53,230 nucleotides of DNA, taken from NCBI GenBank assembly GCA_030834125.1, contig JAURFW010000012.1, forward strand, positions 1 to 53,230. Direction: 5' to 3'. This stretch comes from Bacteroidota bacterium (GTDB taxonomy: Bacteria > Bacteroidota > Bacteroidia > NS11-12g > UBA955). The notes under the pieces are model-generated. The model searched no databases. It saw only the letters and a program-made list of their open reading frames with translations, and was not told the origin of the DNA. A program made the translations under genes and the position numbers. Below, piece by piece: positions 1 through 53,230 of the stretch (its first letter is position 1; every line of letters begins with the position of its first letter).

Positions 1-876
1 CTTGATTACCGATTACCTACTGAAGCTGAATGGGAATTTGCATCTAAAGCGGCTATTGGTTCAACTCAATTTGAAAATATCGATGAAAATAAAATTTACA
101 CCTGGGACGATTACACCATTCGTATAAAAAACGGAAAAGAAAGCGATCGTGGAAAAATCCGTGCTAACTTAATGCGAGGAAAAGGCGATAATGCTGGTGT
201 GGCTGGTGGACCATTAAATGATGGTGGTATTATAACAACTCCAGTTTATTCGTACTGGCCAAATGCCTATGGTTTGTATAACATGGAAGGTAACGTTTCT
301 GAGTGGGTGATGGATGTTTATCGCGAGTTATCAGTTGAGGATATGGACGGTTTCATGCCGTTCCGAGGTAACAAATTCGAACAAGTAAAAACTGATCCGA
401 ATTCATTCAATCAAGGGAACCTTGTTGACAAAGACGATTTAGGTCGAGTAATTTATGCAGACGTAGAAAAAACAAACATAAACGCTGGTGGACGAAGAAA
501 TTATTCTGAAGCTGATAATATAGGTGAACTCGATAAAGCTGAAGATCCTGATTATAGTGTGATTGAAAACGATCCTGTTTATTCTACCTACTATAATAGT
601 AGTAAGGATAAATTTAAATTCTCCAATAATGACCCTGGAACCTACGGATTTTCTACACTAATAGATGACCAAGCAAGAGTATACAAGGGTGGTAACTGGA
701 CAGATCGTATGTATTTTGCTACTCCTGGAACAAGAAGATTCTTAGAAGAAACAATGGCCACTTCATTTATAGGTTTTAGATGTGCGATGTTTAGAGTAGG
801 ATCTCCTGTAGGAAATAATGCAAGAGACTACAACGAACTACCAAGTTCTGGTGGCGGAGTAAAAACGAAAAAATAA
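1..876 (+). CDS. gldJ: Gliding motility lipoprotein GldJ, 3' part
   Basis: The reading frame is open from base 1, so the gene starts outside the window and only its last 291 codons are seen. The protein has the formylglycine-generating-enzyme-like (SUMF1) fold: LPTEAEWEF near the visible start, GNVSEWVMDVY in the middle, then YKGGNW and GFRCAMFRVG near the end. This order, with a long insert after the GNVSEW motif, fits GldJ, an outer-membrane-associated lipoprotein needed for gliding and type IX secretion in Bacteroidota. The lipoprotein signal cannot be seen. GldK is the closest alternative and shares the fold. A strong terminator follows directly, so this is the end of its transcript. Confidence 0.78.
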   Translation, partial: LDYRLPTEAEWEFASKAAIGSTQFENIDENKIYTWDDYTIRIKNGKESDRGKIRANLMRGKGDNAGVAGGPLNDGGIITTPVYSYWPNAYGLYNMEGNVSEWVMDVYRELSVEDMDGFMPFRGNKFEQVKTDPNSFNQGNLVDKDDLGRVIYADVEKTNINAGGRRNYSEADNIGELDKAEDPDYSVIENDPVYSTYYNSSKDKFKFSNNDPGTYGFSTLIDDQARVYKGGNWTDRMYFATPGTRRFLEETMATSFIGFRCAMFRVGSPVGNNARDYNELPSSGGGVKTKK

Positions 877-891
877 ATATTAGAGTTCTTT

Positions 892-920
892 AAAAAAAAG
901 CGACCTAGGTCGCTTTTTTT
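892..920. terminator. Intrinsic terminator after gldJ
   Basis: A perfect 16-base palindrome (AGCGACCTAGGTCGCT, 899-914) is preceded by a run of A and followed by a run of T, so it could work in both directions. It lies 15 bases after the gldJ stop. Confidence 0.85.
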
Positions 921-1198
921 TATTTTAACCTATATTGGACTAAGATGTGCATCTGAAGATCATAGTTATAAATAAGAATACTCTATTCGTTTGATCAATT
1001 TTTCAAAAATTAAATAAAATTTGAATAAATCTCATTTAGCGTGAGGTCCTATATTAGGTTTTAAAAAGCATTAAGATTTTATCACCAACAACAAGCAGTT
1101 TATTTTACAGTAAATGTTCTCAAAGAATTTGAACAGACTTACTAAAATATCAGGTTAAAAAAGGAAGATTCTTTGATTTAAATAAAGATGTTAAAAAG
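921..1198. other. Intergenic stretch without a visible gene
   Basis: Between the gldJ terminator and the tRNA-Gly terminator I see only AT-rich sequence with no convincing coding frame, RNA fold or repeat. Confidence 0.6.
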
Positions 1199-1222
1199 AA
1201 AAGCCCCGTTTCCGGGGCTTTT
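1199..1222 (-). terminator. Terminator after tRNA-Gly
   Basis: A hairpin AAAAGCCCCG / CGGGGCTTTT with a four-base loop lies just downstream of the minus-strand tRNA-Gly, with its T-rich arm on the minus-strand exit side. Confidence 0.8.
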
Positions 1223-1228
1223 CTTTTG

Positions 1229-1301
1229 AGCGAGAAACGAGACTCGAACTCGCGACCCCAACCTTGGCAAGGTTGTGCTCTACCAACTGAGCTATTCTCG
1301 C
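1229..1301 (-). tRNA. tRNA-Gly (anticodon GCC)
   Basis: The reverse complement folds as a 73-nt tRNA. The acceptor stem is GCGAGAA paired with TTCTCGC, followed by the D-arm, an anticodon loop CTTGCCAAG giving GCC, and the T-arm with GTTCGAGTC. The discriminator base is U and the 3' CCA is not encoded. It has its own promoter upstream and a terminator immediately downstream. Confidence 0.95.
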
Positions 1302-1324
1302 TTTTACTGATAATTTCAGTGGTG

Positions 1325-1356
1325 CAAATGTAATATAAAGTTCAAATATTGTGCAA
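1325..1356 (-). promoter_or_regulatory. Promoter of tRNA-Gly
   Basis: On the minus strand TTG (1354-1356) is followed after 21 bases by TACATTTG (1325-1332), a good match to the Bacteroidota -33/-7 consensus. Transcription should begin about 20 bases before the mature tRNA. Confidence 0.6.
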
Positions 1357-1385
1357 TATTCTTTAAATATTTTTTTTCAAAAAAA

Positions 1386-1746
1386 GGCAGTTCTATAAGC
1401 CGGGTTCTGTAAACACGGTTTTGCCGTGCCTTCTATCATTAATCTAGGATGTATCTCACGATACACCTCAATCAACCTACCCTTCCGGCTTGCAAGCAAT
1501 TAGGCGGGCCGCCCTTTTATCCGGATATATTTGGTCTTTCAACCCGCAAGGTTTACCCCAATCTTAACTCACATTAAGATGAGTGAGCTCTTACCTCACT
1601 TTTTCACCCTTACCAAGAAATCTTGGCGGTTTAGTTTCTGTGGCACTTTCTGTGAACTTAAAGTCCCCTTCCTGTTAGGAAGTGCGGTGCCCTATGTTGC
1701 CCGGACTTTCCTATCCGATATACGGATTGATAGAACGAACTGCCTC
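1386..1746 (-). ncRNA. rnpB: RNase P RNA (class A)
   Basis: The minus strand carries the hallmarks of bacterial RNase P RNA, the ribozyme that trims the 5' ends of tRNA precursors. The P1 helix pairs GGCAGTTC at the 5' end with GAACTGCC at the 3' end. The conserved P4 region reads AGGAAAGTCCGGGC, and the 3' conserved block reads ACAGAACCCGGCTTATAGAA. The length of about 360 nt is normal. A T-run directly follows the closing P1 strand and may end transcription. The exact ends are estimated from P1 and from the promoter element at 1750-1757. Apparent reading frames through this region are not genes. Confidence 0.95.
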
Positions 1747-1749
1747 CTA

Positions 1750-1757
1750 CAAAAATA
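1750..1757 (-). promoter_or_regulatory. -7 element of rnpB
   Basis: TATTTTTG on the minus strand ends four bases before the expected RNase P RNA 5' end, matching TAnnTTTG. No clear TTG sits at the usual distance upstream. Confidence 0.5.
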
Positions 1758-1795
1758 GGCATAGTTTTTTGCTTCGAGAAACAATTCACAGACCT

Positions 1796-1803
1796 TATCT
1801 TTG
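1796..1803 (+). promoter_or_regulatory. -7 element of the gatB operon
   Basis: TATCTTTG matches TAnnTTTG and ends 7 bases before the gatB ATG, so the operon transcript would have almost no leader. It is divergent from the rnpB promoter 40 bases away. Confidence 0.55.
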
Positions 1804-1810
1804 CATTAAT

Positions 1811-3259
1811 ATGGAATCCATAGAATTTGAAGCGGTAATTGGACTTGAAATACACATTCAGTTATTAACAATGAGTAAGGCATTTTCATCTGATGCAACA
1901 GAATATGGTGCGCTTCCAAATACTCAAGTAAGCCCAATAAGTTTAGGACATCCCGGTACATTACCCAAGCATAATTCCGAAGCTATTTCCATGGCCATGA
2001 AAATGGGACTTGCTTTGGATTGTGATATTACGCGAGTTAATCGTTATTCAAGGAAAAACTATTTTTACGCCGATTTACCCAAAGGATACCAAATTACTCA
2101 GTTCGATACTCCACTTTGCACCAAGGGAATTGTACCTATTCGCTTAAAAGACGGAACAGAAAAAGAAATTCGTCTTACCCGTATTCATATGGAAGAGGAT
2201 ACAGGAAAAAGCATGCACGATCAGGATTTAACCGATACATTGGTTGATTATAATAGAGCAGGAACACCACTCATTGAAGTAGTAACCGAACCAGATATAA
2301 AAACTGGCGAAGAAGCATATGCTTTTGTTTCTGAAATTAGAAGATTGGTGAGATACTTAGAGATTTGTGATGGTAATATGGAGGAAGGAAGTTTGCGCTG
2401 TGATGCAAATATTTCAGTTATGCCTAAGGGCTCTAATGTATTTGGGACCAAGGTAGAAGTAAAAAACATGAACTCTATCTCAAATGTGCGAAGAGCTATT
2501 GATTTTGAAATTGAACGTCAGATTGAATTGATTCAGAATGGTGGTAAGGTTTCAGGTGAGACCAGAGGATTTAATGGATTAAATGGAACTACTTTTAGTA
2601 TGAGAAAAAAGGAAGAAGTTAATGACTATAGATACTTCCCTGAGCCTGACCTCCCTCCTACTATTATTACAGATCAAATCATTAAAGATGTAAAAAGTAA
2701 AATGCCTGACCTTCCGAGACATTTATATAAGAAGTTTACATCAGATTACGGACTATCCGATTATGATGCCAATGTCCTAATTGATGACAAACTTTCTGCA
2801 AATTACTTTCAAGAAATTCTTAATCATACAAGCAATTTTAAAGCAGCCAGTAATTGGGTAAGCGTAACTATCAGAGGATACTTAAACGAAAATGCCCTTA
2901 ACATTAGTGATTTCCAATTAACTCCTATTCAAATTGCTCAAATAATAGAACTCATTGACAAGGGTACAATAAATCATTCTATTGCTAGTCAAAAATTGTT
3001 TCCTGCACTTGTAAAAACACCAAATACATCCCCCAAGGAAATTGTTAAATCTATGAATTTGGGTACTAATTCTGATTCATCATTCATTGAGGATATAGCG
3101 AATACAGTAATTACCGAGTTTCCTGAAAAGGTCAAAGAATACAAAAATGGGAAAAAAGGATTGCTTGGAATGTTTGTAGGAGAAGTTATGAAACGATCAA
3201 AAGGAAAAGCAGATCCTAAAATTGCGAATCAAATAATTCAACAAAAGCTTAATTCATAG
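1811..3259 (+). CDS. gatB: Asp-tRNA(Asn)/Glu-tRNA(Gln) amidotransferase subunit B
   Basis: GatB is the tRNA-binding and kinase subunit of the GatCAB complex, which turns misacylated Glu-tRNA(Gln) or Asp-tRNA(Asn) into the amidated form in the cytoplasm. The 482-residue product is of family length and shows VIGLEIHIQL near the start, LGHPGTLPKHN, HMEEDTGKS, DYNRAGTPLIEVV, EEGSLRCDANISV and the C-terminal YqeY-like tail. The frame is open upstream to 1682, but that extension runs through the RNase P RNA gene. The ATG at 1811 gives the normal GatB N-terminus and lies just after a promoter element. gatA and gatC are not here. The next gene begins 3 bases after the stop, so gatB appears to head the Dlt-like operon. 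Confidence 0.97.
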   Translation: MESIEFEAVIGLEIHIQLLTMSKAFSSDATEYGALPNTQVSPISLGHPGTLPKHNSEAISMAMKMGLALDCDITRVNRYSRKNYFYADLPKGYQITQFDTPLCTKGIVPIRLKDGTEKEIRLTRIHMEEDTGKSMHDQDLTDTLVDYNRAGTPLIEVVTEPDIKTGEEAYAFVSEIRRLVRYLEICDGNMEEGSLRCDANISVMPKGSNVFGTKVEVKNMNSISNVRRAIDFEIERQIELIQNGGKVSGETRGFNGLNGTTFSMRKKEEVNDYRYFPEPDLPPTIITDQIIKDVKSKMPDLPRHLYKKFTSDYGLSDYDANVLIDDKLSANYFQEILNHTSNFKAASNWVSVTIRGYLNENALNISDFQLTPIQIAQIIELIDKGTINHSIASQKLFPALVKTPNTSPKEIVKSMNLGTNSDSSFIEDIANTVITEFPEKVKEYKNGKKGLLGMFVGEVMKRSKGKADPKIANQIIQQKLNS

Positions 3260-3262
3260 GAA

Positions 3263-4690
3263 ATGGATTTCCGAGAACTTATTGCAACAAATATTCATAA
3301 CAATTTAGATGCACTTTGTTGTACAATTTCAGGAGAACCTTACACGTATAATGATTTAAATCAATTTCTAGAAATTCACTGTCAGTCCTTTGATAATATT
3401 TCAAATTCAAGAATAGGAATCATTATTAGAAATGATTTTAATACCTATGCCGCTATAATTTCTTCAATTCTTAATGGTGTAACATTCGTACCGATAAACC
3501 CAAATTACCCAGAGCAAAGAATTACTGATATTATCAAAGCATCAGAGATAAATACTTGTTATGATAGCTTTAATTCATTTCGATTTGAAGATGTAAATCT
3601 TCTGAATGGAAATGAAAAAAATGAAATATGGAGACTTAAAACTATAGATTATAGCCGCTTTTGCTATATTCTATTTACTTCGGGTACCACTGGAAAACCC
3701 AAAGGTGTTCCTATCAGTTACTCCAACATAAACGCTTTTTTAATTGGGTTTCAAAATTTAGGTTACAATATAACCTCTGAAGATAGGTTCCTTCAAATGT
3801 TTGAACTGACATTTGACTTATCTGTAGTTTCATATATTGCACCTTTAATGTATGGTGCCTCTTTTCATACATTAGATACAAGTATGGTTAAGCCATTGGC
3901 ATTATATGATGCATTAGATTCACAAAAAATAACTATTGCCTTAATGGTTCCATCAGCAATTGACATGTTAATGCCCTATGCAGAAGATATTGAATTACCT
4001 CATTTAAGGTTAACGCAATTTTGTGGGGAGGCACTAAAAAAGCGACAAGTAGAATTATGGAATAATTGTATTCCCAATACACAAATTGATAATGTATATG
4101 GACCCACAGAAGCAACCATCTACTGCACTCGATACACCATACCTCAAAATAATGGTATACTACATCATAATGGTATTGTATGTATAGGAAAGGCAATGAG
4201 TGAAACTGTTTTAGAAATTAGCGTTGAGGGCGAGCTGTGCTTGGGGGGTGGACAAGTTAGTCCAGGTTATTTGCATGCAACAGATGAACAAAAATCTAAA
4301 TTCTATCTAAAAAATAATATCCATTTTTATTACAGTGGAGATAACGCAAGTATTGATAACAACTTATTTTATTGCCATGGCCGAATTGATGATCAAGTTA
4401 AAATCCAAGGATTTAGAGTTGAGCTTGCAGAACTTGAATTTGCCTGCAACAGCATATTCCCAACACTTGAAAACACTGCAATTGCAGTAGATGGAAATAA
4501 TGGCACTGAGTTACATTTATTTGTAAAAACTCACTATAATGAGAATACTCAAAGTAAACTTCAACACAATATAAAACAGCTTCTTCCTTGGTACATGGTG
4601 CCCCATAAAATTCATTGGGTTGATAATTTCCCTTTGAATGTAAATGGGAAAATTGATAAAAATAAATTGAAGCAACAGGTATCCAATTAA
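3263..4690 (+). CDS. DltA-like amino acid adenylation enzyme
   Basis: This stand-alone AMP-binding enzyme of 475 residues should activate a small amino acid with ATP and load it onto the carrier protein two genes on. The core motifs are all present: A3 phosphate loop FTSGTTGKPKG (138-148), A4 FDLSV (184-188), A5 NVYGPTEAT (277-285), A7 YSGD (357-360), A8 GRIDDQVKIQGFRVE (373-387) and the A10 lysine in NGKIDK (461-466). The FDLSV and FCGE (253-256) signatures resemble D-alanine ligase DltA, where the FCGE cysteine is reported to affect D-Ala selection. A small amino acid is therefore likely, though substrate choice is inference. The start lies 3 bases after gatB and the stop overlaps the next ATG by one base. 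Confidence 0.85.
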   Translation: MDFRELIATNIHNNLDALCCTISGEPYTYNDLNQFLEIHCQSFDNISNSRIGIIIRNDFNTYAAIISSILNGVTFVPINPNYPEQRITDIIKASEINTCYDSFNSFRFEDVNLLNGNEKNEIWRLKTIDYSRFCYILFTSGTTGKPKGVPISYSNINAFLIGFQNLGYNITSEDRFLQMFELTFDLSVVSYIAPLMYGASFHTLDTSMVKPLALYDALDSQKITIALMVPSAIDMLMPYAEDIELPHLRLTQFCGEALKKRQVELWNNCIPNTQIDNVYGPTEATIYCTRYTIPQNNGILHHNGIVCIGKAMSETVLEISVEGELCLGGGQVSPGYLHATDEQKSKFYLKNNIHFYYSGDNASIDNNLFYCHGRIDDQVKIQGFRVELAELEFACNSIFPTLENTAIAVDGNNGTELHLFVKTHYNENTQSKLQHNIKQLLPWYMVPHKIHWVDNFPLNVNGKIDKNKLKQQVSN

Positions 4691-5331
4691 TGATAAGATC
4701 AGCAGTATATTCAGACCTGGAATTTATATTTAAATGTATAATTGAATCTGAAAAGTCAGGTTCTAACATTTTTCCTTACACCGCAATATTAGGAATTTCT
4801 GAATTTGAATTTAAATCCGGATTAAAACAGATATTTGAGGAGGAAATACCAAATCAGCCTTGGTGTTTAGATCATTGGATTATTTATGAGCTTGATGGTT
4901 GCCAAGCTGCAGGACTTTGCTATTGGAATGAACAAAGTGGAATGTCGGGATCAGAAATGTTAAAATCGCAAATGCTATCATTTCAATTTTCTGAACAATG
5001 GAAAAGTAACAGCATAAATTTGCAAAAAGTATCCAATATGAGCATCCCTAGAAAAAAAGACTACATTCAGTTGGAGCACTTATTTACACATACTGATTTC
5101 AGAGGAAAGGGTTTGATGAAAAAGTTAATCAATTGGGTATTAAATTCAAATAAATCGAGAGATAAAATTCAAAACCTTGAAATTCAATTATTAAAAGGCA
5201 ATTCCGCAGCACTGTCCTTATATGAATACATGGGATTTTCTGTTGAATCCACAAAATGCGAACCAGAGGTAGAACGTTTAACTTTGTTAAGTAGTGGGTG
5301 CAAAGTACAAATGATTAAACAAAATGGATAG
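4690..5331 (+). CDS. GNAT-family acetyltransferase in the Dlt-like cassette
   Basis: The 213-residue product is a GNAT-fold acyltransferase. The acyl-CoA pyrophosphate loop is FRGKGLMKKLI (137-147), on a strand starting at QLEHLF, and the C-terminal motif is NSAALSLYEYMGF (171-183). No signal peptide is visible, so it should be cytoplasmic. It sits between the adenylation enzyme and the carrier, overlapping the first by 1 base and the second by 8. This suggests that it modifies the activated or carrier-bound group, for example by N-acetylation, but that role is inference. Standard dltABCD operons have no such gene. Confidence 0.8.
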   Translation: MIRSAVYSDLEFIFKCIIESEKSGSNIFPYTAILGISEFEFKSGLKQIFEEEIPNQPWCLDHWIIYELDGCQAAGLCYWNEQSGMSGSEMLKSQMLSFQFSEQWKSNSINLQKVSNMSIPRKKDYIQLEHLFTHTDFRGKGLMKKLINWVLNSNKSRDKIQNLEIQLLKGNSAALSLYEYMGFSVESTKCEPEVERLTLLSSGCKVQMIKQNG

Positions 5332-5566
5332 AGAACAGATAAAAACCGAATTAAAAGGGATCTTTGCAGAAGTTTTTGCAACGCCTGAAATTGAAATCAC
5401 TGACGATTTAAACGCAGAAAAGGTTGATAGGTGGGATTCTCTAACCCATTTAAATATGATATCGGAAGTAGAATCATTTTACAGTATAAAATTCAAACTC
5501 AAAGAATTGATTGGGATGAAAAATGTTGGTGATATGATTGACTTGATAATCAGTAAAAAAGCTTGA
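5324..5566 (+). CDS. Acyl/aminoacyl carrier protein (DltC-like)
   Basis: This 80-residue acidic, helical carrier protein has the phosphopantetheine attachment motif DSL at 38-40 (Ser39) within RWDSLTHLNMI. It should carry the group activated by the enzyme at 3263-4690 to the membrane MBOAT protein at the end of the cassette. The motif also resembles the carriers found beside FkbH-like proteins, so the load could be an acyl rather than an aminoacyl group. The start overlaps the GNAT gene by 8 bases, which implies translational coupling. Primary-metabolism AcpP is unlikely given the motif and context. Confidence 0.87.
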   Translation: MDREQIKTELKGIFAEVFATPEIEITDDLNAEKVDRWDSLTHLNMISEVESFYSIKFKLKELIGMKNVGDMIDLIISKKA

Positions 5567-5569
5567 TTT

Positions 5570-7054
5570 TTGAAATCCCATTTTTTCAAATTACTTACTT
5601 TTTATGGCGTCATAATTCTTGGCACCTTTTTACTTTCATGGTTATTCAGTTATTCTCAATTCAAGAATATATTAGCTGAAAAAGGAGTATATTTTTACAC
5701 ATTAGATTCATTATTTCGATCAAGCGCTATTCAAAATGAATCTCGGCAGACACCCTTAATAAATGACTCTCTAAAGATTGAAAAAGTTGAGGATAATACT
5801 ACAAATGTAGCTACAGAATACAAATACAAGAATCGAAATGTATCATATAAAAACAGGGTAAACCTAAGTGTACAGAATAAAATTTTAGTTGATAGTCTAT
5901 TAGAGAAGCTTAATCATTTAACTTGTTTTTATGGTTCAAGTAGTAGTCTTGAGGCATTTTTTCAAGGATTGGCAAAATCCAAGAGAGACCTTCTTAGAAT
6001 TTGGTATTATGGAGACTCGCAGATTGAAGGGGATCGAATTACAAGCCACGTTAGGACCGCACTTCAAAAGCAGTTTGGCGGGTCTGGGCTTGGATACTTA
6101 CCGTTAAGTACTCCAGCAACTTATATGAATGTTGCACTTAATGATTACAGTCATTGGGTAAAACAAAATTGTTTTAGACATAGAAAATGCAAAATCCCAT
6201 TTTATGTAAGCGGATTAACCTTTACCCCTGAAAATATTAATACAAATTCCAAGTTTTCAATTGACATTAAGAAGTGGCAAAGATTCAAATCATTGAAATT
6301 AGTTTGCGGTACTGATAGCATTGGAGAAGGGCGATTAATTTTATATAAACATAAAAAAGATTCTATTTGGGATACTGCTATTGTAAATTTCAAAACTAAG
6401 TTAATTACTGAGTTTCAGTTATTGGACAGTTTTAGATTTGGGCAGTATGAAATAAAGTCAATTGGAGGCTACTCACCAATTTACGGATATTTCCTAGATG
6501 GAAATAATTACGGAATTCAACTTGACAACTTTGGAATTAGGGGACATAGCGGTGATGGATTGAGACTAATTGACAATGGAATTTTACATCAAGAAAGTAA
6601 TAGATTAAATGCGGGATTAATCATTTTTCAGTTTGGGAATAACATGATTCCTTATCTAAAGACTGATGAAAAGTCTAAACAATGGGTATTACGTATATTC
6701 AAGGGAATAATTCAAAAATATAAAAATCAATGTCCTGCTTCATCTTTGTTATTAATTGGTCCTGGAGATATGGGTCTTGAAGAGAGTGATGGTCCAAAAT
6801 CATATGAATCATGTGCCGTTTTAAATTCGTGGTTAAAAGAGTTTACATTGAAAGAGCAAGTGGCATATTTTGATTTCTACTCTTTATTCCAAGAGTCGGG
6901 AGGAATAATAGAATGGAGGAAAAAAGGGTTAGCTAGTCTTGATGGACATCTATCTCCTAAAGGTCAAAAAACATTTGCAAATCAACTTAACCAAGAATTA
7001 TTATCTGCATATTCAGCATATCAAATAATCACCGGAAATAAAGTATTAAAATGA
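5570..7054 (+). CDS. Membrane-anchored SGNH-hydrolase-like protein (DltD/AlgJ-like role)
   Basis: The 494-residue protein has an N-terminal membrane helix at about 8-28, a polar linker to about 130 and then an SGNH/GDSL-like domain outside the cytoplasmic membrane. Block I is YGDSQ (nucleophile Ser150), block III is FQFGNN (354-358), and the C-terminal block is LDGHLSPKG with His460. The acid sits two residues before the histidine (D-G-H) rather than three as in the usual DxxH. It most likely transfers or handles the group exported by the MBOAT partner. The start is a TTG, because no ATG lies before the membrane helix and the preceding stop is 3 bases away. It overlaps the next gene by 4 bases. 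Confidence 0.78.
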   Translation: MKSHFFKLLTFYGVIILGTFLLSWLFSYSQFKNILAEKGVYFYTLDSLFRSSAIQNESRQTPLINDSLKIEKVEDNTTNVATEYKYKNRNVSYKNRVNLSVQNKILVDSLLEKLNHLTCFYGSSSSLEAFFQGLAKSKRDLLRIWYYGDSQIEGDRITSHVRTALQKQFGGSGLGYLPLSTPATYMNVALNDYSHWVKQNCFRHRKCKIPFYVSGLTFTPENINTNSKFSIDIKKWQRFKSLKLVCGTDSIGEGRLILYKHKKDSIWDTAIVNFKTKLITEFQLLDSFRFGQYEIKSIGGYSPIYGYFLDGNNYGIQLDNFGIRGHSGDGLRLIDNGILHQESNRLNAGLIIFQFGNNMIPYLKTDEKSKQWVLRIFKGIIQKYKNQCPASSLLLIGPGDMGLEESDGPKSYESCAVLNSWLKEFTLKEQVAYFDFYSLFQESGGIIEWRKKGLASLDGHLSPKGQKTFANQLNQELLSAYSAYQIITGNKVLK

Positions 7055-8757
7055 GATTGAAGATTAAATGGAGTTTATTATTTCTTGTAATGTTATTTAC
7101 ATTCAAAATCTATTCCCAACCCCTATTTTGGCATAATTTCAACTACTCCAAATACCAATGGATAGATTCGAATTTAAATGTAATTCAAACACATAATAAA
7201 TCTAACTTGAGACCATTATTTCTTAAGTTGAACAACTCGAACAAGAAAAAAGTACATATACTTCATATTGGTGACTCTCATGTTCAAGCAGATATATTCA
7301 CCAATGAGACTCGTACCTTAATGGGTAGTAGTTTTGGATATTCCGGTAGAGGAATGGTATTCCCTTATACCACTGCCAGAACACACACAGCAGCAGATTA
7401 TCGATGTTATCATTCTGGAAAGTGGCTTTATGCCCGTAATGTAGAGCGTAACCCAGAGTTGCCCTTAGGTGTATCTGGTATAACATCTAAAACATTAGAT
7501 TCAAATTCTGAATTTAGGCTAGTTTTCAAGGATGATGCTATAAAAAAAGATTTCACCAAACTAAGAATATTATGTAAAAGAAGCCCCTACTCTTTTGACT
7601 TGAAAGTAAGCGCAGGAAACGAAAGTAGAGTAATTGATATTTTTAATGACCCTCAAGACAGCCTGACAGATGAAATTATTGTAAATCTCGATAGTGGTTA
7701 TTCTGAATATAAATTTTCAATTGCAAGCCGGGATACGCTTCAAACAAGTTTTGAAATTTACGGATTAAGTTTTGAGTCGGAATCAGACAGAGGATTACTT
7801 TATACTAGTGTAGGAATTAACGGAGCCGGTCATTATTCGATATTAAGGGAAAATTTGCTTCCCCAGCAGCTTAAGATATTAAATCCAGATGCCATAATTT
7901 TAGATGTTGGCGCCAATGATTTTTATCAAAAGGGTATGGATATCCCTACGTTTAAAGACAACTTAATATCAATAATTGATTTATTTAAAAAACAACTTCC
8001 GAGAACTGTAATAATTTTATCTAACAGCCAAGATATTCATCGCGGAGGATATAGTATCAAGTCATGTTCAATATTTTCTATGTTAATCTCTGAAGTAGCA
8101 AAAGAGAAAAATGTTGCCTTCTATGATTGGTATAGAGTTGCTGGAGGTGATAAATCCATGAGAATTTGGCGTTCATTAAGGCTCGCAAATAGAGATGGTG
8201 TGCATTTAACAAGAGATGGATATAACTTAAAGGGAGATTTAATTTATCAGGCGTTTAAATCCACTTGGAAACAATTAATTGCAAAACCAGATACTGCAAG
8301 CAGTTTAATTATTCCATGCATAGATACAATGTTACTGGATTCAAATGGAAATATTAAAGATGGTATTTCAAATTCATCTAAACAGTGGATCGAGCATGAG
8401 GTTCAGACAGGGGAAACAGCTTGGGGGATTGCTCAGCAATACGGAGTTTCAATTACTGATTTGAAAGAATGGAATAAATTGAGAAGTTATTCATTAAAAA
8501 AAGGTCAACAATTAAGAGTATTTACCTTATACGATAGCCAATCAATAAAACCAGTTAAAACAGCAAAAAGTATCAGTTCCACAAAAAGAAGTACCAATAA
8601 AAGTTATAGTAATTACAGATATCATAAAATTCGAACAGGAGAAACATTATATGGTATCGCGCGTAAATATGGAACTACGGTAACAAAAATAAAACGTGCT
8701 AATAATATGGGCTCGAATTTCATTCGAGCAGGGAAGAGCATTAAAATACCAAATTAA
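7051..8757 (+). CDS. Exported SGNH-hydrolase-like protein with two LysM domains
   Basis: The 568-residue protein begins with a signal peptide (about residues 1-23, ending YSQ). An SGNH domain follows with GDSH (Ser76), LDVGAND (285-290) and the canonical DGVH (382-385). After a Ser/Lys/Thr-rich linker come two LysM domains (about 449-491 and 524-567), each with the TGETxxGIAxxYG core. LysM modules bind N-acetylglucosamine polymers such as peptidoglycan, so the target is likely the cell wall, as in O-acyl transferases or esterases of glycans. It overlaps both neighbours (4 bases and 1 base). It could either add or remove the group, and the sequence does not decide this. Confidence 0.85.
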   Translation: MRLKIKWSLLFLVMLFTFKIYSQPLFWHNFNYSKYQWIDSNLNVIQTHNKSNLRPLFLKLNNSNKKKVHILHIGDSHVQADIFTNETRTLMGSSFGYSGRGMVFPYTTARTHTAADYRCYHSGKWLYARNVERNPELPLGVSGITSKTLDSNSEFRLVFKDDAIKKDFTKLRILCKRSPYSFDLKVSAGNESRVIDIFNDPQDSLTDEIIVNLDSGYSEYKFSIASRDTLQTSFEIYGLSFESESDRGLLYTSVGINGAGHYSILRENLLPQQLKILNPDAIILDVGANDFYQKGMDIPTFKDNLISIIDLFKKQLPRTVIILSNSQDIHRGGYSIKSCSIFSMLISEVAKEKNVAFYDWYRVAGGDKSMRIWRSLRLANRDGVHLTRDGYNLKGDLIYQAFKSTWKQLIAKPDTASSLIIPCIDTMLLDSNGNIKDGISNSSKQWIEHEVQTGETAWGIAQQYGVSITDLKEWNKLRSYSLKKGQQLRVFTLYDSQSIKPVKTAKSISSTKRSTNKSYSNYRYHKIRTGETLYGIARKYGTTVTKIKRANNMGSNFIRAGKSIKIPN

Positions 8758-10199
8758 TGGAATTCAACAGTTCGTCTTTTATTGCATTTTGGATAATATT
8801 ATCTCTTGGTTATATCACTTTGGGAAATATTAGAAGTAATACTTTTCAAATATTAAAAAAGTGGTTATTACTTTCTGCTAGCGTATTTTTTATAAGTAGC
8901 ATAACGGGATATGGGATAATTATTTTGTTATTTGGAGGATTATTTGATTTTTACTTAGGACTTAAAATTGGTAATTTTTCCAATGAATCCAAGAAAAAAT
9001 GGGTAATGCGAATTAGCATACTTTGGAATGTGTGTCTAATACTCTTTTGCAACCATATAACGGATTGGTTTACTCTTAATGACCTCAATACAGCACACCA
9101 CTTACCTATTATTTTTCGTGTTATTGGGGTTTCGTTTTTTGCATTTCGCTCAATGAGTTATGTGATGGATGTATACTACGAGAACCTAGATGAACCGGAA
9201 AGGAACGTACTGAATTATTTAAATTATGTACTCTTTTTTCCTTTATACCTATCTGGACCAATACAAGAATATGAAACCTATCAGTCCAGCATAAATTCGG
9301 CAACTTCAAATATCAAAACTGAAAATATTGGTCGAGCTGCATTTTTAATTTCCTTAGGAATAATAAAGAAGTATATACTAGGTAATTATTTAGCACTGAA
9401 TTTTGTAAATCGTGTTTTTGAGAGTTCTGAATTCTTTAGTTCATTAGAATTATTCATTGCGAGTATTGGTCAAACATTCACTTTGTACTTGGATTTTAGC
9501 GGTTATACAGATATTGTTGTTGGATTAGCTTTAATCTTGGGTTTTGAAATTTCTGAAAATTTTAATTTCCCATTTTTAGCGCAAAATGTTACTGAGTATT
9601 GGAAGCGTTGGCATATTACATTGTCCCAATGGTTCAATAAATACGTGTATTTTCCTTTATCCTACTATTTGAGAAGTTGGAAAAAATGGGGTACATCAAT
9701 TTCTGTATTTATTGTTTTCTTAATCAGTGGTTTTTGGCATGGAACACATCCAAATTTTTGGCTTTGGGGAATCATGCACGCCCTATGCATGGTCTGGGAT
9801 GTATTCACGAGCAATATCAGATCTACATGGAAGAAACATATTCCTGCATGGATTTATAAGCCAATCTCTATATTTTTGACCTTTGGATTCCTGACATATT
9901 CCGGGATTTTCTTTAAAGCTAAAGACATCCAACATGGACAATCAATTGTAAAAAAAATACTTGACGGAATAGAATGGGAATTATTTTTAGATTGGTTGGA
10001 TTTGTATCCGTGGATTGCCACAATACTTTTAGGATTAATAATTATCCAGTTTACTTTTTCAAGTTTTTACAATTCTATTTTAAAATTTTATGAAAAAACT
10101 CCAGTAATGTTATTGGCATTACAATTACTTATAGTGATTTTTATAGCATATCAGTTTGATAAAATTGGGTCCCTACCCTTTTATTATTTGCAATTTTAA
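8757..10199 (+). CDS. MBOAT-family membrane O-acyltransferase (DltB/AlgI-like)
   Basis: This 480-residue polytopic membrane protein belongs to the MBOAT family. The family core is clear: PLYLSGPIQEY (162-172), YLDFSGYTDIVVGLALILGF (244-263), WKRWHITLSQWF with His286, and SGFWHGTHPNFWLWG with His328, the two histidines conserved in DltB and AlgI. It should take the group from the carrier protein on the inner face and pass it across the membrane to the SGNH proteins. It is the last gene of the run and shares one base with the preceding stop. Whether it is closer to DltB or AlgI needs a phylogeny. Confidence 0.92.
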   Translation: MEFNSSSFIAFWIILSLGYITLGNIRSNTFQILKKWLLLSASVFFISSITGYGIIILLFGGLFDFYLGLKIGNFSNESKKKWVMRISILWNVCLILFCNHITDWFTLNDLNTAHHLPIIFRVIGVSFFAFRSMSYVMDVYYENLDEPERNVLNYLNYVLFFPLYLSGPIQEYETYQSSINSATSNIKTENIGRAAFLISLGIIKKYILGNYLALNFVNRVFESSEFFSSLELFIASIGQTFTLYLDFSGYTDIVVGLALILGFEISENFNFPFLAQNVTEYWKRWHITLSQWFNKYVYFPLSYYLRSWKKWGTSISVFIVFLISGFWHGTHPNFWLWGIMHALCMVWDVFTSNIRSTWKKHIPAWIYKPISIFLTFGFLTYSGIFFKAKDIQHGQSIVKKILDGIEWELFLDWLDLYPWIATILLGLIIIQFTFSSFYNSILKFYEKTPVMLLALQLLIVIFIAYQFDKIGSLPFYYLQF

Positions 10200-10361
10200 A
10201 TTTTCCAGTATGTTGAAAAAATCCCATACCATTCATGAATTAATGCTTTAATCAGGAATGAATAACAATCAAATAATCTGTTTTTCATTTAACAAAGATG
10301 TTTTTGAATTGAGAATAATATTAATATATATGTGATAAAAACATTTTGTAAAGAAATAAAA

Positions 10362-10383
10362 AAAGCGGGCTGTTGCCCGCTTT
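10362..10383 (-). terminator. Terminator after the secreted protein gene, possibly bidirectional
   Basis: A hairpin AAAGCGGGC / GCCCGCTTT with loop TGTT is followed on the minus-strand side by a long T-run. It closes the minus-strand gene at 10408-11019 and may also stop read-through from the MBOAT gene. Confidence 0.8.
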
Positions 10384-10407
10384 GGTGTATAATCTCAAGC
10401 AATTAAT

Positions 10408-11019
10408 TTAATAAGTAGGAAAGTCAATGATGTAATTGTATTGAGTACCATTCTCCATTCTGATAGTTAAATCTACTGGAGTACCTTTTTCGAAGCGATC
10501 TTGTAACATTGAAGCTAATCCATCTTCTACTATGAAACAGCCACAATTCTGATTTGCTGCAAAATTCAATTCAACTAATTTGTAACCAGGCTTTGCTGAA
10601 CAAGTTACACTGCCTGAAGGAGTGGTTGGAGTAGTATTTCCAGTTGTAGTTCCATTTTGTTTTGGAGTTGGTGGAGTTACTGCACCAGGCATTTTAATTG
10701 CACCTCCAGGAGTTGTTGCAACAGGAGTACTTACCTGTGAATTTTTGGTTGGATCCGGTGTAGTGGTTGTTCTAGTTTTGGGATCGTTAGGTATTGCCCT
10801 TTGCATGTTTCCATTTACCGGTGGACGACCTGGAGTCGCACTATTTTGAATAAAACCAGTAGGCCTATCAATAACTGCACCTCTAACTCTAGTTAGAACA
10901 AAAGTTGATCCGCGTAAATCTTCATGCTTATTTAAGAATTGTTGACTTGTTACAGCTTGAGATTTCAAGGCCGTAAACATCATGGCACATGCCAAACTAA
11001 ATAATAACTGCTTTTTCAT
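10408..11019 (-). CDS. Secreted Pro/Thr-rich protein of unknown function
   Basis: The 203-residue protein has a signal peptide (MKKQLLFSLACAMMFTALKSQA), a low-complexity middle rich in Pro, Thr, Gly and Asn (about 65-135), and a compact C-terminal domain of about 60 residues with CGCF, PVD and NGTQYNY. I do not recognise a named family. The C-terminal domain resembles the last 50 residues of the partial gene at the right edge (53078-53230), so the two are likely paralogues. The frame extends upstream to 11091, but the ATG at 11019 gives a clean signal peptide and lies downstream of a good promoter. Location is probably periplasm, outer membrane or cell surface. Confidence 0.72.
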   Translation of the reverse strand: MKKQLLFSLACAMMFTALKSQAVTSQQFLNKHEDLRGSTFVLTRVRGAVIDRPTGFIQNSATPGRPPVNGNMQRAIPNDPKTRTTTTPDPTKNSQVSTPVATTPGGAIKMPGAVTPPTPKQNGTTTGNTTPTTPSGSVTCSAKPGYKLVELNFAANQNCGCFIVEDGLASMLQDRFEKGTPVDLTIRMENGTQYNYIIDFPTY

Positions 11020-11064
11020 GATTTTTAAATTTATTGTTTTTACTATATTAAACAAAGTCCGTGC

Positions 11065-11096
11065 CAAAAATACAATATCGATTATCAACAATCAAA
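11065..11096 (-). promoter_or_regulatory. Promoter of the secreted protein gene
   Basis: On the minus strand TTTG (11093-11096) and TATTTTTG (11065-11072) are 20 bases apart, close to the Bacteroidota consensus. The leader would be about 40 bases. Confidence 0.65.
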
Positions 11097-11185
11097 TTAC
11101 AATTAATAGTAAGACATAATAATTTATTTATTCAACAAAATAAGGATACCTTTATTTTTACGCAGAAAAAAGCTAATTTGTACGA

Positions 11186-11713
11186 ATGTTAAAAACGAAA
11201 CTTCTAACAGTAATATTTGGGTTAAATCTTTTACTCTTCATTTCTTGTAGTAAAGGATCTAAAGTGAAGACTGCTGAGTTATCAGATGTAGTGTTTGAGT
11301 TTGAAGGGCCCCTCTTTGGGGGTACTAACACAGCGCAATACTTATATAGCGTAAATATTAAAGAACTCTTAAATGAAGATATCTCTGAGGAAAATGCAAT
11401 TAAAAGTGCAACACTCAAAAGTGCAACTATTTCAATGGAAGAATGTGAAAACTGTTACGGGTTTGAAACAATAAAAAGTTTGGTTTTAAGCATGGTTTCA
11501 GATGGGGAAATCCCAATGAAAGAAATTGCCTTATTAAATCCAGTTAATGCAAAAAATAATTCTCAGGCATTAAAGCTTGCTGAAGAATTAGAAATTGGAG
11601 AATTTTTCAATACTGATAAAATATATTGGGTTTTAGATGCTGATATAACTGAGGAAATTGATGATAATATTTCGATGATAGGAAACTTTAAAATTGAATT
11701 AAGATACGACTAA
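11186..11713 (+). CDS. Lipoprotein of unknown function
   Basis: The 175-residue product has a lipoprotein signal peptide with Cys21 in LLLFISC, so it should be membrane-anchored outside the cytoplasm. The rest is soluble and acidic with a CENC pair near the middle, and I do not recognise a family. A shortened promoter-like element (TAATTTG) ends 5 bases before the ATG. The next gene starts 5 bases after the stop, and the three genes 11186-13298 look like one operon of envelope proteins. Confidence 0.7.
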   Translation: MLKTKLLTVIFGLNLLLFISCSKGSKVKTAELSDVVFEFEGPLFGGTNTAQYLYSVNIKELLNEDISEENAIKSATLKSATISMEECENCYGFETIKSLVLSMVSDGEIPMKEIALLNPVNAKNNSQALKLAEELEIGEFFNTDKIYWVLDADITEEIDDNISMIGNFKIELRYD

Positions 11714-11718
11714 CATTT

Positions 11719-12195
11719 ATGAAAAAAATAATACTAACCACTGTTTTTAGTGTCATGTTATTATGCATGACGGCCTTTGTAAATCAATCAAATGAAGGTG
11801 ATCGCTTGAAAGGAGTTTGGGAGCCTTCCAATGGGCGTGCACGTGTTAAAATTGAAAAAATTGGCGAAAAGTATTTTGGGAAAATTGTTTGGCTCAAAGA
11901 AGCTAAAGACCCAGAAACGGGTAATCCAAAAACTGATAAAAACAACCCTGATGAATCGATGCGCGATGTACCCCTAAGAGGATACAGAATGTTGAAGGAC
12001 TTCGTATACAAGGGTGATGATGTTTGGGAAGAAGGTACGATTTACGACCCTTTAAATGGCAGTACCTACAACTGTGTTATTAAAATGTCTGATCCTAACA
12101 CACTTGATATTCGAGGCTATATCGGTGTTGAAGCCTTAGGAAGAACTGATGTTTGGAAACGTTTGAATATTAAAAAGAAAAAATCTAAAAAGTAA
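11719..12195 (+). CDS. DUF2147 family secreted protein
   Basis: The 158-residue product carries a signal peptide and the DUF2147 pattern: GVWEP near the start, YFGKIVWLKE, KDPETGNPKTDKNNP, and a lipocalin-like C-terminal half with GTIYDPLNGSTY and DIRGYIG. DUF2147 proteins are periplasmic or surface-exposed, and their role is not established. It lies between two other exported proteins with gaps of 5 bases on each side. Confidence 0.85.
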   Translation: MKKIILTTVFSVMLLCMTAFVNQSNEGDRLKGVWEPSNGRARVKIEKIGEKYFGKIVWLKEAKDPETGNPKTDKNNPDESMRDVPLRGYRMLKDFVYKGDDVWEEGTIYDPLNGSTYNCVIKMSDPNTLDIRGYIGVEALGRTDVWKRLNIKKKKSKK

Positions 12196-12200
12196 TACTG

Positions 12201-13298
12201 GTGAAAAAAATATTTATACTATTCACTGGTACCCTAATGTTTCAATTAACAGGTTTAGGGCAAGTCGATTCTACTTCAATATATGAAGAAGATGAAGAAG
12301 ATTATAGCATGTATGACGACTTGGACTTTGCTGAGGATGGTGCTAAAAGATATTGTTCACCAAAAATTGAAGGACTGAGTCCAGCAAAGCTGATATATTT
12401 TGGTTATGACGCGATGACACCGTATTCTATGTCTTTAGACAGTTTGAAATTCAAAGACGGACAAACGGAATATAACGCAGAAGAAAAAGAAGTAACTCTA
12501 ACCCATGGTATAAGATTAGGATGTAATATTCCAGTGATTTCTAAAACCAGTCTTGTATGGCAGATGGGATTGAATTATTGGGAAACTCGATTTTCAGGTG
12601 TAGGTACTGGGAATTCCAACATCCTAATGGAAGAACATTCTAATACTTTTAGAACTTTGGGTATCAATACTACGGTTTTTAAGCCTTTGGATGACAAACA
12701 GTTCATTTTATTCCAAGGTTCCGCTGATTTAAACGGAGATTATACCTTTTCCGATATAATGAGTTTAAGTTATTTGAAATACTCGGCTGCTATTCTGTGG
12801 GGTAAACGTCCAACTGAGAAGAAGCAATGGGCAGTAGGATTGGCGAGAACATATCGAGTTGGAGAGTTAAATTACATTCCAGTAATTTTATATAATTGGA
12901 CTGATGCTGCTAACAAATGGGGAGCTGAAGTATTGTTTCCCGCCAGAGCAAAAATAAGACGTACAATAAATCCGCGTAATATGTTGCTAGCCGGTTTCGA
13001 ATTGCAAGGACAGAGCTACCGATTATATAAGAATACTACTTTCAGAAATGAAGATTTAGAAATTAGAAGAGGCGAAATTCGTTTAGGCTTAGAATATCAA
13101 TTCTCTGTAAAAGATTTCATTTGGTTATCTGCACAAGCGGGATACAGAATTAATTATAGATATGATGTTGACAGACTAGAGAATGGAAATGAAATTTATA
13201 GGGCTTTTGGGTTATTAAGTGATGAGCCATATGTTATGGAAAATAGCTTGAGTAATCCACTGTATTTTAATATCAGTTTAAACTTGGTAAGTCCATAG
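12201..13298 (+). CDS. Outer-membrane beta-barrel protein of unknown function
   Basis: The 365-residue product has a signal peptide (about 1-21, ending GLGQ), an acidic stretch rich in Asp/Glu, then alternating hydrophobic and aromatic strands typical of an outer-membrane barrel, ending in PLYFNISLNLVSP. The start is GTG, chosen because it gives the signal peptide directly and sits 5 bases after the previous stop. It may belong to one of the Bacteroidota barrel DUF families, but I cannot name it with certainty. A strong terminator follows. Confidence 0.7.
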   Translation: MKKIFILFTGTLMFQLTGLGQVDSTSIYEEDEEDYSMYDDLDFAEDGAKRYCSPKIEGLSPAKLIYFGYDAMTPYSMSLDSLKFKDGQTEYNAEEKEVTLTHGIRLGCNIPVISKTSLVWQMGLNYWETRFSGVGTGNSNILMEEHSNTFRTLGINTTVFKPLDDKQFILFQGSADLNGDYTFSDIMSLSYLKYSAAILWGKRPTEKKQWAVGLARTYRVGELNYIPVILYNWTDAANKWGAEVLFPARAKIRRTINPRNMLLAGFELQGQSYRLYKNTTFRNEDLEIRRGEIRLGLEYQFSVKDFIWLSAQAGYRINYRYDVDRLENGNEIYRAFGLLSDEPYVMENSLSNPLYFNISLNLVSP

Positions 13299-13319
13299 GT
13301 TTTTTTCAACTTATGAATT

Positions 13320-13355
13320 AAAGAAAAGAGGCCCATTAATGGGCCTCTTTTCTTT
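13320..13355. terminator. Terminator after the 11186-13298 operon
   Basis: A perfect 36-base palindrome, AAAGAAAAGAGGCCCATT with its complement, has A-rich and T-rich ends and lies 21 bases after the stop. It can work in both directions. Confidence 0.88.
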
Positions 13356-13390
13356 AAAATACATTTATATATTTATTCAAAATAAAAAAA

Positions 13391-13410
13391 GCCACCTTGT
13401 GGTGGCTTTT
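13391..13410 (-). terminator. Terminator after tRNA-Lys
   Basis: The hairpin GCCACC-TTGT-GGTGGC has a run of A on its left, which reads as T on the minus strand. It lies 2 bases from the tRNA 3' end. Confidence 0.82.
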
Positions 13411-13411
13411 G

Positions 13412-13484
13412 TGATCCGGCTGGGGCTCGAACCCAGGACCCATACATTAAAAGTGTATTGCTCTACCAACTGAGCTACCGAATC
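13412..13484 (-). tRNA. tRNA-Lys (anticodon UUU)
   Basis: The reverse complement folds as a 73-nt tRNA. The acceptor stem is GATTCGG with CCGGATC (one G-U pair), the anticodon stem-loop is ATACACTTTTAATGTAT giving UUU, and the T-arm is CTGGGTTCGAGCCCCAG. The discriminator is A, and CCA is not encoded. Confidence 0.95.
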
Positions 13485-13494
13485 ATTCTGCTTA

Positions 13495-13547
13495 TTGCAG
13501 TCCCCGTTTCGGGACTGCAAATTTAGGTAGGTTTTTTTAATTTCCAA
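13495..13547 (-). promoter_or_regulatory. Promoter of tRNA-Lys with overlapping hairpin
   Basis: On the minus strand TTG (13545-13547) and TAAATTTG (13518-13525) are exactly 19 bases apart, a textbook Bacteroidota promoter. A 10-bp inverted repeat TTGCAGTCCC / GGGACTGCAA with a six-base loop (13495-13520) starts inside the -7 element and covers the expected start site and leader. Confidence 0.7.
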
Positions 13548-13553
13548 CGAATT

Positions 13554-14666
13554 TTAGGATAATTTTTTTCTATATGTATGATGCACTTTTGTAAGCTCCG
13601 CTCCTACTGCTTTTAACATACTGAGCATCTTTGGATTGAAGTCACCAATCCATGCCAATTCCAGTGTTTCTAAATTCTTGATTTTTTTTATTAGTTCATT
13701 TGTCTTCATTATTAAACCTGCTTCTACTCCTTTGTTTTGGAAGACTGGTGCAATACCAAATATAATACCTCTTGCACGCGTAATGCTTTTTCTACGCATT
13801 AAGAATCGTAATTTATTCCATATACTAAGTTTGCCATCAAAGTCTTTAAAGATTTCATTTAATTCAAGAATATTAATGTAAAAACCAATTGGTCGTCCTT
13901 CATGATAAGCAAAAACAGCTAACTCCTCTAACATTGCAGGTTTCATTTCCTTGAATTCCTTATATAATTCTTTATGTGTTATTGGAGTAAAGTCCTCATG
14001 AAAAGCCCATGCCTCATTGTAAATGGTTACAAAATCCTTTACATATTTTGAGAGTTTTGAAAATTCAAGTGATTTATATTCATACGAGTTATTACCCATA
14101 GTTCTTTGAGCAATTTTTATAAATCGTTCTGCCTGAAATGTAGCATGAGTTATTTGGTATGTGGTTTGTTCAATCTCTCTGTTGTATCCAAGTGACTCAA
14201 TTTGGATTTGGTAATATTTTGGATTATAGTTCTCTCTATACGATGGTAAAGTACTAGATGAAATAAGTAGTCCCCAAAAACTATCTCTGGATCCAAAATT
14301 AATTGGTGCTTGAATAATTTCGCAGCTGTGATTATTTAACCATAATTCTGCTGTTTCAATAATTGACTTGCTCAAATTAGGGTCATCAATACATTCATAA
14401 AAGCCCCAACCACCCCATCGTTTTTGATTTTTATCTTCGTAGAAGGCCGCTATTCTTCCAACAACAGACCCTTTATCGTTAAGAAATATCCATCGCTGAG
14501 CCTTTCCTCTTTGAAATCTTTTATTTTTAGATTCGTCAAAAATATTTTCTATGTCTTTTTGAATATGAGGAATGTATGATGGATCGTTTGAATAAATCTT
14601 TTTACATACATCATAAAACAATTTATGATACTCTGAATTTTTAGATTTTAATTCTATAACCTTCAT
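13554..14666 (-). CDS. GNAT-like protein, large form
   Basis: The 370-residue cytoplasmic protein has an N-terminal segment with FLNDKGSVVGRIAAFYED and WGGWGFYECI, as in GNAT-like folds. The C-terminal half ends in GVEAGLIMKTNELIKK, resembling a degenerate acyl-CoA loop, then LAWIGDFNPKMLSMLKAVGAE. This is the layout of a family of large Bacteroidota GNAT-related proteins with unknown substrate. The start overlaps the stop of the upstream copper-monooxygenase-like gene by 4 bases, so it is in the same transcript. Without a search I would not assign a reaction. Confidence 0.65.
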   Translation of the reverse strand: MKVIELKSKNSEYHKLFYDVCKKIYSNDPSYIPHIQKDIENIFDESKNKRFQRGKAQRWIFLNDKGSVVGRIAAFYEDKNQKRWGGWGFYECIDDPNLSKSIIETAELWLNNHSCEIIQAPINFGSRDSFWGLLISSSTLPSYRENYNPKYYQIQIESLGYNREIEQTTYQITHATFQAERFIKIAQRTMGNNSYEYKSLEFSKLSKYVKDFVTIYNEAWAFHEDFTPITHKELYKEFKEMKPAMLEELAVFAYHEGRPIGFYINILELNEIFKDFDGKLSIWNKLRFLMRRKSITRARGIIFGIAPVFQNKGVEAGLIMKTNELIKKIKNLETLELAWIGDFNPKMLSMLKAVGAELTKVHHTYRKKLS

Positions 14667-16042
14667 TTTTCTGTAATCTCTAAAGATACGTTTTCATCTC
14701 CATTTTGGTAACCCAGATAGGTAATAATAAACTGAAACATTTCATCTGTTGCGCGCATACTGGATCCACCATATTCCATTCTCTGCCCTACTAATTGCGG
14801 TGGATCAAAAGGATTAAATGGATTGTTTGAGGTATTATCGAATACCGCCTCAACTCTGATTATAGATCCTTTGGGGATTTTTAACATTTTCTTAAAAGTG
14901 TAAAAGAACTGCCACCTAAAATCCCATTTCGGTATGCTTATTATTTTTATGGTATCACCGTTTGGCTTTAAAGCATATGCTTTAAGACTCTTTCCGAGTA
15001 AATGCATATGTGGGTTTACCGTTAAAATAGAGATATCCTCAGGAACCTTAAATTCCGTGCGATGCATTGAAATTGTATTGGGCTGTATTTGTAAAGGAGG
15101 TATTATTTCGCTGACTCCATTTGTACCTAACATCAATTCTCCTATTCCTCTATTTGGAGGAATTTCCGTAAAGAAGATATTTAATTTTGTTACATCTACG
15201 GCATCTTTAGGAGAAGGCCCATAATGCACATCATTTCCTACAATGCTAAATTGTTTATTTACCTGGAATGTTCCGATACCTGTTGGATACATAGTACCTT
15301 GTACACCGGGTAAATAATTCACAACTGAATGAACCCTTTGTGGTAAGATACCATTATCAGACATTAAATCCAGTCCGTCTGAATTATCCATTACACCATT
15401 AGTGATTTCAACTGAGATAGGACTGGTATTGAAGTTGGTTTTACTTCCATAATCGTAATTAATTAAATGACCATTGAAATGGTGCATTAATTGTCTTTGG
15501 CCTGGAACAATTTCGATTGCCCTTACCCACTTGTTGTTGGGTAATTCGGCAGAAACTTTTGTTAAGAAGAAGCGATCAATATCACCCGCCGACAATTCAA
15601 TACTATCCATATTAAGTACTAGATCAGGTTTACCGAAATTACTAACAAATGGCTTAACCTGATTTAAAATCAAATTCGGATTTTCACCTGATGGAGCGCC
15701 ATTTTTTACCCAGTTTTGAATAGTGTTTATTTGAGTATTAGTTAAGTGTCTTTCACCAACAAAATGTGAGTATTCAACATCTGCCGGCCATGGTGGCATG
15801 AATCTGAGCTGAGTAACTTTTGCAATGGTCTTTGCTTTCTTCTTTACGTCATTGTAGGAAGTAAGTACAAATGGTGCTCCACCGTTTTCTCTGTGACAAG
15901 GTGTGCAGTTCTCAAAGATTATTGGCTCAATATGTTTATCAAAAACAGGATTTATAATTTCATTTACAACATTCGATTCAGTCTGATTATTACATCCCCC
16001 GAAAAGAAAAATAGCAAATGATATATATAGTAGTTTTTTCAA
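14663..16042 (-). CDS. Cytochrome c / copper type II monooxygenase-like lipoprotein
   Basis: The 459-residue product has a lipobox (GGC, Cys17), one c-type haem motif CTPCH (46-50) with a likely axial Met in FMPPWP (Met82), and a C-terminal region with the copper-site pattern of the dopamine/peptidylglycine monooxygenase family. The candidate CuA ligands are His187-His188 and His273 (VHYGP). The candidate CuB ligands are the HMH triad (345-347) and Met435 (TDEM). It should act in the periplasm or on the outer surface. The substrate is unknown, and hydroxylation is inferred from the family. The redoxin lipoprotein encoded just upstream overlaps it by 4 bases and may be its redox partner. Confidence 0.75.
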   Translation of the reverse strand: MKKLLYISFAIFLFGGCNNQTESNVVNEIINPVFDKHIEPIIFENCTPCHRENGGAPFVLTSYNDVKKKAKTIAKVTQLRFMPPWPADVEYSHFVGERHLTNTQINTIQNWVKNGAPSGENPNLILNQVKPFVSNFGKPDLVLNMDSIELSAGDIDRFFLTKVSAELPNNKWVRAIEIVPGQRQLMHHFNGHLINYDYGSKTNFNTSPISVEITNGVMDNSDGLDLMSDNGILPQRVHSVVNYLPGVQGTMYPTGIGTFQVNKQFSIVGNDVHYGPSPKDAVDVTKLNIFFTEIPPNRGIGELMLGTNGVSEIIPPLQIQPNTISMHRTEFKVPEDISILTVNPHMHLLGKSLKAYALKPNGDTIKIISIPKWDFRWQFFYTFKKMLKIPKGSIIRVEAVFDNTSNNPFNPFDPPQLVGQRMEYGGSSMRATDEMFQFIITYLGYQNGDENVSLEITEK

Positions 16043-16593
16043 TTTTCAGTTTCAATAAAACAACCAACAGATTGAGTTCTTTTTATGTAATTATTAGTTC
16101 CATTTGAAATCTCTGTAATTGCAGTTTTAAGATATTCTTTAGTTACCACTGATTTAACAATGCCCGTTTCGTGTGCACGATTATCGATTTTCCCTTTATA
16201 AAGCATATTTCCGACGGAATCGAGTATTAAAACTTCTGGATATACCGACAAATTATAACTTGAAATTATAACATCTTTATTATTATTTAAGAGATTTGAA
16301 GTTGTTAAATATTGATCTTGAAAATCCCATTCCTCATCTTCCAAAACTTTTAAAAGGTACAATTGAAAATTCTTTGGCAATTCTTTGTTTATTTTTCTAA
16401 TAGTTTCTGTATATCTGATACAGAAGGGACAATCTTTGCTATAGGTTAAAATTACGGTATTTGAATTAGATCTTAGTAATGAATCAATTGCTTTATTAGA
16501 ATGCATAGAATTATTCACAACTTGTTTATTGATCCAATTGCAACTAAGGAGCAATATGAAATATAATAAATTAGTTATTTTTAAACTTTTCAT
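16039..16593 (-). CDS. Thioredoxin-fold lipoprotein (CPFC)
   Basis: The 184-residue product has a lipoprotein signal ending LLLSC (Cys18), then a thioredoxin-like domain with CPFC (Cys55, Cys58) after VILTYSKD, the cis-proline strand YPEVLILDSVG, and a C-terminal VGCFIET. That Cys-containing tail is typical of redoxins found beside copper-monooxygenase-like proteins. It is probably an extracytoplasmic reductant or copper-site chaperone for the next gene, which it overlaps by 4 bases. A longer frame begins at 16650, but the ATG at 16593 gives the lipoprotein signal. This start lies inside the upstream methyltransferase gene (23-base overlap). Confidence 0.72.
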   Translation of the reverse strand: MKSLKITNLLYFILLLSCNWINKQVVNNSMHSNKAIDSLLRSNSNTVILTYSKDCPFCIRYTETIRKINKELPKNFQLYLLKVLEDEEWDFQDQYLTTSNLLNNNKDVIISSYNLSVYPEVLILDSVGNMLYKGKIDNRAHETGIVKSVVTKEYLKTAITEISNGTNNYIKRTQSVGCFIETEN

Positions 16594-17098
16594 AATCCCA
16601 AAGTACCATCCCACAAGAAACAGAAACATTAAAAGAGTGCTTTGTACCAAGTTGTGGAATCTCCATACAATATTGACATTTATTAATTACATCCTGAGAT
16701 ACTCCATCAATTTCATTACCAAAAACAAAGCCAATTGGACCATCTGGATATGTAACATTCATCATATTTCGGGCATCATCAGCCTGCTCAATTGCTATTA
16801 AAGTAAAACCATTTGAAAGAAGTTCATCTATTAATTCTGAAGTATGTTTTCTATACTCCCATGGAACAGACTTTTCAGCACCTATCGCTGTTTTAGTAAT
16901 TTCCCTATGCGGAGGAATAGCGGAAATGCCGCATAAATAAATTTTACTTACGAGGAAGGCATCTGAGGTTCTAAACATAGACCCAATATTATTCATACTC
17001 CTCACGTTATCTGCAATAATTACTAAATCGCGATTTACGCTTTTAGAGTATTCGTCATTATTTAGCCTACCTAATTCCTCGTTAGCCTTTTTTCTCAT
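16571..17098 (-). CDS. SpoU/TrmH-family RNA 2'-O-methyltransferase
   Basis: The 175-residue cytoplasmic enzyme has the three SpoU (SPOUT) motifs: NIGSMFRTSDAF near the N-terminus, GFVFGNEIDGVS, and the knotted SAM site IPQLGTKHSFNVSVSCGMVL at the C-terminus. It methylates the 2'-OH of a nucleotide in tRNA or rRNA, but the substrate cannot be told from sequence. It lacks the extra N-terminal domain of rRNA enzymes such as RlmB, so a small TrmH- or TrmL-like enzyme is likely. It heads the minus-strand run 17098-13554. A TACCTTTG element ends 6 bases before the ATG. Confidence 0.9.
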   Translation of the reverse strand: MRKKANEELGRLNNDEYSKSVNRDLVIIADNVRSMNNIGSMFRTSDAFLVSKIYLCGISAIPPHREITKTAIGAEKSVPWEYRKHTSELIDELLSNGFTLIAIEQADDARNMMNVTYPDGPIGFVFGNEIDGVSQDVINKCQYCMEIPQLGTKHSFNVSVSCGMVLWDYEKFKNN

Positions 17099-17104
17099 TC
17101 CTTA

Positions 17105-17112
17105 CAAAGGTA
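17105..17112 (-). promoter_or_regulatory. -7 element of the SpoU methyltransferase operon
   Basis: TACCTTTG on the minus strand ends 6 bases before the ATG. Confidence 0.5.
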
Positions 17113-17183
17113 ATAAATCGCATTTGTTGAATAAAGGGGGAAAAGTGGGCTATTTTGAATTAGTATTGACATTAATGCTTGTG

Positions 17184-17191
17184 TATTTTCG
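17184..17191 (+). promoter_or_regulatory. -7-like element of mutS
   Basis: TATTTTCG, a one-base variant of TAnnTTTG, ends 6 bases before the mutS ATG. TTG at 17166-17168 lies 15 bases upstream, shorter than usual. Confidence 0.4.
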
Positions 17192-17197
17192 TAGACT

Positions 17198-19810
17198 ATG
17201 TGCAGTGCTATAACAAAAGGGAAAGAAACTCCATTAATGAAACAATATAACCAAATAAAGGCCCAATATCCTGGGGCTTTATTGTTGTTCAGAGTTGGCG
17301 ATTTTTATGAAACCTTTGATGAGGATGCACGAATTGCGAGTTCTGTATTGGGAATAGTTTTAACAAAACGATCAAATGGAGCGGCATCAGAGATGGACCT
17401 TGCGGGATTCCCACATCATTCTCTCGACACTTATCTACCGAAATTAGTAAGAGCCGGTTACCGAGTTGCTGTATGCGATCAATTGGAAGATCCTAAACAA
17501 ACCAAAACGATTGTAAAAAGAGGGGTTACGGAACTCGTTACGCCAGGAGTAAGTTACAACGATAAAATACTTGAATCTAGAGAGAGTAATTATTTAGCAT
17601 CAATGATTGTGGAAGATGACAAATGGGGATTGAGTCTTTTGGACATTTCTACAGGTGACTTCCAATGTACCGAAGGAGATTTATCATTTATTCAAAAATT
17701 ACTCAATGGTTTTAAGCCCGCCGAATGGATATTTCCGAAGCAACAAAAAAATATTATTGAAGAATACCTGAATCTCCCAAATTCATTTCAAATGCTTGAA
17801 GATTGGGTGTATCAAGCTGATTATGCAGAAGAAAAGTTAAATAGACAATTTAAAACTCAGTCATTAAAAGGCTTTGGCATCCATTCTTTTCCATTGGCTA
17901 TTCTATCTGCTGGTGCAGCGTTACAATACTTAGAAAACACCCATCATCATCACACAGAACATGTCTCAAAAATTCATCGGCTAGAAGAATCCAAGTATGT
18001 ATGGTTAGATGGTTTCACAATAAGAAATTTAGAACTAGTAAGACCCATTTACCCTGAAGGTAAAAGCTTACTCGATATTATTGATAACACCTCAACTCCA
18101 ATGGGTGGAAGGTTATTGAGAAATTGGGTTTTACTTCCATTAAAAGATCTTGAAAAGATAAATGAACGTCAATTAAAAGTTGAAGCATTTTTTAACGATA
18201 CTAAACTTTCAGATTACCGGGAATTGATGAGGGAAGTTGGTGATTTACAGCGCTTATCAGCTAAGATTTCACTGAAAAGAGTGAATCCCAAAGAGCTTTT
18301 ACAATTAGCTCGTAGCTTGGGAAGCTTACAAGAATTATTAATCCTATTTAGCAACTCGAAACAGGATATTATTTCAAAATTATCAACTAAAATTTCAGAT
18401 AGTAGTAACATTATCTATTCTATAAACAATCACATTTTGGACGAGGCTCCAATTAACGTAAGTAAAGGTGGTGTATTTAAGTCTGCTATAAATGAAGAAC
18501 TAAAGGAACTTAGAGATTTATCTACAGGTGGAAAGGATAAACTAGTGGGTATACAACATAGAGAAATGCAGGCAACTGGAATAAGTTCTCTAAAGATTGG
18601 TTATAATAATGTGTTTGGATACTATTTGGAAGTCACACATGCTCATAAAGACAAAGTTCCTGAGGAATGGATTCGCAAGCAAACATTGACCAATGCTGAG
18701 CGATATATTACTCCAGAATTGAAAGCTTATGAAGAGAAAATTTTAAGCGCAGAAGATCGCATCCATGCTCTTGAGATGCAATTATGGGAAGAATATTTAC
18801 AAACGCTTTCTGAACTAATTTCTCCAGTTCAAGCGGATGCAATGACACTAGCTGAATGGGATATATTAATGGGGTTTGCATCAATGGCGAAGAGCAAAAA
18901 GTATTCTATGCCCATTTTAAATGAAGGACATGATTTAAAAATAAAAGACGGAAGACACCCAGTAATTGAGGCCTTGATGCCACCCGAGGAAGAATACGTA
19001 CCAAACAGTATCGAAATAAGAAAGAAAGACCAAAGAATTGTAATTATTACAGGCCCTAATATGAGCGGTAAAAGTGCTATTTTAAGACAAGTTGCATTAA
19101 CAGTATTACTCGCTCAAATTGGATCTTTTGTTCCATGTAAAAATGCTGAAATTGGAATAATAGATAAAATTTATACTCGTGTAGGGGCATCAGACAATAT
19201 TAGTTTGGGAGAAAGTACCTTTATGGTAGAAATGTCGGAAACGGCCAGTATTTTGAATAATCTAAGTGAGCGAAGTTTGGTTTTATTGGATGAGATTGGA
19301 AGGGGAACAAGCACTTATGATGGGGTATCTTTAGCTTGGAGTATTGTTGAATTTCTTCAAAGTCATCCTACTAAACCCAAAACATTGTTTGCAACTCATT
19401 ACCATGAATTGAATGAACTTGAAGATAAGCTTGATGGAATAAAAAATTTCCATGTTGCAGTAAAACAACAGGGTTCACATATTGTATTTCTTCGAAAGCT
19501 TACTGCAGGAGGCAGTGAACATAGTTTTGGAATTCATGTAGCTCAACTTGCGGGAATTCCCAATACAGTACTTATGAGAAGTGCTGAAATACTTGAGAAG
19601 TTAGAATCATCTAGGTTGAAAGAGCAAAATCGCAATCAACTTAAAAACACAGATTCAAAACCTGTTTATCAAATGAGCATGTTTCAAACGGAAGACCCTA
19701 GATTTAAGAGAATACAAAAGGAGTTAAAATCTCTAAATATTAACCAAATGAGTCCTATTGAAGCATTACTTGCACTTCAAAAGATTCAAAATATATCAAA
19801 CGAAAATTAG
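17198..19810 (+). CDS. mutS: DNA mismatch repair protein MutS
   Basis: MutS (870 residues, full length) recognises base mismatches and small loops and starts mismatch repair. The mismatch-reading motif GDFYETF with its Phe-X-Glu is near the N-terminus, within FRVGDFYETFDEDA. The lever and clamp domains follow. The ATPase has Walker A GPNMSGKSAILRQ, Walker B LVLLDEIGRGTSTYDG, and the FATHYHEL signature. The C-terminal tail has the helix-turn-helix ending needed for dimer contact. The stop overlaps that of the convergent TonB receptor gene by 4 bases. No mutL is nearby. Confidence 0.98.
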   Translation: MCSAITKGKETPLMKQYNQIKAQYPGALLLFRVGDFYETFDEDARIASSVLGIVLTKRSNGAASEMDLAGFPHHSLDTYLPKLVRAGYRVAVCDQLEDPKQTKTIVKRGVTELVTPGVSYNDKILESRESNYLASMIVEDDKWGLSLLDISTGDFQCTEGDLSFIQKLLNGFKPAEWIFPKQQKNIIEEYLNLPNSFQMLEDWVYQADYAEEKLNRQFKTQSLKGFGIHSFPLAILSAGAALQYLENTHHHHTEHVSKIHRLEESKYVWLDGFTIRNLELVRPIYPEGKSLLDIIDNTSTPMGGRLLRNWVLLPLKDLEKINERQLKVEAFFNDTKLSDYRELMREVGDLQRLSAKISLKRVNPKELLQLARSLGSLQELLILFSNSKQDIISKLSTKISDSSNIIYSINNHILDEAPINVSKGGVFKSAINEELKELRDLSTGGKDKLVGIQHREMQATGISSLKIGYNNVFGYYLEVTHAHKDKVPEEWIRKQTLTNAERYITPELKAYEEKILSAEDRIHALEMQLWEEYLQTLSELISPVQADAMTLAEWDILMGFASMAKSKKYSMPILNEGHDLKIKDGRHPVIEALMPPEEEYVPNSIEIRKKDQRIVIITGPNMSGKSAILRQVALTVLLAQIGSFVPCKNAEIGIIDKIYTRVGASDNISLGESTFMVEMSETASILNNLSERSLVLLDEIGRGTSTYDGVSLAWSIVEFLQSHPTKPKTLFATHYHELNELEDKLDGIKNFHVAVKQQGSHIVFLRKLTAGGSEHSFGIHVAQLAGIPNTVLMRSAEILEKLESSRLKEQNRNQLKNTDSKPVYQMSMFQTEDPRFKRIQKELKSLNINQMSPIEALLALQKIQNISNEN

Positions 19811-22140
19811 AATTGATAAGTACAGCCTATAGAGGGTAATATGGGTAATTGATCTACCCTAACGTTTTGAATTCTATCGTAATAGAAAATATTATTTCGA
19901 TTGTAGGCATTGATTAAGCTAAATACTGCTTTAAATTCACGTCTTGCCTCTAATTTCCAAGTTTTATTTACTGAAAAATCTAATCTATGGTAATACGGGA
20001 GTCTACCTTGATTAATTCCTGCGTACAAAATACCTAGTTTGCCATTTTGTGCCGTATAATCTGTTGAAATGCCATCGGAGAAATCATATTTTTCGTAATA
20101 CCCCTGGGTTTGAGTGAAGGGAAATCCACTACCGAAATTCCACCGTAGGGATAATTCAACAGGGTTTTTCTGTTTCCATTCATAGTTAATCATAACATTG
20201 GCATTATGCCTTCGATCAAATATGGGTTGATATGTTTGAACACCGTCAAACCTATTAACATAAGTCAATGAATAAACGGTCCAGATATACCACCCTTGTT
20301 TTTGGAATTTCAATGAAATATCGCCGCCATATGCATCACCGGACTCGATTATATAGTTTTGTCTTAGGCGTTCTGGCTTATCTTGGTTGAATTGATCGTC
20401 ATCAAATAGTTTATCTCTGTTAATATTTGTGATTTGATTAAAAATTTTGATAAAACCTTCTAGATTAAGTGTTAAATATTTCGACAATCGGTAATCTGTA
20501 CCTGCAACAGCATGTTGGGCTTTTTGTAATCGATGAGTTACCGGTTGACCATCAAAAGTAGATGGAAGGTTATCTGGCCCTGACAGGAAGCCGTAAAACA
20601 AGTTAACCACATCTCTATCGCTAATAGCAGATAATAAATTTTGAGAATATAATCCAGCTGCTACTTTCAACCCCCAACCCGGTAATGGTGTGTATCTCAG
20701 TTGGAATCGAGGTTCCAAGCTACTATTCCCTAAACTCGCATAATACTGTGCTCTCAAACCAAAATCTGCAATAACTTTTTTCCGGATAAATCTGTAATTA
20801 GTGTAACCGTTGATTTCAGTTGTACTTTCTAATTGGCTTATATATCTATTATTGCTATTGTAGATCTCAAAATTGGTTTGAAAACCGTTGATTTCCATCC
20901 CCCATTTAAACATATCACGACGGAAGTTATAGGTAAAATTCATACCCATATTAAAACCTCCGATATCACTTCTTCTCGGTTTTGCATCTGCTTCTACCTG
21001 TTCTATTCCATAATTTGAATAAAGAAAAAAACCGTCTACTCGAGTTTTAGCCTGCTCCGGAACAACAAGAAACTTCCCACCTACTCCAGCTGATTTCCAT
21101 TTGTAAGATGTGGTATTAGGAAAATCTACATTATCGGTAAAATAGAAACCATATAATCTGGAATATCCACCACTAGCAGAATTGGCACTAAATTTAACAA
21201 ATAAATCACCGAAATTGTAGGGTAATCTATCTGGATCCGCGTAGGTGTAAAAAAGTTCTGAGCTTTGCTTTAAAAAAGAATTCCTATATGAAATAGCATA
21301 TGAACTATTGCTTTCACCGGGGACAAACTTTTTAATAGGACCTTCTAATAAAATATTTGAAGTGACCGTATTTAAACCCAGCTGAGTTCTAAATTTATTT
21401 CTGTCTCCATCGCGTGTTTTCACATCAACAACGGCGGAGATTCTACCTCCATATTCAGCCCCGAAACCGGCAGTGTAAACATCTGCATTTGCCATTAAGC
21501 TTGGATCAAAAACAGAAAACAAACCAATGGAGTGGAAAGGATTGTAAATGGTCATACCATCCAACATTACCTTATTCATAACGGGTGAACCTCCTCTGAT
21601 ATATAATTGTCCGCCTTGATCTCCACTGAACACTACTCCTGGAAGGATTTGTAAATATTGAATTAAATCTGGCGCCCCACCTACTGATGGCAGCTTAGTA
21701 AGCATTTTTGCATCCACCTGTTGGGTGGCAATTTGAGCTGTTTTGGGTCTTGAGCTAACTTTGATCTCTACCTGCTCCATTGTTTTTACTTGAGTAAGAA
21801 AGAAATCCCGTTTAGCATTTGCACCGGGTTTAACTTCGGCCTGTTTTAACAAAGTATCAAAACCTTGTTTGTAGCAAACTATTTGATAAATCCCTGGATC
21901 TAAATTAGTAATCGCAAAGAATCCATCGTTGTCTGTTTGGGTTATACCATTGAGTTTTGATTCTTTATTGATCTGGCTAAAAACTGCAATAGTTGCTGCA
22001 CCCAAGCGATCACCATTTTCTGCAGAATATACAAATCCTCTAATATCGCCCTGAGTGCCTTCCTCATCGTATTGGGCGGTAATAATCCCCGTAAATCCAA
22101 CAAATAAAAGCAATAAACTGCCACGCAATTTCCAAAACAT
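19807..22140 (-). CDS. TonB-dependent receptor with carboxypeptidase-like N-terminal domain
   Basis: This 777-residue outer-membrane receptor has a signal peptide (MFWKLRGSLLLLFVGFTGIITAQ), a CarboxypepD_reg-like beta domain (about 30-110, GDIRGFVYSAENGDRLGAAT) and a TonB plug (LYIRGGSPVMNKVMLDGMTI, then GGRISAVVDVKTRDG). A 22-strand barrel follows, ending in an aromatic-rich C-terminus (LPSIGCTYQF). The substrate is unknown, and no SusD partner is adjacent. The frame is open to 22248, but the ATG at 22140 gives the signal peptide and follows a TATTTTCG element by 6 bases. It converges on mutS with a 4-base overlap. Confidence 0.9.
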   Translation of the reverse strand: MFWKLRGSLLLLFVGFTGIITAQYDEEGTQGDIRGFVYSAENGDRLGAATIAVFSQINKESKLNGITQTDNDGFFAITNLDPGIYQIVCYKQGFDTLLKQAEVKPGANAKRDFFLTQVKTMEQVEIKVSSRPKTAQIATQQVDAKMLTKLPSVGGAPDLIQYLQILPGVVFSGDQGGQLYIRGGSPVMNKVMLDGMTIYNPFHSIGLFSVFDPSLMANADVYTAGFGAEYGGRISAVVDVKTRDGDRNKFRTQLGLNTVTSNILLEGPIKKFVPGESNSSYAISYRNSFLKQSSELFYTYADPDRLPYNFGDLFVKFSANSASGGYSRLYGFYFTDNVDFPNTTSYKWKSAGVGGKFLVVPEQAKTRVDGFFLYSNYGIEQVEADAKPRRSDIGGFNMGMNFTYNFRRDMFKWGMEINGFQTNFEIYNSNNRYISQLESTTEINGYTNYRFIRKKVIADFGLRAQYYASLGNSSLEPRFQLRYTPLPGWGLKVAAGLYSQNLLSAISDRDVVNLFYGFLSGPDNLPSTFDGQPVTHRLQKAQHAVAGTDYRLSKYLTLNLEGFIKIFNQITNINRDKLFDDDQFNQDKPERLRQNYIIESGDAYGGDISLKFQKQGWYIWTVYSLTYVNRFDGVQTYQPIFDRRHNANVMINYEWKQKNPVELSLRWNFGSGFPFTQTQGYYEKYDFSDGISTDYTAQNGKLGILYAGINQGRLPYYHRLDFSVNKTWKLEARREFKAVFSLINAYNRNNIFYYDRIQNVRVDQLPILPSIGCTYQF

Positions 22141-22146
22141 CGGCTG

Positions 22147-22154
22147 CGAAAATA
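22147..22154 (-). promoter_or_regulatory. -7-like element of the TonB receptor
   Basis: TATTTTCG on the minus strand ends 6 bases before the chosen ATG and is the same variant as at mutS. Confidence 0.4.
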
Positions 22155-22282
22155 GGTATAGTTTACAGATAGTTTTTACCGTTACTTGTATTTCATGTAA
22201 AAATCTGACCATTTTATCTTTGTATTCAATAATTTTTAGTATTTTCAATTTTATTAGAATTAAAAATTCTTAATAAATCCTC

Positions 22283-22290
22283 TACTTTTG
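22283..22290 (+). promoter_or_regulatory. -7 element of the PRiA4-like gene
   Basis: TACTTTTG ends 5 bases before the ATG at 22296, so the transcript would be leaderless or nearly so. Confidence 0.5.
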
Positions 22291-22295
22291 CACTA

Positions 22296-22907
22296 ATGGT
22301 TTACCGTTTTAAAGTTTGGTTTGAAAACAACGAGGATGTTGTAAGATGGATTGATATACAGCCCTCTCAGACTTTCCTTGATTTCCATAAAATCATATTA
22401 GAATCCATATCTTTTGATCAAAAAGAACTTTCTTCATTTTACATTTCTGATGGACAGTGGAAACGTCATTTTGAAATAATGATGGAAGATATGACACAAG
22501 ATGATTCAGATGAAGCTTTACCCGTGATTTTATTAAAAGATGCCAAGTTGAGAGATTATGTAAATGATCCCCATCAACGATTCATTTTCGTATATGACTA
22601 TTTGGCAAACTGGACGTTTTATTGTGAGTTAATCTCAATTGAAGAAACAAAAACTAGTATTAATTATCCAGTAGCCATCAAATCAGAGGGAATTGCTCCA
22701 AGACAAAGAGAAGATAATAAGTTTAAATTATTAGAGGATAGCGAGTTTGACGAGTTAGCTGCAAAAATTTTAGCGTCCAAAGGAATTCAAAATGAATTAA
22801 CTGCTGAATTGGGTGGATTAGAGGTTGACGACCGCAACGAAGAGGAAGATGAAGACGATGAATTATCTGACTCCGAAAGTGATTACAACGAAGACTCAGA
22901 TTTTTAA
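22296..22907 (+). CDS. PRiA4_ORF3-like protein with acidic tail
   Basis: The 203-residue cytoplasmic protein begins with YRFKVWFENNEDVVRWIDI and a segment with a helix (FLDFHKIILESI) and HFEIM. This matches the fold of the plasmid pRiA4b ORF-3-like family, whose role is unknown. The C-terminal 45 residues are almost all Asp, Glu, Ser and Asn. The gene is 8 bases upstream of miaA and likely in its transcript, which suggests a housekeeping rather than a mobile role here. Confidence 0.7.
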   Translation: MVYRFKVWFENNEDVVRWIDIQPSQTFLDFHKIILESISFDQKELSSFYISDGQWKRHFEIMMEDMTQDDSDEALPVILLKDAKLRDYVNDPHQRFIFVYDYLANWTFYCELISIEETKTSINYPVAIKSEGIAPRQREDNKFKLLEDSEFDELAAKILASKGIQNELTAELGGLEVDDRNEEEDEDDELSDSESDYNEDSDF

Positions 22908-22915
22908 TTTTCAAT

Positions 22916-23845
22916 ATGCAAAACACCACAAACAAACCCAAAGTGTTTGTAGTGGGCGGACCTACTGCTTCGGGGAAAACTGCTTTATCCATTGAACTTG
23001 CAAACGAATTAAATTGTCCAATCATTAACGCCGATAGCAGACAAGTATTCAAAGAACTTAATATTGGTGTTGCAAAACCTACCTTGGATGAATTATCTCA
23101 AGCCTTACATCACATGGTTTCTTGTTGGGATTTATCTAAACAATATTCTGTAGCCGATTACACCTATGAAGCCCAGCCAATATTAGAAGAAAGCCTAAAA
23201 AACTTTAACAATGTTGTTGTAACTGGTGGTACAGGTTTTTACATAAAATCATTATTTAATCCGTTAGACTCAACACCTAGTTCTGATTCTGATTTGCGAA
23301 TGTCTTTGGAGGCTTTATATCAAGAACAAGGAATTCAAGTGTTAGTTAAAAAATTAAATAAAATTGATCCTCTGGCACACTTAAAGGTTGATATTAATAA
23401 CTACAGACGGGTTATTAGGGCAATTGAAATGATTGAGACATCAGGAAAAACCCTAGATAGTCTTTGGAACATGGGTTCAAATGAAATAAATTCACCTTTT
23501 GATGTTTATTATTTTGCAATAAATCATAATCGGGAAGATTTGTACAACAGAATAAATGAACGCGTAGACATCATGATGAATGAAGGTTTAGAAGATGAAG
23601 TTAGATCTTTGTTGAAGTACAAGACACACCCTGCCCTACAAAGTGTTGGTTACAGTGAATTTTTTGACTATTTCGATGGTATTCGTGGTTTGAACGAAAC
23701 AATTGAGTTAATCAAACAAAAATCTCGTAACTATGCTAAAAGACAAACCACTTGGTTTAAAAATCAATTACCTACCACGTGGTTACCTAAATTTGAAATA
23801 ATAAATAAAATAAAACAAATTAATAATGAACGAAGCACTAATTAG
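22916..23845 (+). CDS. miaA: tRNA dimethylallyltransferase MiaA
   Basis: MiaA (309 residues) adds a dimethylallyl group to A37 of tRNAs that read codons starting with U. The P-loop is GPTASGKT (15-22), then the substrate-site INADSRQVFKELNIGVAKP, VVTGGTGFYIKSL, the insertion domain with NNYRRVIRAIEM, and SRNYAKRQTTWF near the C-terminus. All are family hallmarks and the length is normal. It overlaps the next gene by 20 bases. Confidence 0.97.
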   Translation: MQNTTNKPKVFVVGGPTASGKTALSIELANELNCPIINADSRQVFKELNIGVAKPTLDELSQALHHMVSCWDLSKQYSVADYTYEAQPILEESLKNFNNVVVTGGTGFYIKSLFNPLDSTPSSDSDLRMSLEALYQEQGIQVLVKKLNKIDPLAHLKVDINNYRRVIRAIEMIETSGKTLDSLWNMGSNEINSPFDVYYFAINHNREDLYNRINERVDIMMNEGLEDEVRSLLKYKTHPALQSVGYSEFFDYFDGIRGLNETIELIKQKSRNYAKRQTTWFKNQLPTTWLPKFEIINKIKQINNERSTN

Positions 23846-24527
23846 TTTATTAACCCTTACCCTTCTAGAAATAGTTCTAGGCATCGACAATATTATCTTT
23901 ATTACTATTATCTCGGCAAGGGTTCCTTTTGAGGAACAAAAAAAAGCTAGAATAATTGGAATTCTACTTGGAATGTTTGTTAGGATTCTAATGTTATTAG
24001 GAATTAACTGGATTCAGAGACAAGATTTTAATTTATTTTTTATTATGAACCATGGAATTTCCGGTAAAGATCTGCTGTTAATGCTCGGTGGTTTATTTCT
24101 TTTATATCAAAGTGTGCATGAAATCCATAAAAAGATGAAGGGTGAACTTCAAGAAGAAGAAACACATAACAAAGTGAAAGGATGGAAAAGCCTAATATTT
24201 CATATGTTAATTATCAATACTGTTTTTAGTTTAGACAGTGTAGTTACCGCAGTTGGAATGGCCGATCATTTGTGGGTTATGGTAATTGCCGTATTGTTGT
24301 CACTTGTTGTAATGTTGATAGCTAATGAAGCTATAGCCAATTTCGTAAACAACAATCCATCTGTAAAGATATTAGCACTTGCATTTTTAATACTGATTGG
24401 TGTTTCACTTATAGCGGAAGCATTCGAACAAGAATTAAACAAAGGATATATATATTTCTCCATGGCATTTTCATTCATTATTGAATTAATTAATTTAAGA
24501 GTTGACAAAAAGAAATTAAAAAAATGA
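23826..24527 (+). CDS. TerC-family integral membrane protein
   Basis: The 233-residue protein has about seven hydrophobic segments and the TerC motifs: LTLLEIVLGIDNIIFITI at the start and NTVFSLDSVVTAVGMADH in the middle, each with the acidic pairs thought to bind metal, plus AFLILIGVSLIAEAF near the end. TerC proteins sit in the inner membrane and are linked to metal efflux (often Mn) and metalation of exported proteins. It overlaps miaA by 20 bases and the following gene by 4, so expression is coupled. The name comes from tellurite resistance, which is not implied here. Confidence 0.9.
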   Translation: MNEALISLLTLTLLEIVLGIDNIIFITIISARVPFEEQKKARIIGILLGMFVRILMLLGINWIQRQDFNLFFIMNHGISGKDLLLMLGGLFLLYQSVHEIHKKMKGELQEEETHNKVKGWKSLIFHMLIINTVFSLDSVVTAVGMADHLWVMVIAVLLSLVVMLIANEAIANFVNNNPSVKILALAFLILIGVSLIAEAFEQELNKGYIYFSMAFSFIIELINLRVDKKKLKK

Positions 24528-24853
24528 TCCATTGGCAAAATTCCAATAACCCTAATCCTCCATTTGTGGCATCTATTTTCCATTATTATCTATCAGATGA
24601 TTTAGAGGGTTATGCAGAAATGGATGAAAAAACTATTACTTTAGCTAAAAGTAGCCCAGGTTTTCTGGGTTATGAAACTTTTAAAAATGAAGCAAGGGGT
24701 AGCTTTATTAGTTATTGGAAAGATCAAGCATCAATTGAAAAATGGGCGAAAAACCCGATTCATATAGAGGCCAAGAAGGAAGGAAAGCGTTGGTATAAAT
24801 ACTATCACAGTATGATTTGTGAAGTAAACAGGTACCATGAACATAATCTATAA
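24524..24853 (+). CDS. Antibiotic-biosynthesis-monooxygenase-like (ABM) domain protein
   Basis: The 109-residue protein is a single dimeric alpha-beta barrel domain. The recognisable core is ITLAKSSPGFLGYETFKNEA followed by SYWKDQASIEKWAKNPIHIEAKKEG and YKYYHSMICEV, which is the pattern of small ABM proteins. Many have no known substrate, and some degrade haem. It overlaps the TerC-like gene by 4 bases (ATGA). Confidence 0.8.
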   Translation: MIHWQNSNNPNPPFVASIFHYYLSDDLEGYAEMDEKTITLAKSSPGFLGYETFKNEARGSFISYWKDQASIEKWAKNPIHIEAKKEGKRWYKYYHSMICEVNRYHEHNL

Positions 24854-24904
24854 ATCTATACAATAGAATTTAATTTAAAAACAAAGTTAATTTCTGTGGA
24901 TTCT

Positions 24905-24912
24905 TAAATTTG
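24905..24912 (+). promoter_or_regulatory. -7 element of copA
   Basis: TAAATTTG ends 3 bases before the ATG at 24916. Its last three bases form an in-frame TTG that can be mistaken for a start codon. Confidence 0.55.
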
Positions 24913-24915
24913 ATT

Positions 24916-27147
24916 ATGAGTTCTGCTTCATCCTTAAAAAAGTCTCGATTTGCAGTCAAAGGCATGAGCTGTGCGGTTTGTGCCAATAGCGTAGAGAATA
25001 TTTTGCAATCAACAAAAGGGGTAAGTTCTGCTTCTGTTAATTTCGCTGATCATTCGGTTCAAGTTAAATTTGATAGTTCAATTATAGCGCCTTTAGATTT
25101 GAAGTCCGCAGTTGTTAAGGGTGGATATGATTTAATAATAAATAATAATACCTCAGTTGATGATCAACTTGATGAAGTTGCAAAAAATGAATACATCATC
25201 GCAGTCAAAAACACTGTAGGGGCGGCAATTTTAACGGCACCAATTTTTATCATTGGGATGTTCTTTATGGGATGGGAACTGGGAAGATGGATATCGATGA
25301 TACTCACTTTGCCAGTGATGTTTGTATTTGGAAGAAAGTTTTATATAAATGCATGGAAGCAATTGAAAATAAAAACTGCAAACATGGATACTCTTGTGGC
25401 ATTGAGTACGAGCATTGCATTTATATTTAGTGTTTTCAATACTATTTATCCTGAATTTTGGACTAATCAAGGTACGGAAGCGCATGTATATTTTGAGGCA
25501 GCTACTGTTATTATCACATTTATATCATTAGGAAAAACCCTAGAGGTCAAAGCAAAAAGTAATACTTCTGAAGCTTTGAAAAAACTAATAAAACTTCAAC
25601 CTAAAGAAGTCATTGTGCTAGAGAATGGAAATGAAATTTCTAAGAATATAGAGGAAATTACTTTTGGTGATGTTATAAGAATTAAACCAGGAAATAGAAT
25701 AGCCGTAGATGGTATTATTATAGATGGTGAATCATATATAGATGAAAGTTCAATTTCTGGTGAACCTATTGCAATCTCTAAAAGAGTTGATGATTATGTT
25801 TATTCTGGAAGTTTAAATCAAACAGGAAGTTTTGATATTCGAGCTGAAAAAGTTGGTTCTGATACTTTCTTATCAAAAATTATTGAAAGAGTAAGAGAGG
25901 CACAAGGTTCAAAGGCACCGATTCAAAAGAAAGTTGATAAGATTGCTCAGGTTTTTGTTCCTACTGTACTTGTTATTTCTTTAGTAACTTTTCTTATTTG
26001 GCTGATTTTTGGTGGAGAATCTGGATTTTTTCAAGCCTTAATGAATGCTGTTGCTGTTTTAGTAATCGCTTGCCCATGTGCCTTAGGTTTAGCTACTCCA
26101 ACGGCAATTATGGTTGGTATGGGTAAAGGTGCAGAAAATCAAATTCTCATTAAGAATGCTGAAAGTATAGAACTGGCTGCAGATATTGATACTATTGTAC
26201 TTGACAAGACCGGTACTATTACTGTCGGACAACCACAGGTTAATTCTATTTGGGAGAGCGAAGTTTCAAATAATTATAGAAATTGGAAGTCTGCAGTATA
26301 TACGATGGAATCAAAATCAGAACATCCTTTAGCAGCCGCAATAGTTAAGAATCTTGAGTCAAAGAATATTTCATTTATAGATATTCAAGAATTTTCATCA
26401 GTTACAGGGAAGGGTATTAAAGGTTTAATTGATGATTGTAATTGGTTTATTGGAAATCGCCGATGGATGATGGAAAATAATATTGAATTAGAGTCTTTGG
26501 ATAAGGATATGGAATTAGGTTGGAAGAATTCGGGAAACACAATTATATATATAGCTTGTGAGATAGATTTAATTGCAATGATGGCTATTTCAGATATAAT
26601 CAAACCAACATCTGAATCAGCCATAAAGGCATTACAAAATCAAGGCATTGAAATTATTATGCTTACCGGAGATTCTGAAACATCTGCCAAACACATAGCG
26701 GAACAAGTGGGAATTAAAACAACTGTTTCAGAATTAACTCCATCGGGAAAAGAAGATTTCATTAAAGATCTACAAAAACAAAGAAAGAAAGTTGCAATGG
26801 TTGGAGATGGTATTAACGATTCTCAAGCACTAGCCAGAGCCGATGTTAGTATTGCAATGGGTACAGGCTCAGATATTGCTATGGATGTAGCTCAAATTAC
26901 CTTAATAAATGCAGATTTAAAATACATAGAAAAGGCCATAAAATTATCGAAATGTACTTCAAGAGGAATTCGAGAAAATTTATTCTGGGCTTTTGTTTAT
27001 AATGTAATTGGAATTCCAATTGCTGCAGGATTGCTATATCCAATTAACGGATTTTTACTTGACCCTATGATTGCGGGAGCAGCAATGGCAATGTCTAGTG
27101 TATCTGTAGTATTAAATAGTTTAAGATTAAAAACATTGAAATTATGA
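24916..27147 (+). CDS. copA: Copper-exporting P1B-type ATPase CopA
   Basis: The 743-residue pump moves Cu(I) out of the cytoplasm. It has one N-terminal heavy-metal domain (GMSCAVC, Cys19 and Cys22), a SGEP actuator loop, the intramembrane CPCALGLATP metal site, the phosphorylation motif DKTGTIT, the SEHP loop and GDGINDSQALA. The last two helices carry YNVIGIPIAAG and MAMSSVSVVLNSLRL, typical of Cu(I) rather than Zn/Cd pumps. The ATG at 24916 is preferred over the TTG at 24910, which is part of the promoter. It overlaps the downstream chaperone gene by 4 bases. Confidence 0.95.
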   Translation: MSSASSLKKSRFAVKGMSCAVCANSVENILQSTKGVSSASVNFADHSVQVKFDSSIIAPLDLKSAVVKGGYDLIINNNTSVDDQLDEVAKNEYIIAVKNTVGAAILTAPIFIIGMFFMGWELGRWISMILTLPVMFVFGRKFYINAWKQLKIKTANMDTLVALSTSIAFIFSVFNTIYPEFWTNQGTEAHVYFEAATVIITFISLGKTLEVKAKSNTSEALKKLIKLQPKEVIVLENGNEISKNIEEITFGDVIRIKPGNRIAVDGIIIDGESYIDESSISGEPIAISKRVDDYVYSGSLNQTGSFDIRAEKVGSDTFLSKIIERVREAQGSKAPIQKKVDKIAQVFVPTVLVISLVTFLIWLIFGGESGFFQALMNAVAVLVIACPCALGLATPTAIMVGMGKGAENQILIKNAESIELAADIDTIVLDKTGTITVGQPQVNSIWESEVSNNYRNWKSAVYTMESKSEHPLAAAIVKNLESKNISFIDIQEFSSVTGKGIKGLIDDCNWFIGNRRWMMENNIELESLDKDMELGWKNSGNTIIYIACEIDLIAMMAISDIIKPTSESAIKALQNQGIEIIMLTGDSETSAKHIAEQVGIKTTVSELTPSGKEDFIKDLQKQRKKVAMVGDGINDSQALARADVSIAMGTGSDIAMDVAQITLINADLKYIEKAIKLSKCTSRGIRENLFWAFVYNVIGIPIAAGLLYPINGFLLDPMIAGAAMAMSSVSVVLNSLRLKTLKL

Positions 27148-27353
27148 ATACAATAAAATTTAAAAGTAACATTAAGTGCAATGGTTGCATTGCCGCGATT
27201 AATGATAAATTGAACGAACTAGTGGGCGAAAACAAGTGGCAGGTTGACTTAAACTCTGATGACAGAATTCTAATTGTGGAATCTGATGAAATTTCGGCAA
27301 AAGATGTTTCAGAAGAGTTAAGCAAGTTAGGGTATTCAGCGGAGGAGATTTAA
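27144..27353 (+). CDS. Heavy-metal-associated domain protein, CopZ-like copper chaperone
   Basis: This 69-residue protein is a single HMA domain with the metal-binding motif KCNGCIAAI in the first loop and an SEELSKLGYSAEEI end. It should carry Cu(I) to CopA, whose gene it overlaps by 4 bases. The motif is CNGC rather than the usual MxCxxC. Other metals are possible, but the context favours copper. Confidence 0.88.
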   Translation: MNTIKFKSNIKCNGCIAAINDKLNELVGENKWQVDLNSDDRILIVESDEISAKDVSEELSKLGYSAEEI

Positions 27354-27405
27354 CTTTAGCGCGAAGCGGTTGATATTTTGAAGTAGAGACCTTGTAGTTT
27401 AGAGG

Positions 27406-27468
27406 TAGGGTGTAGAGTTTATTTTAAATTCTAGTGATAAATTAAAGAACGAACACCCTGACACCCTA
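27406..27468. repeat. Inverted repeat between copZ-like gene and FecA-like gene
   Basis: TAGGGTGT (27406-27413) and ACACCCTA (27461-27468) are perfect inverted copies 47 bases apart, and the right arm is preceded by a second ACACCCT (27453-27459). It lies between convergent genes and may be a weak terminator or a remnant. Confidence 0.4.
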
Positions 27469-27501
27469 GCAGCCCTAATAATAACTAACCTCCTATCTTC
27501 C

Positions 27502-29673
27502 CTACAACTCCCATCCAAGCTTGATTAAAATCATACGAGGAGCATAGGTACGGAAACCTGCTGGTCTAACTGCAATTAAATGTTGTGAATTGAATACATT
27601 CTGAATACTTCCCGATAATTGAAACCCTTTAGGTAACGCATATTGCGCTCCAATGTTATGAACCCATGATGATGGCAAATCCCAATCGATTGAAGACGCT
27701 AAACTTTTACGTTCGCCTCCATATACTGTTTGCCAATTTACTGTTACCTTTTCCCAATTATAAGAAAACTGGAACATACCTTGAAGTTTTGGGATGTATG
27801 GCAATGCATCGCCATATTGAATATTACCCCATTCTTCAAAAGTACTACTGAAATTTTCCGTAAAGAATGCATCTGTATAGGTGGCAGAGATTTCTGTTTT
27901 CCAATGCTTATCGCCAGTTCCCAAACGAATTTCAGCTCCTCTTGCAACTGCAGAACCTCCATTATATAAACTACCCTCTCCCGTTCCTCCAGATGCAGCG
28001 GCATCCGATCCTAATAATCGTGAATAATCAGAATTAAAAATTGTCAATTGTACCGGGAAATAACGATGTTTAATGCCCAATTCAGTATTTAAACTTTCTT
28101 CCGGTAAAACACCTTCTTTTGATCCAGCCGGAGAGAACCCTTTGTGTAAACCTCCAAATGCAGTCCACCATCGCCCAAGGTTTTTATTAATACTCAATCC
28201 TGGAAGTAAACCAACGACTTCATTACGTTGAGTCTTTATGTTGATAGCACTACGTTCGGCATCGTTATTCCCAAAATCGATTCGCTGAGCTATAATGTGT
28301 TCTAAACGAACTCCGCCTTGTAAAGTCCAGTTACCTAATGCCCAGGTAGTTCTGTAATAAGCACTGCGTGCAGAAGCCTCATCAATTCTATTACCGGCAG
28401 CACCTTTTTCTCCTAATGAAAATAAAGAAATTTCACTATTGAGCATCAAGTATTTATCCGACCATTGAAATCGATCTTCAGAATCGAAATGCAAACGTAA
28501 TCCTGCTTCATGAGTAACCTTTTGACCCAATAAATTATGTGTATATTGACCTCTTGCTTGTACTCCTCTCATTAGGTATGCCCTATTATTTGCTTTGATT
28601 GAAGCCATTGCTGTATCCCTATTATTACCATTTAATGCATTAATTTCATTTGCATATAAATTAGGATCGAGAAGAATATTAGATATTCCTTTAGCACCAA
28701 ATCCAGCATCAACCTTATCCAATTTATACCAGTTTCTATTTACCTTTTGTTGATATACATCTACACGAAACCACCCGGGTTTGATGTTGTAGGTGTAGGA
28801 TAAACGAGTTAACCAACGACTCATATCCATAGTATCACGCGATGCTCCCAAATACATTTTATATGGATCATTTATAGCATCTGTAAATGTAGTTCCTAAA
28901 TAAGTTTGATTAGATAGTTCGCCAGTATAACCCAATAAAAACTCTAAATGATGAATGTCTTCTTCATCTAAATGCTGTCCTATTTTCAAATACCCATCTC
29001 GCAAACGGTACCCGCCCGCTGTTTTACTAAGTATTTCTTTGAAACCCTGAGCTGAACTCTGATTTAGACCCAAACCGATAGATGTACGTGGAGCTATTTT
29101 CCATTCCCCTTGAGCACCAATTCTCATTTGGCCAAAATTCCCAAATGCTAATTGCGTCTTTAAATCATTTTTTTCATCTAACACGGGTGTCAATAGGTTT
29201 ATTGCTCCACCAGTAGTTTGAGGACCCGCTAAAAGTTGTGCTGAACCTTTTAGTATTTCTATGTTTTGATATTTCCAAAAAGGAGGTGTGTAATAAGCAG
29301 ATGGTGAAGAATACGGTGCGGGAGCAGCTAAAACTCCATCTTCCATTAAGGTGATTCGACTACTTCTTAATACTCCAGTACCTCGTAAACCAACATTCAA
29401 TCGAAGTCCCCAACCATCCTCTTGCTGAGTATAAACACCCGGTTGAGACTGCAGAATTTGATTACCATCAACCTGATCGAATTTGTGTAAATCTTGCTGC
29501 CTCAATAAAACCTCAGAACCACTCAAATGAACTATAGTACCAACGTCCTTTCTTGGAGCTAATATTGTTACTGATTCCATTTCAACTGGAGCAATTGTGT
29601 CTTGTCTTACTCTTTCTTGTGCTATCAAAGCCCCCGATAAAATTAGGCTTCCTGATACCAATAGTATTTTCAT
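27502..29673 (-). CDS. FecA-like TonB-dependent receptor
   Basis: The 723-residue outer-membrane receptor has a short signal peptide (about 1-18), a plug with NVGLRGTGVLRSSRITLMEDG, ILKGSAQLLAGPQTTGGAIN, and a barrel ending AFRTYAPRMILIKLGWEL-like aromatic strands. The plug motifs GLRGTG and SRITLMEDGVLAAPAPY closely follow FecA-type ferric citrate receptors, so an iron(III) chelate is the likely substrate. The start lies 30 bases downstream of a TATATTTG promoter element that sits between two inverted repeats, as expected for metal-dependent repression. No FecIR pair is adjacent. Confidence 0.85.
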   Translation of the reverse strand: MKILLVSGSLILSGALIAQERVRQDTIAPVEMESVTILAPRKDVGTIVHLSGSEVLLRQQDLHKFDQVDGNQILQSQPGVYTQQEDGWGLRLNVGLRGTGVLRSSRITLMEDGVLAAPAPYSSPSAYYTPPFWKYQNIEILKGSAQLLAGPQTTGGAINLLTPVLDEKNDLKTQLAFGNFGQMRIGAQGEWKIAPRTSIGLGLNQSSAQGFKEILSKTAGGYRLRDGYLKIGQHLDEEDIHHLEFLLGYTGELSNQTYLGTTFTDAINDPYKMYLGASRDTMDMSRWLTRLSYTYNIKPGWFRVDVYQQKVNRNWYKLDKVDAGFGAKGISNILLDPNLYANEINALNGNNRDTAMASIKANNRAYLMRGVQARGQYTHNLLGQKVTHEAGLRLHFDSEDRFQWSDKYLMLNSEISLFSLGEKGAAGNRIDEASARSAYYRTTWALGNWTLQGGVRLEHIIAQRIDFGNNDAERSAINIKTQRNEVVGLLPGLSINKNLGRWWTAFGGLHKGFSPAGSKEGVLPEESLNTELGIKHRYFPVQLTIFNSDYSRLLGSDAAASGGTGEGSLYNGGSAVARGAEIRLGTGDKHWKTEISATYTDAFFTENFSSTFEEWGNIQYGDALPYIPKLQGMFQFSYNWEKVTVNWQTVYGGERKSLASSIDWDLPSSWVHNIGAQYALPKGFQLSGSIQNVFNSQHLIAVRPAGFRTYAPRMILIKLGWEL

Positions 29674-29678
29674 TTCTT

Positions 29679-29697
29679 ATTTAGAAGGATTCTAATT
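29679..29697. promoter_or_regulatory. Candidate operator, promoter-proximal inverted repeat
   Basis: ATTTAGAA-GGA-TTCTAATT is a 19-base inverted repeat with one mismatch, in the leader of the FecA-like gene. Confidence 0.5.
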
Positions 29698-29703
29698 TAA
29701 GTG

Positions 29704-29711
29704 CAAATATA
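29704..29711 (-). promoter_or_regulatory. -7 element of the FecA-like gene
   Basis: TATATTTG on the minus strand matches TAnnTTTG and lies between the two inverted repeats. Confidence 0.55.
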
Positions 29712-29726
29712 AATAAATATTTATCT

Positions 29727-29745
29727 ATTTAGAATTTTTCTAAAT
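29727..29745. promoter_or_regulatory. Candidate operator, upstream inverted repeat
   Basis: ATTTAGAA-TTT-TTCTAAAT is a perfect 8-bp inverted repeat with a 3-base centre, 48 bases from the copy at 29679-29697. It would cover the -33 region. Confidence 0.55.
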
Positions 29746-29751
29746 AAAATT

Positions 29752-30252
29752 TCAATTCATTACATGGGCAAAAAATACAATTAGGTAAGAACCGGCAAAA
29801 ATCAGGTTGTAGTAGAATTTAGCATGCTTGTCGTTAGAGGTTCTTTTTTGTTTATTCAATGAAATAAATGAAAACAACCAAAAGGTAGTTGAATAAACAA
29901 CATCCCACCAATCAAAATGACCATTTATCCAATGAAAATATTGAAAGAGTTCAAAACCTAACGCAACAATTAGTGGTAAAATTACTAATGAAATTTTCGC
30001 TCCCTTAAACTCGATAAATACATCTCGGGAAGATATACTAACTACCCAAACCCACAATGCACCTGGCAACGAGTAAATTATTTGGGCTGGTAATTTCAGA
30101 TTAGCATGAAAAAATGATTTCAGAAAAAGATAAACATCAACTCCAAATACAATAGCAAATAATTGATTTATTACTGTTTGATTTGTTCTGTAAAACAAAT
30201 AGATAAATGCGCTTATTGACAGCGCCGCAACCATCGCTGCATATTTTTTCAT
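29752..30252 (-). CDS. VanZ-like membrane protein
   Basis: The 166-residue protein has about five hydrophobic segments and a segment FELFQYFHWINGHFDWWDVV that matches the conserved region of VanZ-like proteins. The role of most family members is unknown, and this one has no antibiotic-resistance context. The frame opens at 30294, but a TACCTTTG element ends 10 bases before the ATG at 30252, which gives the more natural start. Confidence 0.6.
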   Translation of the reverse strand: MKKYAAMVAALSISAFIYLFYRTNQTVINQLFAIVFGVDVYLFLKSFFHANLKLPAQIIYSLPGALWVWVVSISSRDVFIEFKGAKISLVILPLIVALGFELFQYFHWINGHFDWWDVVYSTTFWLFSFISLNKQKRTSNDKHAKFYYNLIFAGSYLIVFFAHVMN

Positions 30253-30262
30253 GAATACTCTA

Positions 30263-30270
30263 CAAAGGTA
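30263..30270 (-). promoter_or_regulatory. -7 element of the VanZ-like gene
   Basis: TACCTTTG on the minus strand ends 10 bases before the ATG at 30252, inside the longer open frame. Confidence 0.5.
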
Positions 30271-30296
30271 GAAAAAGCAATTCAAAATGGGCAAGA

Positions 30297-30986
30297 TTAC
30301 ACTCGAAATTCGGCAAAATCATTAAGGTCCTTGTTATTTCCGTAAAGTACTAAAATATTACTGTCTTCTAATACCCATTCATCAGAGGCAACACCTTTAA
30401 TCTCTTTTTTTATTACTGTTTTACCTAATAAACTCTTTACTTCTTTTTGTTTGATAATTGTTAAAGTTAGAAGATTGAATTTCTCTTTTAAATTAAGAGT
30501 CCCTAGAGTCTTTCCAATATATTTTTTAGGTACTGCAACTTCAAGTATGGAATACTCATCATTTAATTCAAACGAATCAACAACATTATTCAAGCATAGT
30601 TTTTTTGACAAACGTTCAGCCGTTTCATCTTCCGGATTCACAATTTCATCAACACCTATTGCTTCTAACACTTTTTCATGCAAAGGGTTTATTGCACGAG
30701 CAATTAATCTATTAACCTCCATGTTCTTCAACATGGCCGTAACCATAATATTGGCACCTTGATCTTCACCTATTGCCACAATAGCAATATCGATCTCTTT
30801 CCACGGCAATCCTTTCATGGTAAATTCATCAGTTGCATCCATTTGGATGGTATGAGAAATATTCTCTTTATAATTTTCCACCTTAGATAAGGAATTATCT
30901 ATACCAATTACTTCATTACCTAAAGCAGTTAGCTTCTCTCCTAAAGGGGCGCCAAAATTCCCCAAACCTATGATTATATATTTCAT
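30297..30986 (-). CDS. Potassium uptake regulatory subunit, TrkA/KtrA family
   Basis: The 229-residue cytoplasmic protein has an RCK_N nucleotide-binding domain (GLGNFGAPLGEKL, then GIDNSL and QMDATDE, with VNPEDETAERLSKKL near the end of the domain) and an RCK_C domain (about 140-229). One RCK_N plus one RCK_C is the KtrA layout, and E. coli TrkA has two of each. It gates the membrane subunit encoded directly upstream, with 1 base between the genes. Confidence 0.92.
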   Translation of the reverse strand: MKYIIIGLGNFGAPLGEKLTALGNEVIGIDNSLSKVENYKENISHTIQMDATDEFTMKGLPWKEIDIAIVAIGEDQGANIMVTAMLKNMEVNRLIARAINPLHEKVLEAIGVDEIVNPEDETAERLSKKLCLNNVVDSFELNDEYSILEVAVPKKYIGKTLGTLNLKEKFNLLTLTIIKQKEVKSLLGKTVIKKEIKGVASDEWVLEDSNILVLYGNNKDLNDFAEFRV

Positions 30987-30987
30987 A

Positions 30988-32757
30988 TTAGTTGATCATT
31001 ATTTCTTCAGTTGGATATTTATAATTCTTCTCTCGCACCTGTTTAAAAAATGCAATTAACAAAGTAAGTGTTCCCACTCTGCCAATAAACATTACGGCCA
31101 TTAAAATTAGCTTAGCAATACTCCCAAATTTTGCAGTAATACCCATACTTAATCCGACCGTACTGAATGCACTAACAACTTCGAATAGTATGTCTTGAAA
31201 ATTCAATTCCGGATGTACCGACCTAATTATCACTGCTGCTGTTCCAATCACCCAAATAGATAAAAACATAATTGAATAGGCTCTTCTAATTGACATGTAG
31301 GAAATCTCTCTGCGATATATTTCTACTCTATCTTTACCTTTAGCCAATGAAAAAGTATTTAATACTGCAACTGCGATTGTACTTGTTTTTATACCGCCAC
31401 CTGTAGACGATGGAGATGCGCCTATCCACATTAATCCCATTATCATAATTATGGTAGGAAGATTTAAACTATCCATTGATACTTGGTTAAAACCAGCAGT
31501 TCTTGGTGTTGTTGCACCAAAAAACCCTCCAATCATTTTTTCTGGAATTGAAAATCCATTTAAAGAATAATTCCATTCAAATAGAAAGTATAAGATTAGA
31601 GCAACACCGGTTATTGAAAATGTGGTAACTAAGTTAATTCTGCTGTTTATGTTCATTACCCATGGTCGATGGCCGTATTTCTTTTTTGAAAATAATAACC
31701 TCAAGAATCTGTATTTAAAAAACTCAACAGTATTTGCAACAATTGGAAATCCAAGCCCCCCCAAAATAAATGTTATAATTATAAATATTTGTAAGCCAAG
31801 GTTGAATTGGAACCCGGATTCAGCCATTGAATTACTTAGTGTGGAAAAACCTGCATTACAAAATGCTGAGATTGAATGAAACACACTAAAAAAAACACGG
31901 TCCCATTGAGAATTAAATTGATTCCCTATAACAGAGAAATAGATTGATAAAGCAGATACTGCTTCAATAAAAAATGTAATTCCAATTATGTATTTTAAGG
32001 TTCTGAATACATCTGCCAAATTGTTCGAGCTTGAAAGATCATTCATTGTGAGCTGATTTTCCAAAGAGGAGCTACCTTTGAAGAAGTAAGAAAAGTAACT
32101 AGCAAAAGTCAAAATCCCCAAGCCCCCTATTTGAATCAGAATCATTATTATTCCTTGTCCCATTTGGGTAAAATGAGTTGCAGTATCTACTACTATTAAA
32201 CCTGTAACACAAACTGCAGATACCGAAGTAAATAGTGCATCCAAAAAATTCAAATCTGCATTTCTTGAATTGGGTAGCATCAATAAACCCGCACCCAAGA
32301 AAATAATCGCCATAAAACTCAAAGAAAACAGCAAGGCTGGGTTGTTTTTTTGGAAGTTAAAACGAACCTCTAACTCTGAGGTTTCTCTTAGTGCAATTAA
32401 AAAAACGGCAATTCGAAGGGTCGTGAATTCATATCCTTGATAAATATAAAATTCAGGTTCTACCCCAATAATGGGCTGAAAAATATAATACCCAATGAGG
32501 CCAACAGCTATTACATCCCAAAGAACTGATAACTTAAGAAGCTTTCGCCATTGAAGTGAATAAGTGAATATTATTTTAGCTCCAATTAATACCAAAATGA
32601 GATCTATAATACGAACCACATTTATTTGATAAACTGATGTTTGAGCAAATCCCGCTTCTACTACCCAGATTAAAACTCCTATCCATGCAATAAACGCGGA
32701 AAATCGATTTAATCCTTTGGTGACTATAAAGTTTGGAGATTTTACCCGAGGATACAT
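30988..32757 (-). CDS. Potassium uptake membrane subunit, TrkH/KtrB family
   Basis: The 589-residue membrane protein has four P-loop segments that form the K+ filter: TSVSAVCVTGL, HSISAFCNAGFST, ATTPRTAGFNQ and VSAFSTVGLSMG. The N-terminus carries about 150 residues of extra membrane helices before the first TrkH repeat, longer than KtrB of Firmicutes. It forms a K+/Na+-type uptake system with the RCK subunit encoded 1 base downstream. TACCTTTG ends 4 bases before the ATG, so the operon transcript should be leaderless. Confidence 0.93.
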   Translation of the reverse strand: MYPRVKSPNFIVTKGLNRFSAFIAWIGVLIWVVEAGFAQTSVYQINVVRIIDLILVLIGAKIIFTYSLQWRKLLKLSVLWDVIAVGLIGYYIFQPIIGVEPEFYIYQGYEFTTLRIAVFLIALRETSELEVRFNFQKNNPALLFSLSFMAIIFLGAGLLMLPNSRNADLNFLDALFTSVSAVCVTGLIVVDTATHFTQMGQGIIMILIQIGGLGILTFASYFSYFFKGSSSLENQLTMNDLSSSNNLADVFRTLKYIIGITFFIEAVSALSIYFSVIGNQFNSQWDRVFFSVFHSISAFCNAGFSTLSNSMAESGFQFNLGLQIFIIITFILGGLGFPIVANTVEFFKYRFLRLLFSKKKYGHRPWVMNINSRINLVTTFSITGVALILYFLFEWNYSLNGFSIPEKMIGGFFGATTPRTAGFNQVSMDSLNLPTIIMIMGLMWIGASPSSTGGGIKTSTIAVAVLNTFSLAKGKDRVEIYRREISYMSIRRAYSIMFLSIWVIGTAAVIIRSVHPELNFQDILFEVVSAFSTVGLSMGITAKFGSIAKLILMAVMFIGRVGTLTLLIAFFKQVREKNYKYPTEEIMIN

Positions 32758-32761
32758 ATTG

Positions 32762-32769
32762 CAAAGGTA
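32762..32769 (-). promoter_or_regulatory. -7 element of the Trk/Ktr operon
   Basis: TACCTTTG on the minus strand ends 4 bases before the ATG at 32757. Confidence 0.55.
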
Positions 32770-32871
32770 TCAAAATAACACATTTGAGCTTAAACAAACT
32801 TTTTCTTAAAGTATGTTGGTTATAAAAATTCACAAGTAACAAAAGGCACAAAAGAGTTACCAAAAATTCGT

Positions 32872-32879
32872 CATATTTG
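32872..32879 (+). promoter_or_regulatory. -7-like element of the YeiH-type gene
   Basis: CATATTTG differs from TAnnTTTG by one base and ends 6 bases before the ATG at 32886. Its last TTG is in frame with the gene and is not the start. Confidence 0.45.
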
Positions 32880-32885
32880 CAGTTT

Positions 32886-33863
32886 ATGTCGAGTTGGAAA
32901 CAAATTATACCTGGCGGAATAATTACAATAAGTATTGGCTTGTTAGCTCTATTGCTATATCCAATATTTCCAATTAAACTCGGCAGTGTAATTGTTTCTC
33001 TCTTAATTGGTATTATTTTAGGAAACTCCTTTAAGCTTCCTGAAAATACAAATCAAGGTGTAAATTTCGCTTCTTCAACATTGTTGGAATTATCTATTGT
33101 ATTTTTAGCTTTTGGCTTCAGTTATTCAGAAATTTCAAAATTGGGTATCTCAAGTTTCTTTGGAATTGCTTTGATGGTTTTAATTTTACTCATTGCTACA
33201 TACTTTTTAGCAAAATATTTTAAATGTCCCAGCAACACTGGTTTTTTGATTGGGTTTGGCACCACGATATGTGGATCTGCAGCTATAGCGGCTTTAATGC
33301 CCTCATTAAAAGATAGTAAAAAAGAAGATGTGGCTATTTCTTTAGCCGTAGTAAATCTTATGGGAACCATAGGAATGCTTATTATGCCAGCTGTTATTCA
33401 ACAACTTCATTTAGGTGCATCTGAATCTGCCTTACTCATTGGTGGAGGTTTGCATTCGGTTGGGAATGTGGCGGGTGCAGCATTTTCTATTAGTCCAGAA
33501 ATTGGTGAAGCTGCACTAACCGTAAAGTTAGCTAGGGTAGCCTTGCTCACACCAGGATTGATATTCTTTACAATATTGATAAATAGAGGTGAAAACACAT
33601 CTTGGAAGCAATATTTAAAATTGCCTTGGTATCTTATTGCATTTATAGCAGTTACTATTATTACTTCTATTTTCACTTTTGAAACTGCCTATGTTAATGA
33701 TCTAAAAAATACAGGACATTTTATTTTAACCGTTGCAATGGCTGGTATAGGATTAAAGGTAGATTTCCGAAAGCTTTTATCGGCGGGAAAAAGAGGTATA
33801 CGTTTTGGAGTCGTTATTTTTATTATCCAATTGTTGATATTGGGAATATTGATAAATTTATAA
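32886..33863 (+). CDS. YeiH/UPF0324 family putative sulfate exporter
   Basis: The 325-residue inner-membrane protein has about ten hydrophobic helices and the UPF0324 signatures: SVIVSLLIGIILGNSF near the start, STLLELSIVFLAFGFS, GFGTTICGSAAIAALMPS (with the conserved Thr-Thr-Ile-Cys-Gly), and GGGLHSVGNVAGAAFS. The E. coli YeiH and related proteins are annotated as sulfate exporters, but transport of sulfate is not firmly proven for the family. The ATG at 32886 is preferred over the TTG at 32877 inside the promoter. Confidence 0.88.
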   Translation: MSSWKQIIPGGIITISIGLLALLLYPIFPIKLGSVIVSLLIGIILGNSFKLPENTNQGVNFASSTLLELSIVFLAFGFSYSEISKLGISSFFGIALMVLILLIATYFLAKYFKCPSNTGFLIGFGTTICGSAAIAALMPSLKDSKKEDVAISLAVVNLMGTIGMLIMPAVIQQLHLGASESALLIGGGLHSVGNVAGAAFSISPEIGEAALTVKLARVALLTPGLIFFTILINRGENTSWKQYLKLPWYLIAFIAVTIITSIFTFETAYVNDLKNTGHFILTVAMAGIGLKVDFRKLLSAGKRGIRFGVVIFIIQLLILGILINL

Positions 33864-33937
33864 TTGTTTGGTGTATTTGATTCCAAACACAATAATATCA
33901 AAAAGAAGTCTATACATTAAAAAAAATGAATTAATAT

Positions 33938-34807
33938 TTAGTCTGCTAGATACCCAAATTTACCTGCTTCAAAATCGCGAAAAGCTTGAACTAATTCATC
34001 CCTTGAGTTCATTACAAATGGGCCGTGTGCTGCAATTGGTTCATTAATGGGTTCTCCGGACAATACGAGAACTACAGAATCAGAAGTTGCTTTAAAATCA
34101 AATTGCTCATCATTATTAGACATCAGAACAAAATGATCTGTACCAACTTGTTTTCCGTTTATCATCATTTCGCCCTCAATCACAATCAAAGCGGTATTGT
34201 AATGCTTAGGAAACGTGTAAGTCACACGTTCTCCATTTTTTAACTTTGCGTTGGAAATGTGAACGGGTGAAAATGTATCCGCTGGACCCTTAATTTCTTG
34301 AAATTCGCCTGCAATTAATTCAATAAATGAACCAGAATTACCTATAGCAATATTTGTCATCTCTGAATTTTTTATTGCTTGATATTTTGGTGTGCTCATT
34401 TTGTACATTGAGGGTAAATTAACCCATAGCTGCACCATCTGAAACCACCCACCTTTTTTTGAAAATGATTCTTCATGATACTCCTTGTGTAATACTCCTG
34501 ATGCCGCTGTCATCCATTGTACATCTCCCTCTCCAATCACACCACCTCCTCCGCTAGAATCATGGTGCGCTACTCTACCTTTATATGCTATTGTAACTGT
34601 TTCAAAACCTCTATGTGGATGAACACCTACTCCTCTAGGGTTATCACTAGGTTCAAAAAAATGCTTTGAATTGTAATCCAACATAATGAAAGGATTCATA
34701 CGGTGCATATCCACTCTAAAGCTGCTTGGAATGAATGTGTGAACTCTAAATCCATCACCTACAAAATGCGGTTCTGGAGGCGTGATAATCAATTCTACGG
34801 CTCTCAT
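33938..34807 (-). CDS. Pirin-family protein (bicupin)
   Basis: The 289-residue cytoplasmic protein has the N-terminal pirin cupin with VGVHPHRGFETVT and the second metal-binding part VLHKEYHEE, giving the 3-His/1-Glu site. The C-terminal pirin_C domain includes HYNTALIVIEGEMMING and LVLSGEPINEPIAAHGPFVMN. Some pirins are quercetin dioxygenases and others are regulators, so the reaction here is unknown. TATTTTTG ends 11 bases before the ATG. A second, differently built pirin lies at 51968-52843. Confidence 0.92.
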   Translation of the reverse strand: MRAVELIITPPEPHFVGDGFRVHTFIPSSFRVDMHRMNPFIMLDYNSKHFFEPSDNPRGVGVHPHRGFETVTIAYKGRVAHHDSSGGGGVIGEGDVQWMTAASGVLHKEYHEESFSKKGGWFQMVQLWVNLPSMYKMSTPKYQAIKNSEMTNIAIGNSGSFIELIAGEFQEIKGPADTFSPVHISNAKLKNGERVTYTFPKHYNTALIVIEGEMMINGKQVGTDHFVLMSNNDEQFDFKATSDSVVLVLSGEPINEPIAAHGPFVMNSRDELVQAFRDFEAGKFGYLAD

Positions 34808-34818
34808 ATTGGTACAAA

Positions 34819-34826
34819 CAAAAATA
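34819..34826 (-). promoter_or_regulatory. -7 element of the pirin gene
   Basis: TATTTTTG on the minus strand ends 11 bases before the ATG at 34807. Confidence 0.5.
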
Positions 34827-34840
34827 TTTCTAATTAGTTG

Positions 34841-36937
34841 CTACTTTGGATTTAAAACCATCAAAGTGCCATTTTCATTAATCATTCTATTTCCTTCCAC
34901 GAATTCCTCAAAAATTATTTGAATTTCATATATATAAATACCCTCAGGAACAATTTCTCCATTTTTATCAGTTCCATCCCAAGGAACATCATATGAGTTT
35001 TCTGCTAGTTTTTCACCCCAACGATTATAAATCCTGTAGAAGCCTTCTTTGGCAATGCAAGAAGTATATTTACAATCGAGTCTGGGATACCAGCCATCAT
35101 TCATTCCATCGCCATTTCCAGGTGTAAATGCATCTGGCACACAAATTTCACAATCACAATTAATTTGATATGCTTCTACCTTGTCTACTCTAGTGCTACA
35201 AGCAGATATAGTAGTTAAAAATAGTGTTTCACTCTCTTGAACCGTAATTTCTGGTCCTTTTTTACCATTACTCCATTGATAAGTAAATTTACCAGGCAGA
35301 ACTTGTGGAGCTTTGATGGTAAAGGCAATACCTCTACAAAAGTATTCCTCATCATTTGTCATTTTCTGAGGATAATTTTCCTTAGAAATATTTAATGTAT
35401 CAGTAACGGTACCACAAGCGTTTGTAAGTGTTACCCAATATTTACCTTCTTGATTAAACGTTTTAAATTTCTGATTATCGCCATCATTCCAACTCACTTT
35501 TGAATACACATCCCAAAGCCATTGAGAATACAAAATGGGATATTCACAAAATGTGGTATCCTTCAACGCCACCACAGGAAGTGGGCAATATCTGCACAAC
35601 ATGGTATCTTCCCAGAGAATATCTGAGCTATACCCTGAGTTGCCTACACTAGTTGATGGAATTGAAAAGAAAGAATATTTAACACCCGGTCCAATTGGAA
35701 GACTATCGAATTTCCCTTCGTAATAGTAATTATTTGTACAAAAGAAAGTATCGCATGGCTTAGTCATGGTAATATATAAATGTGATAGTGTATCGGAATA
35801 GTCAATTCCCGTTAACACGACTCCCCCATCTCTCATATTGGATATATTAAATAAACCTTCCCAGGCGCTCGACGTATTGCGGTTACTTGAATTCGTAAAT
35901 CGTGGAATTCCTTGTTTAATTGAATGCCCGTATTCCATATTACCCATGGTATCCATTTGGATCATTAAATTACGACCATTTTTTATATCAATTGCGTTAA
36001 CAACGAATCTGCTTCTATCAAAATATCCGCTTATTCCTAATGACGCAAAATTTGAATATGTTTTCTCCCACTGTGGAAGTAAAGTCGAGGTATCTATTCT
36101 AATAACCGAAGTTCTTAACTTACTCGAATCCCAACCTTCAGAAGCATTTCCTACTAAAAATAGCATTGAATCACCCGTATTTATTAGATCATGGGCTTGC
36201 CATGAATTAGAATCAATTAATGGGATTATAGTTTGACTTCTCAATAAATTATGTAAACTATCTAATTGAATAATTACAACTCCTCTTTTTGCATTTTGGG
36301 AATAGTTAGCAACGAGTAAATAACCATTTATATAAGACTCCACATCAACGGCTTCAAGATTTAATGTAGCATCTCCAACTGAAATACTTGAATATCTATC
36401 AGACATTCCAAAAGGATGAATTTTTATTAATTCCAAAGAATTCCCTCCTAAATATCTTTTATGACCCACAGTAACAATATGTGCTGAGTCATCAATCGAT
36501 GAATTAATAAATTTTGTTTGATTGATAATATCAACACCTCTCCAAATCCAATTAACTGTGCCGGTTTCTGAAATATTACAAACCCAACCTACAGATTTTC
36601 CTAAAGTATCAGAATAACCCGTTAAAATAATACCATTGATTGGTGCCTTTTTTATTGAAGTAACTATATGATTACTACCAAAAATATGCACTCGTTTAAT
36701 AAAGAGCACTTTACCCGTATCGTTCAACTTGGCAACTCCCAAATCTCCATTATACTCACCTACCGCAAATGAACCTTGGTTTGTAACAGTGGTTAATTTT
36801 GCATTAAACTCAAATGAGTCGTTTTCCAGAAGATTAATTTTCAACCTCTTTGAGACCTCTGGATGCGCACAATAAACCTGTGCATTCAACGTAATTGTTG
36901 AAAAAACCAGAAACAACAGAGCGAGGAAGCAGCGCAT
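34841..36937 (-). CDS. Type IX-secreted surface protein with CHU_C-type C-terminal domain
   Basis: The 698-residue protein has a signal peptide (about 1-19, ending LNAQ), a long region of repeating beta strands, several Cys-rich spots, and a C-terminal domain of about 95 residues with CVPDAFTPGNGDGMNDGWYP, YRIYNRWGEKLAE, WDGTDKNGEIVPEGIYIYEI and GTLMVLNPK. This is the gliding-motility-associated (CHU_C, type B sorting) domain that directs export by the type IX system and attachment to the cell surface. The middle region resembles beta-propeller or Kelch-like secreted proteins, but I cannot name a function. It needs a complete type IX system, of which gldJ is visible at the left edge. Confidence 0.85.
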   Translation of the reverse strand: MRCFLALLFLVFSTITLNAQVYCAHPEVSKRLKINLLENDSFEFNAKLTTVTNQGSFAVGEYNGDLGVAKLNDTGKVLFIKRVHIFGSNHIVTSIKKAPINGIILTGYSDTLGKSVGWVCNISETGTVNWIWRGVDIINQTKFINSSIDDSAHIVTVGHKRYLGGNSLELIKIHPFGMSDRYSSISVGDATLNLEAVDVESYINGYLLVANYSQNAKRGVVIIQLDSLHNLLRSQTIIPLIDSNSWQAHDLINTGDSMLFLVGNASEGWDSSKLRTSVIRIDTSTLLPQWEKTYSNFASLGISGYFDRSRFVVNAIDIKNGRNLMIQMDTMGNMEYGHSIKQGIPRFTNSSNRNTSSAWEGLFNISNMRDGGVVLTGIDYSDTLSHLYITMTKPCDTFFCTNNYYYEGKFDSLPIGPGVKYSFFSIPSTSVGNSGYSSDILWEDTMLCRYCPLPVVALKDTTFCEYPILYSQWLWDVYSKVSWNDGDNQKFKTFNQEGKYWVTLTNACGTVTDTLNISKENYPQKMTNDEEYFCRGIAFTIKAPQVLPGKFTYQWSNGKKGPEITVQESETLFLTTISACSTRVDKVEAYQINCDCEICVPDAFTPGNGDGMNDGWYPRLDCKYTSCIAKEGFYRIYNRWGEKLAENSYDVPWDGTDKNGEIVPEGIYIYEIQIIFEEFVEGNRMINENGTLMVLNPK

Positions 36938-37096
36938 ATTAGATAAGACACAAAGGTCGTTCCAATCGTATGCTAATCATTCAATGGATTAAATTCTATT
37001 ACAATCCATTCGATAGAACGAATGAATCATCGACCAATTCTTAATTTATCCTTAAACCCTATAATATTGATTATCTAAAATGATTGAAAACACAAA

Positions 37097-37648
37097 CTAA
37101 AAACTAAAACGTTGAAGTGGCTTCCACTCATGAATTCTTTCAAAACGGCTGTTGTGTCCACCGTAAAGTGTATAACTAAACTGAGAGTTAATTACACCGG
37201 CACCATCTCCCGGTTGGTATGCCGTTGTTAAATTCCATCTATCATAACAGAACTTCAATCCCACTCTAAGCCGGAGTGCCAGTTTATGATATACTTTTTG
37301 ATCTTGCCCTGTTAAGGCTTGTTTAATTCGACTTTCGTATTGAAGACCTAAAAATGGAGTCATGTGTCCTCCAAAATGAGTTGGGTGAAATTCAAAAAAA
37401 TGAATATCAGAATACGCGTTGGCCTTCAGATTTAATTCCTTTTTAGAGAATCCAAAAATTAAAGAAGAACCCAATTCTGTCATTTTAGAGGTGCGGTGCA
37501 CAACAATACCTGCAAATTGTGAAGGGGAATTGCTTATTTGCCAATAATGCTGTCCACCAATTGAATACAACTGAGAATGCAAAGGATTTGTAATCACCAA
37601 ATACCCAATGAGAAAGATACTAATTGTAAGTCTTTTTATAAAGCTCAC
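37097..37648 (-). CDS. Exported protein of unknown function
   Basis: The 183-residue protein has a signal peptide (about 1-26, ending NPLHSQ) and beta-strand-rich content with aromatic residues, as in a small outer-membrane barrel. I do not recognise a family. The start is GTG, since the first ATG in the region is followed directly by a stop, and the GTG gives a full signal peptide. It follows the gene at 37670-38044 with a 21-base gap and may share its transcript. Confidence 0.55.
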   Translation of the reverse strand: MSFIKRLTISIFLIGYLVITNPLHSQLYSIGGQHYWQISNSPSQFAGIVVHRTSKMTELGSSLIFGFSKKELNLKANAYSDIHFFEFHPTHFGGHMTPFLGLQYESRIKQALTGQDQKVYHKLALRLRVGLKFCYDRWNLTTAYQPGDGAGVINSQFSYTLYGGHNSRFERIHEWKPLQRFSF

Positions 37649-37669
37649 ATGAATGGTCTTAACTTATGA

Positions 37670-38044
37670 TTAGCAAACTGCATTAGGGTTTGGATAGTTA
37701 TCACTTTGATCTTCAAATGTATTATCAAGACAAACAAAATCTTTCTCGATAAGTAAAAAGAGTTCGTTACCATCAGCAAGAGGCATTTTGTGTTGAAACC
37801 CTACTTCGTTTGATTCAACCCATTCATTTGCAATTTTTTCTGGCATGTAAAACACTATCTTATATTCATCTGCAATCCACTCCGCTGATAGGTTCTCAAA
37901 ATTACTTGAACGTTTTAATTGGTAACGAAAAACACCTCCGAGCATTTGAGTTTCCTCATTAAAAACCCCATCTTTACCAAAGTTTTCAACCTCTGTCTTT
38001 GTTAATCTTAATCTAATGGAATTTCCTTTTATTCTGATTTTCAT
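37670..38044 (-). CDS. Small protein downstream of fdhD, family unknown
   Basis: The 124-residue cytoplasmic protein begins MKIRIKGNSIRLRLTKTEVE, has a mostly beta pattern with YKIVFYMPEKIANEW in the middle, and ends in a Cys-containing acidic tail. I believe I have seen relatives next to molybdenum-cofactor genes in Bacteroidota, but I cannot name the family with certainty. It lies 39 bases after fdhD in the same direction. Confidence 0.6.
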   Translation of the reverse strand: MKIRIKGNSIRLRLTKTEVENFGKDGVFNEETQMLGGVFRYQLKRSSNFENLSAEWIADEYKIVFYMPEKIANEWVESNEVGFQHKMPLADGNELFLLIEKDFVCLDNTFEDQSDNYPNPNAVC

Positions 38045-38083
38045 ACCTTTTTATATCTATTCACGAAAATAGGATAATTAAGT

Positions 38084-38926
38084 TTACTCTACTATTCGGT
38101 GGCTTTCAGAGTATATATTAAATTTATTTTCCTTTAAAAACCCTACCAAGCATATTTTCAATTCCTCCGCTAAATCAACTGCTAAACTACTAGGTGCTCC
38201 TATTGCACATACTATTGAAATGCCTGCCATACCGGCTTTCTGAATCAGCTCAAAACTTGCTCTACCGCTTAATAATAAAATTGAATCATTAATTGGTATT
38301 ACTTTATTATGCCACTTATAACCAATTAATTTATCTAAGGCATTGTGTCTACCCACGTCTTCAAATAATTCCAAAGTCTCCGATTTAATATTGTATAAAG
38401 CAGAAGCATGTATACCGCCTGTATGATCGAATGAAGCTTGTTGATCTCTTAATAACTGAGGTAAGTTTAATAATAATTCAGCTTTTACTTCAAAGGCATT
38501 TTGAGGATTCAAAGTTTCGCAAGCCGTTCTTACCAATTCAATTGAAGCTTTACCACAAACTCCACAACTTGAAGTGGTGTAAAAATTTCTTTGTGCTGTT
38601 TTGGGAGAAAAATTATAATTAGAATCTATAAAAACAGTAGCAATTTGACCTTCTTCTAAATGATTTATAACTTGGACTTTTTGAATCATTTCTCGGGAAT
38701 TAGATTCTATCAATCCTTCGGAAAATAAAAAACCAATCGCAAGATACTCATCATTGCCCGGGGTTCTCATTGTAACTGCTATTTTATAAACGTGATTATT
38801 ATGAGCAACTCGAATTTCAAGAGGTTCTTCAACGCTCAACACATCTTGTTCGGATTTAAACGATCCGTTCACAAAACGCTTAATTTCAGTAGGTGTAATA
38901 CTAAACTTGCTCATTGGGATAATCAA
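38084..38926 (-). CDS. fdhD: Formate dehydrogenase accessory sulfurtransferase FdhD
   Basis: FdhD moves sulfur from IscS to the molybdenum cofactor to activate formate dehydrogenases. The 280-residue protein has the catalytic cysteines in SSCGVCGKASIE (Cys121 and Cys124 from the 38926 start), the N-terminal EEPLEIRV, and VGRHNALDKLIG near residues 185-197. The ATG at 38926 is used; a second ATG at 38914 is also possible. It overlaps the NTPase-MobA gene by 26 bases. No formate dehydrogenase is in the window. Confidence 0.95.
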   Translation of the reverse strand: MIIPMSKFSITPTEIKRFVNGSFKSEQDVLSVEEPLEIRVAHNNHVYKIAVTMRTPGNDEYLAIGFLFSEGLIESNSREMIQKVQVINHLEEGQIATVFIDSNYNFSPKTAQRNFYTTSSCGVCGKASIELVRTACETLNPQNAFEVKAELLLNLPQLLRDQQASFDHTGGIHASALYNIKSETLELFEDVGRHNALDKLIGYKWHNKVIPINDSILLLSGRASFELIQKAGMAGISIVCAIGAPSSLAVDLAEELKICLVGFLKENKFNIYSESHRIVE

Positions 38927-39941
38927 AGCTTTTTAATTCGTCGGGGTTTGGATGTCTAATAATAGCAACTTTATTTCTATTCAATATACGGAATAAGGAG
39001 TTCTCACCCTTGCTAAACTCATATTTTAACTCCAAAAGTAATTCTTTATTATAAATCCCAATTAAGGGTTCTATTCTATCTGTTACTTCATTCCTAAAAA
39101 ATACCGACCGCCCAGTAATTCTGTAAGTATCAACCAATGTTTTTATTGAAGCTTTATTCATACGGGGGTAATCAACACCGAGTACTAAAATACTAAAATC
39201 GGGAAATTCATTAAATGCAGTTAATAAGCCACCAATTGGCCCATTATTAGCATATTCGGCCAAGTCAGATATTCCATTCTCAAGTTGGTTTGAACTTAAT
39301 GTAACCTTAATACAGAATTCTTTTAATAGCTTCTCTGTCCACTCCCATTGGGGTATTCCATGATAATTTATTGTTGCTTTATCTATTCCCATTCTATTGC
39401 TTTCACCACCGGCAAGAATTAGCCCATTGAGATTGGGAAAGGTTTTCATAAAAACCCCTTCATTGACAACACAACCTTGAAGTTGATATTTTTCAATTGC
39501 CTTTTTTAATAGGCTATCACGGATGATCAATATCAATTTCTTTGAATTATTTTCACTAAGGAAGTTTGCGATAAATTCTGAAATAAATGGTTCTAATCCA
39601 AGGTTACTTTCAACTTCTAGTTTGCCAATTTCGTCTATTATGAGCCAATCTATTTCAGTACTGATACTATCAATTATCAATTGATCAATTGCTTGTTTAA
39701 ACGAATCAATATTAAAAGTAAACTTACCCACTTCTATTTTTAATTCTTTGGGATAATGAGCTTCCCAATCCATAGAAATGGATGCATTCAAACTAGGAAA
39801 ATAAAAGGATCGTTCATTGCTTTCGTCGGAGGTGGATAGAAATCCACCAACTTTATTCTCCCGAGAAAAATTAATTAATGATGTTGTTTTACCAATGCCT
39901 ACCGGGCCGCTAATAATGAATATGTTATTCTTATTTCTCAA
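38901..39941 (-). CDS. Fusion of a THEP1-like NTPase and MobA (Mo-cofactor guanylyltransferase)
   Basis: The 346-residue protein has two parts. Residues 1-170 are a P-loop NTPase with GPVGIGKTT (12-20) and the Walker B-like WLIIDEIGKLE (99-109), the pattern of THEP1-type nucleoside-triphosphatases. Residues 173-346 are MobA-like, with GLILAGGESNRMGIDKAT (173-190), LVLGVDYPRMNKAS and the RIEPLIGIYN motif, which should attach GMP to the molybdenum cofactor. MobA is known as a fusion with MobB, also a P-loop protein, so the NTPase may fill that role. It overlaps fdhD by 26 bases and the upstream membrane-protein gene by 11 bases. Confidence 0.82.
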   Translation of the reverse strand: MRNKNNIFIISGPVGIGKTTSLINFSRENKVGGFLSTSDESNERSFYFPSLNASISMDWEAHYPKELKIEVGKFTFNIDSFKQAIDQLIIDSISTEIDWLIIDEIGKLEVESNLGLEPFISEFIANFLSENNSKKLILIIRDSLLKKAIEKYQLQGCVVNEGVFMKTFPNLNGLILAGGESNRMGIDKATINYHGIPQWEWTEKLLKEFCIKVTLSSNQLENGISDLAEYANNGPIGGLLTAFNEFPDFSILVLGVDYPRMNKASIKTLVDTYRITGRSVFFRNEVTDRIEPLIGIYNKELLLELKYEFSKGENSLFRILNRNKVAIIRHPNPDELKSFDYPNEQV

Positions 39942-40926
39942 TAGTTTTTTCTATGTTCTTGATTCTAAATGCTATTAATAATTCAACTGCTTTAAAATAT
40001 TTTATTACAATTAACTGTCGCGGCAGTTGTTTTATAAAAAAATGATACTCATTTCTTAAAGTATTTAACGATGACAAAATCTCTTGAACTAACTGGGCAT
40101 TTTTAGATTGACTAGCCTTCCTTGCAACTAATCTCTTAAATATTGGATTTATAACAAGAAAAATCAATCCAATAGCAGCAAAACTTCTAATTAATATGAA
40201 AGCAACATTATGTTTATCATCATCTAAAACTACTAATACAGAGACCATAAAGGCTAAAATCATTAAGTAAATGATCCAGAATAAATAATTCCGATTAACT
40301 CTGAATAAATTCAAATTTGTATTTATTTGCCCGTCTGGCGCTATGTATTTTTCTCTCAGTAGGCTTATACGTTGCGGAAAGTTAGACATTCTAACACCAA
40401 CATATACCCCCCAAATACCATATAAAAAGACATAAGATCCCGCAATCCAAAACGAGATATTTGTATCTCCAGAATAAAACTGCCATGACGTTTTCTTCAC
40501 AAATACATCAATAGCTTCCCAAAGGGCCATTCCATACATTATTGTTAGTGTTAACAGTTTTTGTAATGCACTTTCAAGCATGCAAATGATTGCGAATAGA
40601 ATAGTGGCTATTTTATGATATCTAAAAAAGAAAAATATCACTGCTCCTATGAATCCCTGAAAGCTAACAGCCAAATACGCCGGTAAAGGTGCATGAGGAG
40701 ATGCTCCAGCTTTAACAATCATTACTATTAGTGTGGACTTAATGATTGTTTTGAACGGGTTCTTTGAATAGAAGCCTAAAACAGATATTATTGCCACCGC
40801 ACTTCCCCCTACCACTATTCCTGTTAAAGGAATTCTCAATGCATGTAGAAAGCCGCCTAATGTAACTTCTATAAAAGCCCAAAGGGCAGTCAATTCCCAC
40901 CATAGAGTACCTTTTCGCGTATCCAT
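39931..40926 (-). CDS. Polytopic membrane protein of the Mo-cofactor group
   Basis: The 331-residue protein has about eight hydrophobic segments. The N-terminal part (GFLHALRIPLTGIVVGG, then ASPHAPLPAYLAVSFQG) resembles the S component of energy-coupling-factor transporters, so it may take up a metal or cofactor precursor. The C-terminal third is basic and helical (KNIEKTIEK end). I do not recognise a named family. It overlaps the NTPase-MobA gene by 11 bases, so the genes appear to be coupled. A TTG, 18 bases and a TATTTTG just upstream look like a promoter. Confidence 0.55.
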   Translation of the reverse strand: MDTRKGTLWWELTALWAFIEVTLGGFLHALRIPLTGIVVGGSAVAIISVLGFYSKNPFKTIIKSTLIVMIVKAGASPHAPLPAYLAVSFQGFIGAVIFFFFRYHKIATILFAIICMLESALQKLLTLTIMYGMALWEAIDVFVKKTSWQFYSGDTNISFWIAGSYVFLYGIWGVYVGVRMSNFPQRISLLREKYIAPDGQINTNLNLFRVNRNYLFWIIYLMILAFMVSVLVVLDDDKHNVAFILIRSFAAIGLIFLVINPIFKRLVARKASQSKNAQLVQEILSSLNTLRNEYHFFIKQLPRQLIVIKYFKAVELLIAFRIKNIEKTIEK

Positions 40927-41022
40927 TATTAAAATATCACATCAAAATACGTCATTTTTCTTGTTTCCAATGCTTTTTTTCTCTCTATGACATTAATCAC
41001 ATTATAGAAATATGACAAACAA

Positions 41023-41030
41023 TAACTTTG
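41023..41030 (+). promoter_or_regulatory. -7 element of the azurin-like gene
   Basis: TAACTTTG ends 23 bases before the ATG at 41054. Confidence 0.5.
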
Positions 41031-41053
41031 CGTCAACAGTTTAATATATTGAA

Positions 41054-41581
41054 ATGAAATACACATTTATTGCAATCAGCTTAATACTTACAAGCCTAAC
41101 TGCTTGTGTTGGTGGAGAAAGCGCACCTTCCACTGAAAACACTAATCACGAAACATCACCTACCGAAAATGTAAAAGAAGAAGGTACAACCTCCGAAGAG
41201 GACGGTGTTGTTGAGATTACCATTGAGTCTAACGACCAAATGAAGTACAACTTATCTGAAATTCGTGCAAAAGCAGGTAGTACAGTAGTTTTAACATTGG
41301 TTAATGTGGGAACGATGCCTAAAGAGGCAATGGGACACAACTGGACTTTACTTAATGCTGGCGTTGATCATGAGGAATATGCATCAGCTGCAGAAAGCGC
41401 TAAAGACAACGATTATCAAGTAATAGGGAGAGAATCTGACGTTATTGCACACACGGCCATTTTAGGACCTGGTGAGACAGAAACTATTACCTTTACCGCT
41501 CCAGCTGCAGGTTTATACAAATATGTTTGTACTTTCCCAGCACATTATGGTACTATGAATGGTACATTAATTGTTGAGTAA
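41054..41581 (+). CDS. Azurin/auracyanin-like blue-copper lipoprotein
   Basis: The 175-residue product has a lipobox (LTAC, Cys18), a charged linker of about 30 residues, and a cupredoxin domain from about residue 52. The four type 1 copper ligands are visible: His95 in MGHNW, then Cys159, His164 and Met168 in YVCTFPAHYGTMNG. It should carry electrons in the periplasm between respiratory complexes. The gene is monocistronic, with a terminator right after it. Together with copA, the copper-monooxygenase-like protein and the CopZ-like protein it points to copper use. Confidence 0.92.
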   Translation: MKYTFIAISLILTSLTACVGGESAPSTENTNHETSPTENVKEEGTTSEEDGVVEITIESNDQMKYNLSEIRAKAGSTVVLTLVNVGTMPKEAMGHNWTLLNAGVDHEEYASAAESAKDNDYQVIGRESDVIAHTAILGPGETETITFTAPAAGLYKYVCTFPAHYGTMNGTLIVE

Positions 41582-41599
41582 AAAATCATTTAATCAAGC

Positions 41600-41627
41600 A
41601 AAAAAAGGGCGAATTTGCCCTTTTTTT
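41600..41627. terminator. Bidirectional terminator between azurin-like and DUF6702 genes
   Basis: GGGC-GAATTT-GCCC has seven A on one side and seven T on the other. It lies between two convergent genes and reaches the stop codon of the second. Confidence 0.85.
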
Positions 41628-42156
41628 ATTTAATATTTGGAATCCAAATCCTTTCAGGTTTTTGCAACTGATGACTCACTCGCTTTCCGTTAAAGATAAA
41701 ATGGATTATATGAACTTGTTCAAATGCAGCATCATACAACAACGAGTTGTAAACCTTTAGGTAATTTTTATCGGATTGAAAATTATTTAATTTCGACTCA
41801 AGGTAAAACCATGTAGCATCCTCCACACGCTCCCATCCAAGTAATTTTAGACCTACTGAATATTCTGAATTTTTGTTTACGTTATTTCCGACAATAAGTT
41901 GAAAATGCTTTTTTAGGTAATCGTAAACATATTTTGTGTTAAATGATGTGGTATCTGGATTAAATTTTTCACCGTTTTTTAGAAAACTTTTTTGCAAATC
42001 ATCGGTAAAAAGTCTTAGTGATATTTTCACTGTAGAATCTACAGTATTTACTACTACTTCTGCCACGCCTACATAAAAGGGATGCTTTGCAGATTTCAGA
42101 TCACGAATAGAAAAAAAGAGGAAACAAACAGTGAAAAACTTAATAAATATTTTCAT
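41626..42156 (-). CDS. DUF6702 family exported protein
   Basis: The 176-residue product has a signal peptide (MKIFIKFFTVCFLFFSIRDLKS) and then KHPFYVGVAEVVVN, the start of the DUF6702 pattern, continuing through ISLRLFTDDLQKSF and HFIFNGKRVSHQL. The function is unknown. In Bacteroidota this family usually lies beside a HupE/UreJ-like gene and an M1-type peptidase, as here, which suggests a shared process. The ATG at 42156 is preferred over the TTG at 42171, which is the end of a promoter element. Confidence 0.85.
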   Translation of the reverse strand: MKIFIKFFTVCFLFFSIRDLKSAKHPFYVGVAEVVVNTVDSTVKISLRLFTDDLQKSFLKNGEKFNPDTTSFNTKYVYDYLKKHFQLIVGNNVNKNSEYSVGLKLLGWERVEDATWFYLESKLNNFQSDKNYLKVYNSLLYDAAFEQVHIIHFIFNGKRVSHQLQKPERIWIPNIK

Positions 42157-42176
42157 TTTTGAATTCTTCAAATATA
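42154..42176. promoter_or_regulatory. Overlapping divergent promoters for DUF6702 and HupE genes
   Basis: TATATTTG on the minus strand (42169-42176) ends 12 bases before the DUF6702 ATG. CATTTTTG on the plus strand (42154-42161), one base from consensus, ends 18 bases before the HupE ATG. The two start codons are 23 bases apart. Confidence 0.45.
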
Positions 42177-42179
42177 AAA

Positions 42180-42752
42180 ATGAATATTGGGTTTTGGCTT
42201 AAAGAGGGTTTTTTTCACATTCTTGATATCGATGGATTCGACCATATTTTATTTTTAACTGCGACCTTAGGTTTTTTTCTTTTTCAACATTGGAAAAAAG
42301 TCATTTACAAGTTATCCATATTCACCTTAGGACATACTATTTCATTAATTTGGGTTGGGTTTAATGGTCCTTTATTTTCAATACTATGGATAGAGGTATT
42401 AATCTTACTTACCATATTTTTCACAGGATTAATTAAAATATTAGAGGTTAATGAGCCCCATAAAATTTTAAATTACAGCGCAATTCTTGTTTTTGGTTTA
42501 ATTCACGGAATGGGGTTTGCCAAGCAATGGGTTTCTATTTTCCCCTTTACAGAAATTGGCGTAGGTTCTGCTCTTTTCTTATTTAATGTTGGAATAGAAT
42601 TAGCACAAATCATCTGCGCCATGGTCTTTTTAGCTTTAAATATGTTCTTATTCAGATTAAAATTAAAACCATCTAATATTTCCAAATTTTGGGGATTTTT
42701 AGCATTGTTAACGTCAATGTCATTACTATTTCAAATATTTAAAATCTCTTAG
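42180..42752 (+). CDS. HupE/UreJ-family membrane protein
   Basis: The 190-residue protein has about six membrane helices and the HupE/UreJ signatures: GFFHILDIDGFDHILFL at the start (with the HxxDGxDH-like metal motif), FTLGHTISL and FGLIHGMGFA. Some relatives take up nickel for hydrogenase or urease, but neither enzyme is here. The ATG at 42180 replaces a longer TTG start. It is divergent from the DUF6702 gene and co-directional with the peptidase 32 bases downstream. Confidence 0.87.
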   Translation: MNIGFWLKEGFFHILDIDGFDHILFLTATLGFFLFQHWKKVIYKLSIFTLGHTISLIWVGFNGPLFSILWIEVLILLTIFFTGLIKILEVNEPHKILNYSAILVFGLIHGMGFAKQWVSIFPFTEIGVGSALFLFNVGIELAQIICAMVFLALNMFLFRLKLKPSNISKFWGFLALLTSMSLLFQIFKIS

Positions 42753-42769
42753 TAATCATTTGGGTTTTG

Positions 42770-42777
42770 TATATTCG
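42770..42777 (+). promoter_or_regulatory. -7-like element of the M1 peptidase
   Basis: TATATTCG ends 7 bases before the ATG at 42785 and is the TTCG variant also seen at mutS. Confidence 0.4.
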
Positions 42778-42784
42778 CTACCCT

Positions 42785-45232
42785 ATGCAAATTTTTCTAA
42801 AATCTTTTGTTTTAGTTGGGATTATATTGAATTTCTTAAGCCCTTTGGAGGCGCAAAATACTTTTAATAACCCAAAGTCAAATCATGGAAACAGATTTGA
42901 GCAACTTGGCACTCTAATCTCAGATCCAAATGACTTTCGAACTGCATCAGGTGCACCAGGAAATGCTTATTGGCAGCAACGTGCTGATTATAAAATACAC
43001 GCTTCTTTGAATGAAGATAAGAAAATTTTAAGTGGAAAAGAAGAGATTACCTATTTCAATCAATCTCCAGATGAGTTGACTTATTTGTGGCTACAACTTG
43101 ATGAAAATCAACACAATCCCAAGGGTGAAAATAATTATTTTGATGGAAGTAACATTAGTGAGCCATTCACAGTAAATGAACTAAAAAATCTTGATATTGA
43201 GCAGAAATTAGAAGGTTACGGAGTTGATATTATCTCAGTTTCCGACGCCAATGGAAAACCATTGAAGTATACAATCAATCATACTATGATGCGCATTGAT
43301 CTAACTTCTGTGCTAAAACCTAATTCAAAAATCACATTTAACATCTCTTGGAAATATAAAATTCCTGAACGTATGGTTATTGGTGGACGCGGCGGTTATG
43401 AGCATTTCGATGAGGATGGCAATGATTTATTCACCATCACCCAATGGTATCCAAGACTTTGTGTATACTCCGATTACGGAGGCTGGAATAACAAACAATT
43501 TACAGGTAGAGGTGAGTTCTCATTGATATTCGGAAATTTTGAAGTTTGGATGGATGTACCTTCAGACCATATGATTGGTGCTACTGGAGAATGTCAGAAT
43601 TATAAAGAAGTATTGTCTAAAACAGAATATTCAAGATGGCTAAAAGCACAAGAATCAGATGAACCAATTTTGGTCAGAAATAGAGAAGAGGCTATTAATT
43701 CACAAACAATAAAACCAGGTAAAAACGAGCGAAAAACATGGCACTATAAGGCTGAAAACGTAAGAGATTTCGCTTGGGGAAGTTCAAGAAAATTCATTTG
43801 GGATGCTATGGCTGTTGAAGTTGAAGGAAAAAAAGTGATGTGCATGTCGTACTACCCAAATGAATCCTTTGCACTTTACAATCGTTACTCAACCAAAGTA
43901 GTAGCTCATACAATAAAAACCTACAGTAAATACACAATTCCTTATCCTTATCCTGTTGCCATTTCTGTAGAAGCAAGTAATGGAATGGAATATCCAATGA
44001 TTTGCTTCAATTATGGTAGAACTGATGAGGAGGGAAATTATTCAGAAGCCATTAAATATGGAATGATAGGAGTAATAATTCATGAAGTTGGACACAACTT
44101 CTTTCCGATGATAATAAACTCTGATGAAAGACAATGGAGCTGGATGGATGAGGGCCTCAATACTTTCGTACAATTTTTAACCGAACAAGAGTTTGATAAC
44201 AACTACCCATCCAGAAGAGGTCCAGCACATAAAATCACTGAATACATGAAATTACCCGCTTCAGAATTAGAACCAATTATGACGAATTCTGAAAATATTA
44301 TTCAGTTTGGTCCAAATGCATATGCAAAGCCGGCAACTGCCTTAAATATTCTAAGGGAAACGGTAATGGGCAGAGAGCTTTTTGATTTTGCCTTTAAAGA
44401 ATATTGTAAACGATGGGCTTTTAAACATCCAAGACCTGCAGATTTTTTTAGAACAATGGAAGATGCTAGCGCAGTAGACTTGGATTGGTTTTGGCGTGCT
44501 TGGTTTTTTGATATCGAACCCGTTGATATTTCACTAGATACTGTAGAAGCGTTTTATATGGTTGCAGCAACTCAAATGCCGGATTTTAAGGATTCTGCTT
44601 CAATATCTAACGCACTGCTCAAACCAGTTGAATTACCAAGTAAAAGAAGAAAAGGAAGGCCAGTAATTCGCGATAAAAGTTTCCAACATATAAGCTGTAT
44701 TCGAAACAAAAATGAGGGAATGAGTTTTGCTGTCGACAGAGATACAACTTTACGTGATTTCTACTATTACTACGATGCTGAAAAAGATACTTTCAGGAAT
44801 CATACGGTAAATCATCATCATAAAAATCCATACAATAATCTCGAAATACCTGGAAAATCAGACCTAGATAATTTGAATAACACATACTTCTACAAACTGA
44901 AGTTTTCAAATATTGGAGGTGCCGTTTCACCTGTTATTATTCAATGGAATTATTCTGATTCTACTTCAAAAGTTGATTTTATATCAGCCTATATTTGGAG
45001 GAAAAACGAGTCTGAATTCACCAAGTTTTTTGGTCATCCAAAGAAAGTTCAAAGCATTGTGATTGATCCGTATAAAGAGACTGCAGATATTGATGAAAGC
45101 AACCAAATATGGACTTTTGATTCATATTCAGACGAACAGACTAAAGGCGTACATTCTCGATTTGACATATTTAAAATCAAGCAATTAAGCCGTGAAGAAT
45201 CAAACCCTATGAAAAGGGCAAATAGCAAATAG
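42785..45232 (+). CDS. Exported M1-family metallopeptidase
   Basis: The 815-residue protein has a signal peptide (MQIFLKSFVLVGIILNFLSPLEAQ), the M1 N-terminal beta domain, the substrate-site GMEYPMICF, and the zinc site HEVGHNFFP (433-437) with the third ligand Glu456 in WMDEGLN, giving the exact HExxH-18-E spacing. It should cut N-terminal residues from peptides outside the cytoplasm. The C-terminal region is longer than in classical M1 enzymes and has no sorting domain. The ATG at 42785 is chosen over an upstream TTG for the signal peptide. It converges on oxyR with one base between stops. Confidence 0.92.
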   Translation: MQIFLKSFVLVGIILNFLSPLEAQNTFNNPKSNHGNRFEQLGTLISDPNDFRTASGAPGNAYWQQRADYKIHASLNEDKKILSGKEEITYFNQSPDELTYLWLQLDENQHNPKGENNYFDGSNISEPFTVNELKNLDIEQKLEGYGVDIISVSDANGKPLKYTINHTMMRIDLTSVLKPNSKITFNISWKYKIPERMVIGGRGGYEHFDEDGNDLFTITQWYPRLCVYSDYGGWNNKQFTGRGEFSLIFGNFEVWMDVPSDHMIGATGECQNYKEVLSKTEYSRWLKAQESDEPILVRNREEAINSQTIKPGKNERKTWHYKAENVRDFAWGSSRKFIWDAMAVEVEGKKVMCMSYYPNESFALYNRYSTKVVAHTIKTYSKYTIPYPYPVAISVEASNGMEYPMICFNYGRTDEEGNYSEAIKYGMIGVIIHEVGHNFFPMIINSDERQWSWMDEGLNTFVQFLTEQEFDNNYPSRRGPAHKITEYMKLPASELEPIMTNSENIIQFGPNAYAKPATALNILRETVMGRELFDFAFKEYCKRWAFKHPRPADFFRTMEDASAVDLDWFWRAWFFDIEPVDISLDTVEAFYMVAATQMPDFKDSASISNALLKPVELPSKRRKGRPVIRDKSFQHISCIRNKNEGMSFAVDRDTTLRDFYYYYDAEKDTFRNHTVNHHHKNPYNNLEIPGKSDLDNLNNTYFYKLKFSNIGGAVSPVIIQWNYSDSTSKVDFISAYIWRKNESEFTKFFGHPKKVQSIVIDPYKETADIDESNQIWTFDSYSDEQTKGVHSRFDIFKIKQLSREESNPMKRANSK

Positions 45233-45233
45233 T

Positions 45234-46163
45234 CTATTTCCACGGAATATTATCTGCAGGAATAAATTCAGAGATTTCTAGTGGCAATGATTCCTTTATT
45301 GACTTTGCCAATAGTGTTACAAGTTTGTTTTTCCTAAAAAATGTATGAGAAACTATGCTTATTTCTCTTGAAGGGCAAGGTTTTACAAATGGTTTAATAA
45401 ACCGAACGTCATCTTCTAATCTTGCGGCAAGTGCGGGGATAATAGTGTATCCCGAATCATATCGGATAACATTTTTTAATGTTTCTAATGACGAACCTTT
45501 TAATACCACATTTTGGGATTTATTTTTATCCTTCCAATTGCACAATGAAATTACTTGGTCCCTCAAACAATGTCCTTGATCAAGCAACCATAATTTGTTT
45601 GAATCTAAGTCCGTTTTATCAATTTCTTTCAACTGCATAATTTCCTCGTCTGGCCTACCATAAAGTAAAAATGGCTCGTTATAAATAGGGAATTCATTTA
45701 CATAATGTTCCGCAGTTGGTGTGGCCATGATACCAATATCAACATTACCTGTCCTTAACTCACGCAAAATATCTTCACTTTGCATTTCTGCTATTTCTAA
45801 CTTGATATTTGGATGAGATTTACTAAAGTTCCTTAAAAACAAGGGGATTAGGTATGGGGCAACAGTTGGAATTATTGCCAATTTATATACACCATCTACG
45901 AGCTCATTCTCACGATTAACACTTTGCTCAAACTCATCAACTTTTCTTAAAATTTCCTTTGCATGAATATACAGTTCGGAACCAATATCTGTAGGTATTA
46001 CGGGTGTTTTGCTCCTATCAAATAATGCAACTCCAAGATTATCTTCTAATTTTTGGAGCTGCAGAGTTAATGTAGGTTGAGCTACATTGGCTTGTCTGGC
46101 GGCCCGGGAAAAATGCCTTAACTCAAAAACTGCTACAAAATATTTAATCTGTTGAAGTGTCAT
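45234..46163 (-). CDS. oxyR: OxyR-type LysR-family redox regulator
   Basis: The 309-residue protein has an N-terminal LysR helix-turn-helix (FSRAARQANVAQPTLTLQL, about 18-36) and the sensor segment LLDQGHCLRDQVISLCNW. With the ATG at 46163, the cysteines fall at 199 and 208, the same positions as in E. coli OxyR, where they form the H2O2-sensing disulfide. The frame extends to 46190, but TATTTTTG ends 6 bases before the chosen ATG. No catalase or ahpC gene is nearby, so its targets are elsewhere. The ClC gene is transcribed away from it. Confidence 0.93.
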   Translation of the reverse strand: MTLQQIKYFVAVFELRHFSRAARQANVAQPTLTLQLQKLEDNLGVALFDRSKTPVIPTDIGSELYIHAKEILRKVDEFEQSVNRENELVDGVYKLAIIPTVAPYLIPLFLRNFSKSHPNIKLEIAEMQSEDILRELRTGNVDIGIMATPTAEHYVNEFPIYNEPFLLYGRPDEEIMQLKEIDKTDLDSNKLWLLDQGHCLRDQVISLCNWKDKNKSQNVVLKGSSLETLKNVIRYDSGYTIIPALAARLEDDVRFIKPFVKPCPSREISIVSHTFFRKNKLVTLLAKSIKESLPLEISEFIPADNIPWK

Positions 46164-46169
46164 AGATTT

Positions 46170-46177
46170 CAAAAATA
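46170..46177 (-). promoter_or_regulatory. -7 element of oxyR
   Basis: TATTTTTG on the minus strand ends 6 bases before the ATG at 46163. Confidence 0.55.
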
Positions 46178-46246
46178 ACACCATTATCATATTTATAGAT
46201 GCAATTAAATATTTGAAAAATTCTACGTTAACACTTTTTTTGAATG

Positions 46247-46254
46247 TAACTTCG
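46247..46254 (+). promoter_or_regulatory. -7-like element of the ClC gene
   Basis: TAACTTCG, the TTCG variant, lies 32 bases before the ATG at 46287. Confidence 0.3.
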
Positions 46255-46286
46255 CAGCGCTCGTAAGTGAAACCCTAGGTTTAATA

Positions 46287-47663
46287 ATGAGAAAACAGAA
46301 ATCTTTTAGTAAAAAAATCTTACAATACTCCATTTATCTGTATCGAAGATTTATACTTCCACTAAAAAATTTAGATCTCCCCAATACCAAATGGAAACTT
46401 AGTTTATTGAGTGCACTCCCATTTTGGGTTGCCTCTTTTTTGGTCGGACTAATTTCTGTTTTATATGCTAGTCTCTTCGGCTGGGCCGAGGAAATTTACT
46501 TTTGGTTGCTAGAAACAGTTTCCTATTGGATGTTCCCAGTTTCTGCGGTATTATTTATAGGTGGATGGTATATTGTTCATAGATTCTCTCCTTATGCGAG
46601 TGGTTCAGGTATTCCTCAAGTAGTAGCATCTTTAGAATTAATTCAACATAAAAGAAGTTCAAGAATTATACAACTATTAAGTTTCCCAATTATACTAGTT
46701 AAAATTGCTTCAAGTATGCTTATGGCATTAGGAGGAGCGGTAATTGGCAGAGAGGGCCCAACTATACAAATTGCAGGTGCAGTATTTAAAAAAACCTATG
46801 ATTTCCTGCCAAAATGGTGGCCGCGAATATCTCCCAAAAACATGATAATGACAGGTGCTGCAGCTGGATTAGCGGCGGCATTCAATACTCCTTTAGGAGG
46901 ATTAGTATTTGCCATTGAGGAGCTCACAAAGACACATATTAGCAATTTTAAAAATAGCATTTTCATCGGTGTAGTTATCGCCGGTATCACTGCCCAGAGT
47001 ATTGTTGGAAGTTATCTTTATCTAGGTTATCCAGTAGCGGTAAATATTTCTTATGCCATGGTTTTTGCGGTTATACTTTCATCATTATTCACAGGAGGTT
47101 TTGCCGGCTTGTATACTAAATTAACCATAAAACTCATGGAATGGCGTCAAACTTTAAATATCAAAAAGCGCGTTCTATTTTTAGTTTTTGGATCTGCCTT
47201 CATTACAGCTATGGCTTTATATTTTGATCATAAAATAGCTTGTGGAGGTCATGAACTCATCATCACATCATTATTTTCTCAAAACAAATACTCAGAATGG
47301 TATGTTCCGTTTGGCAAGTTTATTGGCAGCTCAATATGTTTTGTTTCGGGTGCAGCTGGAGGAGTTTTTGCACCGGCTCTAAGTGTGGGAGCATCGATAT
47401 CAGGATTCTTTTCTGGAGTTTTAGAATTAAGTGGAGACAATACCAATTTATTGGTAATGACAGGTATGGTTGCTTTTCTAACAGGAATTACAAGAAGCCC
47501 ATTCACATCGGCAATATTGGTTCTAGAAATGACGGATAGGCATAATTTAATATTCTTCTTCATGCTCGCTGCGGTTATGGGAAATATTGCAGCGAGAAGC
47601 CTACACCGTAAGCCACTTTACGAATATATCAAAGAAAGCATCCTTCGGCAAATTAAAAAATAA
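46287..47663 (+). CDS. ClC-family chloride transporter
   Basis: The 458-residue membrane protein carries the ClC filter motifs GSGIP (106-110), GREGP (154-158, gating Glu156) and GGVFAPALSVG, plus FAIEEL, where the inner proton-path glutamate of antiporters lies. This points to a Cl-/H+ exchanger rather than a channel. There is no CBS domain. It is divergent from oxyR, and a terminator follows directly. Confidence 0.92.
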   Translation: MRKQKSFSKKILQYSIYLYRRFILPLKNLDLPNTKWKLSLLSALPFWVASFLVGLISVLYASLFGWAEEIYFWLLETVSYWMFPVSAVLFIGGWYIVHRFSPYASGSGIPQVVASLELIQHKRSSRIIQLLSFPIILVKIASSMLMALGGAVIGREGPTIQIAGAVFKKTYDFLPKWWPRISPKNMIMTGAAAGLAAAFNTPLGGLVFAIEELTKTHISNFKNSIFIGVVIAGITAQSIVGSYLYLGYPVAVNISYAMVFAVILSSLFTGGFAGLYTKLTIKLMEWRQTLNIKKRVLFLVFGSAFITAMALYFDHKIACGGHELIITSLFSQNKYSEWYVPFGKFIGSSICFVSGAAGGVFAPALSVGASISGFFSGVLELSGDNTNLLVMTGMVAFLTGITRSPFTSAILVLEMTDRHNLIFFFMLAAVMGNIAARSLHRKPLYEYIKESILRQIKK

Positions 47664-47664
47664 A

Positions 47665-47686
47665 AAAGGGAGCAAATGCTCCCTTT
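47665..47686 (+). terminator. Terminator after the ClC gene
   Basis: AAAGGGAGC-AAAT-GCTCCCTTT is a perfect 9-bp stem starting 2 bases after the stop. The A-run on its left lets it also serve the minus-strand gene ending at 47713. Confidence 0.75.
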
Positions 47687-47712
47687 CCAATATTTGTTAA
47701 TCAGATTTATTA

Positions 47713-48261
47713 TTAGAAGAAGTAGTAGTGCAATCCGAAACCAATTTGCAACATTGTAAAAGCTTCTGGTTGAACCGAAGTTCTTGGAGCATCAAATGAA
47801 TTCGCTCCTAAACCTACTTCAACATGAGCACCTAAATTATCTAACCAACGTGGAAATGCTTCTAAACCGACTCCAATTGCCCAGCCTAATTTATTATTGG
47901 CAACAATTGCGTTATTATTAGCCACGTCGGTTCTTTCACCTAACATTACTCCTGCTCCACCGTATACATATGGGAATAGCATAGGATCACAAAATTTTCT
48001 TGGTTTCACAAAACGCCAAGATACTCTTCCACCGTAGTAAGGAGCTCCATACCCGTAAATTGCATTTCCTTCAGTCAAAACGGCCACAGGCGCAGCTAAT
48101 GCTTGGACTTGCAATTGCGGTGTAATACCCACCTTTAAGCTCAATGCAGGTACCGGCAAGGTCATATTAAAACCAAGACCTGTACTCCTATTTCCATCTT
48201 GGGCTTTCAGTCCAATAAAGGCTGTTGAAACCAACAGAAGTAAAAAAAATATCTTCTTCAT
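47713..48261 (-). CDS. Small outer-membrane beta-barrel protein
   Basis: The 182-residue product has a signal peptide (MKKIFFLLLLVSTAFIGLKAQ), an eight-strand-like pattern of alternating hydrophobic residues, glycine-rich turns (VYGGAGVMLGER) and the terminal aromatic LHYYFF expected for barrel insertion. The function is unknown. The longer start at 48273 is a TTG inside a TATTTTTG promoter element, so the ATG at 48261 is used. Confidence 0.75.
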   Translation of the reverse strand: MKKIFFLLLLVSTAFIGLKAQDGNRSTGLGFNMTLPVPALSLKVGITPQLQVQALAAPVAVLTEGNAIYGYGAPYYGGRVSWRFVKPRKFCDPMLFPYVYGGAGVMLGERTDVANNNAIVANNKLGWAIGVGLEAFPRWLDNLGAHVEVGLGANSFDAPRTSVQPEAFTMLQIGFGLHYYFF

Positions 48262-48270
48262 AATTTTAGC

Positions 48271-48278
48271 CAAAAATA
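48271..48278 (-). promoter_or_regulatory. -7 element of the small barrel protein gene
   Basis: TATTTTTG on the minus strand ends 9 bases before the ATG at 48261, and its TTG is in frame. Confidence 0.5.
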
Positions 48279-48304
48279 AAACTATTTTTTGAATCTCCTA
48301 TTAT

Positions 48305-49747
48305 TTATTGTCCTTGACCGAGTGAAAATGAATCAACACCATCAAAAGCGTACAAGTTTTCAGTTTTAATTACATCAATATTATGCTCAATAGCCAGGTT
48401 CATTAATTTTGGGATATCTGAATAATTGATTTTACCCATGTTCGCAGGTTTATACCTGCAACGCCAGTGATCGGTGCAAAAGGTTTCTTCAAAACCATCA
48501 GGCCAAACTTTAATTCCACGATTTGTAATCATTGATAAACTTATTTGATCATTTTCCAAAGGACATAACATAGCGGCTAATTCATTTGCATCAGATCCAT
48601 TCCAATGAACAAACAAATCAACTCCCTTAAGTTCCTTGTTTTTAGGGGCCTTCTTTACATACTTAGGAAGATTAAATACTGCATCCTTCTTGTAAGATAC
48701 ACCCTTTAAAGTGGCAGGTAATAAACCTAAGTTAGATATAACAGCATGAGTAAATTCTTTTGTATTTACTAATTGTTTACTAGTACCTTCCTTAAAAATA
48801 TCAGCAGTATGAATTCCATCCTCTAAAGTTTTTAACCAGGCGTTTTGGATCTTCTCTGCACTGTCGGTCTCTCCTAAATGATTTAACATCATTACAGCAC
48901 CTTGTAAAAGTCCAGAGGGATTTGCAATACCTTGTCCTGCTATCATTGGAGCCGAACCGTGAATGGCTTCAAACATTGCACATGTTTCACCAATATTTGC
49001 AGAGCCACCCAAACCTACAGATCCAGTAATTTGTGCCGCAATATCAGAAACAACATCGCCGTATAAATTTGGCATTACAATAACGTCAAAAACTTCAGGG
49101 TGATCCGCAACTTTGGCTGCGCCTATATCAATAATCCAGTGTTCATTCTCAATTTCAGGATATTCAGCTGCAATTTCATCAAATATCTTATGGAACAAAC
49201 CGTCGGTTTGTTTCATGATATTGTCCTTTGTGAAACATGTTACTTTGTTTCGACCGTAAACCTTTGCAAATTCAAAAGCATATCTAATGATTTTTTCACT
49301 ACCAGGGCGAGATATTAATTTTAAACATTGAATTACCTCATCGGTCTGTTGATGTTCAATTCCTGCATACAGATCTTCTTCGTTTTCACGGATGATCACC
49401 AAATCCATTTTAGAATGATTGGTTTTTACAAAAGGATGATAGCTAACACAAGGTCTAATATTTGCATAAAGACCTAATGCTTTTCTCATACTTACGTTAA
49501 GACTTTTATAACCGCCCCCTTGTGGCGTTGTAATTGGGGCTTTCAAGAAAACTTTATTGTTTCTTATGCTATCCCATGCTGACTCTGAGATACCAGAAGT
49601 ATTGCCCGATAGATAAACTTTCTCGCCAACCTCAATTTCATCTATTTCAATGTTTGCGCCGGATGCTTTTAAAATTTCTAATGTAGCATCCATTATTTCT
49701 GGGCCAATTCCGTCTCCTTTGGCTACCGTAATTCTGTGCTTATTCAT
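48305..49747 (-). CDS. icd: NADP-type isocitrate dehydrogenase
   Basis: The 480-residue enzyme oxidises isocitrate to 2-oxoglutarate in the citric acid cycle. The substrate-binding residues of the bacterial family are spaced as in E. coli: Ser82, Asn84, Arg88 and Arg98 around SLNVSMRKALGLYANIRP. Then come ENEEDLYAGIEH, NLYGDVVSDIAAQITGSVGL and AMFEAIHGSAPMIAGQGIANP. The C-terminal extension of about 130 residues after the core matches the longer form seen in Rickettsia-like and some Bacteroidota enzymes. Cofactor choice is inferred from the family. Confidence 0.93.
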   Translation of the reverse strand: MNKHRITVAKGDGIGPEIMDATLEILKASGANIEIDEIEVGEKVYLSGNTSGISESAWDSIRNNKVFLKAPITTPQGGGYKSLNVSMRKALGLYANIRPCVSYHPFVKTNHSKMDLVIIRENEEDLYAGIEHQQTDEVIQCLKLISRPGSEKIIRYAFEFAKVYGRNKVTCFTKDNIMKQTDGLFHKIFDEIAAEYPEIENEHWIIDIGAAKVADHPEVFDVIVMPNLYGDVVSDIAAQITGSVGLGGSANIGETCAMFEAIHGSAPMIAGQGIANPSGLLQGAVMMLNHLGETDSAEKIQNAWLKTLEDGIHTADIFKEGTSKQLVNTKEFTHAVISNLGLLPATLKGVSYKKDAVFNLPKYVKKAPKNKELKGVDLFVHWNGSDANELAAMLCPLENDQISLSMITNRGIKVWPDGFEETFCTDHWRCRYKPANMGKINYSDIPKLMNLAIEHNIDVIKTENLYAFDGVDSFSLGQGQ

Positions 49748-49827
49748 CGTCTCTTTTCGAGCGCAAAGGTCGTGTTTAATATATACTATAAAAAATAGTT
49801 AATGAATTTTTCTACAAAAATCTTGAG

Positions 49828-51258
49828 TCAAAAGTGATAATTCAATACAAAATTGTATTGTGTTAAATTTACTTTGTTAAATACTATATACTCTGAAAGA
49901 GATTCTGTGTCCCATCCCTTTTTGTAAGCTACTAAAAATTGGGCTTCTAAACCTTTCCATACTCCTTCAAATTCATGGCGAAAATCAACATTCACTTGAT
50001 AATAATCAGGCATGGCGTATTTATTTAAAAATACATTATTTACATCTGTTAGATTAAAATTACCCACTGCTAATGAAATGGTACTGTGCTCTGCAGTTAA
50101 TTTTCTTGAAACTTTTGCCATCACTGCATGCACATCACCTAACCCTTCATTTCTCTCTCGAGGCATAAAAGTGTAAAATGGATCTCTACCCCACTCTCTG
50201 GGCATCAAATATCTTCCGTCAGAAGTTATTCGAGTGTAGGCTAACTGGTAGTCCCACTTATTATTCTTGAATCCAATTCTTGCTGATCCTACTTTAGATA
50301 CGTGATTGTCTGATACGTATTTTAACGAATCAACGTCGTTTCCACCATTTCCAATTCCCTGCTGATAAATTCCTTGTAAACCAAGATAAAATTGATCTTC
50401 ACCCATATCTTTAACCAAATCCAACTGTAATAAGTTAGAATTAATTAAATTATCTACCCAAAAAGTCCATGCATGTAATTTACTTTTGCCAATTTTTCGA
50501 TGAAGCCCCAACATTGCAATCCAATGGCTTTCAGTTTTTCCTGCATACATCGATGGTCTTCCAGTAATATCTCTCCCAGAACCATATATACCTATTGACT
50601 CCCCTACATCATACCATCTTACGGTACTTCGTGGCGACATATCCCATAAATACCCCCCCTCCAATTGTGTTTTCTGTGATTCTTGAGATCTAAACCAAAG
50701 GCCTTCAACTCCAGTAGGACGCATTCGACCATCTTGTAAATTAATAAATGGAGTGTTAATCAACTGTCTTCCTAGAATTAGATTAGAATTATCTGTGATA
50801 TTATACTTCAAATAAAATTCCTCTAGTCGGTCTAAATCTTTACGATTATTGGGATCTTCGATGTCAAACAATCCTAACTCGTAACGACTACCAGCATTTG
50901 CTAAAGTATCATTTCTGCCTAAGTCTGAAGATTGAATATTAAAAATGAAAAATCCTGAAACAGCAAACTGTATACCGTGATAAGGTGCTGTTTCGAATCT
51001 AATCCCTCCACCACCAGCTTGAGCAAAATAATTAGTCAATTCACCTTCATTATCTGTAAATATTAAGAAATGTCGAAAATGCCCTTGTAAAACACCATAG
51101 TGAAAAGCCTTACTTATTGCTCCTGTATCATAAAACTTTTTTGTTTTACCTTTCCACATTCGTGGATTAGATGGAACCTCCTGATGTTGTGCACTTAATT
51201 TCACCCCAACGAAAAAGGCGAAAAGTGAAAGAAAATATATTCTGAAATTAAATGTCAT
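49828..51258 (-). CDS. OprD-like outer-membrane porin
   Basis: The 476-residue protein has a signal peptide (about 1-23, ending KLSAQ) and an 18-strand-like barrel pattern with ILGRQLINTPFINLQDGRMRPTGVEG, the same arrangement as the OprD-type strand and loop that binds substrate. It ends in the barrel signature NFVLNYHF. OprD porins take up small organic acids or amino acids, and the substrate here is unknown. The isocitrate dehydrogenase gene begins 80 bases downstream, and it is unclear whether they share a transcript. Confidence 0.8.
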   Translation of the reverse strand: MTFNFRIYFLSLFAFFVGVKLSAQHQEVPSNPRMWKGKTKKFYDTGAISKAFHYGVLQGHFRHFLIFTDNEGELTNYFAQAGGGGIRFETAPYHGIQFAVSGFFIFNIQSSDLGRNDTLANAGSRYELGLFDIEDPNNRKDLDRLEEFYLKYNITDNSNLILGRQLINTPFINLQDGRMRPTGVEGLWFRSQESQKTQLEGGYLWDMSPRSTVRWYDVGESIGIYGSGRDITGRPSMYAGKTESHWIAMLGLHRKIGKSKLHAWTFWVDNLINSNLLQLDLVKDMGEDQFYLGLQGIYQQGIGNGGNDVDSLKYVSDNHVSKVGSARIGFKNNKWDYQLAYTRITSDGRYLMPREWGRDPFYTFMPRERNEGLGDVHAVMAKVSRKLTAEHSTISLAVGNFNLTDVNNVFLNKYAMPDYYQVNVDFRHEFEGVWKGLEAQFLVAYKKGWDTESLSEYIVFNKVNLTQYNFVLNYHF

Positions 51259-51337
51259 TTTTTCTTCGTGCGAATTAAACTCAATTATTACTCACGTTTA
51301 GTAACCAAAATCACAAAAAGAATCTTCCGATTATTAT

Positions 51338-51345
51338 TACTTTTG
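51338..51345 (+). promoter_or_regulatory. -7 element of the methyltransferase gene
   Basis: TACTTTTG ends 4 bases before the ATG at 51350, so the mRNA would be leaderless or nearly so. Confidence 0.5.
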
Positions 51346-51349
51346 ACCA

Positions 51350-51967
51350 ATGAAGGAATTTTGGAACCAAAGATATTCTGAACCTGGATTTGCTTACGGA
51401 GATGAACCAAATCAATTCTTCAAGTTTCAATTAAACAAGGTTAAGCCTGGAAGTAAGATACTTTTCCCTGCAGAAGGAGAAGGAAGAAACTCTGTTTATG
51501 CTGCAACTAAAGGAATGGTCGCTACTGCTTTTGACATCAGTGATTCTGGCAAATTAAAAGCATTACAATTAGCTGAGAAAAACGGTGTAAATATTGATTA
51601 TTTGGTTGGTAGTTATGATGAAGTTCCCCTTGAAGATAAATTTTTCGATGGAATTGTATTCACATACACCCATTTTCCTAAAGGAATTAAAGAGGATTTC
51701 TTCTATAACATAATTAAGAAGCTTAAACCCAATGGATGGATAATTTTTGAATGTTTCAGCATTAAAAATCTTCCACATAGAGAGGCAAACCCAAATATAG
51801 GAGGCCCGCAACAAGAAGAAATGCTTTATACAGTTGATGAACTAGAATCCTTGATTGGTAAAGACGCAAAAATTTGGGAAGAAATGACCGAACTAAACGA
51901 AGGAAAATATCATGTTGGAAAAGGATGTGTTATAAGAGCTTTTAAAGGACTTCCAAACGATCAATAA
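51350..51967 (+). CDS. Class I SAM-dependent methyltransferase (TehB-like)
   Basis: The 205-residue cytoplasmic protein starts with FWNQRYSEPGFAYGDEPNQF, the short N-terminus seen in TehB/thiopurine-type methyltransferases. The SAM motifs are ILFPAEGEGRNSVYAA (motif I, with E-G-E-G-R in place of the usual glycine run), ATAFDISDSG and DGIVFTYTHF, then a post-core strand. The substrate is unknown. Its stop is immediately followed by that of the convergent pirin gene, with no spacer. Confidence 0.85.
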   Translation: MKEFWNQRYSEPGFAYGDEPNQFFKFQLNKVKPGSKILFPAEGEGRNSVYAATKGMVATAFDISDSGKLKALQLAEKNGVNIDYLVGSYDEVPLEDKFFDGIVFTYTHFPKGIKEDFFYNIIKKLKPNGWIIFECFSIKNLPHREANPNIGGPQQEEMLYTVDELESLIGKDAKIWEEMTELNEGKYHVGKGCVIRAFKGLPNDQ

Positions 51968-52843
51968 CTAAATCGTCATAGGAACTTCCATTAATAGAAT
52001 TTGACTATTGTTGATACTCTTAAATTTCACTGATTCATTAACAGTCCAAATACCTAATCCATCTCTTTTATTTAGTTTATTCTCGCCAACTATAGAAGAT
52101 CCTTCAAGAATAAAAATATATAGTCCATTTTTATTGTCTTTTAAGTGATATTCTACTGTATGATTCGCGTCTAAATCTAATAGGTGAAACCACGCATTTT
52201 GATGTATCCAAACACCTTCATCTTCAGGGTTGGGTGAAACTATTTGCTGAAATTTATTTTTCCGATCTTCTGGATTTAGAGAAATTTGATCATATCGAGG
52301 TTTAACATTCTTTTTATTCGGGAAAACCCAAATTTGTAAGAATCTAACTTCTAAGTCTTTATTTCTATTGTATTCGCTGTGTGTAATTCCAGTACCTGCG
52401 CTCAAAACTTGAATATCCCCATTTCTAATAACGGAAGTATTGCCCATACTGTCCTTATGTTCCAAATCACCGTACAAGGGTATAGAAATAATCTCCATAT
52501 TATCGTGAGGATGAGTACCAAAACCCATTCCTGCAGCTACTTTATCATCATTTAGGACTCTCAAAACACCAAAATGCATTCGTTCTGGGTTATAATAATT
52601 GGCGAAACTAAATGTGTGATGTGTATCTAACCATCCATGATTAGCATGTCCTCGGGTTTCTGCTCTATGTACTACTGAGTTCATCGTTCTCTCTTTCTCT
52701 TTATTTGGTATATGATTGTAACCTAAGTTAGGTTTTATCGGTTGAAGTTCATCGATCTGATTCTCTATTACCGCAGATTGTAATACTACTGGACCTAAAC
52801 TAGCAGCTATCAAAGATTTTTTCAGAAACTTCTTACGATCCAT
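51968..52843 (-). CDS. YhaK-type pirin with a Tat-like N-terminal signal
   Basis: The 291-residue protein has a YhaK-type pirin core starting at about residue 54, with HRAETRGHANHGWLDTHHTF, the metal-site GTHPHDNMEII, and GITHSEYNR. Before it is a 53-residue extension that begins MDRKKFLKKSLIAASLGP, which resembles a Tat signal with Arg-Lys in place of Arg-Arg. If used, it would export a folded metalloprotein. A TAAATTTG element 19 bases before the first ATG supports that start; the internal Met54 would give a normal cytoplasmic pirin. The reaction is unknown. Confidence 0.82.
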   Translation of the reverse strand: MDRKKFLKKSLIAASLGPVVLQSAVIENQIDELQPIKPNLGYNHIPNKEKERTMNSVVHRAETRGHANHGWLDTHHTFSFANYYNPERMHFGVLRVLNDDKVAAGMGFGTHPHDNMEIISIPLYGDLEHKDSMGNTSVIRNGDIQVLSAGTGITHSEYNRNKDLEVRFLQIWVFPNKKNVKPRYDQISLNPEDRKNKFQQIVSPNPEDEGVWIHQNAWFHLLDLDANHTVEYHLKDNKNGLYIFILEGSSIVGENKLNKRDGLGIWTVNESVKFKSINNSQILLMEVPMTI

Positions 52844-52862
52844 ATGGCTTTGATGGTTACAA

Positions 52863-52870
52863 CAAATTTA
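52863..52870 (-). promoter_or_regulatory. -7 element of the second pirin gene
   Basis: TAAATTTG on the minus strand ends 19 bases before the ATG at 52843. Confidence 0.5.
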
Positions 52871-52910
52871 GTGGATTTAAAGTTTTTTTCAAGGCTGTTG
52901 GGTGTTTAGC

Positions 52911-52952
52911 GCTTCGTTGTTGAGACTTCGTTGTACAGACTTTGTTGCTTAG
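52911..52952. repeat. Three imperfect 14-base tandem repeats
   Basis: GCTTCGTTGTTGAG, ACTTCGTTGTACAG and ACTTTGTTGCTTAG follow each other without gaps in the intergenic region right of the pirin gene. They share the core CTTYGTTG. No coding frame is evident, and the role is unknown. Confidence 0.5.
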
Positions 52953-53028
52953 AGATCGGGTTTTGAGTTCATTGATTATAAACAATTGTCGTTAAAAGTC
53001 CTACTCTCAGTAGCTAGCACTTAGCACC

Positions 53029-53059
53029 AAAAAAGCCGAGCAATTGCCCGGCTTTTTTT
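53029..53059 (-). terminator. Terminator of the right-edge secreted protein gene
   Basis: GCCGAGC-AATT-GCCCGGC forms a stem with one mismatch, with A and T runs on both sides. It lies 19 bases beyond the stop of the partial minus-strand gene. Confidence 0.75.
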
Positions 53060-53077
53060 AATGTATATTAATTTAAA

Positions 53078-53230
53078 TTAACGTCCTAATCTGTAGAAAG
53101 AAACGTTGTAACCAGTGCGGCTGTCACCACGGAAAGTGATTTGAGCATCTACACTCTGTCCACCTGCCTCACGCTTCAATTGATTGTACATAGCATCAGC
53201 CATGAAGAAACAACCTTCGAAGTTAGGTGC
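53078..53230 (-). CDS. Secreted protein of unknown function, C-terminal part
   Basis: The last 50 codons of a minus-strand gene run to the window edge, so the N-terminus is missing. The visible part reads from APNFEGCFFMAD through SVDAQITFRG to YNVSFYRLGR and stop. It lines up with the end of the protein at 10408-11019 (shared GCF, a following Asp, VD, and YN), so the two likely carry the same small C-terminal domain. Each has its own terminator just downstream. I do not recognise a named family. Confidence 0.65.
   Translation of the reverse strand, partial: APNFEGCFFMADAMYNQLKREAGGQSVDAQITFRGDSRTGYNVSFYRLGR

Follow-up and report, generated by a model that had tools for sequence, protein, structure and literature searches.

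A conserved six-gene cassette of Bacteroidia that may join a Dlt-type donor module to a Pat-type acyl shuttle

Gene content and surroundings of the cassette

In the window analysed here, a stretch of 53,230 nucleotides from an uncultured member of the Bacteroidota, six forward-strand open reading frames at 3263-10199 encode, in this order, an adenylation enzyme (A), a GNAT, a carrier protein (CP), two SGNH proteins (SGNH1 and SGNH2) and an MBOAT (Table 1). The first-pass annotation had described six overlapping or abutting genes here, and all of these were recovered, with a Pfam scan in agreement (AMP-binding, GNAT, PP-binding, two Lipase_GDSL_2, LysM in two stretches, and MBOAT). The parts of the cassette, their active-site residues, the acyl-shuttle motif, the kinship with Ape1, the gene order and the co-occurrence of the genes were established by sequence analysis, structure prediction and comparison. 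From A to the MBOAT the intergenic gaps are -1, -8, +3, -4 and -1 nt, which leaves no room for a DltX gene inside the cassette. On the 5' side the cassette is adjoined by gatB (stop at 3259), a neighbour that the first-pass annotation had not mentioned and that is syntenic throughout the window's family; it may share a transcript with the cassette and lies outside its function. A scan for promoters and terminators gave counts near those of shuffled sequence.

Table 1. Coordinates of the cassette genes, their internal features and the upstream neighbour
Feature	Position in window	Strand	Description	Evidence
gatB	1682..3259	+	Directly upstream neighbour	Pfam GatB_N, 6e-117
A	3263..4690	+	DltA-like stand-alone adenylation enzyme, 475 aa	AMP-binding, 152 bits, 2.6e-44
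GNAT	4690..5331	+	213 aa, single GNAT domain	Pfam, alignment, AlphaFold (pLDDT 94), fold search
CP	5324..5566	+	Carrier protein, 80 aa	PP-binding, 21.7 bits, only just above the cut-off of 20.8; alignment
SGNH1	5570..7054	+	494 aa, TTG start, N-terminal membrane anchor and Ape1-type two-domain SGNH	Pfam, PDB profiles, fold
SGNH2	7051..8757	+	568 aa, apparent N-terminal export signal (sequence reading), Ape1-type SGNH	Profile match to 4k3u, 2.9e-31
SGNH2 LysM domain 1	8395..8526	+	Residues about 449-492	Pfam, profile search
SGNH2 LysM domain 2	8623..8751	+	Residues 525-567	Pfam
MBOAT	8757..10199	+	480 aa, invariant His328 (codon 9738-9740)	PF03062, 86 bits; DltB 8jem, 2e-20; alignment
Acyl-shuttle hexapeptide FYYLQF (FxYxxF)	10179..10196	+	C-terminus of the MBOAT	Tyr477, codon 10185-10187

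The adenylation enzyme, carrier and GNAT

The models of DltA are the top-scoring families for A, which scores 241.3 bits against the DltA equivalog TIGR01734, under its cut-off of 559.85, and PDB profile matches include LgrA, DltA and 4oxi (1.2e-44), which we take to be AlmE. The pocket code reads D-L-V-L-Q-C-V-I-Y-K, where Asp185 (amino group) and Lys463 (carboxyl group) are conserved in all aligned members, in keeping with the earlier proposal, in which acylation depends on a carrier and the adenylation enzyme is of the amino-acid type. In the window's family the pocket is DL(V/M/I/C)LQCVIYK and in several relatives DL(M/Y)LLCVIFK, to be compared with DLM(I/V)LCTVAK in two DltA proteins and, by hand alignment, with DIANLCIIYK in the glycine-activating domain 2 of LgrA. 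Because the Asp/Lys pair is kept and the pocket is like those of both DltA and the glycine domain, a small alpha-amino acid is the predicted substrate, with glycine most likely and D- or L-alanine next. Activation of a fatty acid, an outcome that had been named as fatal to the proposal, was rejected, as both NCBIfam scores and the pocket favour amino acids. In CP, the phosphopantetheine serine S39 lies within a WDSL motif (codon 5438-5440).

The CoA loop of the GNAT, R138-x-x-G141, is intact, with R138 invariant and G141 nearly invariant among 37 sequences, and Glu129 and Glu81 are candidate catalytic residues. The predicted model matches 4m85 (Z 17.3) and carries the R/Q-x-x-G-x-G/A loop; its closest structures are generic acetyltransferases, which counts against a reading in which the enzyme N-acylates a carrier-bound amino acid. 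SbzI-SbzG and CurA GNATL are just two among many Foldseek matches, and neither figures in the VIA top 50; an argument for a carrier-acting GNAT from structure alone was dropped. Since the structural matches are unspecific, the case for action on a carrier rests on gene fusions and co-occurrence. GNAT-CP fusions are found at two loci (L073 and L174), and A is also present in 12 of the 13 genomes with the GNAT as against 12 of 282 others (Fisher p 5e-14, uncorrected for shared ancestry), including genomes where the two genes are unlinked. Adjacency, fusion and co-occurrence thus all link the GNAT with A and CP. Operons with A, CP and MBOAT and no GNAT (L193-L195, L197, L199 and L201) rule out an obligatory GNAT and indicate that it is dispensable for the core route and optional in relatives. 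Other GNATs that use carriers are known, namely SbzI, SbzC and FeeM (PMC6331615). The first-pass annotation had suggested that the GNAT might modify the amino acid; it is a real and recurring partner of A and CP, and N-acylation of the carrier-bound amino acid would be its likely role.

The MBOAT and the two SGNH proteins

The residues F475, Y477 and F480 of the C-terminal hexapeptide, a motif that had gone unremarked in the first reading, are invariant in an alignment of 18 MBOATs. The motif ends every six-gene MBOAT with an intact end, as well as all but one (FIYFQY) of the other carrier-linked MBOATs read, and is absent from two DltB proteins. In PatA and DltX the tyrosine of FxYxxF has been shown to bear the acyl group (PMC12148441), and Tyr477 is predicted to serve as a transient acyl carrier. 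A separate DltX was not found within the cassette, the motif sitting on the MBOAT itself. Against the DltB equivalog TIGR04091 the MBOAT scores 160.4 bits, under the cut-off of 375, and in the MBOAT tree it falls apart from DltB, on the PatA/AlgI side. Those carrier-linked MBOATs that are of the six-gene type group in a clade of their own with good support, and carrier-linked MBOATs occupy more than one part of the tree. Characterised MBOATs on the PatA/AlgI side use acetyl-CoA, which counts against a carrier-fed reading. A search of plasmids with the MBOAT returned, among the records examined, DltB and Bacteroides comparators and no carrier-linked homologue of this type. Together, the C-terminal shuttle of PatA/AlgI type and the tree position away from DltB make this a Dlt/Pat hybrid and correct the earlier label "Dlt-like": the amino-acid adenylation enzyme and carrier resemble those of Dlt, whereas the MBOAT differs from DltB in its mechanism.

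SGNH1 and SGNH2 are homologous to one another and to Ape1, a relationship added by the present analysis. SGNH1 matches the Ape1 profiles 8gkd, 8gld and 4k3u, and its model aligns with Ape1 at Z 31.9-33.6 across 339-350 residues (33.6 to 4k3u), as against Z 15.0 for PatB; for both SGNH proteins the top profile match is Ape1 and not PatB. An assignment of SGNH1 as PatB was discarded, as 8gkd and 8gld are Campylobacter Ape1 and the PatB structures are 7TJB, 7TLV, 7TRR and 8TLB (papers and fold search). SGNH1 has Ser150 and a block V of D458-G-H460, one residue short of the usual DxxH; this shortened spacing, seen in the window's family, weighs against the relay proposed below, although the block is DxxH or DGH in relatives. 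SGNH2 has Ser76 and DGVH at 382-385, and its LysM-bearing relatives are adjoined by FtsW/RodA (including L145-L147). The Ape1-like SGNH proteins and the two LysM domains of SGNH2 make peptidoglycan the likeliest target, in line with the earlier expectation of peptidoglycan or another envelope glycan, for which the RodA/FtsW neighbours also speak. Ape1 belongs to the peptidoglycan O-acetylesterases, which remove acetyl groups, and because the likeness of the two proteins is to Ape1 and not to DltD or PatB, one of them may remove the group rather than add it. Both are candidate transferases or esterases.

Conservation, a possible acylation route and known systems

Six genera from two families of Bacteroidia share the exact six-gene order, which is thus kept well beyond close relatives, a point on which the first-pass annotation had made its proposal depend. 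In the window's family the full order is present in 12 genomes (window included), with A cut by the contig end in two more, and in the second family in two genomes at about 25-47% identity. The cassette genes co-occur even where they are scattered, and in six-gene cassettes the GNAT always lies between A and CP, with the exception of one apparently decaying copy (G103, L181). No description of the cassette was found in the literature searched, most subscription journals being outside its coverage. We regard the cassette as genuine, as conserved, and as a new form of MBOAT-SGNH envelope acylation.

We tentatively propose, at a little short of an even chance, that it encodes a hybrid Dlt/Pat system working as a four-step relay. 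In this relay, A would activate glycine or, next, D- or L-alanine and load it onto the phosphopantetheine of CP, where the GNAT would act, most likely N-acylating (acetylating) the bound amino acid with the acyl-CoA as donor. The MBOAT would then move the (N-acyl-)aminoacyl group from CP to its own Tyr477 on the periplasmic side, from which an Ape1-type SGNH protein would take it to esterify a glycan hydroxyl, most likely of peptidoglycan. SGNH1, with its membrane anchor, is the stronger candidate for this last transfer, and the LysM-bearing SGNH2 may be a wall-bound second transferase or an esterase. A bolder form, in which the product is a new peptidoglycan modification consisting of N-acyl-glycyl or N-acyl-alanyl esters on glycan strands, built on the carrier by A and GNAT, flipped by way of a self-acylating tyrosine of the MBOAT, and added and removed by two Ape1-like SGNH proteins of which one is LysM-tethered, is decidedly unlikely.

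The same route might instead transfer unmodified glycine or alanine, so that a cationic ester results, as it does in Dlt systems, and the GNAT would then have a side role such as controlling, unloading or editing the carrier. This is somewhat unlikely: GNAT-free A-CP-MBOAT operons in relatives and the DltA-like pocket speak for it, as does Dlt itself, in which free-amine D-Ala moves via carrier, MBOAT, tyrosine and SGNH protein (PMC12148441), whereas the retention of the GNAT between A and CP in all but the apparently decaying copy, and the GNAT-CP fusions, which suggest action on the carrier itself, speak against it. It is very improbable that the operon holds two separate activities, with A, CP and GNAT making a cytoplasmic amide from an aminoacyl-CP donor, as SbzI does, and the MBOAT, SGNH1 and SGNH2 carrying out ordinary acetyl-CoA-fed O-acetylation of peptidoglycan like PatA and Ape1. 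SbzI, SbzC and FeeM offer precedents (PMC6331615), A-GNAT-CP occurs without an adjoining MBOAT (L061, L066 and L067), tandem A/GNAT clusters are accompanied by SDR and other biosynthetic genes, and Bacteroides has SGNH-SGNH-MBOAT without carrier genes. However, CP directly precedes SGNH1 or the MBOAT and GNAT-free A-CP-MBOAT operons occur, two observations that couple carrier and MBOAT, and the six-gene-type carrier-linked MBOATs form their own clade.

The acceptor could also be an envelope glycan other than peptidoglycan, namely lipopolysaccharide, capsule or exopolysaccharide; LysM would then serve only to park SGNH2 at the wall. SGNH folds serve many O-acetylated glycans, and in related modules A-GNAT-CP pairs with an MBOAT followed by a different protein of ~300-380 aa, once weakly AlgX-like (L065). 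This alternative is unlikely in view of the nearest relatives of both SGNH proteins, which are peptidoglycan O-acetylesterases (for SGNH1 across both domains), and of the LysM domains and RodA/FtsW neighbours, which favour peptidoglycan.

As described, MBOAT-SGNH acylation pairs carrier feeding with a separate shuttle (Dlt) and CoA feeding with a fused one (Pat, Alg). In the proposed hybrid, carrier feeding is joined to a fused shuttle, which suggests that the donor module is swappable. If the proposal holds, an envelope glycan of a Gram-negative bacterium should carry aminoacyl or N-acyl-aminoacyl esters, and a GNAT family that accompanies adenylation enzymes gains a role.

With the Dlt system (DltA-DltB-DltC-DltD-DltX, teichoic acid D-alanylation) the cassette shares a stand-alone amino-acid adenylation enzyme with DltA's Asp, Leu, Cys and Lys pocket positions, a small carrier, an MBOAT and an SGNH-type protein, but it differs in the fusion of the shuttle to the MBOAT C-terminus, in its Ape1-like SGNH proteins and in the added GNAT and LysM. 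Plain Dlt membership was rejected on the missed DltA and DltB cut-offs, the lack of DltX in the cassette and the SGNH type; we know of no teichoic acid to be expected in Bacteroidota. Like PatA/PatB/Ape1, which act in peptidoglycan O-acetylation in Neisseria and Campylobacter, the cassette has an MBOAT with a catalytic His and a C-terminal FxYxxF, an Ape1-like SGNH and a probable peptidoglycan target. Unlike that system, it has no SGNH protein closest to PatB and has an adenylation enzyme, carrier and GNAT in place of a plain acetyl-CoA donor; that the operon contains carrier genes speaks against acetyl-CoA in this role. AlgI/AlgX, which O-acetylate exopolysaccharide, likewise combine an MBOAT bearing a C-terminal shuttle with an SGNH-type partner, and A-GNAT-CP-MBOAT relatives include the one weak downstream AlgX match, whereas in six-gene cassettes the SGNH proteins are Ape1-like, LysM is present and the proposed donor comes from a carrier. 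In Vibrio cholerae, AlmE/AlmF/AlmG transfer glycine to lipid A using a stand-alone glycine-type adenylation enzyme and a carrier, as in the cassette, where the MBOAT and SGNH proteins stand in for AlmG and a GNAT is present. SbzI, SbzC and FeeM share with the cassette a GNAT found with an adenylation enzyme and carrier (PMC6331615), but there the carrier-bound acyl group is the donor in natural-product synthesis, whereas the cassette GNAT is proposed to acylate the carrier-bound amino acid.

Composition and conservation of the cassette

The six-gene set proposed by the first-pass annotation was borne out when coordinates, strand and gaps were read: the genes share a single strand, with intergenic gaps of -1, -8, +3, -4 and -1 nt, and each assignment is supported by Pfam (AMP-binding, GNAT, PP-binding, two GDSL/SGNH, LysM and MBOAT), the PP-binding match of the carrier protein (CP) being barely above the cut-off. 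The gene for the adenylation enzyme (A) comes first, 3 nt after the end of gatB. The genome is 2.3 Mb in 94 contigs and 98% complete, and the related records are uncultured Bacteroidota MAGs.

Coordinates of the cassette and related features (L, locus read in a relative; G, genome; G000, the window's own genome)
Feature	Location	Observation
Six-gene cassette	window 3263-10199, + strand	A, GNAT, CP, SGNH1, SGNH2, MBOAT
FGE-sulfatase-domain protein	window 172-876	Upstream of gatB; similarly placed gene in several relatives; suspected GldJ/GldK-type gliding lipoprotein
NRPS-sized ORFs	G000:C36:33391-52667	Several, 1667-2584 aa, with adenylation domains
GNAT-CP fusion ORF	L073:8001-8891
GNAT-CP fusion ORF	L174:1920-2819
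Lone SGNH2-LysM protein	L152:7671-9482 (G086)	Sister genus, same post-gatB site; catalytic serine gone (GDE); perhaps a wall-binding remnant
SGNH2	L027:1-1194 (G099)	GDF replacing GDS, His lost, probably a dead enzyme; SGNH1 absent between CP and SGNH2

The GNAT served as query against 108 genomes from the order, and reading of the neighbourhoods showed the complete A-GNAT-CP-SGNH1-SGNH2-MBOAT order in 12 genomes of the family (the window and loci L020, L023-L026, L028-L032 and L034), while in two further genomes (L021, L033) A is interrupted by a contig end; gatB lies immediately 5' in most family members with the cassette. Two genomes from another family of the class (L137, L139) carry the same genes in the same order at ~25-47% identity. 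The order, whose conservation the first-pass annotation had proposed to check, is thus kept across six genera and two families, and its origin by chance or local accident is excluded. Looser arrangements also occur: in G743 (L071) the last five genes are clustered and A lies at another site, and in G567 CP-SGNH1-SGNH2-MBOAT, A and GNAT occupy three separate sites. A decaying cassette after a probable gatB (L181, G103:C30) holds only A, a GNAT fragment, CP and SGNH2, and a second CP-GNAT pair in G103 adjoins an MBOAT on another contig (L035).

Among 295 genomes of the class, profile searches found the GNAT (E <= 1e-25) in 13 and A (E <= 1e-60) in 24. A is present in 12 of the 13 GNAT genomes as opposed to 12 of 282 others (Fisher p = 5e-14), and the GNAT in 7/7 genomes with an SGNH2 above 500 bits as opposed to 6/288 (p = 5e-11), both values ignoring shared ancestry and being indicative only. 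In the thirteenth GNAT genome a weaker-scoring A adjoins the GNAT (L178). Several co-occurring pairs are unlinked, and neighbourhood alone therefore does not explain the co-occurrence.

Adenylation enzyme and GNAT

The top curated families for A are DltA models (TIGR01734, 241 bits against a cut-off of 560), and its best solved-structure relatives include LgrA, DltA and 4oxi. Aligning the families gives the pocket as DL(V/M/I/C)LQCVIYK for the window's family; several relatives have DL(M/Y)LLCVIFK, and two DltA proteins DLM(I/V)LCTVAK. Domain 2 of LgrA, a glycine-activating domain, reads DIANLCIIYK by hand. A retains the Asp and Lys pair that holds an alpha-amino acid, and its last variable position is Tyr or Phe, as opposed to Ala in DltA; this larger residue suggests glycine as the predicted substrate, with alanine second.

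The GNAT is modelled confidently by AlphaFold as a single GNAT domain (pLDDT 94) with an intact CoA loop. Its closest structures are generic acetyltransferases, the carrier-working SbzI-SbzG complex and CurA GNATL being among many Foldseek matches. The genetic evidence for action at the carrier is stronger: the GNAT gene lies between those of A and CP, is naturally fused to that of CP in two distinct Bacteroidota genomes, and co-occurs with A. The GNAT can also be missing, as in the A-CP-MBOAT operons of L193-L195, L197, L199 and L201. That it N-acylates the amino acid on the carrier is therefore the best guess rather than a finding. Elsewhere, six clusters, some from records labelled Ignavibacteriaceae, hold at least one GNAT next to carrier proteins, and most of them include A enzymes as well (L046, L047, L069, L070, L072, L074). 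SDR and LuxE/LuxC-like genes are present in several, and an FkbH-like protein in L046, which suggests that A-GNAT-CP chemistry extends more widely.

MBOAT shuttle motif and SGNH proteins

In PatA, the tyrosine of an FxYxxF hexapeptide is auto-acetylated and handover to an SGNH partner has been proposed, while in Dlt systems the motif is carried by DltX (PMC12148441). The cassette MBOAT can be aligned to DltB, yet it ends in FYYLQF, and F475, Y477, F480 and His328 are invariant among 18 aligned MBOATs. The motif was absent from the two DltB proteins searched and present in all other MBOATs of that comparison set, with or without carrier genes; one further MBOAT outside the set ends in FIYFQY. 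In a maximum-likelihood tree, the six-gene MBOATs and that of L071 form one strongly supported clade (100/99), separate from carrier-free SGNH-MBOAT sets and from DltB. Because other carrier-linked MBOATs lie elsewhere in the tree, carrier linkage needs at least three changes, some of which may be losses.

SGNH1 and SGNH2 are homologous to each other, and with both the first matches in PDB profile searches were Ape1 of Neisseria and Campylobacter. The SGNH1 model (pLDDT 82) matches Ape1 across its two domains at Z 31.9-33.6, as opposed to ~15 for PatB. Throughout the complete cassettes of the window's family, SGNH2 carries DxxH together with a pair of LysM domains, and SGNH1 in this family has a shortened DGH in place of the DxxH of the second family. 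Outside the cassette, SGNH2-LysM relatives adjoin FtsW/RodA, assigned by Pfam in L147 and by the same start and position in L145 and L146. Taken together, the Ape1 likeness, LysM domains and FtsW/RodA neighbours favour peptidoglycan as the predicted acceptor, short of proof. Either SGNH protein may add or remove the group.

Relation to the Dlt and Pat systems

The cassette is a conserved hybrid of a Dlt-type donor, a Pat-type shuttle and Ape1-type SGNH proteins, plus a GNAT, and is rated a new form of MBOAT-SGNH envelope acylation. N-acyl-aminoacyl esters on peptidoglycan are a tentative product, the full reading in which they are both written and erased being rather unlikely. The earlier description as Dlt-like holds for the donor and not for the shuttle or the SGNH proteins: the cassette shares adenylation enzyme and carrier with Dlt but falls outside it on scores and DltX, and it shares the MBOAT-borne shuttle with Pat but has no PatB-like partner and falls outside that system too. 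It is predicted to work like both.
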